A DNA stretch of 64,000 bases from assembly GCF_000175575.2 (NCBI RefSeq), contig NZ_CP005986.1, forward strand, positions 689,549 through 753,548. The letters are read 5' to 3'. How positions within the stretch are numbered: position 1 is the stretch's first letter; every line of letters begins with the position of its first letter. Below are positions 1 through 64,000 of this stretch, piece by piece. The stretch comes from Acidithiobacillus caldus ATCC 51756. Lineage in GTDB: Bacteria > Pseudomonadota > Gammaproteobacteria > Acidithiobacillales > Acidithiobacillaceae. A model generated the notes under the pieces. That model was not told the origin of the DNA, searched no databases, and worked only from the letters and a program-made list of their open reading frames with translations. The position numbers and the translations under genes were made by a program.

Positions 1-1
1 G

Positions 2-460
2 ACCGCCAAGCTTTTTGAGGCCGCTGCCCGTATTGGCGCCATCGTCAATGCCATGGAGCCGGAGCAGGAATTGGCTCTGGCGCGTTATGGCTCCCTCGTG
101 GGCGTTGCGTTTCAGCTGATGGACGACGCCCTGGATTATCAGGCGGAAGCCGCCACCATGGGCAAAAACCCGGGGGATGACCTCGTGGATGGCAAGGCGA
201 CCTTACCGTATATCGTTGCCATGCAGCGCGCTCGCCCGCAGGATCGGGAAGTGCTGCGCGCGGCCCTGGGCGATGACCGTCGCGAGCACTTGCCCGCAGT
301 CCTCGAGATCATTGCCAGAACCGGGGCGATTGACTACACTTTGCAATCTGCACGGGAGCGGGCGGAAGCGGCGGTGGATTGCCTCAGGCATTTCGGACCC
401 GGTCCCGAACGCGATGCCTTGGAGTTTCTGGCGCGTTTTTCGGTGCAGAGAGAGTACTGA
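2..460 (+). CDS. ispB: Polyprenyl diphosphate synthase, C-terminal part (5' end outside window)
   Basis: The frame is open from base 2 and ends at 460, so about 152 C-terminal residues are present. The second aspartate-rich motif of trans-isoprenyl diphosphate synthases is visible (FQLMDDALDYQ), followed by the conserved GKNPGDDLVDGKATLPYI segment that lies near the substrate pocket. These enzymes condense isopentenyl diphosphate onto an allylic diphosphate to make the ubiquinone side chain. The match to IspB (octaprenyl type) rather than IspA is inferred from this C-terminal pattern and from the lone position beside a tRNA gene. Chain length cannot be judged without the N-terminal half. Confidence 0.88.
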   Translation, partial: TAKLFEAAARIGAIVNAMEPEQELALARYGSLVGVAFQLMDDALDYQAEAATMGKNPGDDLVDGKATLPYIVAMQRARPQDREVLRAALGDDRREHLPAVLEIIARTGAIDYTLQSARERAEAAVDCLRHFGPGPERDALEFLARFSVQREY

Positions 461-540
<80 letters not shown>

Positions 541-606
541 TTGACAAAAGCACTGCCTACCCTCGGGCTACCCCGGGGCGATGGATAGGGCCGCGGAAGT
601 GATCGT

Positions 607-795
607 ATGTGGAAAATCCTGATCTTGGCTGCTGCGGCCGTTTTCCTCTGGTGGCAATGGCGCCGTCGCCGCCCGACTCCCCACATCACCCGCCCACTAG
701 AGTCCTTACGCGAGTGCCCCCGCTGCCAACGCTACACTGCAGCCCACGACTGTACGGAATCCGATTGTCCCTTGCATGCACCGCAGAGTCGCTGA
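607..795 (+). CDS. Small membrane-anchored PP0621-like protein
   Basis: A 62-residue protein with an N-terminal hydrophobic segment (about residues 2-16, ending in WWQWRRRRP). A short tail follows with a CPRC pair and further cysteines (CTESDC), which suggests a small metal-binding knuckle. The layout resembles the PP0621 family of short proteobacterial proteins of unknown function. It stops 3 nt before the start of the penicillin-binding protein gene, so the two are probably co-transcribed. The assignment rests on overall layout only. Confidence 0.6.
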   Translation: MWKILILAAAAVFLWWQWRRRRPTPHITRPLESLRECPRCQRYTAAHDCTESDCPLHAPQSR

Positions 796-798
796 GCC

Positions 799-2553
799 AT
801 GTCCAAGGATCCCCGCAACTTTCAAAGAAAGCTTCCTGGCTGGCGCGCCGCGGCGCTCTTCGCCGTGATCGCCCTGGCCTTTGCCGCGGTGCTTGCCCGC
901 GATGCCGAGGTGCAGGGCTGGTTGTCGCAGCGCCTGCGCAGTCAGGGCGCCATCCGGATGATCCAGGAACGGCCCCTGCCCGCACAGCGCGGCAGCATCC
1001 TCGCCGACAACGGGCAGGCCTTGGCGGTCAACGTTCCGGCGGTAACGGTGTGGGCAGATCCGCGCATTTTCTCCCGCGAGAAGGCCGAGTGGCCAAGGGT
1101 TGCGCAGGTCTTGGGCTTGACGCCGGCAGAGCTCGCCGAGCGGGTCAAGGCGGGCGGCGCGGACTTTGCCTATCTGGAGCGCCAGGTTCTGCCGCAGCTG
1201 GGGCGGGAGATCTCGGCTCTGCACGTGCCCGGATTGTATGTGCAAAAAACCAGTCGCAGCTATTATCCCCTGGGACCGGTGACCACCGCCCTGATCGGTT
1301 TGGTCCACCTGGACCATCACGGGGCCGCAGGTCTCGAACGTGGCTACGACAGCTGGTTGAGCGGACAGCCGGGTCGGGAAAAGGTACTCGTCGACGGCAA
1401 GGGCGAGGTGCTGCGCGTGCTGGGCAGGCCGCGGCCGCCGGTGAACGGCCATGACCTGCATCTGACCATCGACCCGCAGATCCAGTACTGGGCGTACATG
1501 ACCCTGCGGGCGGCACAAAAACATTTTGGTGCCGAGAACGGTTCAGCCGTGGTCATGAACGTGCATTCCGGACAGATCCTTGCCATGGTCAGTGTGCCCT
1601 CCTGCAATCCCAACACCCGCGATGGCTGTACGAATCCGTCGGACTACGTCAACAATGCCGTGCATCAGGCCTTTGAGCCCGGTTCGGTGATGAAACCCTT
1701 CATGGTGGCGGCGGCCTTGGCCACGGGCAGCATTCGCCCGGATCAGCGCTTCGACGTTGCCCATTGCCTACCCGTGGGCGGCTTCTGCATCCGCGACGAC
1801 GTGGTGCATCGGGAGCTGGATGTAGCGCATATCCTCAAGTATTCCAGCGACGTGGGGGCCGCTAAGATCGCCCTGCGTACACCCGCAGAGGCTATCGCCC
1901 AGATGTACCGGGCCGCGGGTTTCGGCGAGCCGGCGCCGCTGGGCTTTGATGAGGCAACGGCTGGGGTATTGCCGCCAGCGCAGAGCTGGGATCGCGCGCG
2001 GCACGCTACCATCGCCCTGGGGTATGGAGTGTCGGTGACGACCCTGCAGTTGGCGGAGGGCTATGCCGCCATTGCCAACGGCGGCTACCACGTGCAACCG
2101 GTGCTGGTGGCGGGACAGACGGGTCAATCCCGGCGTATCATGCCGGCCGCCATTGCCGATCGGTTGCGGCACTGGCTCGAAGGGGTGTGTGCGGCCAACG
2201 GCACGGGTATATTGGCAGCCATTCCGGGCTACTCGGTCGCCGGCAAGACGGGTACGGCCAATCTTGCCAACGGCAAAGGCGGCTTCAACAAAAAGAAGAC
2301 CAATGCCACCTTTGTCGGTTTTGCTCCGGGTTTTGCACCAGACCTCGTCATGGCGGTATCGTTGCGGGGAAGCACCCGCTACTGGAATTTCGGCGGGGTA
2401 GAATCGGCACCCGTTTTTCGGGTGACCATGCGCCACGCGCTGCAGCGGCTCGATATCGCACCGCGCTGGTGCGGTTCGCGCGCCTGTGTGAGCAAGGACG
2501 CCAATGTCACCACCACGCAGGCGGAGATCTGGGCGGAAGGAGGCGGCAAGTGA
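799..2553 (+). CDS. FtsI-type (class B) penicillin-binding protein / peptidoglycan D,D-transpeptidase
   Basis: 584 residues. One transmembrane segment (about residues 14-34) is followed by the class B dimerisation domain, with the hallmark ERPLPAQRGSILADNG near residue 55, and a transpeptidase domain from about residue 215. The active-site SxxK is SVMK near residue 296, and the KTGT box is near residue 483. The middle motif, SSN in standard FtsI, reads SSD near residue 349. The enzyme would cross-link septal peptidoglycan in the periplasm. It lies outside any dcw cluster, and a second truncated copy sits at 21519-22778; both end in QAEIW-EGGG. It may therefore be an accessory FtsI paralogue rather than the only divisome enzyme. 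The next gene overlaps its stop codon (TGATG). Confidence 0.9.
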   Translation: MSKDPRNFQRKLPGWRAAALFAVIALAFAAVLARDAEVQGWLSQRLRSQGAIRMIQERPLPAQRGSILADNGQALAVNVPAVTVWADPRIFSREKAEWPRVAQVLGLTPAELAERVKAGGADFAYLERQVLPQLGREISALHVPGLYVQKTSRSYYPLGPVTTALIGLVHLDHHGAAGLERGYDSWLSGQPGREKVLVDGKGEVLRVLGRPRPPVNGHDLHLTIDPQIQYWAYMTLRAAQKHFGAENGSAVVMNVHSGQILAMVSVPSCNPNTRDGCTNPSDYVNNAVHQAFEPGSVMKPFMVAAALATGSIRPDQRFDVAHCLPVGGFCIRDDVVHRELDVAHILKYSSDVGAAKIALRTPAEAIAQMYRAAGFGEPAPLGFDEATAGVLPPAQSWDRARHATIALGYGVSVTTLQLAEGYAAIANGGYHVQPVLVAGQTGQSRRIMPAAIADRLRHWLEGVCAANGTGILAAIPGYSVAGKTGTANLANGKGGFNKKKTNATFVGFAPGFAPDLVMAVSLRGSTRYWNFGGVESAPVFRVTMRHALQRLDIAPRWCGSRACVSKDANVTTTQAEIWAEGGGK

Positions 2554-2864
2554 TGAGTAGACTGGATCGATGGGTTGCGGCGACGCTCGTGTCCGGCGTT
2601 GCCCTGATACTGGTGGGAATCCTCGTCGTCGCGCTGAATACGCGTATTCCCATCGCGCACATCTACGTCGATGCGGCGGGCGCGCATGTGCTGCAAGCCG
2701 CAGGCCTGGAGGTACACGCCGCGCCGGACTGGCCCGGAGCATTCCGTGCCAACCCGGTCAGTAGCGCAGCGGCCTTTCTCCCCAGCGCCGAGCTGTATTT
2801 TTCCAAAGGCCGTCGCGTGCAGCTTCCGCGGCGGGATGTGCTCCTTTGGGTCTACCGCGGTTGA
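2553..2864 (+). CDS. Small single-pass membrane protein downstream of the FtsI-like gene
   Basis: 103 residues with an N-terminal hydrophobic helix (about residues 8-29) and a short predicted periplasmic domain rich in Ala, Val and Pro. The start overlaps the stop of the penicillin-binding protein gene, implying translational coupling and a possible role with that transpeptidase. I do not recognise the family. A GTG one codon upstream is an alternative start. Confidence 0.6.
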   Translation: MSRLDRWVAATLVSGVALILVGILVVALNTRIPIAHIYVDAAGAHVLQAAGLEVHAAPDWPGAFRANPVSSAAAFLPSAELYFSKGRRVQLPRRDVLLWVYRG

Positions 2865-2869
2865 GTCCC

Positions 2870-3169
2870 ATGCCAGGTAGTCCGATCCCGGATTTGCGCC
2901 CGCTTCTACGCGGCGTTGCCTTGGTGCTGCTGGTGCTTCTGGCCGTGCTGATGCTGCTGGCCGTCGATGGTCTGCTGCTTATTCCCGCTTTGCTGCTGTC
3001 CTACGATCTTTGGGGTATAGCCTGGCAGTGGCACGGGTTCCTTCCAGATCCGGTGCAGCCTCCTGGACCCTGGACCAGCCTCTCGCTGGGTCTTGTGGCA
3101 TCCCTGCTGCTGGCGCTGGTGGATGGCGTCGCTCTGGGCCTGTGGGCGCGCTTGCGCCGTTCACCCTGA
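2870..3169 (+). CDS. Small two-helix inner-membrane protein, unknown
   Basis: 99 residues with a long leucine-rich hydrophobic stretch (about residues 14-45), then a second one near residues 68-90, and a basic C-terminus. It starts 5 nt after the preceding stop and so looks like the last gene of the FtsI-like operon. The chosen ATG removes eight residues from a longer reading frame that would overlap the previous gene. Its 3' end overlaps the convergent uup gene by 9 bp. No family was recognised. Confidence 0.5.
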   Translation: MPGSPIPDLRPLLRGVALVLLVLLAVLMLLAVDGLLLIPALLLSYDLWGIAWQWHGFLPDPVQPPGPWTSLSLGLVASLLLALVDGVALGLWARLRRSP

Positions 3170-5014
3170 CGCAGCTTCTGCCTTGCTCTCCAACATCGCC
3201 CAGCGGGCGTAGGCGGCATCCAGCTCCGCCGCGACGGTCTCGGCCTCTTCCTGAATGCTTTTGAGACGGTCCGGCTCGCGGTAGACATCCGGGTTGGCAA
3301 GTGCGGCGGCAATGCGCTCCTGACGTGCCTCCAGGGCCTCGATCTGTGCCGGCAGTTGCTGGAGTGCCTGCTGCTCACGATAGCTCAGACCCGACTTGCG
3401 CGGCCTATCCCTCTCGCGTGGGGCATTGCGAGCGGGTGTTCCCCTGGTCTCCTCCGCGCGCGACGGGTCGTTCTCCGTCTGCCGCTGCCATTCCTCCCAG
3501 TCGCTATAGCCGCCTGCCATGCCGAGCCAGCGCCCACCGCCGCGGCTCACCAGCACCTGCGTCGCCACCTGGTCGATGAACTCACGGTCGTGTGAAACGA
3601 GAATCACGGTGCCCGGAAAGGTCTGAAGGCGCTCCTCCAGCACTTCGAGGGTCTCCAGATCGAGGTCATTGGTAGGCTCATCCAGAACCAAGAGATTTGC
3701 GGGACGGGCAAAGAGCCTGGCCAGCAGCAGGCGGGCGCGTTCGCCTCCCGAGAGGGCCTTGATGGGTCCGCGAGCGCGACTGGGTGGGAACAGAAAATCT
3801 TGCAGGTAGCTCAGGACATGGCGGCGTTCCCCGCCAATGTCCAAGAAATCGCTGCCATCGGCTACGGCGTCCACGACGCGACTTTCTGGATCGAGTTGGG
3901 CGCGAAACTGGTCGAAATAGGCGATTTCCAGCCGCGTACCGCGACGTACCTGGCCACTGTGCGGGGTCAGCTGTCCCAAAAGCAGGCGCAACAAAGTCGT
4001 CTTGCCGACGCCGTTAGGCCCGATGATACCTAGCCTGTCGCCGCGTTCGATACGAATGGACAGATCCTTGACGATGGGACGATCGTCGTAGGCGAAGGAA
4101 ACCTGGGTCAATTCCGCGACCAGACTGCCGGAACGCTCGGCGGCGGCAATATCCAGGCGTGCTGTGCCAAGCCGCTGGCGCCTTTGCCTGCGCTCATCGC
4201 GCAGACGCTCCAGGCGCCGCAGACGGCCCTGATTGCGCTTGGCCCTCGCCTTGACCCCTTGACGCAACCAGGCCTCTTCCTCGGCCAACTGGCCCTCCAG
4301 GCGCTCTGCCTCCGCCGCTTCCGCTGCAAGCATCTCCTCCTTACGCTTGAGGTAATCGCGGAAGCTGCCGGGAAAGCTGCTGAGCTTGCCGCGATCCAAC
4401 TCGACGATGCGGGTGGCGAGGCGATCGAGAAAGCGCCGATCGTGGGTGATGAACATCAGGGTTCCACGATATCGGGCGAGTGTTCTCTCCAGGGTAGCTA
4501 TACCGGCGAGGTCCAGGTGATTGGTGGGCTCATCCAAAAAAAGCAGATCCGGCTCGCCCATGAGGGCCTGGGCAATGGCCACCCGCTTGCGCTGTCCGCC
4601 CGAGAGCGCGGCGATACGCCCGGACTCCGGCAGGCCCAGTTGATCGCGCAAACTCTCGGCCCGAGCCGAGATGGTCCAGAATTCCGGCTGATCCGCCAGC
4701 TCCATGGCGCTCCCCTGATCCGACTCCGCAAGCTGGTGCAGAGGGTGTCCCACGCGAATGGCGGCCAGCAGATCGACGTCCTCGGGCAGGTCCGGATCCT
4801 GGGCAAGATAGGCGGCATGCAGGCCGGTGGACCAGGAAAGCCGGCCGCCGTCCAGGGGATACAGACCCGCAAGCACCTGCAGCAGGGTGGATTTACCCTC
4901 GCCATTGCGACCGATGAGACCTACCCGTTCACCGGCCTCGAGTACGAGATCGGCGCGATCCAGAAGTGCGCGGCCGCCCCATTCGACCTGACCTTGGTCC
5001 AACTGTAAAACCAT
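3161..5014 (-). CDS. uup: ABC-F ATPase Uup
   Basis: 617 residues with two ABC ATPase domains in tandem and no membrane segments. Domain one has Walker A GRNGEGKST (about residue 36), signature LSGGQ and Walker B LLFLDEPTNHLDL. Domain two has Walker A GPNGVGKTT, signature LSGGE and LLVLDEPTNDLDL. A charged coiled-coil linker separates them, and a lysine/arginine-rich C-terminal coiled coil (from about residue 530) is typical of Uup rather than EttA or YheS. The family acts on ribosomes, and Uup is also implicated in transposon excision. The ATG at 5014 is chosen over a GTG six bases upstream. Confidence 0.92.
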   Translation of the reverse strand: MVLQLDQGQVEWGGRALLDRADLVLEAGERVGLIGRNGEGKSTLLQVLAGLYPLDGGRLSWSTGLHAAYLAQDPDLPEDVDLLAAIRVGHPLHQLAESDQGSAMELADQPEFWTISARAESLRDQLGLPESGRIAALSGGQRKRVAIAQALMGEPDLLFLDEPTNHLDLAGIATLERTLARYRGTLMFITHDRRFLDRLATRIVELDRGKLSSFPGSFRDYLKRKEEMLAAEAAEAERLEGQLAEEEAWLRQGVKARAKRNQGRLRRLERLRDERRQRRQRLGTARLDIAAAERSGSLVAELTQVSFAYDDRPIVKDLSIRIERGDRLGIIGPNGVGKTTLLRLLLGQLTPHSGQVRRGTRLEIAYFDQFRAQLDPESRVVDAVADGSDFLDIGGERRHVLSYLQDFLFPPSRARGPIKALSGGERARLLLARLFARPANLLVLDEPTNDLDLETLEVLEERLQTFPGTVILVSHDREFIDQVATQVLVSRGGGRWLGMAGGYSDWEEWQRQTENDPSRAEETRGTPARNAPRERDRPRKSGLSYREQQALQQLPAQIEALEARQERIAAALANPDVYREPDRLKSIQEEAETVAAELDAAYARWAMLESKAEAASG

Positions 5015-5113
5015 CCCCACGGTATATCGTCTCCTCAGCCCGGTACGTCCCCGGCCCGCTCTCGCGAACCGGCTTCACAGCTTAGAGGCCAAGCGTCCGT
5101 GGGGCAAGGAGGA

Positions 5114-5473
5114 TCACTTCAACAGGCGTAGGGCGAGAGGATAGCGGTAATCCGCACCACTGCTGGCCTGGACTGCGGCCAAAATGCAGAACACGAGATT
5201 GACGAGAATCAGAAGGCCAAAGAATAGGAGACCGACGAGCAGCAAGCTCAGAATCCCAGAGATCAGATAAGCGATAAGCAAAGTGAGCTGGAAATTCAGG
5301 GCTTCCAGTATCTGGCCGCGCAACCATGGGCTGGCACTGTCTTTCTTGACAAGGTAGAGCACCAAGGGGACGATGATGCCGAAGAGGATTCCGCTGAGGT
5401 GGACGATGGTCGCGGTATTGGTGTCCTCGGAACTCGGACGGACGGTGGAAATGGCCTGCTCTGGTTGTTCCAT
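5114..5473 (-). CDS. DUF4870 domain membrane protein
   Basis: 119 residues. A short polar N-terminus is followed by three hydrophobic stretches, with the family pattern of a histidine-containing first helix (HLSGILFGIIVPLVLYL), a KKDSASPWLRGQ loop and a FQLTLLIAYLI helix. DUF4870 proteins are small multi-pass inner-membrane proteins of unknown function. It is a single gene between uup and the divergent uracil-DNA glycosylase gene. Confidence 0.82.
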   Translation of the reverse strand: MEQPEQAISTVRPSSEDTNTATIVHLSGILFGIIVPLVLYLVKKDSASPWLRGQILEALNFQLTLLIAYLISGILSLLLVGLLFFGLLILVNLVFCILAAVQASSGADYRYPLALRLLK

Positions 5474-5610
5474 GTTACGCTCCCTTCGCTGAGGTTTTCA
5501 GTCGAAATTTTAATGGTCTATCCATCTCCAGTCCAGCATTTTTTGAGCTTGCCTTCGGCATGGCCATGGCATGGAAAATGCCATGAATGGGCGGTCCGTG
5601 GTCGTGGTTC

Positions 5611-6480
5611 ATGAATCGGCGCCAACGCCTCTTCTTTGAGGTCCTGGGCCTCGATCTTGCCGGCTTTCCGCTCCCGGGCCCGGGTACCGATGCGGATCCG
5701 AGACCCACGGCGCTGGCCGGCAAGGGCACACCAAGCCTTCCGGCCCTTGCGCCGGCTCCCCCAATCCCAGAGGTAGCCCGCTCTGAGCCAAAGGTGACCG
5801 CCGCGACAGCCGCGCTGGTGATCGATCCGGCCAGTGCCGAGGAGCAGGAACATGAGCCTTTGGCGGTTGAGCCTATGGAGGTGATGCCTGCGGATCGGGA
5901 CCAGGTCCGTCGGCAAGCCATCTCCGCCATGGACTGGCAAGCACTGAAAGAGCGTATCGAAACCTGCCGTGCCTGCAGTCTGGGCAGCACTCGGCAAAAC
6001 GCGGTGGTGGGAGCTGGCAGTCCCGAGGGATCCTGGTGTTTCGTGGGCGAGGCCCCGGGCGCAGAGGAGGATCGTCGCGGTGAAGCCTTTGTCGGTCGCG
6101 GCGGCCAGCTTCTGGATGCCATGCTGGCGGCCATGTCCCTGAGTCGCGCACGGGAGGTCTACATCGCCAATGTGCTCAAGTGCCGTCCGCCCAACAATCG
6201 TGATCCCTTGGGGCCGGAGGTGCGGTCCTGCCTACCCTATCTGGAAAGGCAGATCGCTTTGGTCCAGCCGCGCATCTTGGTTGCCCTGGGGCGCTTCGCT
6301 GCGCAGTCGCTGCTGCAAACCAGCACCCCCATCGGGCAACTGCGTGGGCGCGTCTGGGAGTATCGCGGCATCCCCCTGGTGGTGACCTACCACCCGGCTT
6401 ATCTGCTACGCAACCCGCTGGAAAAGCGCAAGGTCTGGGAAGACCTGAAACTCGCGCTCTCGGTTTATCCCAAGGATTGA
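5611..6480 (+). CDS. udg: Type-4 (Fe-S) uracil-DNA glycosylase
   Basis: 289 residues. The first 95 or so are a poorly conserved Pro/Ala-rich extension. The UDG domain follows, with cysteines of the 4Fe-4S cluster at CRAC and at CRPPNNRDP...C, motif 1 FVGEAPGAEED, and motif 2 TYHPAYLLRN near the C-terminus. It removes uracil from DNA after cytosine deamination, plausible in a hot or acidic habitat. The start is uncertain: an ATG eight codons upstream is also in frame. The 3' end overlaps the convergent epimerase gene by 16 bp. Confidence 0.9.
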   Translation: MNRRQRLFFEVLGLDLAGFPLPGPGTDADPRPTALAGKGTPSLPALAPAPPIPEVARSEPKVTAATAALVIDPASAEEQEHEPLAVEPMEVMPADRDQVRRQAISAMDWQALKERIETCRACSLGSTRQNAVVGAGSPEGSWCFVGEAPGAEEDRRGEAFVGRGGQLLDAMLAAMSLSRAREVYIANVLKCRPPNNRDPLGPEVRSCLPYLERQIALVQPRILVALGRFAAQSLLQTSTPIGQLRGRVWEYRGIPLVVTYHPAYLLRNPLEKRKVWEDLKLALSVYPKD

Positions 6481-7403
6481 CCACGCACCGACGCGATGGC
6501 TTGAGCGACATCGTACTGCGCGTGCCAGCCGAGCTCCGTCTCGGCCTTGCGGCAGTCCACGACCAGTGGGTGTTCCAGACCCAGCAGCCAGCCGGGATCG
6601 CCCAGGAAGCGGACGAAAGGACGCAGGCGTCCATGAATCCGGTGCATCTGTCGGGGCGACAGCGGCAGCTGCCAGAGCCGCGGGATGGACGACCAGGGGA
6701 CGGGATTCGGCGCAGCAATGTTGTAGGTGCCCGGTTGGTCCTGAGCGAGGGCCACCAGCATGGCAGCTATGGCGTCTTGCTCATGGATGCATTGCAGGGG
6801 CAGATCGGGATTGGGCAGGCGTAGACCCAATGGACTCGTGGCGATGGCATTGACCAGGGGTTGCGCAGCGGGCCCGATGATGGCGTGCAGACGCAGCCGG
6901 GTGATGCGCAAGGGCGGATGGCTGGCGCTGAATGCATCCAGAAGCTGCTCCACCGCTACCTTGTCCTCGGCGTAGGCGAAGCCGGGGTTTGGTCGCAGCG
7001 CATGGTCCTCGCGGAGGATGACCGGATTATCGGCCCAGGCGCCGTAGACGGCCACACTGCTGCTGTAGATGAGTCGCTGAACCCCGGCCGTACGCATCGC
7101 CGCGAGAAGCGCTCGCATCCCCTGCCGATTGCTCGCCGCCATGGTGTGCCGCCATTTTTTGCTCCAACCGAGATGGGGGCTCAGCACCACGAAGGCCAGA
7201 TGTACGACGACATCAATGCCCACGAGCAGCTCTGCCAGACCGGGGTCGCGTAGATCGCGCTGCAGCCAGCGCAGCCTCGGGTGCGTCTGCGTGGGTGCCG
7301 CCCAATCCAGCGCCACCAGCTCGTGTTCAGGACAGCGACGAAGGAGCTCCGCAACGAGCAGTCTGCCGGTGTGGCCGGCGGCGCCGGTGACCAGGATTCG
7401 CAT
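6465..7403 (-). CDS. NAD-dependent epimerase/dehydratase (extended SDR)
   Basis: 312 residues. The N-terminal Rossmann motif is TGAAGHTG (about residues 6-13), an SSSVAVYG strand carries the catalytic serine, and YAEDK supplies the YxxxK pair near residue 145. The family interconverts or dehydrates NDP-sugars or related alcohols; the substrate is not evident. The start ATG overlaps the stop codon of the upstream LLM-type oxidoreductase by 1 nt (TGATG), so the two are translationally coupled and probably act in one pathway. Confidence 0.85.
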   Translation of the reverse strand: MRILVTGAAGHTGRLLVAELLRRCPEHELVALDWAAPTQTHPRLRWLQRDLRDPGLAELLVGIDVVVHLAFVVLSPHLGWSKKWRHTMAASNRQGMRALLAAMRTAGVQRLIYSSSVAVYGAWADNPVILREDHALRPNPGFAYAEDKVAVEQLLDAFSASHPPLRITRLRLHAIIGPAAQPLVNAIATSPLGLRLPNPDLPLQCIHEQDAIAAMLVALAQDQPGTYNIAAPNPVPWSSIPRLWQLPLSPRQMHRIHGRLRPFVRFLGDPGWLLGLEHPLVVDCRKAETELGWHAQYDVAQAIASVRGQSLG

Positions 7404-8494
7404 CAGGCGGCGTCGGCGGTCTCGTGCTGCAGGCCGGGCAAGACCTCTTTGGCCAGTATTTCCAGGGAGCGCTGGGTAATCTCGCTGGACACCATGCCAG
7501 CGCCCACGGCGAGTATCAGACGATCCACTCCAGCGCGCGCATAGCGGGCCAGTTTGCGCCGGCAACTGGTGGGGTTACCCACGACCACCATACCCAGATT
7601 TTCCAGAAGGCTCAGGCTCAGGCCACGACGCAGGAGCGGCTCGAGGAAGCCGAGACGGTGATAATACTCGTAGCTTTCCCGCAGCTGGGCGAGGACTGGG
7701 CGGGTCTGGTCGAGGAGCCGCTGGTAATACCAGGCGAAGCCCGCGGCCAGTTGCCGCGCTTCTTGCTCGTTCTCGAGGCAGAGGCAGCCGATGGTCATGG
7801 CAAAGCGCGGATTCTGTCCGGGCATGGGCACGCCCGCACCGTGATGTTCCCGCCAGGCACGACGGTAGGCCTTCAGATCCTGTTTGATGAGAAACCAGGG
7901 CTTGAAAGGGCCGCTCAAGACACCGATGCCTTCCTTCGCTGCCCATTGAAAGCTGGGTGGGCTCACCGCTGCTACCCACAATGGGGGGTGTGGGCGCTGT
8001 ACGGGCTTGGGCAGAATATCGAGGTCGTCGAAATCGTAGAGTTCCCCGTGATGGCTGAAAGCACTGCCGGGCGCCCGGCGCAGGATGGCGAGGCCCTCCT
8101 CCAGGTGGCGCCGACTCTGCGCCATGTCGCTGCCGAAGAGGCCGTATTCCTTGGGCGAGAAGCCCCTTCCCAGGCCGAGCTCCAGGCGTCCGCCACTGAG
8201 AATATCCAGGGCCGCTGCCTTTTCGGCGACGCGCACCGCGTGCTGGTATGGCAGCACGACGACGGCATGGCCGAGGCGGAGCCGCTCGGTGCGCTGGCTT
8301 GCCGCGCCCAGGAATACCTCAGGTGCGCTGGAGTGCGAGTATTGGCGCATGAAGTGGTGCTCCACGAACCAGGCGCCGTGAAAGCCGAGGCGATCGGCCA
8401 GTGCCAGTTCCGCCAGGGTTTCGTGGTAGACTTGCGCCTCGGAGCGCCCGAGATGCTCGGGTACCGCAAGCTCGTAGAAGAGATCCACCTGCAT
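7403..8494 (-). CDS. LLM-class flavin-dependent oxidoreductase (luciferase-like)
   Basis: 363 residues with the TIM-barrel hallmarks of bacterial luciferase-like monooxygenases: GFHGAWFVEHHF early, RLRLGHAVVVLPYQHAVRVAEKAA, the DILSGGRLELGLGRG segment around residue 100, and GNPTSCRRKL near the end. These use FMN or F420 to oxidise small organic substrates; the substrate here is unknown. The ATG at 8494 has GGGGA upstream and matches the usual N-terminal strand (MQVDLFYE). It is the first gene of a two-gene unit with the epimerase and is divergent from 8509-8748. Confidence 0.87.
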   Translation of the reverse strand: MQVDLFYELAVPEHLGRSEAQVYHETLAELALADRLGFHGAWFVEHHFMRQYSHSSAPEVFLGAASQRTERLRLGHAVVVLPYQHAVRVAEKAAALDILSGGRLELGLGRGFSPKEYGLFGSDMAQSRRHLEEGLAILRRAPGSAFSHHGELYDFDDLDILPKPVQRPHPPLWVAAVSPPSFQWAAKEGIGVLSGPFKPWFLIKQDLKAYRRAWREHHGAGVPMPGQNPRFAMTIGCLCLENEQEARQLAAGFAWYYQRLLDQTRPVLAQLRESYEYYHRLGFLEPLLRRGLSLSLLENLGMVVVGNPTSCRRKLARYARAGVDRLILAVGAGMVSSEITQRSLEILAKEVLPGLQHETADAA

Positions 8495-8508
8495 GATCGG
8501 GAGTCCCC

Positions 8509-8748
8509 ATGTCCGTGACGCCGCCCCACATTGCCGAGCGACTACAGATTGCCATTCTAACATCGGAACAGATGCGCCTGCACTGGGAGGACCCCGACAG
8601 CGGCATGCATTACTACGAGCGTGTGCTCCCTTTGGCTTTGGAGTCTTCGGCTGGTGGAGATAGGCTACGCTGCCTGCTCCTCGATGAAGACCGGGAGATT
8701 TTCGTGCCGGTGGACCGCGTTCGCAATCTGCCCACACCGGTGAAATGA
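8509..8748 (+). CDS. Small hypothetical protein, faintly Rof-like
   Basis: 79 residues, soluble, acidic and aromatic. The C-terminal half (GGDRLRCLLLDEDREIFVPVDRVRNL) has the alternating beta pattern seen in Rho-binding antiterminators of the Rof/YaeO family, but the usual N-terminal Cys-Asp signature is absent, so this is only a suggestion. It is divergent from the LLM oxidoreductase gene (14 bp apart) and convergent with orn (25 bp). Confidence 0.5.
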   Translation: MSVTPPHIAERLQIAILTSEQMRLHWEDPDSGMHYYERVLPLALESSAGGDRLRCLLLDEDREIFVPVDRVRNLPTPVK

Positions 8749-8773
8749 TCCGGACGGTGGTACCTCCCGGCGG

Positions 8774-9376
8774 TCAAGGCAGTTCGGCGTCGTCCGCCTC
8801 CCCAAAACCTCCCATCGTTCTGGCCACGAAGGGGCGTTCCGGAAACAGCCGCTCGCGGTAGTACTGCAGTTCGCCGATGGATTCGCGGATATCGGCCAGG
8901 GCCTCGTGACGCTCGGTCTTGGGATAGCGTGGTAGGCTGGGATACCAGCGGTAGGCTAGCTCCTTGATGGTACTGACGTCGATGAGGCGGTAGTGGAGAA
9001 AGCGCTCGAGACGAGGCATGAGGCGAGCTAGGAAACGCCGATCCTGACAGACGCTATTGCCGCACAGCGGCGCCGTACCCGGCTGAACGTGGGCTTGCAG
9101 GAAGTCCAGGGTCTGGGCCTCCACGGCGCCGAGGTCGAGGCGACTTTCACGCACCCGCTGAACGAGGCCGGAGTTCCCGTGGGTACGCTGATTCCAGTCG
9201 TCCATGGCGGCGAGCACCGCCTCGCTCTGATGGACCGCCAGAACCGGCCCTTCGCTAAGAACCCGAAGCTCATTGTCGGTGACGATGCTGGCAATCTCTA
9301 GTATCTGGTCCCGCTCCGGGTTCAGACCCGTCATCTCGAGATCGATCCAGACCAGGCGCTGTGTTTTCGGATCCAT
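8774..9376 (-). CDS. orn: Oligoribonuclease
   Basis: 200 residues, a normal length. The DEDDh exonuclease motifs are clear: [11 protein letters not shown] (DE), [10 protein letters not shown] with ALVAA-type spacing in the middle, [16 protein letters not shown] (D), and the H/D pair in [13 protein letters not shown]. It degrades 2-5 nt RNA and pGpG in the cytoplasm. GAGGAG precedes the ATG. Upstream on the same strand lies the terminator of the first candidate small RNA, 50 bp away. Confidence 0.96.
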
Positions 9377-9425
9377 ACCCTGCTCCTCAATGGTCGGGGG
9401 CAGTTTAGCACGGTACGCTTGGGGT

Positions 9426-9564
9426 AAAAAAAGACGGGCTCAAGAGCCCGTCCAATAGCCGCAAAACAACCGCTACAAAAATCGTGGGGACACTGGCGAA
9501 ACCATCGCCCTTTGTTCCATGCCAAGCCAGACCCCTGTTCAGGTATGGATTTGGTGTCCTATCC
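9426..9564 (-). ncRNA. Candidate small RNA 1 of a tandem trio
   Basis: Read on the minus strand, a -10-like hexamer TACTTT (9576-9571) lies 7 bp after a direct-repeat box. About 110 nt later comes the conserved block TTGTTTTGCGGCTATTG. It leads straight into a perfect 8-bp hairpin GACGGGCT-CTTG-AGCCCGTC and seven U residues, a textbook intrinsic terminator (9426-9452). The same block and terminator recur in candidates 2 and 3, while the 5' parts differ. There is no credible ORF. The start position is estimated from the -10 and could shift about 5 nt. An alternative -10 (TATAGC) lies 5 bp downstream. Confidence 0.6.
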
Positions 9565-9583
9565 AGCTATAAAGTACTCCCCG

Positions 9584-9610
9584 AATATTTCCGGATTATT
9601 TCAGAACGAT
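9584..9610 (-). promoter_or_regulatory. Direct-repeat activator box, copy 1
   Basis: On the plus strand TTTCCGGATTA is followed by TTTCAGAACGA, so the TTTC cores are exactly 11 bp apart, the spacing used by OmpR/PhoB-family dimers. Read on the minus strand it is CTGAAATAAT then CCGGAAATAT, placed 7 bp before the -10-like TACTTT of candidate small RNA 1. Confidence 0.5.
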
Positions 9611-9636
9611 CGCTTTCTGGATTCCTCCAGACCAAG

Positions 9637-9774
9637 AAAAAAAGACGGGCTAGAGAGCCCGTCCAATAGCCGCAAAACAACCGCTAAATCTGCTGGGTTC
9701 TGGCTCGAATCTTCGGCCGCACCTATGTCTGTCGCTCCATCACATTTTGAGGTTTGGGTCACTAAGCTTCATTG
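9637..9774 (-). ncRNA. Candidate small RNA 2 of a tandem trio
   Basis: Same architecture as candidate 1. A -10-like CATACT (9786-9781) follows the box at 9794-9816, then about 90 nt of unique sequence, the block GCGGTTGTTTTGCGGCTATT, and the hairpin GACGGGCT-CTCT-AGCCCGTC followed by seven U. The stem sequence is identical to that of candidate 1 while the loop differs, and 22 bp beyond the stem are conserved. A ten-codon ORF in the 5' part is probably chance. Confidence 0.6.
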
Positions 9775-9793
9775 CGTTGCAGTATGCTGGATT

Positions 9794-9820
9794 AATGTTT
9801 CCAGAATATTTCAGGGTGGT
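9794..9820 (-). promoter_or_regulatory. Direct-repeat activator box, copy 2
   Basis: Plus-strand units TTTCCAGAATA and TTTCAGGGTGG have TTTC cores at 9798 and 9809, again exactly 11 bp apart. On the minus strand CTGAAATATT then CTGGAAACAT precede the CATACT -10 of candidate small RNA 2 by 7 bp. Confidence 0.5.
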
Positions 9821-9982
9821 TGGAATCGATGGGAGTACGAATGCCGTCGCGCTGCTTGCCGCTTCGCCAAGGATGCTGCTGCGGACCAGAGACGAACTGG
9901 CGTCTGCGGGGGAGTGTGCAGTAGGTGCAGCATGTAAGCACCATCTGAGGCTGCGGGCTTGTCTCGGCTCTGTGGCGGTCAC

Positions 9983-10076
9983 AAAAAAGTGACGGGCACG
10001 AGGCCCGTCCAATAGCCGCAAAACAACGAGAACCGCGTCGAAGAGCGCCACAAACGACCCCCTACCGAACGCGAAT
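9983..10076 (-). ncRNA. Candidate small RNA 3 of a tandem trio
   Basis: A -10-like AATAAT (10088-10083) sits 7 bp from the box at 10096-10118. The transcript would be about 94 nt with a short unique 5' part, the shared block GTTGTTTTGCGGCTATTG, and a terminator GACGGGC-CTCGT-GCCCGTC. An AC separates that stem from a six-U tract. The stem is one pair shorter than in the other two copies, yet pairing is preserved. It lies head-to-head with the response regulator gene at 10144. Confidence 0.57.
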
Positions 10077-10095
10077 GGCTGGATTATTGCCGAGA

Positions 10096-10122
10096 ATTGT
10101 TTCAGAATTATTTCCAGATTCA
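10096..10122 (-). promoter_or_regulatory. Direct-repeat activator box, copy 3, shared with the response regulator gene
   Basis: Plus-strand units TTTCAGAATTA and TTTCCAGATTC have cores at 10100 and 10111 (11 bp apart). The minus strand reads CTGGAAATAA then CTGAAACAAT, 7 bp before AATAAT. On the other side the response regulator start codon is only about 26 bp away, so a protein bound here would cover that gene's promoter region too. Confidence 0.5.
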
Positions 10123-10143
10123 TGGGCAAGGAGTCGGAAGCGC

Positions 10144-10887
10144 GTGGCCGTGGTGCTCATCGTCGACGATGACCAAAGACTGGCGGCTCTGCTGCAGGAC
10201 TTTCTGCAGGCCGAGGGCATGGTGGTGCGCACCGCCAGTAACGGCCGGGAGATGTGGCAGCAACTGGCGGCCGAACCCGTCGACGTGGTGGTGATGGACT
10301 GGATGTTGCCGGGAGGGCAGGACGGCATCAGCCTAGTTCGGGAACTTCGGGCCAAATCCGGTCCGCCCATCCTCATGCTGTCGGCCAGGGGTGAGGAAGA
10401 GGAACGTATCCACGGCCTCGAGAGCGGGGTGGAGGACTATCTTGCCAAGCCTTTCAACGCCCGTGAGTTGCTGGCGCGCCTGCGAGTCCTGTTGCGTCGT
10501 GCAGGTCGCGGCGACTCCGGAAGGGTGCTGCACTTCGGTCCCTTCGTGCTGGACCTGGTTGAGAGGCGGCTGTTCCGTGAGGGTGAGGTCGTGGAACTCA
10601 GTCCGGCGGAGATGGACCTTTTGTTGGTTTTTGCCCAACGACCCAATCGTGCGCTGAGCCGAGACCACCTCTTGCAAGCCTTGGGCGGAGACGATGACGG
10701 TCGTTTTGACCGGAGCATCGATGTGCGGGTGACACGACTGCGCAAACTCATCGAAGAAAATCCGCGCCAACCGCGGTTTCTGCGCACGGAACGGGGAGTG
10801 GGTTATCGCTTCGTGCCCAGGGAAAACGAAGGCGGCACGGGGCTTAAATCTTCTGCCGGCGATATCCCCCGGGACATCGCCGGCTGA
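10144..10887 (+). CDS. Orphan OmpR/PhoB-family response regulator
   Basis: 247 residues from a GTG preceded by AAGGAG. The receiver domain has the acidic pair in VLIVDDDQRL, the phospho-acceptor aspartate in VVVMDWMLP (about residue 53), the conserved Thr/Ser position LMLSARG and the lysine in AKPFN. A winged-helix DNA-binding domain follows (LSPAEMDLLLVFAQ, RSIDVRVTRLRKLIEEN, FLRTERGVGYRF). No histidine kinase gene is next to it. Upstream lies a direct-repeat box of OmpR-family spacing; two more precede the neighbouring small RNA candidates. Autoregulation and control of those RNAs is the natural inference but is unproven. The gene is convergent with the TonB-receptor operon. Confidence 0.92.
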   Translation: MAVVLIVDDDQRLAALLQDFLQAEGMVVRTASNGREMWQQLAAEPVDVVVMDWMLPGGQDGISLVRELRAKSGPPILMLSARGEEEERIHGLESGVEDYLAKPFNARELLARLRVLLRRAGRGDSGRVLHFGPFVLDLVERRLFREGEVVELSPAEMDLLLVFAQRPNRALSRDHLLQALGGDDDGRFDRSIDVRVTRLRKLIEENPRQPRFLRTERGVGYRFVPRENEGGTGLKSSAGDIPRDIAG

Positions 10888-10901
10888 CCTGGTACCCAGA
10901 C

Positions 10902-13124
10902 TCAGAAGCTTGCCGTCACACTGCCGTAGAACGAGCGCGGCGCCTGGAAGTTGAAGGTGTCGCTGGGCGAGGGTTGCGGGCCCTTGACCTTGGCCTGGTA
11001 CACCCCACGCTCATCCGTCAGGTTGTAGATATCGAAGCCGAGCCGCAGGTTTTTGATCATCGGCGTGGGTGGGACGATGTCGTAACCCAGTTTGAGGTCC
11101 ACGTTATTCAGGGCGGGGAGAGGATACTGAGCATCGTCCCGGACATACTGGCGTCCAGTGCGCTTGTAGACGAGGGCAAAGTGGTAAGGTTTGGCATCGT
11201 AAAGGACCGCCGCCGCTGCCGTGTACAGGGGCGCGGCGGAAATGGTCTTGTTCGTCTCCTTGGATTTGGCGCTGTTGATGGAGCCATTGGCGTAGAGTGC
11301 CAGACCGTTGCCTAGGGCATAGGTGACCTCGCCCTCCACCCCTTTGTAGATCACCCCGCCCTGGTTGTAGTAATACGGGTCGCTCAGAGGAGAGTTGGGA
11401 TCTATGGCGTAGCGGTTGTTGAAGTCGATGTAGTACACATCGGCATCCCAGACCCAGTGTTCGGACTGGTGATTGAAGCCCACTTGGTAATTGGTGGTGG
11501 TTTCGGGATTCAAGCGATTTTTTTCACCATTGGCCGTCTGGAGAACGTCCAGGGGAGGAGCCAGGAATCCTTTGGCAAACTGCAGGTAGGCGGAATTTTC
11601 CTTGTCGAGGCGGTAATTGACTGTCAGGAAAGGTAGGGTGCTGTGATAGCTCTGGGAATAGAAAGCCGGCAGGCGTGATTTCTGATTGATGAGGGCGCTC
11701 ATGCTCCGGGTGAAGCGTATGTACTTGACGCCGGGTGTGACGGTCAAGGATTCCGTGGGCCGCCAGGCAAACTGGGCAAAGGGCTGAAGGTTGCGTGTGC
11801 CCGAATGCTGATCGAACTGTACGTTGTTGATTCCGCTAATAATGCCAGGAACGGCCTTCTGATCGAAATTGGGTGCTCCCGTCAGCAGGTCGTAATCCAC
11901 GCGTCCGCGCTGGGTGGCACCCGTTTCGACCCAAAGACCTGCCGTGGCACGGCCAAAGGACCAGTCTTTGTTCAGACGCAGGATATTACCCACGAGCCAA
12001 TAGCCGTTGAGTTTGTCGTATCCTGGTATACCCTGAACCTTTTTTCCGTTGGCGAGGACGACACTGCTCAAGCCCGCCAACGGATCCTTGCTGGAACTGG
12101 ATAGGGTACTATTGTGGTAGAAGTAATAATAGACCGAGTTGTCCAGAGAAAAGCCCTCGGCAAGCGCGCTCTGCACGCGAATATAACTGAAGCCCGTGTG
12201 CTTTTCCGTACGATTGTAGGCGTAATAATTGGCCAGAAGCGGGTTATCCCCCAGAGCAAAATCCTTGCCATAACGTAAAGCCTGCGACTCGGTGAGCTGG
12301 CCTTTGGTAGCATCGGATTGGTAGTAGGTGTTCCAGTTGAATGTGCTCAAGAGCGTGACCAGGGTACTTTCACCCAGGGGCACAAACATTTTGAACAGGA
12401 CGTTGTCGCCTTTGACGGGGGAAAAGGTCTGATAGCCGTCGCTGCTCTTGTGCTGGTAATTGACGAGATAACGTGCACCACCCGGCCAGGGCAGGGCACC
12501 ACTGTTGGCACGAGCCTTGAATAGCAGAGTATTGTTGGAACCGTAAAGGAATCCCAGCTTGCCGGAGGCCTTGGCGCTGGGGTCCGGGGAGAAGAGATTG
12601 ACGGAGCCGCCGAAGGTGGCGTAACCCAAATTGTCGGCGTTGCCGGGGCCGCGCTCGACGACGACACGATCGATGGTGGAAGCGGGAAAATACGCCGTGG
12701 AATGGTGCGTGAAATCGTTGGTATCGCCGAAGGGGATACCGTCGTAGGTCATGTTGAACTCACCATCACTAAAACCGCGAAGGTTCAGTTTGGATTCGCC
12801 GACACCCGGACCGTTACTGTTGAAGCCGCCGGATACGCCCGGAGCGAGGTTGGCAATCTGGTTGAAATCCGCATCGCCCATCACGGCGTTTTCGATGTAG
12901 TGGGAATCCAGGACGGTGGTGGGCTCCGTGGCCGATAGGGGCGACTTGCCCGGGGCCAGTGCCGGAGCGCTCTGGGGCCCATAGCTTTGGGTCGAGCCTC
13001 CGGCGTCGGCGGAGCCCGCTTCGGCGGCGGTCACCGTGCCCAGGGAGTCGGCGGCATGGGCCATTCCCGGGGCCAGCGCGATCAGGACGGCGATCTGCAA
13101 GGTTTTGACGGTATGAGAAAACAC
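10902..13124 (-). CDS. TonB-dependent outer-membrane receptor (distal gene of the cluster)
   Basis: 740 residues from a GTG with an AGGAG ribosome site. A 23-residue signal peptide ends in MAHA, followed by ADSLGTVT. The plug domain (about residues 75-190) contains LRGFSDGEFNMTYDGIPFGD and VERGPG, then a 22-strand barrel ends in Phe (GSVTASF). The upstream ATG at 13169 overlaps tonB and lacks a ribosome site, so it was not chosen. It is the last gene of the exbB-exbD-phosphoesterase-tonB cluster. The ligand cannot be told from sequence; operon context suggests a phosphate ester or its metal complex. Confidence 0.9.
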   Translation of the reverse strand: MFSHTVKTLQIAVLIALAPGMAHAADSLGTVTAAEAGSADAGGSTQSYGPQSAPALAPGKSPLSATEPTTVLDSHYIENAVMGDADFNQIANLAPGVSGGFNSNGPGVGESKLNLRGFSDGEFNMTYDGIPFGDTNDFTHHSTAYFPASTIDRVVVERGPGNADNLGYATFGGSVNLFSPDPSAKASGKLGFLYGSNNTLLFKARANSGALPWPGGARYLVNYQHKSSDGYQTFSPVKGDNVLFKMFVPLGESTLVTLLSTFNWNTYYQSDATKGQLTESQALRYGKDFALGDNPLLANYYAYNRTEKHTGFSYIRVQSALAEGFSLDNSVYYYFYHNSTLSSSSKDPLAGLSSVVLANGKKVQGIPGYDKLNGYWLVGNILRLNKDWSFGRATAGLWVETGATQRGRVDYDLLTGAPNFDQKAVPGIISGINNVQFDQHSGTRNLQPFAQFAWRPTESLTVTPGVKYIRFTRSMSALINQKSRLPAFYSQSYHSTLPFLTVNYRLDKENSAYLQFAKGFLAPPLDVLQTANGEKNRLNPETTTNYQVGFNHQSEHWVWDADVYYIDFNNRYAIDPNSPLSDPYYYNQGGVIYKGVEGEVTYALGNGLALYANGSINSAKSKETNKTISAAPLYTAAAAVLYDAKPYHFALVYKRTGRQYVRDDAQYPLPALNNVDLKLGYDIVPPTPMIKNLRLGFDIYNLTDERGVYQAKVKGPQPSPSDTFNFQAPRSFYGSVTASF

Positions 13125-13161
13125 GGTTGACGCTCCTTTTGCTCCATAGGCAAAAATGGGT

Positions 13162-13881
13162 TTAGTCATTGCGCAGTACGAATTCCACTTCCACATCGAA
13201 GCTGAAGTTTTCGTTTTTGAGCTCGGCGGGGGTGGGTGGCATCCGCGCGTCCCGAACCGCCGCAAGGGCTGCGCTATCGAAGGCTTCGAGACTACCCTTG
13301 CGCACGATGTAGGCGCGGGACACCACCCCGTTGCGCAGATCGAAATGCACCAGTACCCGCCCCTGCTCGCCCAGCATCCGCGCCGCTTCGGGATAGCGCA
13401 CCGCCGCTTGGATTGCGCCTTTGACCAAAGCGCGGTAGTCCGCCTTCACCGCGGGGTTGGCGGGCGGTGCCGGAGGTGGCGGCGGTGTCTGCGGCACGGG
13501 CTGGGGCGGCGGCGCCTGTACCGGACTGGGCAGGGGGCTCGGCGGCAGGGCCTCGCGTACGGGCTTGGGCGCTGGTTCCGGTTTGGGTGTGGGCCTTGGC
13601 ACCGGCTTTGGCGTTGGCTTCGGAACCGGCTTGGGCGTGGGTTTGGGCGGCGTCGGTGTCGGCTTGGGGGGTGGCGGCGCCGGTGGCAGGGGCTTGGGTT
13701 CCTGCACGAGTTCCAGCTGCATGGGCGGCATGGCGGCGGGCGGTGGGGTAGAGCTCTGCGCCTGCCATAGCGCCAGGCCCAGCAGAGTGGCTTCCGCCAG
13801 AATGGCCAGTATCCAGGCTTTTCTCTGAGTTTGGGGCTCGGCGCGAAGCTCCGTCCCAAGCTCACGAAAATCGATATCCAC
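13162..13881 (-). CDS. tonB: TonB energy transducer
   Basis: 239 residues. One N-terminal transmembrane helix (about residues 23-40) is followed by a very long Pro-Lys/Pro-Thr rich periplasmic linker (about residues 55-145, many PKPTP repeats). The C-terminal TonB domain contains the YP motif (AAVRYPEAARMLGEQGRVLVHFDL). It couples the proton motive force, through ExbB-ExbD, to the two receptors in the same cluster. It lies 3 nt after the phosphoesterase gene stop. Confidence 0.93.
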   Translation of the reverse strand: MDIDFRELGTELRAEPQTQRKAWILAILAEATLLGLALWQAQSSTPPPAAMPPMQLELVQEPKPLPPAPPPPKPTPTPPKPTPKPVPKPTPKPVPRPTPKPEPAPKPVREALPPSPLPSPVQAPPPQPVPQTPPPPPAPPANPAVKADYRALVKGAIQAAVRYPEAARMLGEQGRVLVHFDLRNGVVSRAYIVRKGSLEAFDSAALAAVRDARMPPTPAELKNENFSFDVEVEFVLRND

Positions 13882-13884
13882 GGC

Positions 13885-16731
13885 TCAGTCCTCCCTCATC
13901 GATGCTGTCGCGACCTGAGCGCTGGGATAGGGTCCATCCATCAAGCCGCTCCAGAGGATGCGGTTGTAGCGCGTGGTATCGAGACGATCCTCGGTGCGGA
14001 AATCCATTCCGGCGGTCGCCTTTGCCCAATAAAGGCGGTCGTGGCGTGGCGCTTGGGCAGTCTGCGTTGCGCAGGTTTTGGCCGAGGCCGGGAAATGCTC
14101 CGCCAGGGCGGTTCCCAGGATGTAGGGCGAGGGACAAGCGTCGAAATTCCACTGGGTCTGTTGCGTGTCGAAGACCTCGACCATGGGCCGCGCCGCTGCC
14201 ACCAGACCGTTCATGGGCGAGATACCGAGAATTTCCGTCATGGTGCGCAGCATGCTGAGGGTATTGTAGGGAGCGGAGACCACCCTCCCGCGGGCGACGT
14301 AGGGACCCACCACCAGAGCGATGCTGCGGTGGGCATCCACGTGGTCGGGACCGTCCTGGGCATCGTCCTCCAGCACAAAGATCAGGGTATCCTTGGCAAA
14401 GCGGCTGTGCGCCACCCGCTCCAGCAGGAGTCCCAGGGCATAATCGTTATCTGCCACCTGGCGTTCTGGAGTGTCGATACCGTCCATGGCCTCCTTGAAG
14501 GAGCCGGTGTGATCCCCCGGCAAACGCACCAGGGAGAGCTGTGGCAGTTGCCCTTGCTTCTCGTAGGCGCTGAATTCCCGTTCCCACTCCTTGAAGCGCC
14601 AGAAATCGGGGTAGGCACTGTCAAAGCCGCGGTAATAGACATCCGTCAGGGGGGCGAGCTCCGGATTGGCGGACACACCTTGGGGTTTCTGCTCGGCAAA
14701 GGCGTGGCGGGAAGCCTTGTAGGTGGTGTCCTCGGCGCGGTGGTAGAGACTTAGAAAGAAGCCGTAGTTGCGGACCGTGACGCCCTGTCGTAGCGCGGCA
14801 CTCCAGAGGTAGCCCTTTTGTCTTGCTCCATCCATGGCATCGGGGGCGGCGGCATCGGCGGTCCCCGGAAGAAGGTCCGGATCCTCGGGTAAGCGCGGAT
14901 CGGCTGCGCGCCGGGCAGCACCAGTCAGGGCCACGTTGATGCCCCGATTGCTCCCTTCCCAATCGTAAGCGCCGCCACCATTGCTGTAGGACAAGGGCAG
15001 GGTCTTGACGCTGAGGTAGGACTCACGACCCGCCGTGGACCAGGCCCAGCCGTTGCCACTGACCTCACCCGTTACCAGAAAGTTGTCCAGGAGCACGTAC
15101 TGCTCCGCAGCTCGGTGCTGATTGGGTGTGGTGCGGCGCGGAAATTCGGCGAGTTTCGGATCGCCGTTGCCACGCGGGAGATCACCAAATATCTGATCGT
15201 AACTGCGGTTTTCCTTGATCACGTAAATGACGTGATGAACGTGCTGGCGCAGGAAGGCCAGGGTCGCCTGCTCCTGGGGAGTCAGGGGAATGGCCGGGTG
15301 ATTGTTCTGCCAGGTCTCGCGGGTCAGACGATCGAGGATTTTGGGATCCTGCGGAAGGGGAATCTTCTGCAAACCGGAGTCCACTTTCTGCAGAATGTAC
15401 TGGTTGGCTCGCGCCTGCACAGGAGAAGTGTCGAGACAGCCGCGAAAGCGTCCGTAGCAGAGCCCGGTATTGGGGCCCGGCATGGTTTTGTTGTTGACCA
15501 CCCAGAGCGTTTGGGCATCGGCGCTCACGGCAAGGTCCTGGGGTGACCAGGCCGTTGGCAGGAGGGCGAGGCTCTCGGGCCGATCGCGGCTAAGGTCCAG
15601 CAAGGCAACGGCATTCATGCGGCCAATGCTGGCGTAGAGCCGCTTGCCGTCGCGAGACATGGCCAGACTGTTGGCAGACCAGCCGAGATTCTTGGCGCCC
15701 ACAAAACCCGCAGCCTGCAGTTCGGGCGCGAGCTTTGCGGGCAGGAGGGGGGCTTCACCCAGCATCTGGAAATCGGCCAGGTCTATCACCGCAATACTGT
15801 CCCGATTGTCCTGAGCGACGTACAGGCGCTTACGGGCCTCGTCCACGAGCAGGCGTCCGGGGTTGCCTGGAACGGCCAGACGCCGCAGGACCTGGGCGCC
15901 GTCGGGGGCAACTTTCAGCAGTATCAGTTCTCGATCCCTGAGGCTGGAAACGATGGCGTGTGCCGCATCCGTCCAGACGAGCGTCAGAGGATACTCGCCA
16001 CCGGCCACACCGCTTTGACCCTGGCTGGGACCGGGACGCAGATCTTGCTCCCACAGGACGCGGCGACTGTAGGTATCGATGAGGCTCACGGAATCGTCGA
16101 AGGTGTTACAGACGAGGAGGTAGTGACCACTGGGATCCAGGGCGAGACCTGCAGCCAGAGGTTTGACGCCAATTCCGAGACCTTTGCCTTGGTGTCCCAG
16201 GGCAATGCTCGGTCCAGCGATTCGCCACGGGGCCCGCGCATCGGTGCGCTGCAGGACCAGGACACCGTCCTTCACACCGGTGCTGAGGTACAGGGTTCGC
16301 TCATCGGCACTCAGGGCCATGCCCTCAAAACTGTCGAAAAGGGGAAGGGATTGCGCCAGGGCTGGCACCTGCGAAGAGAGCTGCAGGCGGAGGAGGTGCT
16401 GGTTGGAGAGCTTCTGGTCCGTTTTGCCGGGTGCCTCGTCGACATTCTTGTAGCCGGCACCCAGGACCAAGGCCTCGTTACCACTGGCAGCAAGCAGGAT
16501 GCGCGTGGCGCCGTGCAGGGCCAGATCCGGATGCGTGCCATCGGCCGGCAGCCGCCAGAAAGCGCTTCCCGGAGTGGCCAGCGGCATCAGCCGCTGACCG
16601 CTGGAGATGAGGGTCGCCGAGCTAGCCGGAGCCGTTGCCGACTCGCGTGCAAAGATGGCCGTGGCAGCGAGGCAGGCGAATACCGCCGCCGAGCGGAGCA
16701 GAGGGCGTGCGTAGGATGGGACGAATCGCAT
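13885..16731 (-). CDS. Secreted beta-propeller / phosphoesterase (PF04185-type) fusion protein
   Basis: 948 residues. A signal peptide (about 1-30) is followed by a seven-bladed propeller-like region (about 60-430, repeats such as GLALDPSGHYLLVCN and SLAMSRDGKRLYASI). A phosphoesterase domain then carries ENRSYDQIFGD (metal and substrate site), LVRLPGDHTG, and EDDAQDGPDHVDAHRS with the conserved Asp/His metal ligands. PF04185 members include acid phosphatases and phospholipase C. It sits between exbD and tonB, so it probably releases or processes a substrate imported by the neighbouring TonB receptors. The start ATG lies 5 bp after the exbD stop. Confidence 0.87.
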   Translation of the reverse strand: MRFVPSYARPLLRSAAVFACLAATAIFARESATAPASSATLISSGQRLMPLATPGSAFWRLPADGTHPDLALHGATRILLAASGNEALVLGAGYKNVDEAPGKTDQKLSNQHLLRLQLSSQVPALAQSLPLFDSFEGMALSADERTLYLSTGVKDGVLVLQRTDARAPWRIAGPSIALGHQGKGLGIGVKPLAAGLALDPSGHYLLVCNTFDDSVSLIDTYSRRVLWEQDLRPGPSQGQSGVAGGEYPLTLVWTDAAHAIVSSLRDRELILLKVAPDGAQVLRRLAVPGNPGRLLVDEARKRLYVAQDNRDSIAVIDLADFQMLGEAPLLPAKLAPELQAAGFVGAKNLGWSANSLAMSRDGKRLYASIGRMNAVALLDLSRDRPESLALLPTAWSPQDLAVSADAQTLWVVNNKTMPGPNTGLCYGRFRGCLDTSPVQARANQYILQKVDSGLQKIPLPQDPKILDRLTRETWQNNHPAIPLTPQEQATLAFLRQHVHHVIYVIKENRSYDQIFGDLPRGNGDPKLAEFPRRTTPNQHRAAEQYVLLDNFLVTGEVSGNGWAWSTAGRESYLSVKTLPLSYSNGGGAYDWEGSNRGINVALTGAARRAADPRLPEDPDLLPGTADAAAPDAMDGARQKGYLWSAALRQGVTVRNYGFFLSLYHRAEDTTYKASRHAFAEQKPQGVSANPELAPLTDVYYRGFDSAYPDFWRFKEWEREFSAYEKQGQLPQLSLVRLPGDHTGSFKEAMDGIDTPERQVADNDYALGLLLERVAHSRFAKDTLIFVLEDDAQDGPDHVDAHRSIALVVGPYVARGRVVSAPYNTLSMLRTMTEILGISPMNGLVAAARPMVEVFDTQQTQWNFDACPSPYILGTALAEHFPASAKTCATQTAQAPRHDRLYWAKATAGMDFRTEDRLDTTRYNRILWSGLMDGPYPSAQVATASMRED

Positions 16732-16735
16732 GGGC

Positions 16736-17134
16736 TCAGCGCGCCTCTTCGGGACGGGACGCCAGACCGATGGCCGTGACGCCGGCCTTGCGGCAGGTGT
16801 CCATGACATGGACCAGTGCCTGGACGTCGGCATGTTTATCGGCGGCGATGGTAATCTGCAGGTGCTCGGGATCGTGCTGGCGCAGATATTCCTCCAGGGC
16901 AGCGCGACCGTAAGTCTTGCCCTCGATCTCGGCTTCGCCTTGGGCGTTGAGATTGATCACGAGCTTGGGTTTAGGCAATTCCTGCGCGGTGCTGGAGCCC
17001 GGCATCTGCGCGGGCATGCCCTTATCGGGGATCATGTGGATGGTCACCATGATGAAGAACACCAGCAAAAACAGCATGATGTCGATCATCGGGATGATCT
17101 CGATGCGGGCTTTTTTGACCTCCAGATACTGCAC
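16736..17134 (-). CDS. exbD: ExbD-type biopolymer transport protein
   Basis: 132 residues. A single N-terminal transmembrane helix carries the essential aspartate in IIPMIDIMLFLLVFFIM, followed by a periplasmic domain (PKPKLVINLNAQGEAEIEG, ITIAADKHADVQALVHVMD). It forms the proton-driven motor with ExbB. It starts 3 nt after the exbB stop, so the two are translationally linked. Confidence 0.95.
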   Translation of the reverse strand: MQYLEVKKARIEIIPMIDIMLFLLVFFIMVTIHMIPDKGMPAQMPGSSTAQELPKPKLVINLNAQGEAEIEGKTYGRAALEEYLRQHDPEHLQITIAADKHADVQALVHVMDTCRKAGVTAIGLASRPEEAR

Positions 17135-17137
17135 GGC

Positions 17138-17815
17138 TCAGGCCTCCTGTGCAGCGTAGTAGACGGGCTTTGGGTCGCTGGTCACCAGGGCGTGACTGTG
17201 ATCCAGACCCTCCAGGCGATTGACCAGCATATTGCGCAGGGTTTCCATTTGGTGGACGACCAGACGCATGCGGTTGTGCAGGCCGTTGAAGGTAACGAGG
17301 CCAATGATGGCGATGACGAGCCCTGCGGCGGTGGCGAGCAAGGCTTCGGCAACATTGCCCGTGATGGCCGTGGGGTTATTGGCAGCGTCGCCGAGCACTT
17401 GGAAAGCGTGGAACATGCCGACGATGGTGCCGAGCAGACCCAGCAGCGGTGCGAGGGTCACGGCGGTGTCGAGGATCCAGAGGCGTTTGTCCAGGCTAGG
17501 TACCTGGCGCATGACCACCTCCTGGAGAATTTCCGACAGACGGGCACTGTCGCGAATCTGGGGAAAGCGCAGGGGGACTTCGAGCAGGGCGCGGAAGGGG
17601 TAGGGGCTAGCCTCGGCAATGGGTGCTAGGGTGCTGGGCTTGAGGTCTGCCGCGGAGTCCAGTGCCGTCGCGATCTGCTCCCCTTGGTGCACCATGCGGT
17701 TGATGAAGAGGAAGCGCTCGAAACTCACCCACAGAACGAGCAGGAGGATGAGCGGCATGATATAGAGGATACCGCCGGATTCTTGGGCTATGGTGAAAAG
17801 GGCGTGTATGTCCAT
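17138..17815 (-). CDS. exbB: ExbB/TolQ-type motor protein
   Basis: 225 residues with three transmembrane helices (about 15-32, 115-138, 160-183). The conserved motif LDTAVTLAPLLGLLGTIVGM lines the proton path, and NVAEALLATAAGLVIAIIGLV carries the second conserved threonine region. It acts with ExbD and TonB in the inner membrane. It follows the first TonB receptor gene across a 70-bp gap that holds a perfect 10-bp hairpin. Confidence 0.95.
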   Translation of the reverse strand: MDIHALFTIAQESGGILYIMPLILLLVLWVSFERFLFINRMVHQGEQIATALDSAADLKPSTLAPIAEASPYPFRALLEVPLRFPQIRDSARLSEILQEVVMRQVPSLDKRLWILDTAVTLAPLLGLLGTIVGMFHAFQVLGDAANNPTAITGNVAEALLATAAGLVIAIIGLVTFNGLHNRMRLVVHQMETLRNMLVNRLEGLDHSHALVTSDPKPVYYAAQEA

Positions 17816-17832
17816 GGCAATTCCTTTCGTTG

Positions 17833-17858
17833 GCGGGATGTCTGTAAGGACATCCCGC
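17833..17858 (-). repeat. Intercistronic hairpin between receptor and exbB
   Basis: A perfect 10-bp inverted repeat, GCGGGATGTC and GACATCCCGC, separated by 6 nt. It lies between the receptor stop and the exbB ribosome site (AAAGGAA). No T-run follows on either strand, so it is not a standard terminator. It may protect the 3' end of the receptor mRNA or set the receptor-to-motor ratio. Confidence 0.6.
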
Positions 17859-17884
17859 TTGGCGGATTTGGTGGATTGGTGAGG

Positions 17885-20083
17885 TTAGAAGCTCGCGTCC
17901 AGGGTCGCGTAGACGTTGGCCGGGAGGTTGAGCTTCAGGTTGGGATTGGCGTTGCTGCCGCTGTAGCTCTGAATCCAGGTGCGATCGAAAAGGTTGTTGA
18001 CGTAAACACCCAAAGAGACTTTCTTGAGGCCAAAGCCGCCAGAACTCAAAGGCATGTTGTTGAGGGTATAACGGAGGCTCGCGTTGGTATAAAACCGGCT
18101 ACCCAGAGGCAGGAACTTGCCACCCAGATTGTAATAGGCATTGCCTATTTCATTGAAGCCCACGGTAGCCTTAAAGCCGCCATCGCGATAGATCAGGCCC
18201 ACGGACTCGGTGTGGTGGGGTGCATAGGGGAAAGGTTGCCCTGCCGATTTCAGGCGCGCATCCAAAAAGCCGACATTGGCATAGGCACTCAACTGGTCGT
18301 TGAACACAAAATTGTTCTGCCAAGAAATACCTTGGTTGATGGCCTTGCCGGCGTTGGCCAAGACCGTCTGGTTGAAGGAACCTACCTGTACGGTGGTGGA
18401 GAGAATATAGTTGCGGAAATCTACCCGGAAGAGATCCAGTTCGCCTTTCCAGAAGCCCCGATTCCAGACTAGACCCAGATCGTAGGTGTTGGCTTTTTGG
18501 GGCGCCAGAGAGGGATTGAAGACGCCCGTGTAGAACTGATTGTATCCCGGCGGGTTGGCATTTTGGGTGAAATTGGCAAAGAGGTTGATGCCCTCCATGA
18601 CCTGGTAATTCGCACCCACGGAGGGCAAGACCTGGTGGAAGCTGGCGTTGAATACACCGGGCTGGCCTTGAGCGAGCGCCACGTAGTTCTTGAAATCCCG
18701 GTTGGCGTAGAGGTACTTGACGCCAGCCGTGAGCTTCAAACGCTCCACCGGCTTGTAATTGAAAACGATATAGGGCTCGTAGGTATCCGTGACAACGGGT
18801 TCGATATATGTGGATCCCAGGTAGACGTTGGCCTGGTTGAAGTACTGGGCGTCGTGTGTGGTGTTGTTGTGGTTGAACCAGAAGCCGAGCTCCGTATCCA
18901 CCGGGCCCAACGGGTAGGCGAGTTTGACGATATTTCCCCAGCGATGGGTGTTGTTGATGCTGTTGCGCAGGAGTACCTGGTTTGCCGCGGGAGCAACGCG
19001 CTGTACCGATCCCGCCGGCGTCAGGAGTGTTTGGGTAAAGGTGGTGGCACCAGCGCCGTAGCCGTTACCATAGTAATAGTAAAATTGTTCCGAGAACTTG
19101 ACCTTGCCAACTTCCCCTTCGTATTTTCCGTAACCTAGCCAATTCAGGTAACGGTTGTAGTTGTAGCCAGTATAGAAGGTGTTGGGTCTGCCATTGGCGA
19201 GGAAGGGGTTGCTCGTGTACCCATTGTAGTCGTTGCCGAATTGCGCGATTTGCGCCGCCGTCGCACCGTTGTAGTAATTGAAGCGCTGATTGTTTTGGGT
19301 GAAGAAGAGCGTAAGAGCGCCTGGACCAATCTGGGTGACGGATTTGAAGAGGAACTGGGTCTGGATGGCACCGTTATTCTGGAAGTAGCCATCGCGATGA
19401 TTCGTATTGACATAGAGCCAGGCAGAGGTTGGCGCGATATTCTTCAGAAAGAGCCCAGTATTGACGAGGCCACCATAGTTGTATTTGCCAAAGGAACCGC
19501 CACCCACCATAGGCCGCAGGAAGAAGTAGGGGGAGGGCTTGAGGCTGTAGGTCTCGATGGATCCGCCGAAGCTGGCCAGACCGGGAATGGCGGCGGACTG
19601 AGCACCCGGATAGTACTTGGTGCCGGCAACCAGGACCGAAGGAATGAACTCGTTGGAATAGTAGGTATAGCTATCGTTGTCGTTGAGGGGAATGCCGTCC
19701 AGGGTGAAGTTGATGAGGCTCTTGCTGAACCCGTTGATATAGACGTCGTCTCCATCCATACTGTCGCCGCTGCTGACGACTACGGCGTTGGGCAGATTCT
19801 GCAGGGACTGGGTGTAGGAGTCCGTGGGGGTGAGCATTTCGTACTGGCCCCGGGTGATGGTGGTCTCGGCGTTGGTGGTGTCCTGCTTGAACTTCTGGAT
19901 CTGCTGGACATCGCTGGGTGGGGTTTCGCCGGTATTGACATTGGGACTGGAACCAAAGAAACCACTGCTGCCCTGAGCGGATCCGGTGACGGTGCCAAGG
20001 GACTCGGCTGCCTGGACGGGCATCTGGCTGAGGGCAAGCACGCTCGCGATTACTGCCACGGATAAGGCCTTGTTACGGTTCAT
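17885..20083 (-). CDS. TonB-dependent outer-membrane receptor (first gene of the cluster)
   Basis: 732 residues. The signal peptide ends in MPVQA and is followed by AESLGTVTG, nearly the same mature start as the other receptor in the cluster. The plug shows SMDGDDVYINGFSKSLINFTLDGIPLND. The barrel is rich in Tyr/Asn/Gly and ends in aromatic-terminated strands (VYATLDASF). ATG 20083 has GGAG upstream; the GTG four codons earlier is less likely. Preceded by four Pho-box half sites (20180-20223), it opens the operon that continues with exbB, exbD, phosphoesterase, tonB and the second receptor. The ligand is unknown. Confidence 0.91.
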   Translation of the reverse strand: MNRNKALSVAVIASVLALSQMPVQAAESLGTVTGSAQGSSGFFGSSPNVNTGETPPSDVQQIQKFKQDTTNAETTITRGQYEMLTPTDSYTQSLQNLPNAVVVSSGDSMDGDDVYINGFSKSLINFTLDGIPLNDNDSYTYYSNEFIPSVLVAGTKYYPGAQSAAIPGLASFGGSIETYSLKPSPYFFLRPMVGGGSFGKYNYGGLVNTGLFLKNIAPTSAWLYVNTNHRDGYFQNNGAIQTQFLFKSVTQIGPGALTLFFTQNNQRFNYYNGATAAQIAQFGNDYNGYTSNPFLANGRPNTFYTGYNYNRYLNWLGYGKYEGEVGKVKFSEQFYYYYGNGYGAGATTFTQTLLTPAGSVQRVAPAANQVLLRNSINNTHRWGNIVKLAYPLGPVDTELGFWFNHNNTTHDAQYFNQANVYLGSTYIEPVVTDTYEPYIVFNYKPVERLKLTAGVKYLYANRDFKNYVALAQGQPGVFNASFHQVLPSVGANYQVMEGINLFANFTQNANPPGYNQFYTGVFNPSLAPQKANTYDLGLVWNRGFWKGELDLFRVDFRNYILSTTVQVGSFNQTVLANAGKAINQGISWQNNFVFNDQLSAYANVGFLDARLKSAGQPFPYAPHHTESVGLIYRDGGFKATVGFNEIGNAYYNLGGKFLPLGSRFYTNASLRYTLNNMPLSSGGFGLKKVSLGVYVNNLFDRTWIQSYSGSNANPNLKLNLPANVYATLDASF

Positions 20084-20179
20084 CTGACGCTCCACAGTGA
20101 CGGTCGAAAAATTGGAATTTGCGGCCGTTGGCGCCGCCCGGTATCTCCGGGAGACTTTATGGGCGGTACTCTAGCAGAG

Positions 20180-20223
20180 AAATGTGACACTTTGATGAAC
20201 CTTTGATGACATTTTTGTGACAT
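20180..20223 (-). promoter_or_regulatory. Double Pho box upstream of the TonB/phosphoesterase operon
   Basis: On the minus strand four consecutive 11-bp units read ATGTCACAAAA, ATGTCATCAAA, GGTTCATCAAA and GTGTCACATTT. PhoB sites consist of 11-bp units of a 7-bp TGTCA-type core plus a 4-bp A/T spacer, which is what is seen here. About 6 bp beyond the last unit is TAGAGT, a fair -10, which is the expected geometry for a PhoB-activated promoter. Confidence 0.75.
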
Positions 20224-20315
20224 TTGCACGGCTCCCTTTTCCCCGGAACCGCCCCCCGGCATAATGGTCCTAAAGGATAAGTATGGCTCGCCACCAGCTT
20301 GCGTAGGGAGCATGT

Positions 20316-20861
20316 ATGTATCGGAAATGGTTACGCGTCTGTATCGGTGTCGTGCTCGCCGGGTCGATCTCGGCATGTGCGACGATGTCCCCTGTCGCCG
20401 GCAACTTTCCCCCCATCACGCCGCGGCAATCCCAGACGGGGGCGGAGAATGGCAAGGTGGTGCGCTGGGGTGGAACCATCATCCACACTCAGCCTGAGGC
20501 CAGTCAGACCTGCTTCCAAGTTTTGGCGTTCCGCCTGAATTCCGAGGGGCGGCCCGAGACTGGGCGCGGCGAGAGCGACCAGGGACGCTTCCTTGCCTGC
20601 GCTCCGGGCTTCTACGATCCGGAACTCTATAGTGCCGGTCGTGAGGTGAGCTTCATCGGCACCATCACCGGGGTGCAGACCATGAAAGTGGGTGGGTTCG
20701 ATTATCCCTACCCAAAGCTCGAAGCCAGCCGGGTATACCTGTGGCCCCTGCGGCCACCGGAGCGGGTGTCGCGTACGGTGTACATCAACAGCGGTTTCGG
20801 CTGGGGGTGGGGAGGCCCGTATTTCTGGGGTGGTCCCGGTTGGTGGTGGGGTTATCCCTAA
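20316..20861 (+). CDS. slp: Slp-family outer-membrane lipoprotein
   Basis: 181 residues. The signal peptide ends in a lipobox-like GSISAC (cysteine about residue 21), followed by the Slp pattern VRWGGTIIHTQPEASQTCFQVLAFRLNS...GRESDQGRFLA and RLYLWP-type strands (ASRVYLWPL). The C-terminal tail is Trp/Gly-rich (GWGWGGPYFWGGPGWWWGYP). Slp proteins are starvation and stationary-phase or acid-related outer-membrane lipoproteins. The gene is divergent from the TonB receptor operon; the Pho box lies about 95 bp upstream and could affect both. Confidence 0.86.
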   Translation: MYRKWLRVCIGVVLAGSISACATMSPVAGNFPPITPRQSQTGAENGKVVRWGGTIIHTQPEASQTCFQVLAFRLNSEGRPETGRGESDQGRFLACAPGFYDPELYSAGREVSFIGTITGVQTMKVGGFDYPYPKLEASRVYLWPLRPPERVSRTVYINSGFGWGWGGPYFWGGPGWWWGYP

Positions 20862-20896
20862 AGTCGCACGCAGCTACCCAGGCGCTGCGTTGCTAT

Positions 20897-20925
20897 TGAG
20901 TGCGACGCAGGCCGCCGGTATACTT
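20897..20925 (+). promoter_or_regulatory. Sigma70 promoter of tRNA-Leu
   Basis: TTGAGT, exactly 17 bp, then TATACT, ending 11 bp before the mature tRNA 5' end. This is a strong consensus-type promoter. Confidence 0.75.
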
Positions 20926-20936
20926 ATCAAGTCATT

Positions 20937-21023
20937 GCCGGGATGGCGGAATTGGTAGACGCGCCGGACTCAAAATCCGGTGGTGGTGACACCGTGTCGG
21001 TTCGAGTCCGACTCTCGGTACCA
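20937..21023 (+). tRNA. tRNA-Leu (anticodon CAA)
   Basis: An 87-nt class II tRNA with a long variable arm (TGGTGGTGACACCGTG). The acceptor GCCGGGA pairs with TCTCGGT, and the anticodon stem CCGGA/TCCGG holds loop CTCAAAA with anticodon CAA. The T loop is GGTTCGAGTCC and CCA is encoded. Confidence 0.96.
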
Positions 21024-21152
21024 TAGAATTCGATAATTCGTGGCAGGATCCCAGGTCTCTGCCTCTGCAGGCGCTCAGTTGCGCAGTCCACGGCGATCTG
21101 CCGGTTCCCATGCATGAAGCTACGGGCGGGAAGCATTGCCCACTCCCGTGCG

Positions 21153-21494
21153 TCAGTCTCCGCTGCGTACCAGTACGCCCGCCAGCCACGGATGTGTGCG
21201 CACGTATGGGAACAGGGCACGTGCCTGACGATATCCATCGGTCTGTAACAGGACCTTCGCACGCATATCCCGCTGTTGTAGGCTGCTCACGACCGTTTCC
21301 AACTGAAGTTTCTGGGAGTGTGCCTGACCGGGTATCCACCAGTGCGGATCGATGACGATCTCTGCGCCAAGGCGTCCCAGTGCGCTCATGTCCTGAATAT
21401 AGTCCCGTATCGCCGACGGCCCGGATATTCCTTTGTGAAGATTGGCAAAGCATAAGGGACTTATATCGATAATGGCATTTTTCTGGGTACGCAT
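21153..21494 (-). CDS. Unidentified ORF between tRNA-Leu and the truncated transpeptidase
   Basis: 113 residues with a protein-like composition (for example IVIDPHWWIPGQ, KVLLQTDGYRQARALFPYV). No family was recognised. It begins 25 bp from, and divergent to, the truncated transpeptidase frame. An overlapping frame from about 21260 down to 21030 also looks coding-like, so this may be the 5' part of a larger gene broken by a frameshift near 21160. The region lies immediately downstream of a tRNA gene. Confidence 0.35.
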   Translation of the reverse strand: MRTQKNAIIDISPLCFANLHKGISGPSAIRDYIQDMSALGRLGAEIVIDPHWWIPGQAHSQKLQLETVVSSLQQRDMRAKVLLQTDGYRQARALFPYVRTHPWLAGVLVRSGD

Positions 21495-21518
21495 CAGAGG
21501 GCGACGCCGGGTCGGTCA

Positions 21519-22778
21519 TTGCAGCTTAGCATTCGTCCGCAAATGCAATATTGGACCTATATCGATCTGGACGATTCCTTGCATCGCTTTCACGCCATCG
21601 ATGGTTCTGCGGTGATTCTGAATGTTCACACCGGCCACATTCTCGCCATGGTGAGCGTTCCCAGCTGTAACCCAAATCGACTCAGTGCGTGCACGAATCC
21701 AGCGGACCTGGTCGACAATGCCGTACATCAGGCTTTTGAGCCGGGTTCGGTGATGAAACCCTTCGTGGTGGCGGCCGCTCTGGCCAGTCATAGCGTGGCA
21801 CCGTCGGCTCGATTCAACGTCTTCCATCCGCTGGTCGTCGATGGCTACCGCATTACCGATGATGTTCGACACCACGTGCTTTCCATTAAAAAAATATTGA
21901 AATATTCCAGTTGCATAGGAGCCTCGAAAATTGCCTTGCGGACGCCGCGGAAAACCATTTACGACCTTTATCGTGCCGTAGGCTTTGGTCGTTTGCCGCC
22001 TCTGGGCTTGCCGGGCGAGACTGCGGGCATCCTACCCCATTGGCAGCACTGGAGTCAGGCCAGACACGCAACCATCGCGCTCGGTTACGGAGTGTCGGTG
22101 ACCACTCTGCAGCTGGTAGACGCTTATGCCGCCATTGCCAACGGCGGCGATTACGTGCGCCCGGAACTGCTGAAGGCGGAACGTCCCTGGCAACGGCGGG
22201 TGATGCCGCGCTGGGTCGCGGATACCTTGCGCCATTGGCTGCAGTCCGTTACGCGTCCCAATGGTACGGGTATTCTCGCTGCCATACCCGGTTATCGGGT
22301 GGCCGGGAAGACCGGAACGGCGGACATGGCCAACGGTCATGGTGGGTTCCATCACCACACCACCAACGCGACCTTCGTTGGTTTTGCCCCTGGTGATCAT
22401 CCTCGCCTGGTCATGGCCGTCTCTTTACGGGGAAGCCACATCCAGTGGAATTTTGGCGGCATCGAGGCTGCGCCAGTGTTCCGCGTCGCCATGTCCCACG
22501 CGCTGCGCGAGATGGATATCCCGCCAGCCTGCCACACGGGTGGGGACAGATATATTCGTGTGCCGAGCGGCCTTACCTGGGCGCGCCTGGCACAGCGCTA
22601 CGGGCTCGATACGGCGGCCTTGCAGCGCCTCAATGGTCTTCCGGATACCGCCCAGCTCGATGCCGGTGAATTGCTCAAGGTACCTGTCCCCCAAAACCAA
22701 AAAATGCTCTGTCGCGTGCAGACACCCCTTATCCGCCGTGCCCAGGCGGAAATCTGGAGTGAGGGTGGTGGCTCGTGA
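21519..22778 (+). CDS. N-terminally truncated FtsI-like transpeptidase with LysM insertion (paralogue of 799-2553)
   Basis: 419 residues starting at TTG. It aligns from the first transpeptidase strand with the FtsI-type protein at 799-2553 (shared ILAMVSVPSCNPN, HQAFEPGSVMKPF and LRHWLQSV/LRHWLEGV). SxxK is SVMK near residue 77 and KTGT near residue 263. The middle motif is SSC near residue 130 instead of SSN or SSD. Near residues 345-390 a LysM-like module is inserted (YIRVPSGLTWARLAQRYGL...LDAGELLKVPV) before the shared QAEIW-EGGG tail. No signal peptide, membrane anchor or dimerisation domain precedes it; in-frame homology persists upstream only to a stop at 21453. It may be a pseudogene or a domain-only paralogue. 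Confidence 0.7.
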   Translation: MQLSIRPQMQYWTYIDLDDSLHRFHAIDGSAVILNVHTGHILAMVSVPSCNPNRLSACTNPADLVDNAVHQAFEPGSVMKPFVVAAALASHSVAPSARFNVFHPLVVDGYRITDDVRHHVLSIKKILKYSSCIGASKIALRTPRKTIYDLYRAVGFGRLPPLGLPGETAGILPHWQHWSQARHATIALGYGVSVTTLQLVDAYAAIANGGDYVRPELLKAERPWQRRVMPRWVADTLRHWLQSVTRPNGTGILAAIPGYRVAGKTGTADMANGHGGFHHHTTNATFVGFAPGDHPRLVMAVSLRGSHIQWNFGGIEAAPVFRVAMSHALREMDIPPACHTGGDRYIRVPSGLTWARLAQRYGLDTAALQRLNGLPDTAQLDAGELLKVPVPQNQKMLCRVQTPLIRRAQAEIWSEGGGS

Positions 22779-23034
22779 CGCTGCTTATTTGCTTGCAGAG
22801 TGCGCAGGGGCTTCCACGGTATCCGCCGCCGCCCGGCGTGGACGCCATCGGGCCGTGTGGTATCATCATCACACTTTGTGGCCTGGCCCGGACACACTTT
22901 TGTCCAGGTCGAGAACGGGGGCGGCGCCCGGCGAATCGAGCACCGTCTCTTTGCAGCCACCCGTGAAATATCTTGGGCGATACTGGTTGCTGCCAGCGCA
23001 ATCGTCCGCGACCTGCAGCCCATGGGAGAACCTT

Positions 23035-23553
23035 ATGCATACGAGTCTCAAACGTCCTGGTAGATATTTGTTGGCCTTGGCGTTGCTCTCCACCCTGCCC
23101 CTTGGCGGTTGCGTCGCACTCTTGGGCGCCGGTGCCGGTGGCGGCGCGGTGGCCTATGTGGAGAACGGGGGTGTGGCGAACTATTACGCCTACTATCCGG
23201 TATCGCTCAGTACGGCGAGTCGAGGGACGCAGGCCGCTTTCCAGCAGATGAACATTCGCTACAACGGCATGATCCAAAAATCGGCCAATGAGGCCATTGT
23301 CGAGGGGACTACCAACCGCGGCCAAACCGCCCGGGTGACCCTCACCTCCATGGCGACGGACGTAACCAAGGTCAACATCCGCATCGGTACCTTCGGTGAC
23401 AGGGCGGAGTCCCTGCAGTTCCAGCACCTACTGTCCCAGCAGTTGGGTGCGGCGGCCAGTGCCGTGGCGCCCAGCGGTACCGTGCCGAGCCCGAGCACGA
23501 ACACCGAAAATGCCAACCAGAGCGAGGGGCAGCAGACCATCCCCCTGCAGTGA
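23035..23553 (+). CDS. DUF3568-type lipoprotein
   Basis: 172 residues. A signal peptide with lipobox LGGC (cysteine about residue 26) is followed by ALLGAGAGGGAVAYVENGGV and a DUF3568-like domain (TTNRGQTARVTLTSMATDVTKVNIRIGTFGDRAESLQFQHLL). A Ser/Thr/Asn/Gln-rich tail ends the protein. The family is of unknown function and is predicted to sit in an envelope membrane on the periplasmic side. It starts at an ATG after GGGAGAA. It is convergent with the GNAT gene. Confidence 0.82.
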   Translation: MHTSLKRPGRYLLALALLSTLPLGGCVALLGAGAGGGAVAYVENGGVANYYAYYPVSLSTASRGTQAAFQQMNIRYNGMIQKSANEAIVEGTTNRGQTARVTLTSMATDVTKVNIRIGTFGDRAESLQFQHLLSQQLGAAASAVAPSGTVPSPSTNTENANQSEGQQTIPLQ

Positions 23554-23597
23554 TGGCCGTTTGCGTGAGCCGGACTGGAGGGGGGACTCTCGGGTGA

Positions 23598-24149
23598 CTA
23601 CCGCTTTGGCGACCTTGCCAAGGGTTTTTCCAGGGCCAAGAGGCGTAGACCCGGTGTCCGCGGAATACCGTAGCGTGGGTCGCTAGGGAAAGGCTGGTGG
23701 ACACCCGTCGCGCGGTAACCGCGGCGGGCGTAGAAGGCGAGAAGCTCGACCCGGCCGTCAATGACCCACAGGCGCATGACGCTGCTCTGCCACCGGTGTT
23801 GCGCCTCGGTCTCGGCGCGATGCAGGAGCAGACTGCCCAGCCCCTGGCCCTGGCGATGAAGGGCCACCGAGAGCATCCCCGTCTCTGCTATCGCCGCACC
23901 GCAATCCTTCAGGTGACAAGCGGCGGCAATCCGTCCTGTCTCAGGTTCCTCCAAGAGTAGAAAGAAGGCGAGCGGGGGCTGGTGGAGGGTTTGTAGCATC
24001 TCCAAGTCGCAGCGCTGCCCATCGATGATGTTGGCCTCCGTGGTCCAGGCCCGGGCTGCGGCTTCCGGACCGCGGTAGACGCCGTTGACGAGGGTGACCA
24101 GGGCGGGCAGGTCCGCCGTCTGGGCGAGCCGTGCAACGACCGCGCTCAT
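23598..24149 (-). CDS. GNAT-family N-acetyltransferase
   Basis: 183 residues. The acetyl-CoA site is GMLSVALHRQGQGLGSLLLHRAE (motif A with the Q/R-x-x-G-x-G/A turn), and the C-terminal LLAFYARRGYRATG is typical of GNAT enzymes. The substrate is not evident. Its start overlaps the pyrD stop by 4 nt (ATGA), making it the last gene of the purH-to-pyrD operon. Confidence 0.85.
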   Translation of the reverse strand: MSAVVARLAQTADLPALVTLVNGVYRGPEAAARAWTTEANIIDGQRCDLEMLQTLHQPPLAFFLLLEEPETGRIAAACHLKDCGAAIAETGMLSVALHRQGQGLGSLLLHRAETEAQHRWQSSVMRLWVIDGRVELLAFYARRGYRATGVHQPFPSDPRYGIPRTPGLRLLALEKPLARSPKR

Positions 24150-25249
24150 GCAGGTAGGCTGGCCCAGTGCTCGGCCCGTCTCCCCACCAGCGCGCCGAGG
24201 TGATCCACACCCCGGTCTGTCAGGAGTTCTGGCAAGGCATCGGTGATCTGCTGGACGAGATCTGGGCCTTCATAGATCAGGGCGGTATAGAGCTGTACCA
24301 GGCTTGCGCCGGCCTCGATCTTGTCCAACACATCCTGTGCCGTCGCCACGCCACCCACACCAATGATGGGTAGCCGTCCCGAACTTGCGCGATAGAGTTG
24401 GGCAATGATGCCATTCGCGCGGCGTTTCAGGGGTGCGCCACTGAGTCCGCCGGCCTCAGCGGGATGGGGCCAGTCGGACGGCCGGCCAAGGGTGGTATTG
24501 GTGGCGATGAAGCCGTCCAGTAGGGGCTGCGGCTCCTGCGCCAGAGCCGCTAGGGCGGTCACCTCGTCGGGCGCGAGATCGGGGGCTATTTTGAGCAGGA
24601 GCGGCGGCTGACGCTGCAGTTTCTGCCGTGCTTCCCGGAGCTCCTGGAGTAGTGGGCGAAGGCTCTGGGGATCTTGCAGACGACGCAGCTCCGGGGTGTT
24701 GGGTGAACTGACGTTGATGCTGATGTAATCGGCGAAGGGTCCCAGTTGCTGGATGAGGGCACGGTAATCGCCCACGGCGGCGGTCAGGGGGGTCTCGCGA
24801 TTTTTGCCGATGTTGATGCCCAGGGGCACCGTCAGGGGGAGTGTGGCTGCGAGGCGGTCGGCCACGGCCGACCCCCCTTGGCTGGGGAAGCCCAGACGAT
24901 TGATGACGGCGCGCTGCTGGGGATAGCGAAAGATGCGGGGACCGGGATTGCCGGGCTGCGGGCGCGGAGTTACCGTCCCCAACTCCAGAAAGGCAAAACC
25001 CACGCTGGCAAGACTCTTGAGGGCCTGGCCATCCTTATCGAAACCAGCGGCTAGCCCTACGGGATGGGCAAAGTGCAGGCCCCAGAGCTCCTGGGCCAGA
25101 CGCGGATCCGAGGGCCGGTGGGGCCAGAGATGGGCGCGGGTTTTGGGCATTTCGTTGAGTCCACCCAGAACGCGCAGGCTGAGGGCATGGGCATGCTCCG
25201 GTTCCAGTAGAAAGAGCCAGGGGCGCCAGCGAGAGAAGTCCACGGCCAC
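24146..25249 (-). CDS. pyrD: Dihydroorotate dehydrogenase (quinone), class 2
   Basis: 367 residues. An N-terminal helical extension (FSRWRPWLFLLEPEHAHALSLRVLG), typical of the membrane-associated class 2 enzyme, precedes an FMN barrel with PVGLAAGFDKDG, FLELGTVTPRPQPGNPGPRIFR and the catalytic-serine region YISINVSSPNTP. It oxidises dihydroorotate to orotate with quinone as acceptor in pyrimidine synthesis. GTG start directly after the hemF stop (TGAGTG). Confidence 0.96.
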   Translation of the reverse strand: MAVDFSRWRPWLFLLEPEHAHALSLRVLGGLNEMPKTRAHLWPHRPSDPRLAQELWGLHFAHPVGLAAGFDKDGQALKSLASVGFAFLELGTVTPRPQPGNPGPRIFRYPQQRAVINRLGFPSQGGSAVADRLAATLPLTVPLGINIGKNRETPLTAAVGDYRALIQQLGPFADYISINVSSPNTPELRRLQDPQSLRPLLQELREARQKLQRQPPLLLKIAPDLAPDEVTALAALAQEPQPLLDGFIATNTTLGRPSDWPHPAEAGGLSGAPLKRRANGIIAQLYRASSGRLPIIGVGGVATAQDVLDKIEAGASLVQLYTALIYEGPDLVQQITDALPELLTDRGVDHLGALVGRRAEHWASLPA

Positions 25250-26143
25250 TCAGACCCAGTTCCGGGGAGTCAGAAAATCGCTCTTGAGCCGCGCCTCCGG
25301 ACTGTCGGGCTCCCCACGCCAGTCGTATTCCCAGGCCGCCAAAGGCGGCAGGGACATGAGAATGCTTTCGGTTCGGCCACCGGATTGCAGCCCGAAGAGC
25401 GTGCCGCGATCGTAGACCAGATTGAACTCGACGTAACGACCGCGGCGCAACAGCTGCCACTGGCGCTCCCGTTCGCCGTAGGGATGGGCGCGGCGCACCT
25501 GGGCGATGGGGAGCCAACTGTCCAGGAAGCTGTGGGCAAGATCCTGCCAAAGGGCCTGAATGGCGACGGGATCGCCGTTGAGGTCGTCAAAAAAGATACC
25601 GCCGACGCCGCGCATCTCCTGGCGGTGGCGCAGGTAAAAGTAGTTGTCGCACCATTCCTTGAAACGCGGATAGTAGTCGGGCCCATGACGATCGCAGGCA
25701 GCCTTGAGGACAGCGTGGAAGTGACGGGCGTCCTCGGCAAAGCCGTAGACAGGAGTGAGATCGGCACCGCCGCCGAACCACCAGACGCTACCGGCGCTGA
25801 AAAAGCGATAGTTCATGTGGACGATGGGGACATAGGGATTGCGCGGGTGCAGCACCAAAGACACGCCCAGGGCGGTAAAGGCCTGACCCGCCAGTTCCGG
25901 CCGGTGGGCCGTGGCCGAGGGCGGCAGACTCTGGCCAAAGACGCGGGAGTAATTCACGCCGCCTTTTTCCAGGAGATCACCGTCCTGAAGGACGCGGGTA
26001 CGGCCGCCGCCACCTTCGCCGCGCTCCCAGCGATCTTCCCGAAAGTGCGCGCGACCGTCGTGTTCCTCGAGGACGGTACAGATGCGATCCTGCAAGTCTA
26101 AGAGGAAGCGCTCGAGGGTATCCACACAAGGGATCTGGGTCAC
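25250..26143 (-). CDS. hemF: Coproporphyrinogen III oxidase, aerobic
   Basis: 297 residues, the normal length for HemF. Diagnostic segments are [44 protein letters not shown], and [35 protein letters not shown]. It performs oxygen-dependent decarboxylation of coproporphyrinogen III in haem synthesis. The GTG start at 26143 is supported by AGGAG six bases upstream, immediately after the tsaC stop. Confidence 0.96.
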
Positions 26144-26145
26144 GG

Positions 26146-26706
26146 TCAACTCCTGAGAATTCGTCCAGTAACCGCGTCGATGATGCGACTGGGCCGGCGC
26201 TGGCCACCCAGACGGGCTGGCAAGGCCCAGACGCGCGCGCCAAAGTACCGCTTTAGGGTGCGCAAATCCCGCGCCGCTTGCAAGCCTGCGGGATTGGCGC
26301 TGGTGGAAACGATGGCACGGCCAAAGGATCGGCACAGGCGTCGGCTGGCCTCATGGTGGGTCACCCGGATGGCGATTCCACCATGCTGCCCGCGTAGCCA
26401 CGCTGCTGCCTCCTTTCTCGCCGGTAGTACCAGGGTCGTGCCGGGCCAATAACGGCCGAGGACTTGCTCCTCTACGGCATCGAGGTCGGCAAACCGGGCG
26501 GCCTGGGAGCGCGTCGCGGCAATGAGCAGTACGCCTTTGTGCTGCGGGCGTTTCTTGAGTCGCAAGATGTGGCGCAAGGCAGGGCGACGGCGAGGATCGC
26601 ATCCCAGACCCCACACGCCCTCGGTGGGATAGGCGATCACCTGGCCATGGCGCAGTAAAGCTACGGCCTTGCGCAGATCCTGGCGGCGCGGACTTTTGGG
26701 CAACAT
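26146..26706 (-). CDS. tsaC: L-threonylcarbamoyladenylate synthase (TsaC/YrdC type)
   Basis: 186 residues with the YrdC fold signature: [18 protein letters not shown] near the start, [27 protein letters not shown] and [14 protein letters not shown]. It makes threonylcarbamoyl-AMP for t6A37 tRNA modification. The ATG at 26706 lies 8 bp after the purD stop; an in-frame ATG 117 bp upstream would lie inside purD and was rejected. Confidence 0.93.
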
Positions 26707-26713
26707 CGCCGCT

Positions 26714-27964
26714 TCACGGCCGCGCGCGCCAGCCGATGTCGCGGCGAAACTGCATGCCCGGCCAGGAAATCCGTTGAACGACATCGTAGGCGCGTTGCTG
26801 GGCCGCAGCCACATCCGGGCCAAGGGCCGTCACCCCGAGCACCCGCCCTCCCTGGGTGTAGAGCTTCCCGTCGCGCGCCCGTGTGCCCGCATGAAAAATC
26901 TTGCAGTCGGCGGGTAGCGCGGTGGGTAAGGTCAGGGTGTCCCCCGTGCGCGGCGCTTCGGGATAGCCGGCGGCTGCGAGTACCACACACAGGGCCGTGC
27001 GCGGATCCCAGTCGATCTGCGTGGGCAGGCCGTCGCCGCGGGCCGCCGACAACAAGAGGGGATAGAGATCGGAGCGCATGCGCAGCATCAGGGGTTGGGT
27101 TTCGGGATCCCCAAGACGGCAGTTGAACTCCAGGATGCGGGGACCGTCGGCGCCGATCATGAGGCCAGCGTAGAGGAAGCCGCGATAGGAGATACCCTCG
27201 GCCAGGAGTCCCTGTGCCGCCGGTACCATGATCTCCCGACGTACCCGCTCGGCCATGTGAGTATCGAGAATGGGCGTCGGGGAGTAGGCGCCCATGCCGC
27301 CGGTGTTGGGACCGCGATCGCCGTCCAGGAGACGCTTGTGATCCTGGGAGCCGGCGAGGCCCAGAACCTGGCCATCGGCAACGATGGCGATATAGCTCGC
27401 CTCTTCGCCCTCCAGAAAGGCCTCGATGAGGATGGGCCCCTGGCGGAGAAACTTTTCCGCGGCCTGTTCCGCCTGGGCAAGTGTCGTGGCAACCACCACT
27501 CCCTTGCCGGACGCCAGGCCGTCGGCCTTGACGACGACGGGCAGATCCTGTCGCCGTAAAAAGGTGCGAGCCGGATCGAGTCCCGTAAAGCGGCCATAGG
27601 CTGCCGTGGGCAGTCCATGCCGGGCCATGAAGGCCTTGGCGTACAGCTTGCTGCCTTCCAGTTGGGCGCCATCGGCATTGGGGCCAAAGACGGCAATGCC
27701 AGCGCGGCGCAGAGCGTCGGCAACCCCGCTCACCAGGGGTGCCTCGGGACCCACGACCACCAGGGAGATGGCGAGACGGCGCGCTGTCTCTATGAGTCCC
27801 GCAGCATCGTCGCTGGCGAGATTGAGGTTCTGCACCTTGGGCTCCGCGGCGGTACCAGGGTTGCCTGGAGCGCAAAAGACCTGCTCCACCCGGGGCGACT
27901 GCGCGAGCTTCCAGGCGAGGGCGTGTTCACGTCCGCCCTGACCCAATACCAGTACGCGATCCAT
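26714..27964 (-). CDS. purD: Phosphoribosylamine-glycine ligase
   Basis: 416 residues with ATP-grasp architecture: N-terminal VLVLGQGGREHALAWKL, GPEAPLVSGVADAL, the ATP-binding LPVVVKADGLASGKGVVVA, and the PurD signature RFLYAGLMIGADGPRILEFNCRLGDPETQPL with the metal-ligating Glu/Asn. It catalyses step 2 of purine synthesis. It sits 9 bp after purH, a common pairing. Confidence 0.97.
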   Translation of the reverse strand: MDRVLVLGQGGREHALAWKLAQSPRVEQVFCAPGNPGTAAEPKVQNLNLASDDAAGLIETARRLAISLVVVGPEAPLVSGVADALRRAGIAVFGPNADGAQLEGSKLYAKAFMARHGLPTAAYGRFTGLDPARTFLRRQDLPVVVKADGLASGKGVVVATTLAQAEQAAEKFLRQGPILIEAFLEGEEASYIAIVADGQVLGLAGSQDHKRLLDGDRGPNTGGMGAYSPTPILDTHMAERVRREIMVPAAQGLLAEGISYRGFLYAGLMIGADGPRILEFNCRLGDPETQPLMLRMRSDLYPLLLSAARGDGLPTQIDWDPRTALCVVLAAAGYPEAPRTGDTLTLPTALPADCKIFHAGTRARDGKLYTQGGRVLGVTALGPDVAAAQQRAYDVVQRISWPGMQFRRDIGWRARP

Positions 27965-27973
27965 GACCTGCTC

Positions 27974-29539
27974 CTAACCGTGGCGGAAATGACGGACCGA
28001 AGTGAAGACCATGGCGATGTCGGCTTCATCGGCAGCGGCGATGACTTCCTCGTCGCGGATGGACCCACCCGGCTGGATGATGGCACGCACACCGACACGT
28101 GCGGCGGTGTCGACACCATCTCGGAAGGGAAAAAAGGCGTCGGAGCCGAGGGCCGATCCGCGCAGGTCGAAACCCAGCCCCTGCGCCTTTTCTGCGCCAC
28201 AGCGCGCGGCATCGACGCGACTCATCTGACCGGCGCCAATGCCCAGGCTCTGCCGTTGGGCGACGTAGACGATGGCATTGGAACGGACGTGGTGGGCAAG
28301 GGTCCAGGCAAATGCCAGATCTTCCATTTCCTGTGGGCTCGGGGCGCGGCGCGTGACGACTCGCCACTCCTCGGGTGGCTCGCGGCGGATATCGCGGTCC
28401 TGCACCAGCAGACCGCCGCAGACCCGCTTGAGATCGAGGCCTGGCCGTTGCCAGGGACGGATGTCGGGGATGCGCAACACGCGCAGATTTTTCTTGCTCT
28501 GGAGCAGGACTTGCGCAGAATCGGTCACCTCCGGCGCCAGAATGACTTCCACGAAGACGCCGGCAAAAAAGGCGGCAGAATCGGCATCCACTGGCCGGTT
28601 ACAGGCGATGACACTGCCAAAGGCCGATACCGGATCCGCAGCCCAGGCGCGCTGGATGGCCGTATGGAGGTTTTCGCCCAGAGCCACCCCACAGGGATTG
28701 CCGTGCTTGACGACGACGCAGGCGGGGGCATCGAATTCGGCGATGAGGGCCAGGGCCGCATCGCTGTCGCTGAGGTTATTGTAGGAGAGTTCCTTTCCTT
28801 GGAGTTGTTGCAGGGCGGCGAGGCCCGTGGTGTCGTCCTCACGATAGAAGGCGGCGCGTTGGTGTGGGTTCTCGCCGTAGCGTAGCTCTTGTACTTTGTG
28901 GAGCTGCAGCGTGAGCACCTGGGGAAAAGCGGCGGTGGCACCGTCGCTACCGTGGCGGGACAAATAGTCGGAGATGGCTCCGTCGTAGCGCGCGGTGTGG
29001 GCGAAGACCTTGGTCGCCAGCTGAAAACGCAGCTTGGCCCCGACGCCGCCCTGGCTCGCCGCCATTTCCTGGAGAACGCGCGGGTAATCGTCGGGGTCTA
29101 CCAAAACCGTGACGCTCTCCCAGTTTTTGGCCGCCGCCCGGAGCATGGTGGGGCCGCCGATATCGATCTGCTCCACCGCCTCTGCCAGGGTGACATCGGG
29201 TCGGGCCACCGTCTGCGCAAAAGGGTAGAGGTTGACGCAGAGGAGATCGATGGGTGGGATATCCTGCTCGACCATCTGTTGCTGGTGCTGAGGGTCGTCG
29301 CGCCGCGCCAGCAGACCGCCGTGGATCCGTGGGTGCAGGGTCTTGAGGCGACCGTCCAGGAGTTCCGGGAAACCGGTGTAGTCACTCACCTCGATGACGT
29401 CGATGTCCGCTGCACGGAGGATGCCGGCGGTGCCCCCCGTCGACAGGATCTCGACCCCGAACTCGCGCAATTGTCGAGCGAAATCCACTACTCCGCGCTT
29501 GTCCGAAACACTGATGAGTGCGCGCTTGATTTCCCCCAT
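27974..29539 (-). CDS. purH: Bifunctional AICAR transformylase / IMP cyclohydrolase
   Basis: 521 residues. The N-terminal MGS-like cyclohydrolase domain ([51 protein letters not shown]) precedes the transformylase domain with [28 protein letters not shown] and the final [34 protein letters not shown]. It carries out the last two steps of IMP synthesis. It is the first gene of a six-gene operon and is preceded by a leader with an intrinsic terminator. Confidence 0.97.
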
Positions 29540-29595
29540 GTTCGTCCTCTGCGATGGACGTCGCCCGAGGCAAAGGCTCCGGCGACGATGAAATT

Positions 29596-29627
29596 AAAAA
29601 AGGTACGACCAGGAAACCTGTCGTACC
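29596..29627 (-). terminator. Intrinsic terminator in the purH leader (possible attenuator)
   Basis: On the minus strand GGTACGA-CAGG-TTT-CCTG-(G)-TCGTACC forms an 11-pair stem with one bulge, followed by six T. It ends 56 nt before the purH start. A -10-like TATATT at 29690-29685 would put it about 50-80 nt into the purH transcript, so it probably acts as an attenuator. The alternative is simple termination of an antisense transcript. No known riboswitch consensus was recognised in the leader. Confidence 0.65.
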
Positions 29628-29716
29628 CAAACCTCCTGATGGAGGGAGCGTTCGCTTCGATGCGGCTTGCGCCTATCGGATGAGAATATAGTAGCCGAGA
29701 ATCCGCCGGGGCGCAA

Positions 29717-29742
29717 TGCCTGGGTTTCCTGCCTGGGATTCC
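29717..29742. repeat. Two tandem 13-bp direct repeats between purH and the alcohol dehydrogenase
   Basis: TGCCTGGGTTTCC is directly followed by TGCCTGGGATTCC and a third partial copy TGGGAG. It lies between the divergent promoters of purH and yqhD. Function unknown; it could be an operator or chance slippage. Confidence 0.45.
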
Positions 29743-29815
29743 TGGGAGTTGGCGCTCTGAAGGGAGATTCCGGAAGTAGGGTGGCCTCGTGGGGCGCGGG
29801 GTCGGAAGCTCGATT

Positions 29816-29844
29816 TTTACAGAACCGACCAGTTGGTATATAAT
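29816..29844 (+). promoter_or_regulatory. Sigma70 promoter of the YqhD-like gene
   Basis: TTTACA, 17 bp, TATAAT: 11 of 12 consensus bases with ideal spacing. It lies 35 bp before the ATG and predicts strong expression. Confidence 0.8.
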
Positions 29845-29878
29845 GAAGGCCGTAACGATCGCGACATCGGGAGAAGCC

Positions 29879-31030
29879 ATGCAGAATTTCACTTTTTATA
29901 ATCCTACGAAGATTCTTTTCGGTCAGGGGCAGATTGCCGCGCTGTCCGCGGAGGTGCCTGCCGGCGCCAAGGTTCTCTTGACCTATGGCGGCGGTAGCAT
30001 CCATCGCAATGGTGTCTACACCGAGGTCAAGGCCGCATTGTCCGGTCATGCCGTTGTCGAATTTGGTGGCATCGAGGCGAACCCGCAATTCGAGACCCTG
30101 ATGCGGGCAGTGGATCTGGCGCGCAAGGAGCAGGTGGATTTCATCCTTGCCGTGGGCGGAGGCTCCGTCATCGACGGCAGCAAATTCATCGCTGCGGCTT
30201 TTTATCACGAGGGGGATGCCTGGGCCATTCTGGCGGAGCATGCTGCAGTGCAGCGGGCCCTGCCCCTGGGCACGGTGCTCACGCTGCCGGCGACGGGCTC
30301 CGAGATGAACGCCTTTGCCGTGGTGACCCGTGCGTCCACCCGGGAAAAGCTACCCTTCAGCAGCCCACTCATCTATCCGCGTTTTTCGGTGTTGGACCCC
30401 ACCAAGACCTTCACCCTGCCGCCGCGCCAAATTGCCAACGGGGTGGTGGACGCCTTCACTCACACCGTGGAGCAGTACCTGACCTATCCCGTCAACGCGC
30501 CCTTACAGGATCGTTTTGCCGAGGGCATTCTCCAGACCCTGATCGAAGAGGGGCCGAAGACGCTGCGGGAGCCGCAGGACTACGATGCACGCGCCAACAT
30601 GATGTGGTGCGCCACCATGGCTCTCAACGGTCTCATTGCAGCGGGTGTGCCGCAGGATTGGGCAACGCACATGATCGGTCACGAGATCACCGCCCTGCAC
30701 GGTCTCGATCACGGCCAGACCCTGGCGGTGGTGCTGCCGGCGACGCTCCAGCGCCAGCGCGATGCCAAGCGCGACAAACTCATCCAGTATGGGCGCAGGG
30801 TCTGGGGCCTCAGCGGGGACGACGAGCACATCATCGATGAGGCCATCGGCCGGACCCGTGCATTCTTCGAGTCTCTGGGCGTCAAGACCCATCTGCGCGA
30901 TTACGGCATCGGCAGCGACGCCATCCCGGCCCTGGTCGAACAGCTCGAGAAGCACGGCATGGTCAAGCTTGGTGAGCGTGGCGACATCACACCGCAACGC
31001 AGCCGGGAAATTCTGGAGCTCTGTGCCTGA
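29879..31030 (+). CDS. yqhD: Iron-containing (group III) alcohol/aldehyde reductase, YqhD-like
   Basis: 383 residues. The N-terminal NADPH region has LTYGGGSIHRNGVY and ILAVGGGSVIDGSKFIAA. The metal-binding region contains DAFTHTVEQYLTYP and HMIGHEITALHGLDHGQTLAVVLP, whose Asp and His residues bind the divalent metal. YqhD-type enzymes reduce aldehydes with NADPH, often for detoxification. The ATG has GGGAGAAG upstream and is driven by a near-consensus promoter. It is monocistronic and convergent with ychF. Confidence 0.93.
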   Translation: MQNFTFYNPTKILFGQGQIAALSAEVPAGAKVLLTYGGGSIHRNGVYTEVKAALSGHAVVEFGGIEANPQFETLMRAVDLARKEQVDFILAVGGGSVIDGSKFIAAAFYHEGDAWAILAEHAAVQRALPLGTVLTLPATGSEMNAFAVVTRASTREKLPFSSPLIYPRFSVLDPTKTFTLPPRQIANGVVDAFTHTVEQYLTYPVNAPLQDRFAEGILQTLIEEGPKTLREPQDYDARANMMWCATMALNGLIAAGVPQDWATHMIGHEITALHGLDHGQTLAVVLPATLQRQRDAKRDKLIQYGRRVWGLSGDDEHIIDEAIGRTRAFFESLGVKTHLRDYGIGSDAIPALVEQLEKHGMVKLGERGDITPQRSREILELCA

Positions 31031-31051
31031 CGCCCGAGGGGGGAGTTCTGT

Positions 31052-32143
31052 TCAGACGTTGAAGCGAAAATGCATCACATCGCCGTCGCGGACCCGGTAC
31101 TCCTTTCCTTCCAGGCGCATCTTGCCGGCTTCGCGGGCGCCGCTCTCACCGCGATAGTGGACAAAATCCTCGAAGGCAATGACCTCGGCGCGGATGAAAC
31201 CGCGCTCGAAGTCGCTGTGGATCACGCCCGCCGCTTGGGGGGCGGTGGCGCCTTTGGGGTAGGTCCAGGCGCGCACCTCTTTTTCGCCGGCCGTGAAATA
31301 GGTCTCCAGACCCAGCAAGCCGTAGGCAGAGCGAATGATGCGGTTCAGGCCGGGCTCCGCGAGGCCCAGGTCCTGCAGAAATTCCTGCTGCTCCGCCGGC
31401 GGTAGCTCAGCCAGTTCCGCCTCTATGGCTGCACAGACGGGAACGACGCGCGCTCCCCGTGCATCGGCCCAAGCCTCGAGGGGCTGGCGCCAGGGACCAT
31501 CGCGGAGCTCGTCCTCGTGGACATTGGCGATGACCAGCATGGGCTTGGCACTGAGCAGGCAGAGGGGTACCAGACGCTGGCGTTCCTCCTCAGTCAGGGA
31601 CAGGCTCGATGCCGGCTGGCCACTGTCCAGGTGGGGCAGCAGCCGCTGCAGGAGTGCCAGTTCGGCGCGGGCCTCGGCCTGTCCACCCTTGGCCTGCTTC
31701 TGTACCCGTTGTTGGGCCTTCTCCACGGTGCTGAGGTCCGCCAGGATCAATTCCGTCAACACGACGTCGAGGTCGGCGACGGGATCCACACGGCCCTGTA
31801 CGTGCACCACGTTGTCGTCCACGAAGCAGCGGGTCACCAGGGCGATGGCCGCCGTTTCGCGGATGTGCGCCAGAAACTGGTTGCCCAGCCCCTCACCCTG
31901 GGCAGCTCCGGCCACCAGTCCGGCAATGTCGACGAACTCCATGGTGGCCGGCACGACCTTCTGCGGTTTGACGATGTCCGCCAGGGCCTGCAGGCGCGTA
32001 TCCGGAACCTCGACGATCCCGACGTTTGGCTCTATGGTGCAGAAGGGGTAATTCTCGGCGGCAATGCCGGCCTTGGTGATGGCGTTGAAAAGCGTGGACT
32101 TGCCCACATTGGGCAGACCGACGATACCGCAGGCCAGGGACAT
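31052..32143 (-). CDS. ychF: Ribosome-binding ATPase YchF (Obg family)
   Basis: 363 residues. The G1 loop is [15 protein letters not shown], the G3 region is [22 protein letters not shown], and there is a helical insert and a C-terminal TGS domain ([44 protein letters not shown]). The nucleotide-specificity motif reads VIANVHED rather than NKxD, as expected for the ATP-preferring YchF. It is the last gene of the mrdA-rplY-pth-ychF run. Confidence 0.96.
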
Positions 32144-32145
32144 GG

Positions 32146-32727
32146 TCAGGACTCCAGACTATGCAAACGCTGTTGGGCCGCATCGACGCGACCCTGGAGA
32201 AAATCCGGTAGCACCGATAGGGCGCGGTGAATGGCCGCGTCGATCTGCCCGCGATCCTCGGGTTTCGGCTTGCCCAGCACATAAGCTACCACACGGTCCT
32301 TGTGTCCAGGGTGTCCGATACCCAGACGCAGCCGCCAGTAGGCATTGGTTCCGAGGGCGCGATCCAGGTCACGCAGCCCGTTGTGCCCACCGTTTCCGCC
32401 CCCGAATTTCAGGCGCGCCACCCCGGGCAACAGATCGAGATCGTCGTGGACGACCACTATGCGTTCCGGGGGAATCTTGTAGAAAGCGGCGACGGACTGG
32501 ACCGGTCCGCCGCTGCGGTTCATGTAATCCTGAGGTTGGCAGAGTACGAGGCGCTGACCAGCGAGGAGGCCTTGCGCCAGCTCCGCCTTGAAGCGTGCCT
32601 CACGCCCCCAGGGAGCGCCGACGGTTGCGGCCAGATCGCGCACGCACCAGAAACCGACATTGTGGCGGGTGTGCGCATACTCCTCTCCCGGATTGCCGAG
32701 ACCGGCCAAAAGCCAATCCACGCCCAT
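32146..32727 (-). CDS. pth: Peptidyl-tRNA hydrolase
   Basis: 193 residues. Catalytic region: [20 protein letters not shown] (N and H residues), [25 protein letters not shown] and [14 protein letters not shown]. It recycles peptidyl-tRNA released by ribosomes. It starts 12 bp after rplY and ends 2 bp before ychF, the classical rplY-pth-ychF order. Confidence 0.96.
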
Positions 32728-32739
32728 GGCGGGAGTGCG

Positions 32740-33369
32740 TCACTCGCCCGTGCTGGGCGCGCTTTCGGCAGTCTCCTCATCGGCCTCCGCTCCCGTGCGG
32801 GCGCTGTGTACCGAGACCACTTCCTTATCGTCGTCGTGGCTCAAGGGCACCAGTTTCACCCCGGCCGGGACCGTGATCTGCGACAGGTGAATGCTCTCGC
32901 CCACCTGGAGCTGGGCGATATCCACCACTATGGCCTCCGGCAATTGCCCCACCGGCGCCTCCACTTCCACCTCCACCAGGGCGCGGTGGAGCACGCCGCC
33001 CGACTTCACGCCGACGCAGGTGGCTTCGTTTTCGAAGTGGATGGGGACGTGCAGGGTTACCCGCTCGCCCGCGTGCACCCGAAGAAAGTCCACGTGGAGA
33101 ACCTCTTCCTTGTAGGGATGCATCTGCAGATCACGGATCAGAGCCGTTTCCTTGCGATCGGGAAACTCCAGGGTGATGACGTTGGTGAAGACGCGCTCAT
33201 CCGCCAGTAGCTTGCGCAGGACGCGGGCTTCGAGGCTGAGGGGGTTGGCAGGCTTGCCGTCGCCGTAGAGCACCGCTGGCACCTGGCCCTCGCGGCGCAG
33301 GCGACGACTGGGACGGCGGCCGTGCCCGTCGCGCTCACGGGCGGGAATGGAAAACTGTACGTCTGTCAT
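32740..33369 (-). CDS. rplY: 50S ribosomal protein L25, CTC form
   Basis: 209 residues, the long general-stress (CTC) type with a C-terminal beta domain and an acidic tail. It binds 5S rRNA: RREGQVPAVLYGDG and LQMHPYKEEVLHVDFLRVHAGERV are typical. The start ATG overlaps the mrdA stop (ATGA), so its translation may depend on mrdA in addition to any promoter inside mrdA. Confidence 0.95.
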   Translation of the reverse strand: MTDVQFSIPARERDGHGRRPSRRLRREGQVPAVLYGDGKPANPLSLEARVLRKLLADERVFTNVITLEFPDRKETALIRDLQMHPYKEEVLHVDFLRVHAGERVTLHVPIHFENEATCVGVKSGGVLHRALVEVEVEAPVGQLPEAIVVDIAQLQVGESIHLSQITVPAGVKLVPLSHDDDKEVVSVHSARTGAEADEETAESAPSTGE

Positions 33370-35309
33370 TGCTTATACTCCTGTGATGAGCCGAGAGCGG
33401 GGCGAGGGTCGACAGCACCTTTCTCCCCTTTGGAAAGGCCGGAACTATAGCCGCGCGCCGCCGCTTTGACAAGCTGCTGGTTGGCCTGAACCGTACTCGC
33501 GGTGGTGGCAGTGCTCGGGGCCAGGTACGACTGGATGACCGCCCGCGCCACGGGCAGCGCCTGCCAGGCGTTATGCCCGCCATTTTCCACGACCACGGCG
33601 ACGGCGATCTTGGGGTGATGCACCGGCGCCCAGCCAATGAAGAGGGAATCGTTGTTGTAGATGGTCCGCCCATCTTTCTGGCCCATGGGGACCTGCGCCG
33701 TGCCCGTTTTACCGGCGATGGTGATGCCCGGAATCTGGACGCTGCGACAGGTGCCCGATTGCACGCAGGCTTCCATGCCGAGACGCACGGCGTGCAGGGC
33801 CGCAGGCGCGATGTGCAGATTGCGCGCCGGTGGCTGCGGCAGCGGTATCGGGCGGCCCCCGTGGGGGCTCACCAAGGCCTTGCCTACCTGTGGCTGGACC
33901 AGCCAGCCTCCATTGGCGATGGCGGCTACGGCGCGCGCTAACTGCAGCGGCGTGACCAGCAGGTAGCCCTGGCCAATGCCGAGAATCACGGAGTCACCGG
34001 TATACCAGGGGGCGTGCAGGTGTGCGCGTTTCCAGGCCGGGGTCGGGACGAAACCGCGGGATGCCCCCGGCAGATCCACGCCCGGCCGGCTGCCGAAACC
34101 AAAGCGCCACAGGGTTTGATCCTGCATCCGAATGCCCATTTTTACGGCGAGCTTGTAATAGAAGACATCCACCGACCAGGCCAGCGCCTTGGTCAGACCG
34201 GTCTCGCCAAAGCCGCCGCGGTTCCAGTCCCAATAGGTATGCCCGCCCAATTGAAAGTTGCCCGGACAAAAGGTGTGGTAATCCGGGGCGATGACCCCCT
34301 GCTGTACCGCCTCGATGGAGAAGAACGGCTTGGCGCAGGAACCGGGCGGATACAGGCCATTGTCGGCACGGTTCACCAGCGGCCGTCCAGGGTTCGCGAG
34401 CAGGCTCCGCCAGTGTGCCGCACTGATGCCATCCACAAACCAGTTGGCATTGAAGCTGGGACTGGTCACCATGGCCAATACCGCTCCGTCATTGGGATTC
34501 AGGGCAACCACGGCGCCGCGATACCGATGACTTTCCAAGGCCTGGGCGGCGGCCTCTTGCACCCGTAGACGCAGGTGCGTGATGAGCTTGTCCCCGCTGA
34601 TGGGAGCTTGCTCGTGGAGGGTGCCCACCTGCATGCCGCGGGCGTCCACCTCTTTGATCTCGTAACCGATTTCACCACGCAGCTGGCGCTCGTACTGGCG
34701 CTCCAGCCCGGCCTTGCCGATATAGTTCCGTCCCAGGTAGCTGCGCGCGTGAAAGTGCTCGAGGTCCGCTGCGGTGATGGGGCCGACGTAACCGACGACG
34801 TGGGAAAACAGGGCGCCGTAGGGGTAGTAGCGGTGGAGTACGGCCACCACCCGCACCCCGGGGAAATCCTCGCTGCGCACGGCCAGAAGCGCGATCTGGC
34901 GGGGATCGAGGCCCGTCTTCAGAAGAACCGGATCAAAATCCGGTTTGCCTGCCCGGCGCCTGGCAAAACGGGCGAGATCCTCCGGAGACAACTGCAGGAG
35001 TTCCTGCAAGCGAGTGAGGGTTTCCGAGATGTCTGGGATTTCATCGGGAACGAGTTCGACGGCATAGGTTGGACGATTTTCCGCCAGCACCTCGCCGTGG
35101 TCGGCAACGATGAGGCCGCGGGCCGGTGCCACGGGCGCCAGGGCTACGTGGTTGTCGTGGGCAAGACGGCGGAAACGGCCATAGTGCCAGACCTCCAGGT
35201 AGAGAAGGCGCAGAAGAACCGCCAGCAACAGCAGCAGCATGATCGTGGCCGCCAGCCACAGTCGATTGCGAAAGTGGCGGGCCTTGGGAAAGGGTTCGGC
35301 GGGGGACAT
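33366..35309 (-). CDS. mrdA: Penicillin-binding protein 2 (elongasome transpeptidase)
   Basis: 647 residues. A transmembrane helix (about 16-37) is followed by a PBP2-type dimerisation domain with PARGLIVADHGEVLAENRPTYAVELVPDE. The transpeptidase has SxxK SCAK in PGSCAKPF, SVD as the middle motif (usual S-x-D form for PBP2), and KTGT in IAGKTGTAQVP. It works with RodA in lateral wall growth. It is coupled by a 4-nt overlap to rplY, an unusual neighbour; the more usual partner rodA is not in this window. Confidence 0.95.
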   Translation of the reverse strand: MSPAEPFPKARHFRNRLWLAATIMLLLLLAVLLRLLYLEVWHYGRFRRLAHDNHVALAPVAPARGLIVADHGEVLAENRPTYAVELVPDEIPDISETLTRLQELLQLSPEDLARFARRRAGKPDFDPVLLKTGLDPRQIALLAVRSEDFPGVRVVAVLHRYYPYGALFSHVVGYVGPITAADLEHFHARSYLGRNYIGKAGLERQYERQLRGEIGYEIKEVDARGMQVGTLHEQAPISGDKLITHLRLRVQEAAAQALESHRYRGAVVALNPNDGAVLAMVTSPSFNANWFVDGISAAHWRSLLANPGRPLVNRADNGLYPPGSCAKPFFSIEAVQQGVIAPDYHTFCPGNFQLGGHTYWDWNRGGFGETGLTKALAWSVDVFYYKLAVKMGIRMQDQTLWRFGFGSRPGVDLPGASRGFVPTPAWKRAHLHAPWYTGDSVILGIGQGYLLVTPLQLARAVAAIANGGWLVQPQVGKALVSPHGGRPIPLPQPPARNLHIAPAALHAVRLGMEACVQSGTCRSVQIPGITIAGKTGTAQVPMGQKDGRTIYNNDSLFIGWAPVHHPKIAVAVVVENGGHNAWQALPVARAVIQSYLAPSTATTASTVQANQQLVKAAARGYSSGLSKGEKGAVDPRPALGSSQEYKQ

Positions 35310-35385
35310 GACGCTGGGCGGACTCCGATTGCAAAAGCCAGGAGGGCTCCGTAAACTCGAAGCGTCCGACGCCTTGGGAGCTGAC

Positions 35386-35643
35386 GTGCTGGAGCCGCGA
35401 TTCGAAACCCTCTTTGCCGATCTGGAACGTATGCTAACCGATTATCGGTCCTTGCGTCGCCAGCTGCCAGAGCCGGGTTCGGAACGCCAGGTCTTGCGCC
35501 ATCTGCAACGGCGGGTGCAGGGTCTGGAAGCCGAAAACATCCTGTTGCGGCAGCGTCAGGAATTGGTATGTCAGCGTCTCGGCGAACTCTTGGGCCAAAT
35601 CGAAGTCTGGGAGGATTCCGAGGATGGCGAACTTCGTGGCTGA
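35386..35643 (+). CDS. Short coiled-coil protein (TIGR02449/ZapB-like)
   Basis: 85 residues from a GTG with GGGAGC six bases upstream. It is almost entirely helical with heptad leucines (FADLERMLTDYRSLRR, LQRRVQGLEAENILLRQRQELVCQRLGELLGQIEVWED). Proteins of this type commonly sit directly upstream of zapA and resemble the cell-division factor ZapB. A longer start at 35308 would share its ATG bases with the divergent mrdA start and looks less likely. The 3' end overlaps zapA by 20 bp. Confidence 0.75.
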   Translation: MLEPRFETLFADLERMLTDYRSLRRQLPEPGSERQVLRHLQRRVQGLEAENILLRQRQELVCQRLGELLGQIEVWEDSEDGELRG

Positions 35644-35947
35644 ACCGTCTGCGCCCACGGTATCCGTAGATGCCCAGTTGCTGGGTCAGCATTACCGTGT
35701 TTCCTGTCGACCTGAGGAGCAGGCGCTTCTGGGCGAGGCCGTCGCCCTGCTGCAAAGGCGCCTGGCCCAGGCAAGCGAGCAGGCTGCCCGTAGTGTCAGC
35801 AAAGAGCGCCTCACCCTCATGGTCGCCATGAATCTGGCGGCAGACCTGTTGCGCGCCGAGGAGGCGCGCGCCCAGCAGTCGGCTACTCTGGATGCCATTG
35901 CCGCGCGTCTGCAGGCCCTGGTTGACATGGGTAAGGGTGAGGAGTAG
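35624..35947 (+). CDS. zapA: Cell division protein ZapA
   Basis: 107 residues. N-terminal beta region VSVDAQLLGQHYRVSCRPEEQALLGEAVALLQRRL, then VSKERLTLMVAMNLAADLL and a C-terminal coiled coil, as in FtsZ-bundling ZapA. Position before 6S RNA and the 5-formyl-THF cyclo-ligase gene is the standard gammaproteobacterial arrangement. Confidence 0.9.
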   Translation: MANFVAEPSAPTVSVDAQLLGQHYRVSCRPEEQALLGEAVALLQRRLAQASEQAARSVSKERLTLMVAMNLAADLLRAEEARAQQSATLDAIAARLQALVDMGKGEE

Positions 35948-35952
35948 CTTCG

Positions 35953-36138
35953 AAGATGCTCCCTGCGGGGCACGTGTGGCCGAGATGATTCCTGAACCAA
36001 CATTGTCTATCCAGGGGATCCTCAGTCATCACCGCGGTGTGCCGCTCTTTTGCGGAGTAGCCTGAAGCGGTGTGTGGATTCCCACCTGAACATCAGGTTC
36101 CTGGGATAGCGGGCCGCACGACCCAGGCGGGGAGTCTT
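35953..36138 (+). ncRNA. ssrS: 6S RNA
   Basis: About 186 nt between zapA and the 5-FCL gene, the usual location. The ends pair (AAGA with TCTT, CTCCC with GGGAG). Inside them CGTGTGGCC pairs with GGCCGCACG, flanking a large central bubble. The 3' half contains CACCTGAACATCAGGTTCC, closely resembling the E. coli 6S segment CACCTTGAACCAAGGGTTC. It mimics an open promoter and sequesters sigma70 RNA polymerase in stationary phase. Ends are approximate. Confidence 0.88.
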
Positions 36139-36162
36139 CCCGATTCCACCAGCAAGTCGGCC

Positions 36163-36738
36163 TTGCGGCGTCACCTTCGACGTATGCGGTCGGCTTTGAC
36201 GCCACGGGAACTTGCCAGTGCACAACGCGCCCTGGCGCGACACCTCCTTGGCGACCGCGCTTTTCAAAAGGCCCGCCGCATTGGCGTCTATTGGCCAGTC
36301 TCCGGCGAAATCAGCCCCCTTGGCGTCCTGGGTCACCCGCGTACCCGCAACAAAATCTTCTACTTTCCTGTTCTGGCAGGCCCCCACGCACGCATGCTAC
36401 GCTTTGCACCCATGACGCCAGCGGGGACCTGGGCGAGCAACCGTCTGGGGATTCCGGAGCCGCGGGCAGGGGTCAGAGCGCAAAAGTCCTGGCGTCACCT
36501 GGATCTGCTCATCGTCCCGCTGGTGGCATTCGATGGCAGCGGCGGCCGCCTGGGTATGGGTGGAGGGTTCTACGACCGCAGCCTTGCTGCGCGTGGGCAC
36601 CGGCGTCATTGGCGCAAGCCACGACTGGTCGGGGTGGGCCACGCTTTCCAGGAACTGCCCAGGCTCCCGCGTGAAGCCTGGGATGTGGCTCTGGACGCGG
36701 TCTGTACCGAGAAAGGCTGGCGGAGATGGAAGCTATGA
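36163..36738 (+). CDS. fau: 5-formyltetrahydrofolate cyclo-ligase
   Basis: About 191 residues. Family motifs: RRIGVYWPVSGEISPLG, the ATP-binding LLIVPLVAFDGSGGRLGMGGGFYDRSLA, and LVGVGHAFQELPRLPREAWDVALDAVCTE. It converts 5-formyl-THF to 5,10-methenyl-THF. The start is uncertain. TTG 36163 is given, ATG 36184 is the first ATG, and the conserved N-terminal lysine (KSALRR) lies two codons before 36163. The frame stays open into the 6S RNA gene as far as a GTG at 36070. It overlaps ymdB by ATGA. Confidence 0.87.
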   Translation: MRRHLRRMRSALTPRELASAQRALARHLLGDRAFQKARRIGVYWPVSGEISPLGVLGHPRTRNKIFYFPVLAGPHARMLRFAPMTPAGTWASNRLGIPEPRAGVRAQKSWRHLDLLIVPLVAFDGSGGRLGMGGGFYDRSLAARGHRRHWRKPRLVGVGHAFQELPRLPREAWDVALDAVCTEKGWRRWKL

Positions 36739-37550
36739 CGGTCCGAATTCTGTTTGCAGGCGATGTCATGGGAGCGGCGGGTCGACGCGCCCTGCGCCTG
36801 GCCCTGCAGGAGTTTCGTACTGCGGGTGAGGTGGATGCCGTGGTGGTCAACGGCGAGAATGCCGCCGGCGGCATGGGTATCACGGCAGCCATCTTTACGG
36901 AGTTCCGAGCCCAGGGTGTCGACGTCGTCACGGCCGGCAACCACGTTTGGGATCAGCGGGAAATCCTCCAGTTCATCGATACCGAGCCGCGCCTGCTCCG
37001 CCCCTACAACGCTCCCCCCGGAACGCCAGGGGCGGGCTGGGTGAGCGTGCCCATGCCCGGCGGTTGGCAACTCGGCGTCCTGAACCTCATGGGACGCTTG
37101 TTCATGCACCCGACCTACGATTGTCCTTTTCGTGCCGCGGACCTGGCCCTGGCGGCCCGGCCGGCGGACTGCCGGGTGGTGGTGGTGGATGCCCACGCCG
37201 AGGCCAGCAGCGAGAAATACGCCCTTGCCTGGTATCTGGATGGGCGTGTCTCCATGGTGGTGGGCAGCCACACCCACGTGCCGACGGCGGATGAGCGCGT
37301 TTTGCCCGGCGGTACCGCCTTTCAGGCCGATGCCGGCATGTGTGGCTGCTACGATTCGGTGATTGGGGTGGATCGGCATGCCGCCATCCGCCGCTTCATT
37401 CACGCCCTGCCGGGCCATGCGGCGCCCGTGGATGGCGTGGCGACATTTTGCGGCTTGCTCGCGGAGGTGGACCCGGACAGCGGTCGTGCCCTGCGCGTGG
37501 AGCGGGTGCGCCGCGATTATCCGCCCGAGACGGGGGAAGCCACCACCTGA
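36735..37550 (+). CDS. ymdB: YmdB-family metallophosphoesterase
   Basis: 271 residues. Metal and catalytic motifs of the TIGR00282 family are present: LFAGDVMGAAGRRA, VVNGENAAGGMG, TAGNHVWDQREIL, DAHAEASSEK and VGSHTHVPTADERVLPGGTAFQADAGMCG. Members hydrolyse 2',3'-cyclic nucleotides and related phosphodiesters. ATG 36735 overlaps the previous stop; an in-frame ATG three codons earlier is possible. The last 34 bp overlap the convergent M61 peptidase gene. Confidence 0.92.
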   Translation: MTVRILFAGDVMGAAGRRALRLALQEFRTAGEVDAVVVNGENAAGGMGITAAIFTEFRAQGVDVVTAGNHVWDQREILQFIDTEPRLLRPYNAPPGTPGAGWVSVPMPGGWQLGVLNLMGRLFMHPTYDCPFRAADLALAARPADCRVVVVDAHAEASSEKYALAWYLDGRVSMVVGSHTHVPTADERVLPGGTAFQADAGMCGCYDSVIGVDRHAAIRRFIHALPGHAAPVDGVATFCGLLAEVDPDSGRALRVERVRRDYPPETGEATT

Positions 37551-39343
37551 TTCTCACCAAGGCCGAGCCAGAGGGCGCGTCGGCGGCGCGTATCGGCGTC
37601 CACCTCCTGCTGCCAGAGCAGCCAGGCGCGATCGTGCGGCGGCGCCTCTGGTTCCAGACGGGTTTCCCAGAGTCGACCGTCGCGAAAGTAGTGGATGCTC
37701 CTGGGCAGACCCGGAGGCAGGGCGTCGAGGCGGTCTTGCAGGTTGTCGGCACTGCAGGCGCAGTGATCCAGGGCAAGGATCCGGTCACCGGGGCAGAGCC
37801 CCGCCTTTTCTGCGGCGCCTCCCGCCGCGACCCAACCCACTTCGACCCCTTGGGGGTGGCTGCGCCACTGCGCTCCCAACCAGCAGCGCAGGGCCTTGTC
37901 CGCGGCCTTTCCGCCCTTGTCGTCGGGACTTGCGGGCGGGCGCAGCCGCAATTCCAGGCCAACGGTGGCGAGTTGCTGGGCGAGGGGTAAAGGCCCGCGC
38001 TCCGCCAACCAACCCTCCAGCTCCGCCGCGATTTCGGGATCCGCCCAAGCACTCAGACGAGCGAGAAAATCCCCCTCGGGAAGCGCAGCGCCCGCCCCAT
38101 CACGGGTCTGCCACAGATGGCGGAGAAAAGCGTCCAGGCTGGAGTTGCGGCTGCGCAATAGCAGGTCCAGACAGAGGGCGGCAAGCGCCCCCTTGTTGTA
38201 GTAGCTCACCTCAAAGTTGGCGCTATTGGGGTGTGGGTGGTAGAGCTTGATCCAGGCATCCTCGCTGGACTCCCGGAGGCTCTGCCGATATTGCCCCGGG
38301 CGTACGGTCAAGGCCGTGATTTCCCGGCCAAGACCCTCGAGATAGCCGTCGACGCTGAGTACCCCGCTGCGTCGCAGGGCGAGTTCGTCGTAGTAGGAAG
38401 TGATGCCTTCGAAGACCCAAAGGTCGCGGGTGAGGACTGGCGCTTCGCCTGCCGATTCCCACAGAGAGGCCGGGTGCATGGCCTGTACCCACCAACTGTG
38501 GAAGTACTCGTGGCTGGCGAGACCCAGGAAGCGCTGCCAGGCCGCTCTATCGCCACCGCCAAGATCGTCGCGGGCGCAGAGCAGGGCGCTGGAGCTCTCG
38601 TGCTCGAGACCACCGTAGCCGCCTGCGCTCGCCATGCACAGAAAGTGATAGCTGCGAAAAGGACTCGCCCCCCAAAATTCCTGGTGCCAAGCGCAGACCT
38701 TGGCGAGATCCCTTCCCAGGGCGGGCAGGTCCGGCTGTTCGTGGCCGGCCAGCACGAGGCGGTGGGGTAGACCGGCCGCCTCGAAATCCACCAGTCCCAG
38801 CGCGCCCATGAGTACGGGGTGATTGCAGAAATGGCGATGGTCCGCCGCCGCGAAACTCCCCCAGGACAGATCGGCGCCACTGGTTCGCGGCATGGCCGTC
38901 GCCACCTGCCAGTCTGCTGGACCCGATAGCTCCAGACGGTGCCGCAACTTTTCCTGACCTTCCACACGCAGGAACAGGGCGGGACCATTGAAAAATCCCA
39001 TGTGCCCGTCCAGATAGGCCGTCCGCACGGAAAGATCCAGGGCATAGACGCTGTAGTGCAGCCGCAGGGCTTGTCCGCGGGAGGTGAGCAGCCAGCGGTG
39101 CGTATCGATCTTGCGCAGCGCGAGGGCTCCGCCATCGTCTTCGGCGCGGATATCGACGATGTGGCGGGCGAGATCGCGACGGGTGTAGCTGCCGGGAATC
39201 CAGACCGGCATGGTCAGCACCTGTTCCTGCTCCACGGGCGCGGGGATGTCGAGGTGGACGGTGAAACAGTGAGTACGGGGATCCGCGTGTACGCGGTAGA
39301 TCAGTTCCGCCGCTGCGGTGTCCCCCACGACCCCTAACGCCAC
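37517..39343 (-). CDS. M61-family (glycyl) metallopeptidase with PDZ domain
   Basis: 608 residues. The N-terminal beta domain (TMPVWIPGSYTRRDLARHI) is followed by a catalytic domain with the zinc motif HEYFH in GLASHEYFHSWW and the downstream glutamate in DLWVFEGITSYY. A C-terminal PDZ domain (VGWVAAGGAAEKAGLCPGDRILALD) is present. M61 peptidases cleave N-terminal glycine or alanine. No clear signal peptide is seen with the GTG start, so it may be cytoplasmic. It overlaps the isochorismatase stop by 10 bp. Confidence 0.9.
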   Translation of the reverse strand: MALGVVGDTAAAELIYRVHADPRTHCFTVHLDIPAPVEQEQVLTMPVWIPGSYTRRDLARHIVDIRAEDDGGALALRKIDTHRWLLTSRGQALRLHYSVYALDLSVRTAYLDGHMGFFNGPALFLRVEGQEKLRHRLELSGPADWQVATAMPRTSGADLSWGSFAAADHRHFCNHPVLMGALGLVDFEAAGLPHRLVLAGHEQPDLPALGRDLAKVCAWHQEFWGASPFRSYHFLCMASAGGYGGLEHESSSALLCARDDLGGGDRAAWQRFLGLASHEYFHSWWVQAMHPASLWESAGEAPVLTRDLWVFEGITSYYDELALRRSGVLSVDGYLEGLGREITALTVRPGQYRQSLRESSEDAWIKLYHPHPNSANFEVSYYNKGALAALCLDLLLRSRNSSLDAFLRHLWQTRDGAGAALPEGDFLARLSAWADPEIAAELEGWLAERGPLPLAQQLATVGLELRLRPPASPDDKGGKAADKALRCWLGAQWRSHPQGVEVGWVAAGGAAEKAGLCPGDRILALDHCACSADNLQDRLDALPPGLPRSIHYFRDGRLWETRLEPEAPPHDRAWLLWQQEVDADTRRRRALWLGLGENQVVASPVSGG

Positions 39344-39897
39344 TGCGCTGCCAGCTCGCGAAAGGCGGGGTGACGCGCGTCGCGCAGACTTTCGTAGAAG
39401 ACGGATTCTGCCGGCGCCACCAGCACGCCGGCCTGACGCAGGCGCGCCAGGGCGGAGTCGCGGTGCGCCGGATCGCGGCTGGCGCAGGCATCTTCCAGCA
39501 CCACGGCCCGCCAGCCCTGCGTTTCCAGGTCCAGTGCCGTCTGCACGATGCAGACATGGGTCTCGACCCCGGCAATCCAGACCTGACGACGGTCATCGTG
39601 GGCTTCGAGCCACTGGCGCAGATCCGGCTGTCCCAGGCAGGAGAAGCTGGTCTTGGCGAAGACCGCCGAACAGGGCTCCGTCCGTTCGGGCGGCAGAGGC
39701 CCCAAGCCCTCGGGATACTGTGCCGTGGCCAGAATGGGAATGGCGAGGCGCTGACACAAGGCGACCATGGCATCCACCCGCCGCAGCAGTAGGTGGCGCG
39801 TCTGCGGTGCCAGGGTGTTGAGGAGGCGATCCTGCAGGTCCACCAACAGCAGGACCGCCTGCTCTGGGCGGATTTGGGCGCGACCGAGGCCAGACAT
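39334..39897 (-). CDS. Isochorismatase-family cysteine hydrolase
   Basis: 187 residues. The catalytic triad of the family is present: Asp in LLLVDLQDRLL, Lys in AVFAKTSFSC and Cys in VWIAGVETHVCIVQTALDL with the cis-peptide before it. This subgroup (YcaC-like) has uncertain substrates. It is coupled upstream to the PCMT-like gene (1-3 bp overlap) and downstream to the M61 peptidase gene, so the three form an operon. Confidence 0.88.
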   Translation of the reverse strand: MSGLGRAQIRPEQAVLLLVDLQDRLLNTLAPQTRHLLLRRVDAMVALCQRLAIPILATAQYPEGLGPLPPERTEPCSAVFAKTSFSCLGQPDLRQWLEAHDDRRQVWIAGVETHVCIVQTALDLETQGWRAVVLEDACASRDPAHRDSALARLRQAGVLVAPAESVFYESLRDARHPAFRELAAQWR

Positions 39898-40550
39898 CAG
39901 AACTGGAAGCCGGGACCGGGCAGATGGTGGCGCAAGGGCGGGACCTGCGTCTCGAAGAGGCTTTCTCGACGTAGCACGCCCCGTTCATCCTTTTGTAGGC
40001 GCAGCACCTCCATGATGGCGCCGCTGCCGATGATGGCGATGAGGCGTCCTCCTGGGCTGAGCTGCTCTGCAAAGACAGCGGGCAGCTGGGGCAGGGAGCC
40101 GGTGATGCAGATGGCATCGTAGGGCGCATTGGCCGCCCAGCCCTGGGAACCATCGCCCAGGTGGAGGTGCACGCCCGAAATGCCCTCGCTGTGGAGACGT
40201 CCCTCCACAGGACGGAGCAGTTCTTCCCGATCCTCGACGCTGTGCACCACACCGGCCAAGCGGGCCAGAAGGGCGGCAAAATAGCCGCTACCCGTACCGA
40301 TCTCGAGAACCCGGGCGCCGCTATTGAGATCCAGCTCCTGCAGGACGCGCGCCTCCATTTTTGGTGTCCACATGACCTCGCCATGGCCCAAGGGGATACA
40401 GAAGTCGGCGAAGGCCAGATGCCGCAACGGCGTCGGTACGAAAATCTCCCGCCGCGTGCTTGCTACCGCCTGCAATACCTTGGGATCGAGGACCTCCCAG
40501 GTACGGATCTGCGTATCGATCATGGTTTGGCGAAGGGCATCGTAAGACAT
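39897..40550 (-). CDS. Protein-L-isoaspartate O-methyltransferase-like protein
   Basis: 217 residues. SAM-binding motif I is VLEIGTGSGYFAALLARL, post-I is VHSVEDREELL, and the N-terminal PCMT segment is RREIFVPTPLRHLAFADFCIPLGHGEVMWTPKMEARVLQEL. The usual Q/T-ISQP motif is replaced by GEVMWTPK, as in the divergent PCMT group of many proteobacteria, so true isoaspartyl repair activity is not certain. The ATG at 40550 was preferred over a start 13 codons upstream. Confidence 0.85.
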   Translation of the reverse strand: MSYDALRQTMIDTQIRTWEVLDPKVLQAVASTRREIFVPTPLRHLAFADFCIPLGHGEVMWTPKMEARVLQELDLNSGARVLEIGTGSGYFAALLARLAGVVHSVEDREELLRPVEGRLHSEGISGVHLHLGDGSQGWAANAPYDAICITGSLPQLPAVFAEQLSPGGRLIAIIGSGAIMEVLRLQKDERGVLRRESLFETQVPPLRHHLPGPGFQF

Positions 40551-40624
40551 GGCTGTGGAAGATTCCAAAATTTTGCTACATTTAGTCATGGCCGCCAGGT
40601 CAAGTCAACGTACCGAGGTCCCCA

Positions 40625-41566
40625 TTGGAAAGCCGTGCCCACGCTCTGGTCGCCCTGGTCTTCTTGGCCCTACTCACCCTTGGACTCATCGCCGCCGGCC
40701 TGTGGATGCATCACAGTGAGCCGAAGGGGAAGGTGTACGACGTCCTGTCACCCTACAGTGTCAGTGGGTTACAGTCCCAGGCGGCAGTGCGCTTCAAGGG
40801 GGTAAAGGTAGGCGAGGTGCAGTCCATCGGCTTCGATCCCAAGAATCCGCGTCTCGTGCGGGTGCGCATCCGGGTTGCCCGCGACACTCCCATCACCCGT
40901 GCGACCTTTGCCGAGCTGCAGCCCCAGGGGGTGACGGGCCTGAGTTATCTGTCCCTCAGCGACAGTGGCACCGACTTCGCGCCCATTGCCCATCCCTCTG
41001 GCGAGCCTCCCGTCATTCCCATGCATCCAAGCTTCATCGAGGCCCTCTCTCGCAACGGGGAATCCCTGGTCAATCAGGGCAATACCCTGGCGCAGCGCCT
41101 CAATGCCGTGCTCGACGAGCGCAATCGCCGCCACTTTGCCCAGACCATCGCCCATCTGGATCAGGCGACGGCTGAGTTGGTCGCCCTCGAGCAGTCGCTC
41201 AAGCCCGCGCTGGCGGAATTGCCTGCCACCATCGCTGCGACCCGTTCCACCATGGAGGCGAGCCATAGCCTGCTTCTGGACCTCAACGATCTGGCGGTAT
41301 CGGCGCAGGCGCCTTTGGCCAGTGTCACCGCGGCGGCGCGTTCGGTACAACTGCTCTCGGCGGCGGGTCTGAGCAGTATAGAAACCCTGAACTACCAGAC
41401 GCTGCCGGAGTTGAACCAACTCAGCAGCCAGCTGGCACAAAGCAGCCGTAGGCTCGGGAAGCTGTCGGAGAACCTCGAGGACGCGCCCCAAAGCCTCGTC
41501 TTTGGACGCAGACCTCCGCCCCCGGGCCCCGGGCAACCTGGCTTTGCATCTGGTGGGAGACCCTGA
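40625..41566 (+). CDS. MCE (MlaD-type) lipid-transport protein
   Basis: 313 residues starting at TTG with GAGG upstream. An N-terminal transmembrane helix (about residues 6-28) is followed by an MCE domain (YSVSGLQSQAAVRFKGVKVGEVQSIGFDP...VRIRVARDTPITRATFAELQPQGVTGLSYLSL) and a long helical region (about 150-290) like those that form MCE tunnels. It would bind lipids in the periplasm. The next gene overlaps its stop by 1 bp. No permease or ATPase gene of an Mla/Pqi/Let-type system is adjacent. Confidence 0.88.
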   Translation: MESRAHALVALVFLALLTLGLIAAGLWMHHSEPKGKVYDVLSPYSVSGLQSQAAVRFKGVKVGEVQSIGFDPKNPRLVRVRIRVARDTPITRATFAELQPQGVTGLSYLSLSDSGTDFAPIAHPSGEPPVIPMHPSFIEALSRNGESLVNQGNTLAQRLNAVLDERNRRHFAQTIAHLDQATAELVALEQSLKPALAELPATIAATRSTMEASHSLLLDLNDLAVSAQAPLASVTAAARSVQLLSAAGLSSIETLNYQTLPELNQLSSQLAQSSRRLGKLSENLEDAPQSLVFGRRPPPPGPGQPGFASGGRP

Positions 41567-42219
41567 TGAAGCGACCATGGATGAGCGCGGGGCGTGTTGT
41601 GGGCGCTGTACTGCTGACTCTGACTCTGTCCGCTTGTGCGGGTAGCCCGGCGCTCTATCAGCAGGCCTATTCGGTGGTGCCCGTCGCTGCGTATGCCACC
41701 CCCACTAGTCGGCCAGAGACTCAGGTCCTGCCGGTGCTCCAGGTAGCCGAGGTGGAGGCACCCGCCTGGCTCGACAGCAGCCACTATCTCTATCGTCTGG
41801 ATTACCGCGACCCCGAGGCCTTGCGCTACTACGGCGACGCGCGTTGGGCAGCGGCACCGGCACAGATGTTGCGGGCCGCTGCCGTGACGAGCTTGGAACA
41901 AAGTGGCGACTGGCAGGCGGTATTGACTCGAGGCGAGGCCAAGAAGCGTTTTCGCCTGGAGTTGCGCCTGCAGAACTTCATGCTGAATTTTTCTGGACCC
42001 GACAGCGGTCAGGCGGAACTCGCCTACACCGCCACCTTGGTAGACACCCAGAGTTTTTCCGTGGTGGCACAGCGCGAGTTCCTGCAGCGCGTGCCACTAC
42101 GACAGATTGGCCCGCAGGGCGGGGCGGCAGCCATGGCCGAAGCCACCGCCGCTAGCATGGCGCAGTTACGCTCATGGGCGGCAGCGGCAGCCCGCCAAGC
42201 TTTGGCGCAGGTGCGCTGA
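41566..42219 (+). CDS. ABC-type transport auxiliary lipoprotein (PqiC-like)
   Basis: 217 residues. The signal peptide ends in lipobox LSAC (cysteine about residue 24). The domain PVLQVAEVEAPAWLDSSHYLYRLDYRDPEALRYYGDARWAAAPAQML matches the auxiliary component seen with MCE transporters, which bridges to the outer membrane. It is coupled to the MCE gene, so the two probably form one complex. Confidence 0.86.
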   Translation: MKRPWMSAGRVVGAVLLTLTLSACAGSPALYQQAYSVVPVAAYATPTSRPETQVLPVLQVAEVEAPAWLDSSHYLYRLDYRDPEALRYYGDARWAAAPAQMLRAAAVTSLEQSGDWQAVLTRGEAKKRFRLELRLQNFMLNFSGPDSGQAELAYTATLVDTQSFSVVAQREFLQRVPLRQIGPQGGAAAMAEATAASMAQLRSWAAAAARQALAQVR

Positions 42220-42808
42220 CGGGAATATTGGCTGCTTGTCCCCATGGCGATGATTTTTTCCGACGCTTCCTCATCAAGGTAAATACGCTTTATGGGAACT
42301 GCAGTTTGTCGACGTGCATGACGGCATAACGGACGGCGCGTGCCCGGCGGCTATACAACGGCGGGAGGGCAGCGGAAGCAGACATTCAGTCCGGGGACCA
42401 TGGCGCTCGCGGCACTCTTCAAGACTCGCGAAAGGCGCGGTAGCATTTTGACCGTGGATGTCGGGAATCCTGACTACAGGATTTATTAATAAGCCATTAT
42501 TGCTATTAGCGAAAAAATTCTTTTTTAGGCAAATGCAGAAAGCTATGATAAGGCGACGGCGCATCCGTTGTTCGACCGGCACTCTTGGCTATGCAGAGAC
42601 CTCGCACCAGAAGCGCTCCTCCTGATGGAGCCAATCCATGGCGCTGGCTTCATCCAATCCTGGGCGACGCTCAGCGTCACGAATGGGACAGTTCATGTGT
42701 CAGCGTCATGTGGTCCCCTAGCGTGGGTTTTGGCCAAGCACCTTCATTCAGGCTGCCGTGGGTGGTGAGTTATGGAGCTCGCATTTTGCCCGTTCTACCA
42801 CCGGCTTT
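42220..42808. other. Intergenic region without a recognised gene
   Basis: About 590 bp between convergent genes. It contains an A/T-rich patch (about 42475-42545) and a perfect 7-bp hairpin AATCCTG-ACTA-CAGGATT at 42466-42483, which could end the MCE transcript although only an AT-rich stretch follows. Short ORFs on both strands lack ribosome sites and protein-like composition. No insertion sequence or RNA gene was recognised. Confidence 0.5.
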
Positions 42809-45800
42809 TTATCGTCTTACAAGCTTCTTCTCAGTCGTAAACCACGCGGAATAGAGCACTGGCGCCAACCACAGGGTCATAAGGGTTCCCAGGGTGAGGG
42901 CGCCCATCACCGCAATAGCCAGAGGTTGCAAGAGATCGGTCCCACGGCCGATCCCGATGGCCAGGGGCAGAAATCCAAAAACATCCGCGAGCATGGTCAT
43001 CAGGATGGGCCGCAGGCGCTGTCGGGCGGCAAAAGCAACGCTGGACGGTTTTGGATGATTGCCATCCAGTTGCCGTGCCCGAGCGAAGATCAAGATGACA
43101 TTGTTCACGGCTATCGCAAATACCAAGAGCATCCCCAGGAAAGCCGTGCTGTCCAGATCCGTCCCGGTGAGCAGCAGGAGCACCAGCGCGCCGGGCGCGG
43201 CCAGGGCAATGGCGAAAATTGCGACCATTCCAGCCTTTTGACTGCCGAACTGAAAACCGAGCAGGATCAGAAGGATCAGCAGGGCGGCGAGCAAAATGAC
43301 GACCATTTGCCGGAAACTTTGTCGTTGCTCGTGATAGTACCCCCCGATCGCACTGGTTATCCCGCGCGGGAGTTGCAGTTTTTCGATGACGGTGTGTGCC
43401 GTGGCAGCTGCTTGGGCGAGTCCTTCACCGGCGCGAGGACTCAAGCGGATTGCCGCGTAGGGGACGAGATTTTGATGGGTGATGTACGGTACCACTCCCT
43501 GGAGCTCTACTCCCGCAATCTGTGAGAGCGGGCTTGGGGTACCGTTGGGTAAACGTATCGGCGTCTCAGCGAAACGGACGGGCGTGGGGCGGTGATCGCT
43601 CATGACCTGCACCCGGATGGGTAGGATCTGTTCTCCACGCAACAGAAATCCTGCCTGCCGACCCCAGAATCGCGTTTTCAGAGCTTGGGAAATGGCAATG
43701 GGGGAGAAATCCTGCATGCTCGCCAGGGCGCTTGGGCGTATCGCGATTTCGGGGCCCGCCGATGGCGACTTGAAGACGATGGACTGGAATGCGTGGCTGG
43801 CCGCCAAAGCCCTAGTCAGACGTAGCCCGGCCTGGTGCAATGTGGCCGAACTGCGCCCAAACAGCTCGACCTCCAAGGGTGCGTGGGAGCCAGACAGATT
43901 GCCCAAGCGGTTGATCATCACTTGCATCGTCTCCAGCGTGGTGAGATCCGGGACGGCAGCGCGAAACTCGTGACGCAAGGTGCGCATCACCGCTTGTGTA
44001 CTTTGTGTTCGCTCCTTCTTGAGGAGAATGGTCAACGCCCCCTTGTTGGGGGTGGAATAGGCATTCCCCAGACCGCGGCCCGCCACCAGAGATACCCTGT
44101 CCACATTGGGGTTGCTCTGGGCAATACGCATCAGATCGCGACCGACGCGCATGGTCTGGGTAATTCCGCTGCCTACGGGCGTGCGAAAAGGGACCACAAA
44201 AATGCCCTCATCCCAATGGGGCAAAAATGCCGTCGGTAACTGCGTACCGGCAATCCCACCCACCAGGATCAAGCCCAGCACCATGGGGACTGCCAGCCAC
44301 GGTCGACGCATGCCCCGGATCAGCCACCGCCCGTAGTGACGCCGCAGCCAGCGCTCGCCCACGAGGCGGTGAACCCGTCTGGCGCGAGTGGCAATCCACA
44401 GGGCAAACACCGGACTGACGGTCATGGCGATGAGCTGAGATGTGATCAGGGCAACGACGATAGCCACGGCCATATGCCGAAAGAGTAGACCAACGGTGCC
44501 GGAGAGAAATATCAGCGGCAGGAACAGCACACAGGCGGTCAGAGTTGCCAGCGTCATCAGGGGGATGATGCCGCTGATCCGGCGCAGGGCCATCTGTCGC
44601 CGCTCTTGTGCATCGCCCTCCAGCCCATGGACCCCGCGTTCGACTATGACGATGGCATGGTCGATGAGCGCACCGATGGCCGCGGTAATACCGCCCAGCG
44701 TCATGATGTCGATACCGAGACCAAGGCCGTGCAGTACCAGCATGGTCGCCGCAACCGCCAGCGGCACGACGGCCAGTGTTGCCAGTGCGCCATCCCAGCG
44801 GCCCAGAAAAAGGTAGACGATGACAAAAGCAATCAGCGTGCCGAGGCCTAGCGCGGTCCACACGTCGCTCAGGCTGGATTGGATGAGGTGGCTAAGGTCA
44901 TATATGGGTACCAGATGCATTCCCGGTGGCAGGGCGGCTTTCAGGGACTGCATACGCGCCTGCACGGCCCGGGCCACGGCGACCTGGTTTGCACCCTGCT
45001 GGGCAGACACATCGATCAGCAAGGCATGGCGATACCCGGCAACGGCGGCCTGCCGAATCAGGGGTGGTGGACCGATGCCGATCTTTCCCAGGGCGCCCAG
45101 TGCCAAAGGCGCATGTACTCCTGCGGCATTCGCCGGTCCCAGCGGCAGAGTGACCTGCGCAAGGCCGTGGATATTGACCGGACGCGGTACCGTGGCCAGT
45201 ACAAACTGCTCGTGAAAGGCATTCAGCACGCCCGAGAAAAAAGGCCCCTGTTGATCACGCAGCGCCGATACGACCTGCGCTGCCGTCAGGTGGTACTGTG
45301 CCAGACGGCGCGGATCGAGCTGAACCCTTACCTCCGGCCAACCCCGTCCTGTCGCGTCCACGTGGTAGACGCCGGGTATGGAAAGCAGCGCCGGTCGGAT
45401 GGCGAAGGCAAAGGTGGGCATCATCGCCGAACTGTCCACTCGATTCGAGACCAATGCGTATTCCGACAACGCGTAGATATTTGGCGTCATCAGACGCACG
45501 CTCATTTTTGCACCGGGGGGCAAGACGATGTGCGACAGGCGCGCCTGTAGCATCAGATAAGCGAGATCCGGATTCGTGTGCGGCCCGAAATAGACATGTA
45601 ACTTGGTCAGCCCATTGCCCGTCTGGGAGCGGACGAGGGTCACCCCGGGCTCCCCTTTAGCCGCCTCTTCCAAAGGGCGCGTGACTTCCAGCAGCATGAA
45701 CTTTACGGGCAAATCCTGGGTGTGTACCAATACCGATACCTTGGGAAAATCCACCGCTGGAAATATGCTTTCGGGCATCTCCTGAAAACTGATCCAGCCT

Positions 45801-45877
45801 GCCGCAAGTAAGAGACCGACAAGCAACAAAACGGTGAAGCGGGTATCCCACAGAAAACGGAGATACGCGCGGATCAC
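42809..45877 (-). CDS. RND-family efflux pump, inner-membrane transporter
   Basis: 1022 residues with RND topology: TM1 near 12-30, a large periplasmic loop to about 330, a TM2-6 block, a second periplasmic loop (about 555-850) and a final helix block. TM4 contains GGITAAIGALIDHAIVIVERGVHG, with Asp and Glu at the proton-relay positions used by heavy-metal (HME) RND pumps, though overall it is closer to a general HAE/uncharacterised type. It would expel a substrate with the adaptor and outer-membrane protein encoded upstream. Overlaps the adaptor gene by 4 bp. Confidence 0.92.
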   Translation of the reverse strand: MIRAYLRFLWDTRFTVLLLVGLLLAAGWISFQEMPESIFPAVDFPKVSVLVHTQDLPVKFMLLEVTRPLEEAAKGEPGVTLVRSQTGNGLTKLHVYFGPHTNPDLAYLMLQARLSHIVLPPGAKMSVRLMTPNIYALSEYALVSNRVDSSAMMPTFAFAIRPALLSIPGVYHVDATGRGWPEVRVQLDPRRLAQYHLTAAQVVSALRDQQGPFFSGVLNAFHEQFVLATVPRPVNIHGLAQVTLPLGPANAAGVHAPLALGALGKIGIGPPPLIRQAAVAGYRHALLIDVSAQQGANQVAVARAVQARMQSLKAALPPGMHLVPIYDLSHLIQSSLSDVWTALGLGTLIAFVIVYLFLGRWDGALATLAVVPLAVAATMLVLHGLGLGIDIMTLGGITAAIGALIDHAIVIVERGVHGLEGDAQERRQMALRRISGIIPLMTLATLTACVLFLPLIFLSGTVGLLFRHMAVAIVVALITSQLIAMTVSPVFALWIATRARRVHRLVGERWLRRHYGRWLIRGMRRPWLAVPMVLGLILVGGIAGTQLPTAFLPHWDEGIFVVPFRTPVGSGITQTMRVGRDLMRIAQSNPNVDRVSLVAGRGLGNAYSTPNKGALTILLKKERTQSTQAVMRTLRHEFRAAVPDLTTLETMQVMINRLGNLSGSHAPLEVELFGRSSATLHQAGLRLTRALAASHAFQSIVFKSPSAGPEIAIRPSALASMQDFSPIAISQALKTRFWGRQAGFLLRGEQILPIRVQVMSDHRPTPVRFAETPIRLPNGTPSPLSQIAGVELQGVVPYITHQNLVPYAAIRLSPRAGEGLAQAAATAHTVIEKLQLPRGITSAIGGYYHEQRQSFRQMVVILLAALLILLILLGFQFGSQKAGMVAIFAIALAAPGALVLLLLTGTDLDSTAFLGMLLVFAIAVNNVILIFARARQLDGNHPKPSSVAFAARQRLRPILMTMLADVFGFLPLAIGIGRGTDLLQPLAIAVMGALTLGTLMTLWLAPVLYSAWFTTEKKLVRR

Positions 45878-46866
45878 TCGCGAGTCTCCAGAGGTGAGTG
45901 CGCGCGTAAACGGGTACTTCCAGACACCACGACCTGCTCACCTGGTCTTAAAGCGCCGCTTAGGTAGGCAACCCCGTGTTCCACGCCCAGCACCCGAACC
46001 GACACCCCCTGCGCGCGTCCGTTTTTGTCCAGATAAACCAGAGGCTTGGCACCGTGCATGACCACTGCCGCAGCCGGAACCCGGAGCACCGGCCTTTCCG
46101 ACGTCTGCAATTGGATGGAAAGCCATTCTCCCGGTAACACCGGGGCATGTGGGGGGAGGTGAAGGATGACCGAAACCAGGCCGGATTGGCGTGCACTGCT
46201 GCCGATACTGTGGATCTTGCCGATTCCATGCCAGCGATGGGCGCGTAGGGCGGCGGGCTCGCCCGGGTGGAGGCGAAAGACGAGTTCTGGAGGAACCAGG
46301 GCCTCAACCCAGGGTTGCGCGCGACCACTGATGCTGGCGATGGGAGTTCCGGCGGCGACCACCGTCCCCGGTGCGATGAGGTAGCGGATGTTTCCCGTAA
46401 ATGGGGCCGTAAGCGCTTGATCGACCGCCACCGCCCGAAGCGCCCGCGCATTGCCAAGAGCCTGCTCGTAGGTAGCTCGAGACGCCTCCACCGTGGCTCT
46501 GGCCACGACCCCGTCTTTCAACAGCTGCTCGTCGCGCCGCAAGGCGGTCCGGGCGTATTCCACCTGCGCCTCTGCGGCACGCAGGCGCGCCTGCAAACCT
46601 GGGGCGTCGACATGGGCAATGACCGTACCCGCCGCAATGGTTCCGGTTGGTGGGAAAGGGCCCGTGATGCGGCCGGTCATGGGCGCCGTCAAGGTCACCA
46701 TTCCCACGCTCTCCACCTGTCCCATGACCGGTATCGTCCGACTCCAGTTGGATTTCTGCACCGTCGCGAGGGTAACGGGAACGGCCCAGGCGGGACGGAC
46801 CCAGAAAGTGATGAGGAGTAAAAGACAGAATTTTCGGATACCTGGGCGCGCGTCGGTCATGAACAT
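45874..46866 (-). CDS. RND periplasmic adaptor (membrane fusion protein)
   Basis: 330 residues. A signal peptide (to about residue 28, ...RPAWA) is followed by a lipoyl-like half (VTLTAPMTGRITGPFPPTGTIAAGTVIAHVD), a short alpha-hairpin (ARLRAAEAQVEYARTALRRDEQLLKDG...), then beta-barrel and membrane-proximal domains. It links the RND pump to the TolC-type channel. It overlaps the preceding channel gene by 10 bp and the following pump gene by 4 bp. Confidence 0.91.
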   Translation of the reverse strand: MFMTDARPGIRKFCLLLLITFWVRPAWAVPVTLATVQKSNWSRTIPVMGQVESVGMVTLTAPMTGRITGPFPPTGTIAAGTVIAHVDAPGLQARLRAAEAQVEYARTALRRDEQLLKDGVVARATVEASRATYEQALGNARALRAVAVDQALTAPFTGNIRYLIAPGTVVAAGTPIASISGRAQPWVEALVPPELVFRLHPGEPAALRAHRWHGIGKIHSIGSSARQSGLVSVILHLPPHAPVLPGEWLSIQLQTSERPVLRVPAAAVVMHGAKPLVYLDKNGRAQGVSVRVLGVEHGVAYLSGALRPGEQVVVSGSTRLRAHSPLETRE

Positions 46867-48209
46867 GATGGCGTCCTGATTCCTGTGTGGCTATTGGGGT
46901 AGCGTCCCGTATCCAGCTCCAGTTGCGCTCTGGTCAGCTGCACAGCGACGGCTGCAGTGGAGAGATCAAGCCGCGCACGTACCCAGGCGCCCTCTGCCTG
47001 GGCCAGATCCAAGGCGTTTAGTGCGCCAGCAAAGTACCCCTTGCGTGTCATGGCATAGACCCGCTCTGCCTCTCGTTCTGCCCTTCGCGCATTGACCAGG
47101 GTTTTCTGTGCTGCCACGGCAGCGCCATAGTTCTGGGCAAGCTGGCTCCGTATCTGCAGGATGAGCGCCCGCCGTGCCGAGCGCAGTGCGGCCAGCTGCT
47201 CTTGCGCCGCTGCGATCTGCTGACGCTGGGCCCCGAACCCAAAGATGGGCATGCTCAGGCTAATGGAGCCTTGCCAACCAAGATCCTTGCCACGGGGAGC
47301 GGTGGCCGTATCCACGCCGTAAGCGCCATACGCGCGAATCTTGGGTTGAATCGCACCGCGTCGTACCGCGACCTGTGCCTGCGCGACATCGATCTGTTGT
47401 TTGGCAACCTGGAGTAAGGGCTGTGTGGCTTCTGCCTGGGCTGCCAGTACCGAAAAGGAAGGGAGGACCGGGATCGAGCAAGGCAGGGGTGCCAACACCC
47501 AGGTGCTCCTGCGCGGTCGCCCCATCTGCAGATTCATCACCTGCATGGCTGCCTTGGCTTCTGCTGCCGACTGCCGCAGGCCGGTACGGGCTTGGTTACG
47601 CAAAAGTTCGGTCTGCACTAGGTCGAGCCTGGACACGGCACCTGCACGGTAGGCCTTGTACGTGTCCCGGTAGAGTTTTTCATCGGTACTGAGGGTGCTT
47701 TTCCAGATGCGCTCCTGCGTCATCAAAGTGGCGACGCGGTAGTAATCGTTGACCACCCGGGCGACGACCATCCAGCGCGTTGCCTGCAATTGTAAGCGTG
47801 CCACCGCCGACTGATCCCTGGCAATCTTGGCCAGGGCACGAAGCTCGGCATCGTAGAGTGGGAATGAAACCCGCACCTGGGCGATGACCTCGCGCGGACC
47901 ATTGGCGGAGACAAACAAGGGCTGCCCCGCGCGACTCTCAGACCAGATACTGCCCGTAGCCAGGGAAACCTGGGGCAGGAGCTGCGCATGTGCGGCACGG
48001 GATAGGTCGCGGCTGGCGGAGGCGTTGTGCGCCGACTGCTCGATTTGCGGTTGCGCATGCATGGCCTCTGCAATCGCCATGGGCAGCGTCAGGGTAGAGG
48101 CATCGGCACGGACTGCGGCCAGAGCCAAAAGTGAGAAAAGTAGCGAGCGGAAGGCGTCGGGTATCCCGGCGGTCACGGCTTCCCAAGGCCCAGAGAAGTC
48201 CGATACCAC
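46857..48209 (-). CDS. TolC-family outer-membrane efflux protein
   Basis: 450 residues. Signal peptide followed by two repeats of the outer-membrane efflux fold, with long helices (SRAAHAQLLPQVSLATGS, YRAGAVSRLDLVQTELLRNQARTGLRQSAAEAKAAM and the equivalent KGYFAGALNALDLAQAEGAWVRARLDL). First gene of the efflux operon. The GTG at 48209 is given; a GTG 11 codons later is an alternative. Two short palindromes (ACCACCGTAGGTGGT at the start codon, CACCACGGTGG about 80 bp upstream) could be repressor sites. Confidence 0.88.
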   Translation of the reverse strand: MVSDFSGPWEAVTAGIPDAFRSLLFSLLALAAVRADASTLTLPMAIAEAMHAQPQIEQSAHNASASRDLSRAAHAQLLPQVSLATGSIWSESRAGQPLFVSANGPREVIAQVRVSFPLYDAELRALAKIARDQSAVARLQLQATRWMVVARVVNDYYRVATLMTQERIWKSTLSTDEKLYRDTYKAYRAGAVSRLDLVQTELLRNQARTGLRQSAAEAKAAMQVMNLQMGRPRRSTWVLAPLPCSIPVLPSFSVLAAQAEATQPLLQVAKQQIDVAQAQVAVRRGAIQPKIRAYGAYGVDTATAPRGKDLGWQGSISLSMPIFGFGAQRQQIAAAQEQLAALRSARRALILQIRSQLAQNYGAAVAAQKTLVNARRAEREAERVYAMTRKGYFAGALNALDLAQAEGAWVRARLDLSTAAVAVQLTRAQLELDTGRYPNSHTGIRTPSCS

Positions 48210-49249
48210 CGTAGGTGGTTTGCACGGGAATAGGAGCCGGAACTAGCCTCGGCTTGCATTTTTTGATGAATAATGGTGGGCACCACGGTGGTTGCGACCA
48301 TCGGACTCTTGAGACGACCAATGCTAACATCTCGCCGGCTCTACCTGTCAAGACAAAAGGCATTCTGCATGGCGACCCATCCGAAATCCATCTGTGGATG
48401 AATCTGCACCTTGGCACCTCGATGCCATCCAGTTCAGGCAAGGGCTCCTGGCTACTTGAGCGCCCGCCGCAGTCCAATGTGGAGGCATCCACTGTTATTT
48501 TTTCTAGGGGTAATGGGTTTTGATGACAGAAAATCGGGCTGAAGAGTCAAAATAAAGGGAAAATCAGACTCGCAATTCCCATTCACCTGAGATTCAGGCG
48601 GATTTGTCATCCTGCGCGATCAGATTGTTTGGCACTGATCGATGTGCGTTTTTTATGACATGTTTGGCGTGAGTTACAGCCCTCAGAACACCATCAAGAA
48701 ATAGGATTAACACGCCTATTTTATGGCTTAATCGGTTATCATAGAAATTTTTTAGCCGATTATAGGGGCTGGGCGAGGGGCAGGACAATTAATTTCCCAT
48801 CCTGGTTTGTATAGGAGCTAGAGGAGCGTAGCGAGAGCCCTGCAAGATCACCTGTCGCTAGACGAGACGTCTCTGGACGCGACCACAGCCGCTGCCGGCG
48901 GAGTCCTGGCCACGCAGATCGCCCGGGAGATCCGGGCGCGCAACCAGCGGGCAGAGGGGTTGTCCGCTTCGGCGGGAGTGTCCGACGATCCTGCGGGAGA
49001 TGGCGGGGCGTGTTGCCTCCCTTCTCCAGCCTTTGGGGGCTGGCCGGGCGTACCGTGAGCGGCTTGGCCGATATCGATGCCGGCCCGGCTACGCTGACCA
49101 GATGGACTCGCTGGAGGTCATCACCCCCATCGACAGGACGCATCAGGAATAGGCGGCAAGGCAAGCCTTATCGGGCACACGAATGCATTCATTGACGGGT
49201 CTAGGGGGTGGGACCTATGCTGAAACCCATGTCGGGAAAGAGGGTTACC
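48210..49249. other. Low-coding region between efflux operon and vapB
   Basis: About 1 kb with no intact gene recognised. The part at 48490-48780 is clearly more A/T-rich than the surroundings and has short inverted repeats (GATCAG/CTGATC near 48620; TAATCGG/CCGATTA near 48730-48770). The part at 48822-49152 holds fragments that look like a decayed gene. The other short ORFs lack ribosome sites. Confidence 0.5.
48822..49152 (+). pseudogene. Probable remnants of a decayed gene in two frames
   Basis: Frame A (about 48822-49040) reads with protein-like composition, for example LQDHLSLDETSLDATTAAAG then LATQIAREIRARNQRA. Frame B (about 48960-49152) continues with REMAGRVASLLQPLGAGRAY and ends at TAG 49152. 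Frame A degenerates just where frame B becomes protein-like, which suggests a frameshift near 48960. The family was not recognised. Confidence 0.35.
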
Positions 49250-49489
49250 ATGCATACGGAACGTCATGTACGTTTTTTTCGCAATGGTCGCAATCAATCG
49301 GTGCGTATTCCCCGTGAGTTCGAGATGGACGCGCAAGAGGCCATCATGCGACGTGGGGATGATCGCCTGGCTATCGAGCCCAAAAGACGCAAAGGGCTTC
49401 TGGCCACTCTGGCGAGTCTTTCTGCCCTGGATGAAGAGTTCCCGGATACGGATCGCGATCTTCTCCCACTGGATGACATCGAGTTGTGA
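49250..49489 (+). CDS. vapB: VapB-type antitoxin (AbrB/SpoVT fold)
   Basis: 79 residues. The N-terminal swapped-hairpin DNA-binding domain is HVRFFRNGRNQSVRIPREFEM, and the acidic C-terminal tail (EEFPDTDRDLLPLDDIEL) normally wraps around the VapC toxin. The ATG is followed four bases before its stop codon by the vapC start. The antitoxin looks intact although its toxin partner is broken. Confidence 0.85.
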   Translation: MHTERHVRFFRNGRNQSVRIPREFEMDAQEAIMRRGDDRLAIEPKRRKGLLATLASLSALDEEFPDTDRDLLPLDDIEL

Positions 49490-49870
49490 GTAGGACCCGT
49501 CGCTACCTGCTGGACACCAACATTCTCTCGGATTTGATCCGGCATCCACAGGGTATATAGTGGCACAGAGGATTGCCGTTTTCGGCTGGGCGGCCGTATG
49601 CACCTCCATTGTGGGAATTTGTGAATTATGGTATGGCGCAGCCAAGAAAAATTCTCCCCGACTCACGAATGGATGAACAATATTATCGCGGCCACAGATG
49701 TACTCCCCTAGGAAACGCCGGCCCAACATTTTGCCGCCTGTGGCCAGCCCATTGGTCCGAATGACTTGCCGATCGCCTCCCATGCTCTGATAGCCAAGAC
49801 CATATTGGTGAGCGCCAATGTGGGCGAGTTTTCCCGAGTGCCTGGGCTCATAGTCGAAAATTGGCTGTAG
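49486..49870 (+). pseudogene. vapC: Disrupted VapC (PIN-domain) toxin gene
   Basis: From GTG 49486 the frame reads RRYLLDTNILSDLIRHPQG with the first PIN aspartate, then hits TAG at about 49558. The next family segment (VAQRIAVFGWAAVCTSIVG, ELWYGAAKKNSPRLTNG) is in another frame. A later one (IGPNDLPIASHALIAKTILV, ANVGEFSRVPGLIVENW) ends at TAG 49870 and is preceded by an internal stop near 49710. Several frameshifts and stops make a functional RNase toxin very unlikely. Confidence 0.88.
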
Positions 49871-49964
49871 CGATCAAAAAGCTTCTACAGCAGGGTCTGC
49901 AACCCATAGAACCTAGCGGCTCTATGGTAGATGGCTCTATATATTGGTTTCCCGCGAGGATCCT

Positions 49965-50429
49965 TCAGTTCTTGCTCTGTGGCCTGACCACGAGCACCGC
50001 ACAGTGGGCATGATGCACGATGTCCGTGGCCACGGAGCCCAGCAGCAGGCGTCCGAGTACGCCCTGGCCGTGACTGGCGACGACGATCAGGTCGACGGCG
50101 CTGCGCTGTGCTTCCTGCACGAGGGCGTGACCGATGCCCTCGGAACTATCGATGAGTAGCGTTTCGGTCGCTTTCAGCTTGGGATCGCAGTGGGACTTGA
50201 GCTTTTGCAGCTCCACCTCGGCCAGCTTGCGCAGCCGTGTCATGAGATCGAGATCCGGCGGCAGGATCTCTTCCGGCAGTTGCAGGTTCATGGCCTGGGG
50301 ACTGAAGACGTGTGCGATGGTGAGTCGGGCCCCGTGCAGCAGCGCTTCGCGACTGGCCCAGTGGAGCGTCTGCTCCGCCGCCGGCGAAAAATCTACGGCG
50401 GCCAGGATGTGGCGGATGGCTGCGTCCAT
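49965..50429 (-). CDS. Universal stress protein (UspA family)
   Basis: 154 residues. HILAAVDFSPAAEQTLHWA opens the Usp fold, and the C-terminal ATP-binding motif is VVASHGQGVLGRLLLGSVATDIVHHAHCAVLVVRP (G-x2-G-x9-G-S pattern). It is a cytoplasmic stress protein, probably nucleotide-binding. The ATG lies directly after the proS stop, so it is co-transcribed with proS. Confidence 0.92.
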   Translation of the reverse strand: MDAAIRHILAAVDFSPAAEQTLHWASREALLHGARLTIAHVFSPQAMNLQLPEEILPPDLDLMTRLRKLAEVELQKLKSHCDPKLKATETLLIDSSEGIGHALVQEAQRSAVDLIVVASHGQGVLGRLLLGSVATDIVHHAHCAVLVVRPQSKN

Positions 50430-50430
50430 G

Positions 50431-52149
50431 TCAGGATGCTCCTCCAAGCAGCTCCCACAGCGCGTCCGGCGTGAGCAAGCGGTTGTCGCTGTCGCGTCGC
50501 GCCCGATATTCCAGCATGCCTTGGGCCAGCAGTTTGTCGCTCACCACCACCCGGTGGGGCAGGCCGATGAGGTCAAGGGTGGCAAACTGTACTCCCGGCC
50601 GTTCGTCGCGATCGTCCAGCAGTGTTGGAATCCCGGCGGCCTCCAGACGATCGTGAAGTTCGAGGGCGGCAGAGAGTACCGCCGGGGATTTGCGACCGTT
50701 GATGGCGACGATTCCCACCCGGAAAGGTGCCAAGGCCTCGGGCCAGACGATCCCGCGCTCGTCGTGGGACTGCTCTACGGTTGCCGCAACGATGCGCGAT
50801 ACGCCGATGCCATAGCAGCCCATGAGCACGGTCTGCTCCCGGCCACCTTCGTCCAGTACCCGTACCCCGAGTCTTTCGCTGTAGCGGGTGCCCAGTTGAA
50901 AGACGTGTCCCACCTCGATCCCGCGGCAGATTTCCAGACTGCCGCCGGCGCAGCGGGGACATGGGTCGCCCGCCTGGACCAGGCGCAGATCCGCCCATGC
51001 CTCGGGCCAGGGTAGATCCCGTCCCCATTGCAGGTGGAGCCAGTGCTTATCGCGTTGGTTGGCACCGCTGCTGAAATCCTGCAGGCCACGCAGGCGCAGA
51101 TCCGCCAGCACCGGTAGGCCCGCAGGCAAATCCCGGGGACCGATGAAGCCCACAGGGGCACCGGTGTGTTCCTCTGCCTCCTCGGCCGTGGCCAGACGCA
51201 GGCGCGCACAGCCCAGATGCCGTTGGGCTTTGATGAGATTGAGTTCGTCATCGCCGCGCAAAAGCAGGAGCAGAGGACGGTCGTCGGCCATCACCAGGAT
51301 GGTCTTGACGATCTGGTGACGCCCGATGCCGAGGTGCTCAGCCTGGGCTGCGACACTGCGGATATCCGGGGTTTCGGTAAGCACGGCTGCCGGTGTGTCG
51401 ACGGCGGGGGTGGCGGCTGCTTCCGGGTTCTCGGCACTCTCGGCCAGTTCGACATTGGCGGCGTAATCGCAGTGACGGCAGAAGGCAATGGCGTCCTCGC
51501 CGGAGTCGGCCAGGACGTGAAATTCGTGGGAGCGTTTGCCGCCGATGGCGCCACTGTCCGCCTCCACGGCCCGAAAATCCAGGCCGAGCCGCTGAAACAC
51601 TCGGCAATAGGCGTCGTACATGGCGCGGTATCCCTCTTCCAGGGACGCCTGATCCATGTGAAAGGAGTAGGCATCCTTCATGATGAATTCGCGGGCGCGC
51701 ATGAGGCCGAAGCGCGGGCGGATCTCGTCGCGGAATTTGGTCTGAATCTGGTAAAGGTTGACGGGCAGCTGTCGATAGGAGCGGATCTCGCGCCGCGCCA
51801 GATCGCTGATGACCTCTTCGTGGGTGGGCCCAAGACAGAAGTCGCGCTGGTGCCGATCCTTGAGGCGTAGCAACTCTGGGCCGTACAGCTCCCAGCGCCC
51901 CGACTCCTGCCACAGCTCTGCCGGCTGGACGACGGTCATGAGGATCTCCTGGGCGCCGCTGCGGTCCATCTCTTCGCGCACGACCTGCTCGACCCGGCGC
52001 AGAACACGCAGACCTAGAGGCAGCCAGGTATACAGACCTGAGGCCAGGCGCCGGATGAAACCGCCGCGCAGAAGGAGCTGGTGGCTGACGAGCTCGGCCT
52101 CGGCCGGCGTTTCCTTGAGCAGGGGAAGAAAGCTTTGGCTGGCGCGCAT
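50431..52149 (-). CDS. proS: Prolyl-tRNA synthetase, bacterial type with editing domain
   Basis: 572 residues. Class II motifs are GFIRRLASGLYTWLPLGLRVLRRVE (motif 1 area), TKFRDEIRPRFGLMRAREFIMKDAYSFH (motif 2) and MGCYGIGVSRIVAATVEQ (motif 3). The INS editing domain (about residues 230-390) and the C-terminal anticodon-binding domain (VGIVAINGRKSPAV) are present. It charges tRNA-Pro. Divergent from the second universal stress protein gene. Confidence 0.97.
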   Translation of the reverse strand: MRASQSFLPLLKETPAEAELVSHQLLLRGGFIRRLASGLYTWLPLGLRVLRRVEQVVREEMDRSGAQEILMTVVQPAELWQESGRWELYGPELLRLKDRHQRDFCLGPTHEEVISDLARREIRSYRQLPVNLYQIQTKFRDEIRPRFGLMRAREFIMKDAYSFHMDQASLEEGYRAMYDAYCRVFQRLGLDFRAVEADSGAIGGKRSHEFHVLADSGEDAIAFCRHCDYAANVELAESAENPEAAATPAVDTPAAVLTETPDIRSVAAQAEHLGIGRHQIVKTILVMADDRPLLLLLRGDDELNLIKAQRHLGCARLRLATAEEAEEHTGAPVGFIGPRDLPAGLPVLADLRLRGLQDFSSGANQRDKHWLHLQWGRDLPWPEAWADLRLVQAGDPCPRCAGGSLEICRGIEVGHVFQLGTRYSERLGVRVLDEGGREQTVLMGCYGIGVSRIVAATVEQSHDERGIVWPEALAPFRVGIVAINGRKSPAVLSAALELHDRLEAAGIPTLLDDRDERPGVQFATLDLIGLPHRVVVSDKLLAQGMLEYRARRDSDNRLLTPDALWELLGGAS

Positions 52150-52283
52150 GATACTTCCTGAAACGAGAACAATGCGCCAGTGTAAGGAAAGGGTTGGTTC
52201 TAAGGAAGAGTGTTCCTATCTGCGGCTCGACAAAGCACAGTTGTCGCCTTAGGATTCGCAAGGAGATTTTTGGGGGGAAGACG

Positions 52284-52823
52284 GTGAGCGAGCACGTAAT
52301 CCTGGCGGCTGTGGATGGTTCACAAAATGCCCTCATCGCCGCTGGTGTGGCGGCGCGTTTTGCGCAGTTGCTTGGCGGTCGCCTGGGCCTGGTGACGGCC
52401 CTGCAGGTTCCGAGCGTGCCCCTGGGTTTTGGTAGTGGACTGTTCTCTGGCGACCTCAAGCAGAAGCTTCTGGAGGACGCACGGGCCGAGGCCGAAGAAA
52501 ATCTGAGCGGTGTCGCCGCCCGTATTCAGGAAGGATGCGGACTGGCCCTGCCCGAGTATTTCATCGTCCAGGGCAGCCCCGAGATCGAGATCCCCAAAAT
52601 TGTGGCGGCCGATGAGCGCATCATCATGGTGGTGGTGGGTCAGCACGGCTTTGGCACCGAGAGCAAGCCGCGCGGCCTGCCCCATGCCTTAGGTGGGCTC
52701 GGCGCCAAGCTCAGCCTCGCCTTGCGTATCCCGGTACTGCTCGTGCCCGCAGACGCCGCTGAAGGCCAGATCTGCGGGGGTATTTTGGACTTGCGTCTGG
52801 GCAAGTCCCAGGCAGAGGACTGA
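52284..52823 (+). CDS. Universal stress protein-like (divergent UspA fold)
   Basis: 179 residues from a GTG with GGGGGAAG upstream. HVILAAVDGSQNALIAAGVAARFAQLLGGRLGLVTAL is the Usp N-terminus. The region PKIVAADERIIMVVVGQHG replaces the usual ATP loop, and the G-x2-G-x9-GS signature is weak, so ATP binding is doubtful. It precedes the TSUP exporter gene by 5 bp and is likely in its operon. Confidence 0.82.
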   Translation: MSEHVILAAVDGSQNALIAAGVAARFAQLLGGRLGLVTALQVPSVPLGFGSGLFSGDLKQKLLEDARAEAEENLSGVAARIQEGCGLALPEYFIVQGSPEIEIPKIVAADERIIMVVVGQHGFGTESKPRGLPHALGGLGAKLSLALRIPVLLVPADAAEGQICGGILDLRLGKSQAED

Positions 52824-52828
52824 GCGCC

Positions 52829-53740
52829 GTGGAAATCTTCCTGCCCATCGCCCACATGGATATCAATATCTTCCTCATCGTGGCCTTTGGCCTGCTCGTC
52901 GGATTCCTGTCCGGGCTCACGGGAGTGGGTGGCGGCTTTCTCATCACGCCCTTGCTCATTTTTGTGGGCGTCCCGCCCCTCATTGCCGTGGGCACGGGTG
53001 CGGCACAGATCGTTGGTGCTTCGGCGGTAGGCAGCTACGCGCATTGGCGCATGGGCAATGTCGATATGCGCATGGCACTAATCCTCTTGCTCGGCAGCTG
53101 GACGGGAGGTCTGGCGGGCGTGCGGGTGGCGCGCTGGTTGGAATCCTCGGGGCACTTTGGTCTGGTGGTGACCTTTCTGTATGTCGGTTTGCTGGGCTTC
53201 ATCGGCCTGTCCATGCTCTTCGAGTCGCTCATGGCCATCCGCGGGGCCCGTCGGCCACCCAAGGCGGCGGGCGAGTCCAAAGCCTCCTGGACTGCACGCC
53301 TACCCTGGCCGATGGAGTTTCCCGTTTCGGGACTGCGGATTTCGGTCCTCCTGCCCATTTCCCTGGGACTTGCGGTGGGCGTGCTCACGGCCTTGATGGG
53401 TGTGGGCGGTGGCTTTGTGATGGTGCCCATCATGCTCTACGTGCTCAAGATGCCCACCAAGGTGGTCGTGGGAACCTCCCTCTTCCAGTTGCTCTTTACC
53501 ACGGCCGAGGTGGGCATCCTGCAGGCGGGAATGAACCACGCCGTCGATCCCTATCTGGCTCTGGCCTTGGTGGTGGGCTCGATCTTTGGGACCCAGTTTG
53601 GTGCGCGCCTTGGTGCGCGGATGCCCGGTGAGCAGCTACGTCTGGTGTTGGCCCTGGTGGTGGTGGGAGTGGCCGTGAAGATGGGGCTCGGGCTGATTCT
53701 GCCGCCCGAGCACATCTTTCAGGTCACGAGGGTCGGATGA
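52829..53740 (+). CDS. TSUP-family (TauE/SafE-like) anion exporter
   Basis: 303 residues from a GTG. There are two homologous membrane halves, each beginning with the TSUP signature (LVGFLSGLTGVGGGFLITPLL near residue 22 and LAVGVLTALMGVGGGFVMVPIML near 185), and about 8-9 helices in all. TSUP members export sulfite, sulfoacetate or related anions. The following gene overlaps it by 4 bp and encodes the TIGR02186 protein commonly paired with such transporters. Confidence 0.9.
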   Translation: MEIFLPIAHMDINIFLIVAFGLLVGFLSGLTGVGGGFLITPLLIFVGVPPLIAVGTGAAQIVGASAVGSYAHWRMGNVDMRMALILLLGSWTGGLAGVRVARWLESSGHFGLVVTFLYVGLLGFIGLSMLFESLMAIRGARRPPKAAGESKASWTARLPWPMEFPVSGLRISVLLPISLGLAVGVLTALMGVGGGFVMVPIMLYVLKMPTKVVVGTSLFQLLFTTAEVGILQAGMNHAVDPYLALALVVGSIFGTQFGARLGARMPGEQLRLVLALVVVGVAVKMGLGLILPPEHIFQVTRVG

Positions 53741-54516
53741 TGCGGCTGGGACGGCTTCTTTTGCCAGTGTTCTGTGCCTTGGCGTTGGGCGTTGGATCGG
53801 CGACCGCTGCGGATGTCGGCGCGGCGACGGCACCGGCCCTCGTGGTGGGCACGGGCATCGACAAGATAGCCGTCACCAGTCGCTTTACCGGTCGGGAATT
53901 GTTGGTTTTTGGAGCCCTCTCGCATCCGGGCGCCGTGGTCGTGGTGCTCCGTTCCCCCCCAAGTGCTCTGGCCGTCACCCAGAAGGTTCAGACCGGACCC
54001 ATCTGGCTCACCGGACAAAAAGTCACCGTGCAGAAGCTTCCGGGAGTCGTGCAGATTGCCGCATCGGCACCGCTGGCGAGTCTGCTTCCAGCGCAAAAGC
54101 GGCAACAATTGGGCCTGGATCTTAGGGATCTCGTGGCCAGGGCGCAGTTTGTGCCGGAACCTCGGGATCGTCGGCGGTGGGAACAGGCGGTATTGGCCGC
54201 AAAGGAACGGACCGGGAGCTTCGCCCTGAAGGAACATGCGGTAAAGATCAGCGATGGCCGCCTCTTTTCGGTGCGCCTCGATCTGCCGGCCTCCTTACCC
54301 CTCGGACGGTATTCCTTGACGACCTATCTGATCCGCGATGGCCAGGTTCTGGCCCAGAGTGACGAGCGCATCGATGTGGAGCAAGTCGGCCTGGAACAGT
54401 GGGTAGCCGATGTGGCCGAGCGCGAGCCTTGGCTGTTCGGGATTGGTCTGACCCTGCTCCTTGCGGTCCTGGGTCTTGGTCTTGGCATCGTCATGCAGCG
54501 ACGCAGCGGCAGTTAA
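53737..54516 (+). CDS. TIGR02186-family membrane-anchored periplasmic protein
   Basis: 259 residues. A signal peptide (to about residue 25, ATAA) is followed by the family start GTGIDKIAVTSRFTGRELLVFG and a C-terminal transmembrane helix (WLFGIGLTLLLAVLGLGLGIVM). Family function is unknown; it is usually found beside a TSUP permease, as here, which suggests an accessory role in anion export. Convergent with cydB. Confidence 0.85.
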   Translation: MMRLGRLLLPVFCALALGVGSATAADVGAATAPALVVGTGIDKIAVTSRFTGRELLVFGALSHPGAVVVVLRSPPSALAVTQKVQTGPIWLTGQKVTVQKLPGVVQIAASAPLASLLPAQKRQQLGLDLRDLVARAQFVPEPRDRRRWEQAVLAAKERTGSFALKEHAVKISDGRLFSVRLDLPASLPLGRYSLTTYLIRDGQVLAQSDERIDVEQVGLEQWVADVAEREPWLFGIGLTLLLAVLGLGLGIVMQRRSGS

Positions 54517-54534
54517 AAAACAGCATCCGCCATG

Positions 54535-54556
54535 AAAAAAGGGGGCCTAAGCCCCC
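54535..54556 (-). terminator. Intrinsic terminator of cydAB
   Basis: On the minus strand GGGGGC-TTAG-GCCCCC forms a perfect 6-bp G/C stem followed by six T. It lies about 40 bp beyond the cydB stop. Confidence 0.85.
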
Positions 54557-54595
54557 CAGGACGAGCGCTGGCGAATGGCTCGGTCGCCAGTCTGC

Positions 54596-55684
54596 TCAGT
54601 GACTCTCGTAACCCGCCAAGTGCGTCAGCCGATGGCGGAAGACCCAGATCTGATAGGCGTTGTACATGATCATGACGGGAACGAAGCCGGTCATGAACAA
54701 GGTCAGGATGGCCAGATCGTTGGCCGGATTGGCGCCGGCAGCAATGGTCCAGGTCTGCGGCACGATATAGGGGAAATTGGTCGCCCACATTCCGCCCCAC
54801 ATCAGGACAACGATGGCTCCGCACCAGAGCAGGGCGGGAAAGTCGCGGTGGGCCGCATGTGCCATCATCATGCGGAAGGCGGAAAACAGGATGGCCAACA
54901 GCAGGATCAGCCAACCGAACCAGCCCGACCCCGTCCACTTGGCTGCGTCGGGCATGATGGCGTAGGACCAGACTAGGGTAATGACCACCGCTACTAAGGC
55001 CAAGTAGGAAAAAGTCGTCGCCCAGGCATAGGCCTTTTGGTAGATGGGATCATCTTGCTTGAAGCGGGCGCAGAGATAGAGGGTGCCTGCAAGACCGCCG
55101 GCGATGACGGCGGCAATACCGGTCCAGATGCTGAAGGGGCTGAGGAAGCTCAAGGCGTTGCCGGAAAAATGCGGGACCGTGTTGGCAAAGGGATCGTTGG
55201 CGACCTGAATACCCTGGGCGTTGCCCTTGGACATGGGGAACCCGAGCAGGGTCGCTCCCAGGGCCACGCCGGCGAAGAAGGCGGCAACCAGACTGCCCAG
55301 GCCGAACATCTTGCCCCAGAAGGCCTTGCTGCCCTTGGCATGGACGTGGAACTCGAAGGCCACTGCCCGCGAGATGATTCCCCAGAGGGCAAACATCAAG
55401 GGGATCATCAGATAATTGAAGGTGGCGCCATAAACGAGGGGAAAGGCGCCGAAGATCACCCCACCGGCGACCACCAGCCAGGTCTCATTGGCGTCCCAGG
55501 TTCCGGCCATGGACGCCATGACGGCGGCGCGGTCATTCTCGTTCTCGAGCATCAGGGAAAAGACACCCGCGCCGAGATCGGCACCATCCAGAACGATGTA
55601 GATGACAAAGAAGAGGCCCAGCAGGATCCACCAGAAGGTCCCGAGGGAGCTGTGTATACGCAGGATTTCGCTGATACCATTCAT
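54596..55684 (-). CDS. cydB: Cytochrome bd ubiquinol oxidase subunit II
   Basis: 362 residues with eight to nine helices. Family segments: FWWILLGLFFVIYIVLDGADLGAGVF at the start, DRAAVMASMAGTWDANETWLVVAGGVIFGAFPLVYG, and a C-terminal WTIAAGANPANDLAILTLFMTGFVPVMIMYNAYQIWVF. It forms the high-affinity oxygen-reducing terminal oxidase with CydA. The ATG at 55684 removes 16 upstream in-frame codons. Confidence 0.95.
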   Translation of the reverse strand: MNGISEILRIHSSLGTFWWILLGLFFVIYIVLDGADLGAGVFSLMLENENDRAAVMASMAGTWDANETWLVVAGGVIFGAFPLVYGATFNYLMIPLMFALWGIISRAVAFEFHVHAKGSKAFWGKMFGLGSLVAAFFAGVALGATLLGFPMSKGNAQGIQVANDPFANTVPHFSGNALSFLSPFSIWTGIAAVIAGGLAGTLYLCARFKQDDPIYQKAYAWATTFSYLALVAVVITLVWSYAIMPDAAKWTGSGWFGWLILLLAILFSAFRMMMAHAAHRDFPALLWCGAIVVLMWGGMWATNFPYIVPQTWTIAAGANPANDLAILTLFMTGFVPVMIMYNAYQIWVFRHRLTHLAGYESH

Positions 55685-55738
55685 GATGTTCTCCGAATGC
55701 CGCGGGACTTGCGGGTCCCGCGATGATGCCAAGAGGGG

Positions 55739-57181
55739 TTAGCGTGTCTTTTCCAGAGTCGGCTTGGCAAAGCTCGGCTGCGCAATTCCGCCGCCGCTGG
55801 CTGCCGTATCGGAACTGCCCACGACCGGACTATCCAGATCCGGACCCTTCTTGATGATGCGGGAAAAGAAGTACCAGGCGCCGCTCCAGACCATCAGCTC
55901 AAAGGCGATGTAACCCGCAAACCAAAGACTCTCAGCGCCCACGCTCATGTGGCTGACACCCTGCCAGGTGCGCATGAGGCCGTACACCACCCAGGGCTGA
56001 CGCCCGATCTCACGGGTCCACCAGCCGGTCCACACGGCCAGATAGGGCAGAAAGCCGCTGAACACCATGAGCCGCAGAAAGTTGGGATGGCGGCGCAGCT
56101 TTTCGGCCGTCAACTCCCCGCGCAGGCGCAGGAGATTACCCCACAAGGCCATGAAAAAGAGGAAAAAGCCGATGGCGACCATGATCCGGAAGGCATAGAA
56201 AGGTACCCAGACATTGGGCCGATCCTTGACGGGGAAGTGATCCATGCCCGTCACCACACCATTCCAAGTGTGGGTCTCCAACAGGCTCAGGACGTGGGGA
56301 ATCTGGATGCTGAACAGATTCTTACCCGCCTGTACGTCGGGAATGGCGATGAGATTCCAGCTGGTGTCCGGCTCGCCGTTGGCAAGATAGGTGTGGAAAT
56401 GTCCTTCCATGGCCGCAAGAGAGGTCGGTTGGTCGGCCGCCACCTCTCGACCCAATTCGTCGCCGATGAAGATCTGCAGGGGCGTGATGACGATGAGCGC
56501 GAGCAGGGTGGGCTTCAGCAGGGTGGTGAAAAGATCGGCATTGCGATTCTTCAGGATGAACCAGGCCGACACCGCGGCAAAGAAAAAGAGCGAAAGCTCC
56601 AGAGTGGCGATCCACATGTGCGGGAAGCCGATGTCGAAGTTGGGGTTGAAGATGGCGGTCCACCAGTTGGTCACCTGGAAGAGACCGTTCTTGAGTACCA
56701 CTCCCGTCGGCGTCTGCATCCAGCCATTGGCCACCAGAATCCACATGGCCGAGAGGCTGGAGGAGAGTGCGACATTGAAGGTAGAGAAGAGGTGCATCCC
56801 CTTGCCGATCTTGCCCCAGCCGAAGATCATCAGGCCGATGAAGCCCGCCTCGTACATGAAGGCGGTGATGGTCTCAAAGCCCAGGATGTTGCCGAAGAAA
56901 GGCCCCACGGCCTGGGAGAAAGGCCCGTAGAGGATGCCGAAGGCCATCTCCATGGTGACACCGGTGGCCACACCGGCGCCGAAGTTGACGATGAAGAGCT
57001 TTTCGAAAAAGCGCTGTAGGCGGTACCACTTTTCGTTCCCCGAGCGCAGCCAGGCCCACTCCAGAAGAAAGAGCAGCCAGGACATGCCGATGGTCACCGG
57101 CGTCCAGAGGATGTGCATGGACGTGATGAAGGCAAAGTCCAGACGGCTGAGCAGGATGGGGAGGGTATTCTCCAGAATCAT
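55739..57181 (-). CDS. cydA: Cytochrome bd ubiquinol oxidase subunit I
   Basis: 480 residues. The haem-ligand helix is near the start (LDFAFITSMHILWTPVTIGMSWLLF), GVATGVTMEMAFG and the GRQPWVVYGLMRTWQGVS quinol-site region follow. The length and the compact periplasmic loop point to the short Q-loop type. It oxidises quinol and reduces oxygen. Upstream lie an 8-bp and a 15-bp inverted repeat. Confidence 0.96.
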   Translation of the reverse strand: MILENTLPILLSRLDFAFITSMHILWTPVTIGMSWLLFLLEWAWLRSGNEKWYRLQRFFEKLFIVNFGAGVATGVTMEMAFGILYGPFSQAVGPFFGNILGFETITAFMYEAGFIGLMIFGWGKIGKGMHLFSTFNVALSSSLSAMWILVANGWMQTPTGVVLKNGLFQVTNWWTAIFNPNFDIGFPHMWIATLELSLFFFAAVSAWFILKNRNADLFTTLLKPTLLALIVITPLQIFIGDELGREVAADQPTSLAAMEGHFHTYLANGEPDTSWNLIAIPDVQAGKNLFSIQIPHVLSLLETHTWNGVVTGMDHFPVKDRPNVWVPFYAFRIMVAIGFFLFFMALWGNLLRLRGELTAEKLRRHPNFLRLMVFSGFLPYLAVWTGWWTREIGRQPWVVYGLMRTWQGVSHMSVGAESLWFAGYIAFELMVWSGAWYFFSRIIKKGPDLDSPVVGSSDTAASGGGIAQPSFAKPTLEKTR

Positions 57182-57248
57182 GTCGTTTCCCTCGTGAAAA
57201 CTCTAGGATGTTTTGCGGTAAGCAAAAGGGATGAAAGCAGCTTTTGTT

Positions 57249-57275
57249 CCAGATAAAAACGCTCAGATTATCTGG
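57249..57275. promoter_or_regulatory. Inverted repeat in the cydA upstream region (possible operator)
   Basis: CCAGATAA and TTATCTGG, perfect 8-bp arms 11 bp apart, in an A/T-rich stretch 68 bp before the cydA start. It does not match FNR or Rex consensus. It could be the site of a redox or oxygen regulator. Confidence 0.45.
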
Positions 57276-57325
57276 TAATATTAACAGATGGTTATCTTAT
57301 TATCGGTCGGGCCGCTTCAGTTCGG

Positions 57326-57366
57326 CTGGTTTATATGCACCATTCTGGCTGGTGCATATAAACCGG
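57326..57366. repeat. Perfect 15-bp inverted repeat between the small membrane protein gene and cydA
   Basis: GGTTTATATGCACCA and TGGTGCATATAAACC are separated by 7 nt (TTCTGGC). The outer bases extend it to 17 pairs with one G-U. No T-run follows on either strand. It may be a factor-dependent terminator hairpin or an operator. Confidence 0.6.
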
Positions 57367-57453
57367 TCTGGTGTTTTTCCCGGAAGATCCATGGCGGTAT
57401 AGGGTCGGTGAGCGTCGCCCATGAGGCCCGTTCTGTCCGCGCCTAGTTCGTGC

Positions 57454-57933
57454 CTAGGAGGCGGGTATGGCCTTCACCTGGGTTTTTAGCCGAAGGATGC
57501 GGAGCTTCCAGCGCCCATGCGGGGGCGGCAGGAGCTTGGTCAGGCGTTGTTCCAGCAGCCGTCGAAAAGCCCGCTGCGTGGTGGCTGAGCGGTCCAGTTG
57601 GTCGAGCTGCGGGTAGGATAGGAGGGTGTTGGTGATCACGGCTTCCACCGCACTTTGTGGCAGAGTGGGTGCGAGCGACCCTGGCGGACCCGAGAGCTCG
57701 GCCAGCGGGCGGATCTCCAGGGCGCGAAGCGCACCGTCGATACGCACCGTAGCGCCGTAGTTACCCAAGGCGAGGGTGTGGGTCTGCAGGGTGGGCGCTG
57801 GTGGGCGAGGCACTGGGCTGGGCGGTGTCGGTCTGCCGGTGAAAAAGAGCAGACCGCCCACCAGCAATAGCGCCACCAGCACACCGAGCCAGAGTCCACG
57901 ACTGGACTTCGTGCTGGTCCTTTTTATGGCCAT
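57454..57933 (-). CDS. Single-pass membrane protein with a periplasmic domain, unknown
   Basis: 159 residues. A basic N-terminus (AIKRTSTKSSRG), one transmembrane helix (about residues 15-33, LWLGVLVALLLVGGLLFFTG), a Pro-rich linker, then a domain (VRIDGALRALEIRPLAELS, VEAVITNTLLSYPQLDQLD, and a basic end). Its layout resembles FliL (flagellar basal body-associated) proteins, but it is isolated from flagellar genes, so this remains uncertain. Divergent from the APC permease gene. Confidence 0.55.
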   Translation of the reverse strand: MAIKRTSTKSSRGLWLGVLVALLLVGGLLFFTGRPTPPSPVPRPPAPTLQTHTLALGNYGATVRIDGALRALEIRPLAELSGPPGSLAPTLPQSAVEAVITNTLLSYPQLDQLDRSATTQRAFRRLLEQRLTKLLPPPHGRWKLRILRLKTQVKAIPAS

Positions 57934-58045
57934 GGCTGCTCTCCCCTGCGGTTTGTGCCCATACGCTGCAGACTCTATCATGAAGCTTGGAGGGAATCGC
58001 GAGAGTTCCCGTGGACCCAGCCGCGAGTGCTTAGGAGGGAGCTGG

Positions 58046-59647
58046 ATGGGTGAAGGTCAATTACGCCGCGAGGGCGGCAAGTTCGGATTGCTGTACGCAA
58101 GCCTGGGCGCCATCGTCGGATCGGGCTGGTTGTTTGGGCCACTGCATGCCGCCCAGCAGGCCGGACCCCTGAGTCTCGTCTCCTGGCTCATCGGTGCCGC
58201 TGCCATTCTCCTGCTGGCGCTGGTCTATGCCGAACTCGGTCCGCTCATCCCGCGCAGCGGTGCCATCGTCCACATCAGCCACTTGGGTAATGGTTCACTG
58301 CTGGGCTGGATCTGGGGCTGGATCCTGTTCTTTTCCTACGTGACCATTGCGCCCGTGGAAGTCACGGCGGTCCTCACCTACGCCAACAATTATCTGCCGG
58401 GCTTTTTGCAGGAAGGTGCCCAAGGCTTGCTCAGCCGCCGCGGTTTCGTGGCTGCGGTACTGCTTCTCGGCATTTTCGTCGCTTTCAATTTTCTGGTGAT
58501 CCGCTGGGTGCTGCGCATCAACAGCGTAGCTACCTGGTGGAAGCTGCTCATTCCGGCGGCGACGGTCTTCGTGCTCGTATCCTTGTCCTGGCATCCGGAA
58601 AACCTGCACTTGCTGCCCAGCCACGGTGCCCTGGAGAGCATGTTCGCCGCCGTGGCCACCAGCGGGATCGTCTTCAGCTTCTTCGGTTTCCGTCAGGCCA
58701 TCGATCTGGCCGGAGAGAGCAAGGACCCTGGGCGCAGTCTGCCCGTCGCTGTCATCGGTGCCGTAATCCTCAGCGCCCTCCTGTATGAGGGCCTACAGTT
58801 TGCCTTCCTGGTAGCCGTGAACCCCGCGGATCTGAGTCACGGAGGCTGGGCGGGGGTGGACTTTCCGGGGCTCACGGGGCCCTTCGCCGCCCTGGCTCTG
58901 GCGGTGGGGGCCGGTTGGTGGAGTACGGTGTTGTACATCGATGCGCTGATATCGCCCGCCGGCACCGGCTTCATTTATGTGACCTCTGCTGCGCGGGTGA
59001 GCATGGCCGCCGGTGAGATGGGGGTGTTCCCACGCTTTTTCACGCACATCAACCGCTTTGGCGTGCCGTGGCGAGCGCTGCTGCTGGTCTATGGCGTGGG
59101 GATCCTGTTTTTCTTTCCCTTCCCGTCCTGGCAGAAGCTGGTGGGCTATATCTCCTCGGTCACGGTGCTGTCCTATGCCCTCGGGCCCATCGTTCTGCTG
59201 CAGTTGCGCCGTGCCATGCCGAAGGCGCCCCGGCCGTTTCGCCTTTGGGCAGCACCCATCCTCGCACCCCTGGCCTTTATCGTCTCCAATTGGATCATTT
59301 TCTGGGCGGGCGTTAAAACCCTGAGTTTTACCTTCACGGCTCTGGCCCTGCTCCTCGGTCTCTACCTGCTGCGTCGGCTTTTCACGCCCGCGCCGGAGCG
59401 CAAACCGCTGGGACTGCGCCACATGTGGTGGGTCTTCCCCTACTTTGCTCTGCTGTGGCTGTGCGGTTATCTCGGGCCCAGGGACTTGGGTGGGCTCGGT
59501 CACATAACCTTTTTCACGGATATGGCCATCGTTGCCCTCCTGAGTTTGACGGTGCTGCGCTTGGCCATGACCTTTGCGGTCCCCGATCGGGAGATTTTGC
59601 GCTACATGGCCGAGATCAACGAAAGCAAGGCGGTGACGGGACCCTGA
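58046..59647 (+). CDS. APC-superfamily amino acid permease
   Basis: 533 residues, about 12-14 helices. TM1 contains the unwound substrate site GAIVGSGWLFGP, TM6 has GIVFSFFGFRQAIDLAGESKDPGRSLPVAVIGA, and there is the conserved loop FIYVTSAARVSMAAGEMGVFP. The resemblance is to aspartate:proton symporter (YveA)-like permeases, but the substrate is inferred only. The ATG has AGGAGG upstream. Convergent with nadC. Confidence 0.9.
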   Translation: MGEGQLRREGGKFGLLYASLGAIVGSGWLFGPLHAAQQAGPLSLVSWLIGAAAILLLALVYAELGPLIPRSGAIVHISHLGNGSLLGWIWGWILFFSYVTIAPVEVTAVLTYANNYLPGFLQEGAQGLLSRRGFVAAVLLLGIFVAFNFLVIRWVLRINSVATWWKLLIPAATVFVLVSLSWHPENLHLLPSHGALESMFAAVATSGIVFSFFGFRQAIDLAGESKDPGRSLPVAVIGAVILSALLYEGLQFAFLVAVNPADLSHGGWAGVDFPGLTGPFAALALAVGAGWWSTVLYIDALISPAGTGFIYVTSAARVSMAAGEMGVFPRFFTHINRFGVPWRALLLVYGVGILFFFPFPSWQKLVGYISSVTVLSYALGPIVLLQLRRAMPKAPRPFRLWAAPILAPLAFIVSNWIIFWAGVKTLSFTFTALALLLGLYLLRRLFTPAPERKPLGLRHMWWVFPYFALLWLCGYLGPRDLGGLGHITFFTDMAIVALLSLTVLRLAMTFAVPDREILRYMAEINESKAVTGP

Positions 59648-59716
59648 AATCGCTGCGTCCGCCGCGGGTACTCAGGGGTTAGGGCGCCCCTGGGCGATGG
59701 GCCCGTACGATGCCAT

Positions 59717-60553
59717 TCAGCCGTCGTAGCGGAGGGAAAGGTCCAGACTCCGGACGTCGCGGGTGAGGCTGCCGACGGACAGGTAATCCACGCCTGTGGC
59801 CGCCACCTCCCGCAGATTGTGCAGGCCGAGATTGCCTGAGGCTTCCAGGGGAATCCGGCCGCCAACCCGCTCTACGGCGCGGCGCAGGTCGGCAAGGGCA
59901 AAGTTGTCCAGAAGGATCATGTCTGGCCTGTGCGCGAGGGCTTCCTCCAGTTGCTCGAGGTTTTCCACCTCGATCTCGATCCGAGTAAGGACCGGCGCCA
60001 GCGCACGTGCGGCTCGAAGGGCAGGGCCGATCCCGCCCATGGCGGCGATGTGGTTTTCCTTGATGAGGATGCCATCGAAGAGCCCCAGGCGATGGTTGTG
60101 TCCGCCACCGATGCGAACCGCGTACTTCTGCGCGAGACGCAGCCCGGGCAAGGTCTTGCGCGTGTCCAGCAAACGTGCGGGCAGGCCCTGGAGCAGCTGG
60201 ACATGCTGCCGTACCCGACTCGCGGTGCCCGAGAGCAACTGCAGAAAATTGAGCGCCGTGCGTTCCGCCGTGAGCAGGGGGCCGGCCGGGCCCTCCAGAG
60301 TACACAGTACGGTGTCGGCGGTGAACTCCGTCCCTTCGGCTACCAGCCAGTGGCAGCGGATCTCGGGGGAACAGTACCGAAACACGGCGTCGGCGTAAGG
60401 ACGACCGCAGAGGATACCCGGCTCACGGCTGAGGATGTGGGCGTGCAGCTCGAGCTTCGGCGCGATGAGGGCAGCGCTGAGGTCGCCGCTGCCGATGTCC
60501 TCGGCCAAGGCGCGCTCGACGCTGAGTTCAAGATCGGTGGGGAGCATGCTCAC
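59717..60553 (-). CDS. nadC: Nicotinate-nucleotide pyrophosphorylase (carboxylating)
   Basis: 278 residues. Type II PRTase motifs: ALAEDIGSGDLSAALI, GTASRVRQHVQLLQG, LLDTRKTLPGLRLAQKYAVRIGGGHNHRLGLFDGILIKENHI and IEIEVENLEQLEEAL, then MILLDNFALADLR and LEASGNLGLHNLREVAATGVDYLSVGSLT. It converts quinolinate to nicotinate mononucleotide in NAD synthesis. Confidence 0.97.
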   Translation of the reverse strand: MSMLPTDLELSVERALAEDIGSGDLSAALIAPKLELHAHILSREPGILCGRPYADAVFRYCSPEIRCHWLVAEGTEFTADTVLCTLEGPAGPLLTAERTALNFLQLLSGTASRVRQHVQLLQGLPARLLDTRKTLPGLRLAQKYAVRIGGGHNHRLGLFDGILIKENHIAAMGGIGPALRAARALAPVLTRIEIEVENLEQLEEALAHRPDMILLDNFALADLRRAVERVGGRIPLEASGNLGLHNLREVAATGVDYLSVGSLTRDVRSLDLSLRYDG

Positions 60554-60664
60554 GGGCGGTCAGCCTCTCCTGTGGGTTCTGCTGTGCCCATTGGCTTTGC
60601 TGGGCACGGCAGGGCTTCGTATCCCGGCATTGTCCAGGATCCGGGTGTCTGGGATCCCCGGGCA

Positions 60665-63477
<2,813 letters not shown>

Positions 63478-63481
<4 letters not shown>

Positions 63482-63999
63482 GCCTCTCTTCCTGGATTGG
63501 GGTTGGCTTCGGCTTCGGCCACATCGGGATGCAGGGCCTGATCGAATCCCTCGTGCAGGACCTGCTGCAGGATATTGGGCAGGCTATCCTGCAATTCTTT
63601 GCTGATGCTCTCGCGCAGACGTATGCCCTCCAGGGAAAGGGCGCGCAGCACGGCAATGCTGACCTGCTCTTTCCAGACCTTTTGCAGGTGTTGGGTAAGG
63701 CGTTCCTCGAGTTCGCTCAGTACCCGCCGTTCCACTTCCTGGAACAAAAGGGTCTCGAATTCCTGGAGGAAGTCCATGTCCAGTGCTGGGCCAGCGGCTT
63801 CGGCTTCGGCGGCTGGGGTTCGGGCGCCGGCTGCCTCGTCCGCCGGGGTGGCGCTGTAATGAAAGGAGAGATTGCGGATGCGCTCCAGGGCCTCGGCCAG
63901 GTCCGCCTCTTCCATGCTGGTGGCTGGCTGCGCATCGCCGGCGGATGCGGTCACTTCGGATGTGCTGGCGCCAACGTTCACCGGGCTGGCGATGGCCTG
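63478..63999 (-). CDS. Hypothetical protein upstream of valS (5' end outside window)
   Basis: About 173 residues visible; the frame is open to the window edge. An Ala/Glu-rich N-terminal part is followed by a long helical region ([62 protein letters not shown] cannot be assigned to a family). Its stop overlaps the valS start, so the pair is co-translated. In many proteobacteria the gene before valS is holC (DNA polymerase III chi), but this protein does not resemble chi. A GTG at 63981 is a possible start. Confidence 0.6.
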
Positions 64000-64000
64000 C

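Follow-up and report, generated by a model that had tools for sequence, protein, structure and literature searches.

Three predicted small-RNA genes of Acidithiobacillus caldus ATCC 51756, which occupy the minus strand in the interval from orn to a divergently oriented response-regulator gene, are quite likely to encode sibling trans-acting sRNAs that the adjacent regulator switches on as a set through tandem boxes and that Hfq offers for base pairing. Within the window (the whole 64,000-nucleotide stretch of DNA that was analysed), each unit has the same order of elements: it opens with a tandem-repeat box and a -10-like hexamer, continues with approximately 50-100 nt that are largely specific to the copy, and closes with the block TTGTTTTGCGGCTATTG, a hairpin rich in G+C and a U tract (Table 1). 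The conserved 3' block is 17 nt long (TTGTTTTGCGGCTATTR) and lies directly before the terminator hairpin with its U tract in all three units; in copy 3, AC precedes the T run of the terminator. A sequence search of the window located the three minus-strand copies at the positions where the first-pass annotation had placed them, with stems that pair while the loops differ, as it had described. The transcript starts that it had proposed (9564, 9774 and 10076) agree as well, since counting 38 nt from the first half-site of each box leads to exactly these positions. Nor is the block a genome-wide repeat, the outcome that the annotation had regarded as incompatible with its reading. The 2.99-Mb genome contains an 18-nt core of the module three times in total, each time at the three-sRNA locus, and the 24-nt string GCCCGTCCAATAGCCGCAAAACAA, which comprises the block and half of the stem, occurs three times in the window versus zero times in 100 shuffles.

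Table 1. Predicted features of the sRNA locus and its flanking genes, with positions numbered along the window
Feature	Positions	Strand	Remarks
orn, oligoribonuclease	8774..9376	-	conserved downstream neighbour, outside the RNA system
Predicted sRNA copy 1	9426..9564	-	139 nt; adjoins orn; block 9453-9469; stem-loop 9433-9452; U tract 9426-9432
-10-like hexamer, copy 1	9571..9576	-	TACTTT; fixed phase to box; sequence logo over 51 distinct promoters
Operator box, copy 1 (predicted)	9584..9602	-	GAAATAATCCGGAAATATT; two half-sites 11 bp apart
Predicted sRNA copy 2	9637..9774	-	138 nt; with the 5' block that is shared in the family; block 9664-9680; stem-loop 9644-9663; U tract 9637-9643
-10-like hexamer, copy 2	9781..9786	-	CATACT; same sequence logo
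Operator box, copy 2 (predicted)	9794..9812	-	GAAATATTCTGGAAACATT
Predicted sRNA copy 3	9983..10076	-	94 nt; short type adjoining the regulator; block 10010-10026; stem-loop 9991-10009; tail ACTTTTTT
-10-like hexamer, copy 3	10083..10088	-	AATAAT; same sequence logo
Operator box, copy 3 (predicted)	10096..10114	-	GAAATAATTCTGAAACAAT; approximately 30 bp before the regulator gene start codon
OmpR-family response regulator that probably activates the three sRNAs	10144..10887	+	not the published A. caldus OmpR

When 57 genomes were searched at the DNA level, homologous DNA was present in 28 of the 29 Acidithiobacillaceae genomes, covering four genera; the 28 genomes from outside this family had none. 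We gathered 53 copies from 28 genomes, at one to three per genome (G003 and G006 have a single copy each), and these lie between an OmpR-family response regulator gene and orn. Beside the regulator gene of G006 (L029, 208-330), a second sRNA copy also seems to have left its promoter and 5' end as a remnant, severed by an inserted gene. When the 3' module is aligned across the family, the block is almost unchanged. The terminator stem occurs as GACGGGC, GACGGAC, GACGGATC or GGCGAAC, each with a matching partner; among 31 distinct sequences, 99.5% of the stem cells are paired and both sides have changed in four of the seven pairs. Cells with both sides changed number 19, whereas shuffling gives 5.1 and sliding no more than 2; these cells are sequences and not events, yet stem types recur in different genera. 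As read from the alignment, the terminator stem is changing by compensation while the block stays nearly invariant.

Elsewhere, a search of 84,980 species and of viral contigs returned only scattered matches to the block outside the family, none of them followed by the terminator hairpin, and we estimate their number to be about that expected by chance. A covariance model applied to 369 genomes of the class gave outside-family matches that mostly fit the generic terminator half only, and the full-length matches that we inspected were without the block. Plasmid records contained no match. It is by comparison of related genomes that the gene units, their predicted promoter architecture and terminators, their linkage and their family-wide conservation are established. 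Because the same arrangement has been kept across a whole bacterial family, the locus looks like a real sRNA regulatory system. The original proposal, that sibling sRNAs form a family with common control, finds strong comparative support in the conserved position, compensatory stem changes, a box and -10 hexamer in register, the terminators that the units have of their own, and the lack of a genome-wide repeat in the host genome; the adjacent OmpR-family regulator, the shared 5' block and the family-wide conservation had not been part of it.

The direct-repeat box and -10-like hexamer of the earlier proposal are present at each copy, but the box is better described as a predicted operator of two half-sites with an 11-bp period, which would replace the -35 element and stands at a fixed distance before the -10 hexamer. 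In the three window units it spans 22 bp with a phased -10. The family form, GGAAATATTCYNGAAACAWT, has two half-sites 11 bp apart and is accompanied by a fixed-phase -10 in 52 of the 53 copies. The exception, in G016, is cut by a contig edge, and its box turns up on the neighbouring contig, at the end and next to the regulator gene; at this contig break (L335 1525-1640, L025 1-192), an insertion element has apparently split the sRNA promoter immediately past the box. Over 51 distinct promoters, the -10 hexamer lies 26-31 nt past the first half-site, with A27 and T31 invariant. A consensus scanner found no -35/-10 promoter at the sRNA units, as would be expected if an activator replaces the -35 element.

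We also observed that the box is scarce elsewhere. In the host genome it occurs at zero or one mismatch only at the three sRNAs, and at two mismatches it has two sites versus one for the reversed control. Across 18 family genomes, 31 of 32 matches to the combined box and -10 pattern fall at the sRNA locus (one is that at the G016 contig edge), whereas ten outside genomes gave no match and the control pattern gave none either, in a search that looser sites may have escaped. The box thus defined appears to be nearly private to the sRNA genes. Its confinement to sRNA promoters suggests that the signalling system may act only through small RNAs.

The gene next to the sRNAs encodes an OmpR/PhoB-type response regulator, in which the receiver domain (PF00072, 104 bits) and the winged-helix Trans_reg_C domain (PF00486, 81 bits) both score over cut-off. 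Its best named model is OmpR, at 221 bits versus an NCBIfam equivalog cut-off of 331. The published A. caldus OmpR is another gene, as its cloning primer falls in the homologue at G000:C1:62121, and the neighbour regulator is a paralogue that is 41% identical to the OmpR at that position. Across the family, the neighbour regulator is 68-89% identical and adjoins the sRNAs wherever the contig allowed a check, with another gene in between in G006. Autoregulation of the regulator gene is possible, given the position of box 3 so close before its start codon. In the ferrooxidans group, a gene for a histidine kinase, the probable partner, directly follows the regulator gene in an operon, and the kinase has a weak match to the RisS periplasmic domain that is below the Pfam cut-off. 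The host genome encodes a homologue of this kinase (65% identical) at G000:C1:926606-927886, unlinked to the regulator gene. Window positions 10902-16833, beside the regulator, encode a TonB-dependent receptor, a TonB protein and a large phosphoesterase-family protein, and several relatives have TonB-type genes beside the regulator too.

With respect to activation, the tandem operator is shared in register and the units are linked to the OmpR-family regulator; the adjacent regulator is the probable common controller on these grounds of sequence and position. A reading in which genuine sRNAs answer to the true OmpR (EnvZ-OmpR, G000:C1:62121) or to another regulator, and not to the neighbour, is unlikely. 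The half-site GAAACA does resemble OmpR half-sites, the neighbour is a paralogue of that OmpR, and the box could be bound by a different OmpR-family regulator encoded in the genome. However, boxes of the published A. caldus OmpR stand before many genes, and the one at tetH has the sequence GTTACA with a 10-bp period (PMC9861516), whereas the sRNA box repeats at 11 bp and is hardly found away from the sRNAs, and it is the neighbour that is linked to the sRNAs across the family.

If the neighbour is the controller, each sRNA gene would be transcribed on its own from a promoter that has no sigma-70 -35 element and has the tandem 11-bp-period operator instead. The OmpR-family neighbour would be phosphorylated by an EnvZ/RisS-like kinase, encoded at an unlinked site in the host genome, and would in its phosphorylated form bind the boxes and activate all three copies together, and possibly its own gene too. 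Each RNA (94-139 nt) would end at its own intrinsic terminator, and the almost invariant UUGUUUUGCGGCUAUU before the terminator, along with the 5' block in some copies, would be offered by Hfq for short pairing with mRNA. Transcription, regulator binding, the kinase partner, Hfq dependence, base pairing and targets are steps that we infer. Hfq is encoded in the genome, and the sRNAs are probably Hfq-dependent; we read the units as base-pairing sRNAs by analogy with what is generally known of the kind.

The 5' regions, which had been described as variable, are mostly copy-specific, but a second block (ACCCAAACC-TCA...GGAGCG), situated close to the 5' end, is common to the majority of family members, copy 2 among them. 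This block is absent from the short copy adjoining the regulator and is present in a diverged version in copy 1 of the host genome. A small hairpin, UAGC...GCUA, is predicted to form over the 3' block, in which GC-GGC would be largely paired and UUGUUUU largely open, and this partial closure of the block was counted against the reading that we prefer. We think it very unlikely that the three units are instead tandem leader or attenuator segments that control downstream orn and are not free trans-acting RNAs. All of the units point at orn, which is the downstream neighbour in every genome checked, yet each unit has a predicted promoter and terminator of its own. Moreover, the two copies of G015 lie 4.5 kb apart, one by the regulator gene and one by orn, with oppositely oriented reading frames between them, and G003 and G006 have only a single copy.

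In relatives, the block is also found at six loci (L034-L039, in G004, G010, G023, G021, G014 and G002), where a 17-22 nt form of it has no box and is followed by unrelated terminators. In nearly all of them the block is preceded by TAGCGG or something close to it, and in L037-L039 a small membrane-protein-like gene has this TAG as its stop codon. These loci look mobile-like because their neighbour genes include those for SSB, a D12 methyltransferase, HU, an M50 peptidase and a PLD-like protein; in them, the sRNA module is placed as an mRNA 3' end. Copies of this type, located after other genes, could mean that the block and terminator constitute a mobile or selfish repeat that is present here three times by chance. 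We find this very hard to credit, as the three copies of the host genome are all at this locus, and the locus, box and register are the same across the family. Least credible of all is that the units are CsrA-sequestering RNAs of the CsrB/RsmY type. Such RNAs are controlled by a response regulator in other bacteria and A. caldus has CsrA, with no Csr-family sRNA found so far (PMC13029372), but GGA motifs, of which CsrB, RsmY and RsmZ offer many to CsrA, show no enrichment in the present set (136 observed versus 130 expected in 52 sequences), copy 3 having one and the conserved block none.

Returning to sibling sRNAs that pair with mRNAs, we listed exact complements (AGCCGCAAAA) of the block core in seven genomes and read most of their surroundings. 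A few of them lie just before start codons: in both genomes of the host's own genus before a bamD-like gene, in the host genome before an L,D-transpeptidase-like gene, in two ferrooxidans-group genomes before a nadC-like gene, and in one genome each before an hldD-like and a cupin-like gene, where the gene names are our own reading of the sequences. Longer near-complements of the block were at control level. Since 10-mer and 17-mer complements of the block revealed no target conserved beyond a genus, and since A-rich sites near ribosome-binding sites are favoured anyway, these candidates are leads only, and the lack of a more widely conserved target weighs against the preferred reading. Post-transcriptional control in Acidithiobacillus, a biomining workhorse, is nearly unexplored, and the exact predicted starts, ends and operator, together with an adjacent probable switch, make transcription, regulator binding and targets directly testable; for A. 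caldus MTH-04, genes can be deleted without a marker (PMC9861516).

A cmscan search of Rfam to E up to 1 gave no family match for the sRNAs, only weak matches far below gathering scores; elsewhere in the window, a 6S RNA at 35957-36137 scores above the Rfam gathering score. OmrA/OmrB (RF00079) were not among the cmscan matches either at the gathering score or at E up to 1. We found no description of such an RNA in the open-access papers that were searched.

The three units are homologous genes, each with its own predicted promoter and terminator, as is the case for sibling sRNAs under two-component systems in general. In Streptococcus, CiaR switches on the csRNAs through direct repeats, and in Vibrio, LuxO is a sigma-54 activator and one Qrr copy lies beside the regulator gene. 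As is proposed for the present set, the several sibling Qrr sRNAs are activated jointly by a single response regulator (PMC4211561), but their copies are mostly dispersed and they are quorum-controlled. The csRNAs, controlled by CiaRH, number two to six siblings, some of them in tandem, and are switched on, as is proposed here too, by an OmpR-family response regulator (PMC4211561). They differ in sequence and phylum, and CiaR controls other promoters too, with 5 of 15 reported to drive csRNAs. OmrA/OmrB of the Enterobacterales are also tandem siblings with shared ends and different middles; they are under EnvZ-OmpR control and Hfq-dependent (PMC4211561). Unlike OmrA/OmrB, however, the strongest element here is the shared 3' block and not the 5' end, the probable regulator is an OmpR paralogue encoded next door, and the boxes seem to belong to the sRNAs alone. 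Two-component control of sibling sRNAs is a known kind of system (PMC4211561), and this Acidithiobacillaceae set looks to be previously undescribed. A further reading, conceivable but on balance doubtful, is that the detectable regulon consists of nothing but the regulator's own sibling sRNAs, family-wide in acidophiles, and that mobile elements in relatives carry the 22-nt module as an mRNA 3' end without the box, so that the host network would receive a look-alike RNA that is separately controlled. Such a private regulon and the mobile copies are what could raise the novelty of this system above that of the known kind.

Follow-up and report, generated by a model that had tools for sequence, protein, structure and literature searches.

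We detected three putative small RNA (sRNA) genes in tandem on the minus strand of the window (the whole 64,000-nucleotide stretch analyzed here, G000:C1:689549-753548, from a 2.99 Mb genome in four contigs), with the gene of an OmpR-family response regulator lying divergently on the plus strand beside the third of them. The RNAs were recognized from promoter, terminator, and conservation rather than from transcripts, and their 5' ends are estimates: RNA1 covers about 139 nt (9426..9564), RNA2 about 138 nt (9637..9774), and RNA3, of a shorter regulator-proximal type, about 94 nt (9983..10076). All three have a terminator, a shared 3' module, and a place in the family alignment, and RNA1 and RNA3 also have predicted folds with z scores of -2.8 and -2.3 against shuffled sequences, though RNA2 folded no better than its shuffles (z only -0.89). 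Each gene is preceded on the same strand by a 17-bp box: box 1, GAAATAATCCGGAAATA, at 9586..9602; box 2, GAAATATTCTGGAAACA, at 9796..9812; and box 3, GAAATAATTCTGAAACA, at 10098..10114. On the RNA strand, each box is a GAAAYA-N5-GAAAYA direct repeat with an 11-bp period, summarized by the general pattern GAAAYANTYNNGAAAYA. The original prediction had placed pairs of TTTC cores at 9588/9599, 9798/9809, and 10100/10111, and we found all of them at those positions with the same 11-bp period. The regulator gene itself occupies 10144..10887.

Strong intrinsic terminators end RNA1, RNA2, and RNA3, with stems on the minus strand at 9432..9453, 9643..9664, and 9991..10009, respectively, each called by prediction and family covariation, and the last ~50 nt are common to all three RNAs. 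Directly before the terminator lies a 16-nt core, UUGUUUUGCGGCUAUU, marked by family conservation and found on the minus strand at 9454..9469 in RNA1, at 9665..9680 in RNA2, and at 10011..10026 in RNA3 (TTGTTTTGCGGCTATT). This core is invariant in the 30 aligned 3' ends, which were taken from 35 distinct 3' ends, and in the same alignment the terminator stem has changes on both sides at 4 of its 7 pairs with 99.5% of cells paired. Invariance outside the stem together with covariation inside it suggests that the core has a binding partner, which would be a protein or an mRNA. Most long members also keep a second block, GUACCCAAAC...GGAGCG, that the short regulator-proximal ones lack, and the differences in length among members, read from the alignment rather than scored, make a coding role unlikely. 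The shared RNA pattern matches records of Acidithiobacillus and Igneacidithiobacillus species. An Rfam search of the window gave no match at the sRNA positions at gathering score, returning only 6S RNA (35957-36137 on the plus strand; RF00013, 72.8 bits) and two tRNAs, and we found no description of these RNAs in the literature on small or regulatory RNA of Acidithiobacillus and on its OmpR systems; according to PMC13029372, no Csr-family sRNA has been found in A. caldus. Judged by sequence, RNA1–RNA3 are sibling members of a new sRNA family, placed in a known kind of circuit. The usual distance between copies is ~0.2 kb; in one relative (G015, locus L088), the two copies, at 4446 and 8931, are 4.5 kb apart, as though an insertion had separated them.

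A genome-wide search for the repeat had been proposed with the original prediction, and it confirmed how restricted the boxes are: GAAAYANTYNNGAAAYA had three exact matches in the genome, all at the array, and one further place when one mismatch was allowed, compared with none and three, respectively, for a reversed-pattern control. Across the 29 family genomes there were 57 exact matches, spread over 28 genomes, and a single match to the control. Fifty-one of the 57 preceded the shared RNA 3' module by 40-260 bp and were on its strand, and two more, in G013 and G016, adjoined the regulator without being among the 51. The other four were opposite a predicted ORF (two), in an iteron-like repeat (one), and upstream of a small ORF (one); we considered them as extra regulon members and rejected them as chance-like on reading, none being a clear promoter of a conserved gene. 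The boxes are likely to be an operator, one that all sRNA promoters keep and that hardly occurs at other places in these 29 genomes.

The spacing of the boxes from the putative promoters is also regular. Candidate -10 hexamers on the minus strand are AATAAT for RNA3 (10083..10088) and CATACT for RNA2 (9781..9786), starting 9 bp after box 3 and box 2, respectively, and TTTATA for RNA1 (9568..9573), for which an alternative, TACTTT (9571-9576), has the usual spacing. In 34 of 50 family RNAs (the distinct RNAs with an exact box and a recognizable module, which made up the spacing and alignment set), the highest-scoring -10-like hexamer begins 9 bp beyond the 17-mer; the mean score was 4.7 compared with 1.7 in shuffles. 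The distance of ~7 bp claimed earlier agrees with this value, having been taken from a slightly longer box. We found no sigma-70 promoter with a -35 at the array, where a -10 is present with no recognized -35, as is expected of activator-dependent promoters.

The regulator has a receiver domain (PF00072, 104 bits) and a winged-helix DNA-binding domain (PF00486, Trans_reg_C, 81 bits), both above cut-off. Its N-terminus, MAVVLIVDDD, is kept in 24 family orthologues (one with L for I), which fixes the start at the GTG at 10144 and places box 3 at 29 bp from the start codon. The description of a divergent OmpR/PhoB-family regulator next to box 3, where the distance first given was 26 bp, holds. 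The narrower assignment to the PhoB type does not hold: the best of 82 models was NCBIfam OmpR (PRK09468, 221.4 bits, below its curated cut-off of 331), ahead of PhoB (TIGR02154, 184.2 bits, below its curated cut-off of 296). The pho box of PhoB is of the CTGTCAT type; none of the three boxes in the window contains this sequence, their halves being GAAAYA, and we dropped the PhoB assignment on both motif and model scores. Of 25 family genomes, 24 yielded an orthologue of the regulator, the exception being G019, which is 61% complete, and the family regulators form one group in a tree (support 84/97) that left out G034, G017, and the genome's own 216k paralogue. A second OmpR-family regulator is encoded at G000:C1:216065-216745 and G000:C2:98141-98821 as two identical protein copies with no kinase listed nearby. 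On the other side of the regulator gene in the window, ORFs for a TonB-dependent receptor (10902-13265) and a TonB-like protein (13162-13881), both on the minus strand, adjoin it, and their predicted frames overlap by ~100 bp.

The association between box and regulator extends across the family. An exact box lies at most 160 bp from the regulator start in 22 of the 24 orthologue loci, and a box-like repeat, degenerate in some, lies within ~100 bp of the start in all 24. The repeats in G003 and G006 are degenerate and sit at the regulator start codon, 1.1-1.3 kb from the array. In these two genomes and in G009, G015, and G017, the repeat stands beside the regulator with no exact-box RNA promoter adjacent. 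The boxes beside the regulator, those of these five genomes included, point away from the regulator gene. Going by this proximity, the regulator likely contacts its own promoter through the nearby box; since box 3 faces away from the gene, activation, repression, and no autoregulation at all are each possible outcomes.

Nothing in the window beside the regulator encodes a kinase, as had been stated, and we detected an EnvZ-like kinase gene standing alone at G000:C1:926573-927892, ~227 kb from the regulator, with no response-regulator domain near its kinase domain (C1:927563) in the domain list of the genome. Among 37 models, its best full-length match was NCBIfam EnvZ (PRK09467; 177 bits over residues 11-440, below the cut-off of 415). 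The orthologue of this kinase lies directly downstream of the regulator in 13 of 13 genomes examined from the sister genus g2 and in G006 of g3; G003 was not counted, as its regulator gene is cut off by the contig end. Kinase and regulator are apart in both g1 genomes and all seven g4 genomes that have the two genes (on different contigs in drafts). The synteny in g2 means that the pair was either split in the lineage studied here or joined in the other, and it names the partner in both cases. It also rules out true orphan status for the regulator. The family kinases form one group in a tree (support 91/93) that left out G001 and the genome's own 488k paralogue. The trees did not settle the placement of the regulator–kinase pairs that are the best matches in outgroups, and an identity of these pairs as ancestral orthologues is suggestive only. 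In two of the outgroups, G025 (L204) and G034 (L207), the OmpR-like regulator has no sRNAs but a small gene divergent from it, whose product resembles, as judged by eye, a Spy/CpxP-type (LTxxQ) periplasmic protein, and in G035 (L205), GAAACA-N5-GAAACA repeats precede the regulator.

Complements of 14 nt of the core with up to two mismatches were not enriched in the genome (13 places, three of them the array itself, vs 23 for the control). We followed these places up only because one of them, at ccsB, coincided with a Shine-Dalgarno sequence in both members of the genus. The gene encodes a cytochrome c biogenesis/maturation protein (TIGR03144, 236 bits, cut-off 188), and an 11-nt perfect match, UUGUUUUGCGG/CCGCAAAACAA, abuts its Shine-Dalgarno sequence in G000 and G001, the site CCGCAAAACAA lying just upstream of it. 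Within -40..+15, all eight g1 and g4 orthologues could pair with the core in a contiguous Watson-Crick helix of 8 bp or more, compared with 3/369, 4/414, and 2/376 sampled gene starts, helix length being a post-hoc measure that we tried after duplex energy. Duplex energy did not single out ccsB (ranks 51/369, 33/414, and 44/376), and we rejected it as a ranking of targets because it does not discriminate in a G+C-rich genome. Backgrounds for both measures came from three genomes, 20 stretches of 20 kb apiece, in which gene starts were estimated from a Shine-Dalgarno score. The site changes outside g1 and g4: the six g2 orthologues all reach a Watson-Crick run of only 5, although an 11-bp helix with two G-U pairs is possible in each (6/6 vs 1/414 in the sample), and in g3, the site is weak, with a run of 7 in both. 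Several g2 genomes have the sRNAs and no close ccsB orthologue, and 14 CcsB-like paralogue loci (one of them a fragment) have no core site near the start. The genome encodes Hfq (PF17209, 101 bits). We put forward ccsB mRNA as a tentative candidate for one target of the sRNAs, which might block it beside the Shine-Dalgarno sequence, and we hold this with less than even confidence.

The boxes, their spacing, the RNA family, its near-exclusive linkage to the repeat, and the kinase synteny are all directly visible in the genomes. We consider it quite probable, on this comparative footing, that a dedicated two-component system activates the three sibling sRNAs of this locus through the repeat boxes, and the family-wide layout suggests that this is a dedicated stress circuit working by way of RNA. 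For binding, activation, phosphotransfer, and base-pairing, we infer the following course. The EnvZ-like membrane kinase would phosphorylate the OmpR-like regulator, which would bind the 11-bp-period repeats head-to-tail as a dimer and recruit RNA polymerase at three sRNA promoters that have a -10 only. The three sibling sRNAs would be made as a gene-dosage set, and their core would act by base-pairing, probably with Hfq. The position of box 3, in the space that RNA3 shares with the regulator gene, makes it probable that the regulator contacts its own promoter as well. A weaker, added step would be the block of ccsB mRNA next to its Shine-Dalgarno sequence. Our best model is thus a dedicated two-component system activating one to three redundant sRNAs, by analogy with the streptococcal CiaR-csRNAs. 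The original prediction of a closed circuit of one regulator and three RNAs survives in part, in its divergent regulator and in a likely operator nearly exclusive to the array, and loses its PhoB-like and orphan features. A fuller version seems rather unlikely to us as a whole: the two-component system would have lost its protein-gene targets and would speak only via tandem, self-linked sRNAs that tune cytochrome c maturation (ccsB), and mobile elements in these hosts would carry the 3' core, placed behind genes of their own, as decoys or mimics.

Another OmpR-family protein could be the actual binder of the boxes, since the genome has nine Trans_reg_C matches, and the published OmpR comes to mind above all. 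The main rival explanation holds that the boxes belong to the paralogous EnvZ-OmpR pair (C1:62 kb), that the neighboring regulator is a passenger, and that the sRNAs are equivalents of OmrA/OmrB. OmpR half-sites do resemble the GAAAYA halves of the boxes. The published protein is, moreover, active in A. caldus, where the available part of PMC9861516 presents EnvZ-OmpR as an osmotic regulator, but the OmpR boxes given there do not look like these (GTTACA/GTAACA at tetH), no exact box occurs elsewhere in the genome, and a box, degenerate in some cases, stays beside the present regulator in all 24 orthologue loci. We regard this rival as decidedly unlikely. The published protein is not the one encoded beside the array: of five ompR primers published for A. 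caldus MTH-04, three match the C1:62 kb paralogue exactly and none matches this regulator. These exact matches also place the host in A. caldus or very close to it. The published pair (C1:61-62 kb) shares the superfamily and the species group with the pair proposed here and, as far as the available part of PMC9861516 goes, differs in genes, boxes, and targets.

If the boxes served constitutive sRNA expression instead, as a -35 or UP-like element and not as a regulator site, the equal distance of most box copies from the -10 would be explained, but one would not expect a near-unique 11-bp repeat to be common to constitutive promoters, nor would the repeat be kept beside the regulator in G003, G006, G009, G015, and G017, which have no exact-box RNA promoter there; we give this explanation hardly any probability. 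It is also very unlikely, in our judgment, that the sRNAs sequester CsrA/RsmA in the manner of CsrB/RsmZ, under a GacA-like logic, instead of pairing with mRNAs. RNAs that act as CsrA sponges have numerous GGA loops, and multiple GGA loops were not seen, by eye, in the array RNAs. Most members have a single conserved GGA block (GGAGCG), as read by eye from the alignments and not scored, and outside g1, the GGA at the base of the terminator is replaced by AGA in the majority of members. In favor of this rival, the GacA-RsmY/Z pattern is likewise that of a regulator dedicated to redundant sRNAs (PMC4866733, available part). The dedicated two-component system with pairing sRNAs is the reading that we retain.

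This model shares features with several known circuits. GacA lies outside the OmpR family, and RsmY/Z act by sequestering RsmA and are not known to pair with mRNAs; many protein-coding genes are targets of OmpR, and omrAB is not known to adjoin ompR. The array is like GacA-RsmY/RsmZ in its near-exclusive operator and in having redundant sRNAs as targets, GacA being reported to control almost only RsmY and RsmZ directly (PMC4866733, in the part available), and it is like the OmpR-OmrA/OmrB system of enterobacteria in combining an OmpR-type regulator with twin sRNAs (PMC12692685, likewise). In streptococci, according to the available part of PMC3091779, CiaR controls 15 promoters, and its sites are TTTAAG-N5-TTTAAG repeats with an 11-bp period, ~10 nt from a TATAAT-like -10; the csRNAs are similar to each other, end in intrinsic terminators, and have unpaired regions complementary to Shine-Dalgarno sites. 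Compared with that account, the array has the same 11-bp direct repeat, fixed distance to the -10 (34/50), similar RNAs, and intrinsic terminators, and it differs in phylum and motif, in the near confinement of the motif to sRNAs, and in having its genes in tandem and divergent from the regulator. If true, our model would make the locus an independent counterpart of the CiaR-csRNA design, in a phylum far from that of the streptococci and in an acid-loving sulfur bacterium used industrially for bioleaching. The near-exclusive operator makes the idea of a response regulator acting only through sRNAs directly testable, and the regulator, kinase, operator, and RNA set to which the locus leads could be tested in a species with a published markerless knockout method (PMC9861516, available part).

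The invariant 16-nt core, found also behind mobile-element-like genes, offers a second testable question. A plasmid search with the core-terminator module gave weak matches only (E 0.2-0.8). We observed the core within GCGGTTGTTTTGCGGCTATT shortly after genes in six loci of relatives, judged by eye to be mobile-element-like: L074 (3378-3402), L075 (3556-3584), L076 (3202-3232), L077 (3369-3391), L078 (3597-3646), and L079 (782-806, with one mismatch). At these loci, the core might serve as a decoy, mimic the sRNAs from a 3' UTR, or be a site for a shared RNA chaperone. In L074 and L075, it follows ssb-like genes, and in all six loci, it is joined to terminator hairpins of unrelated sequence.
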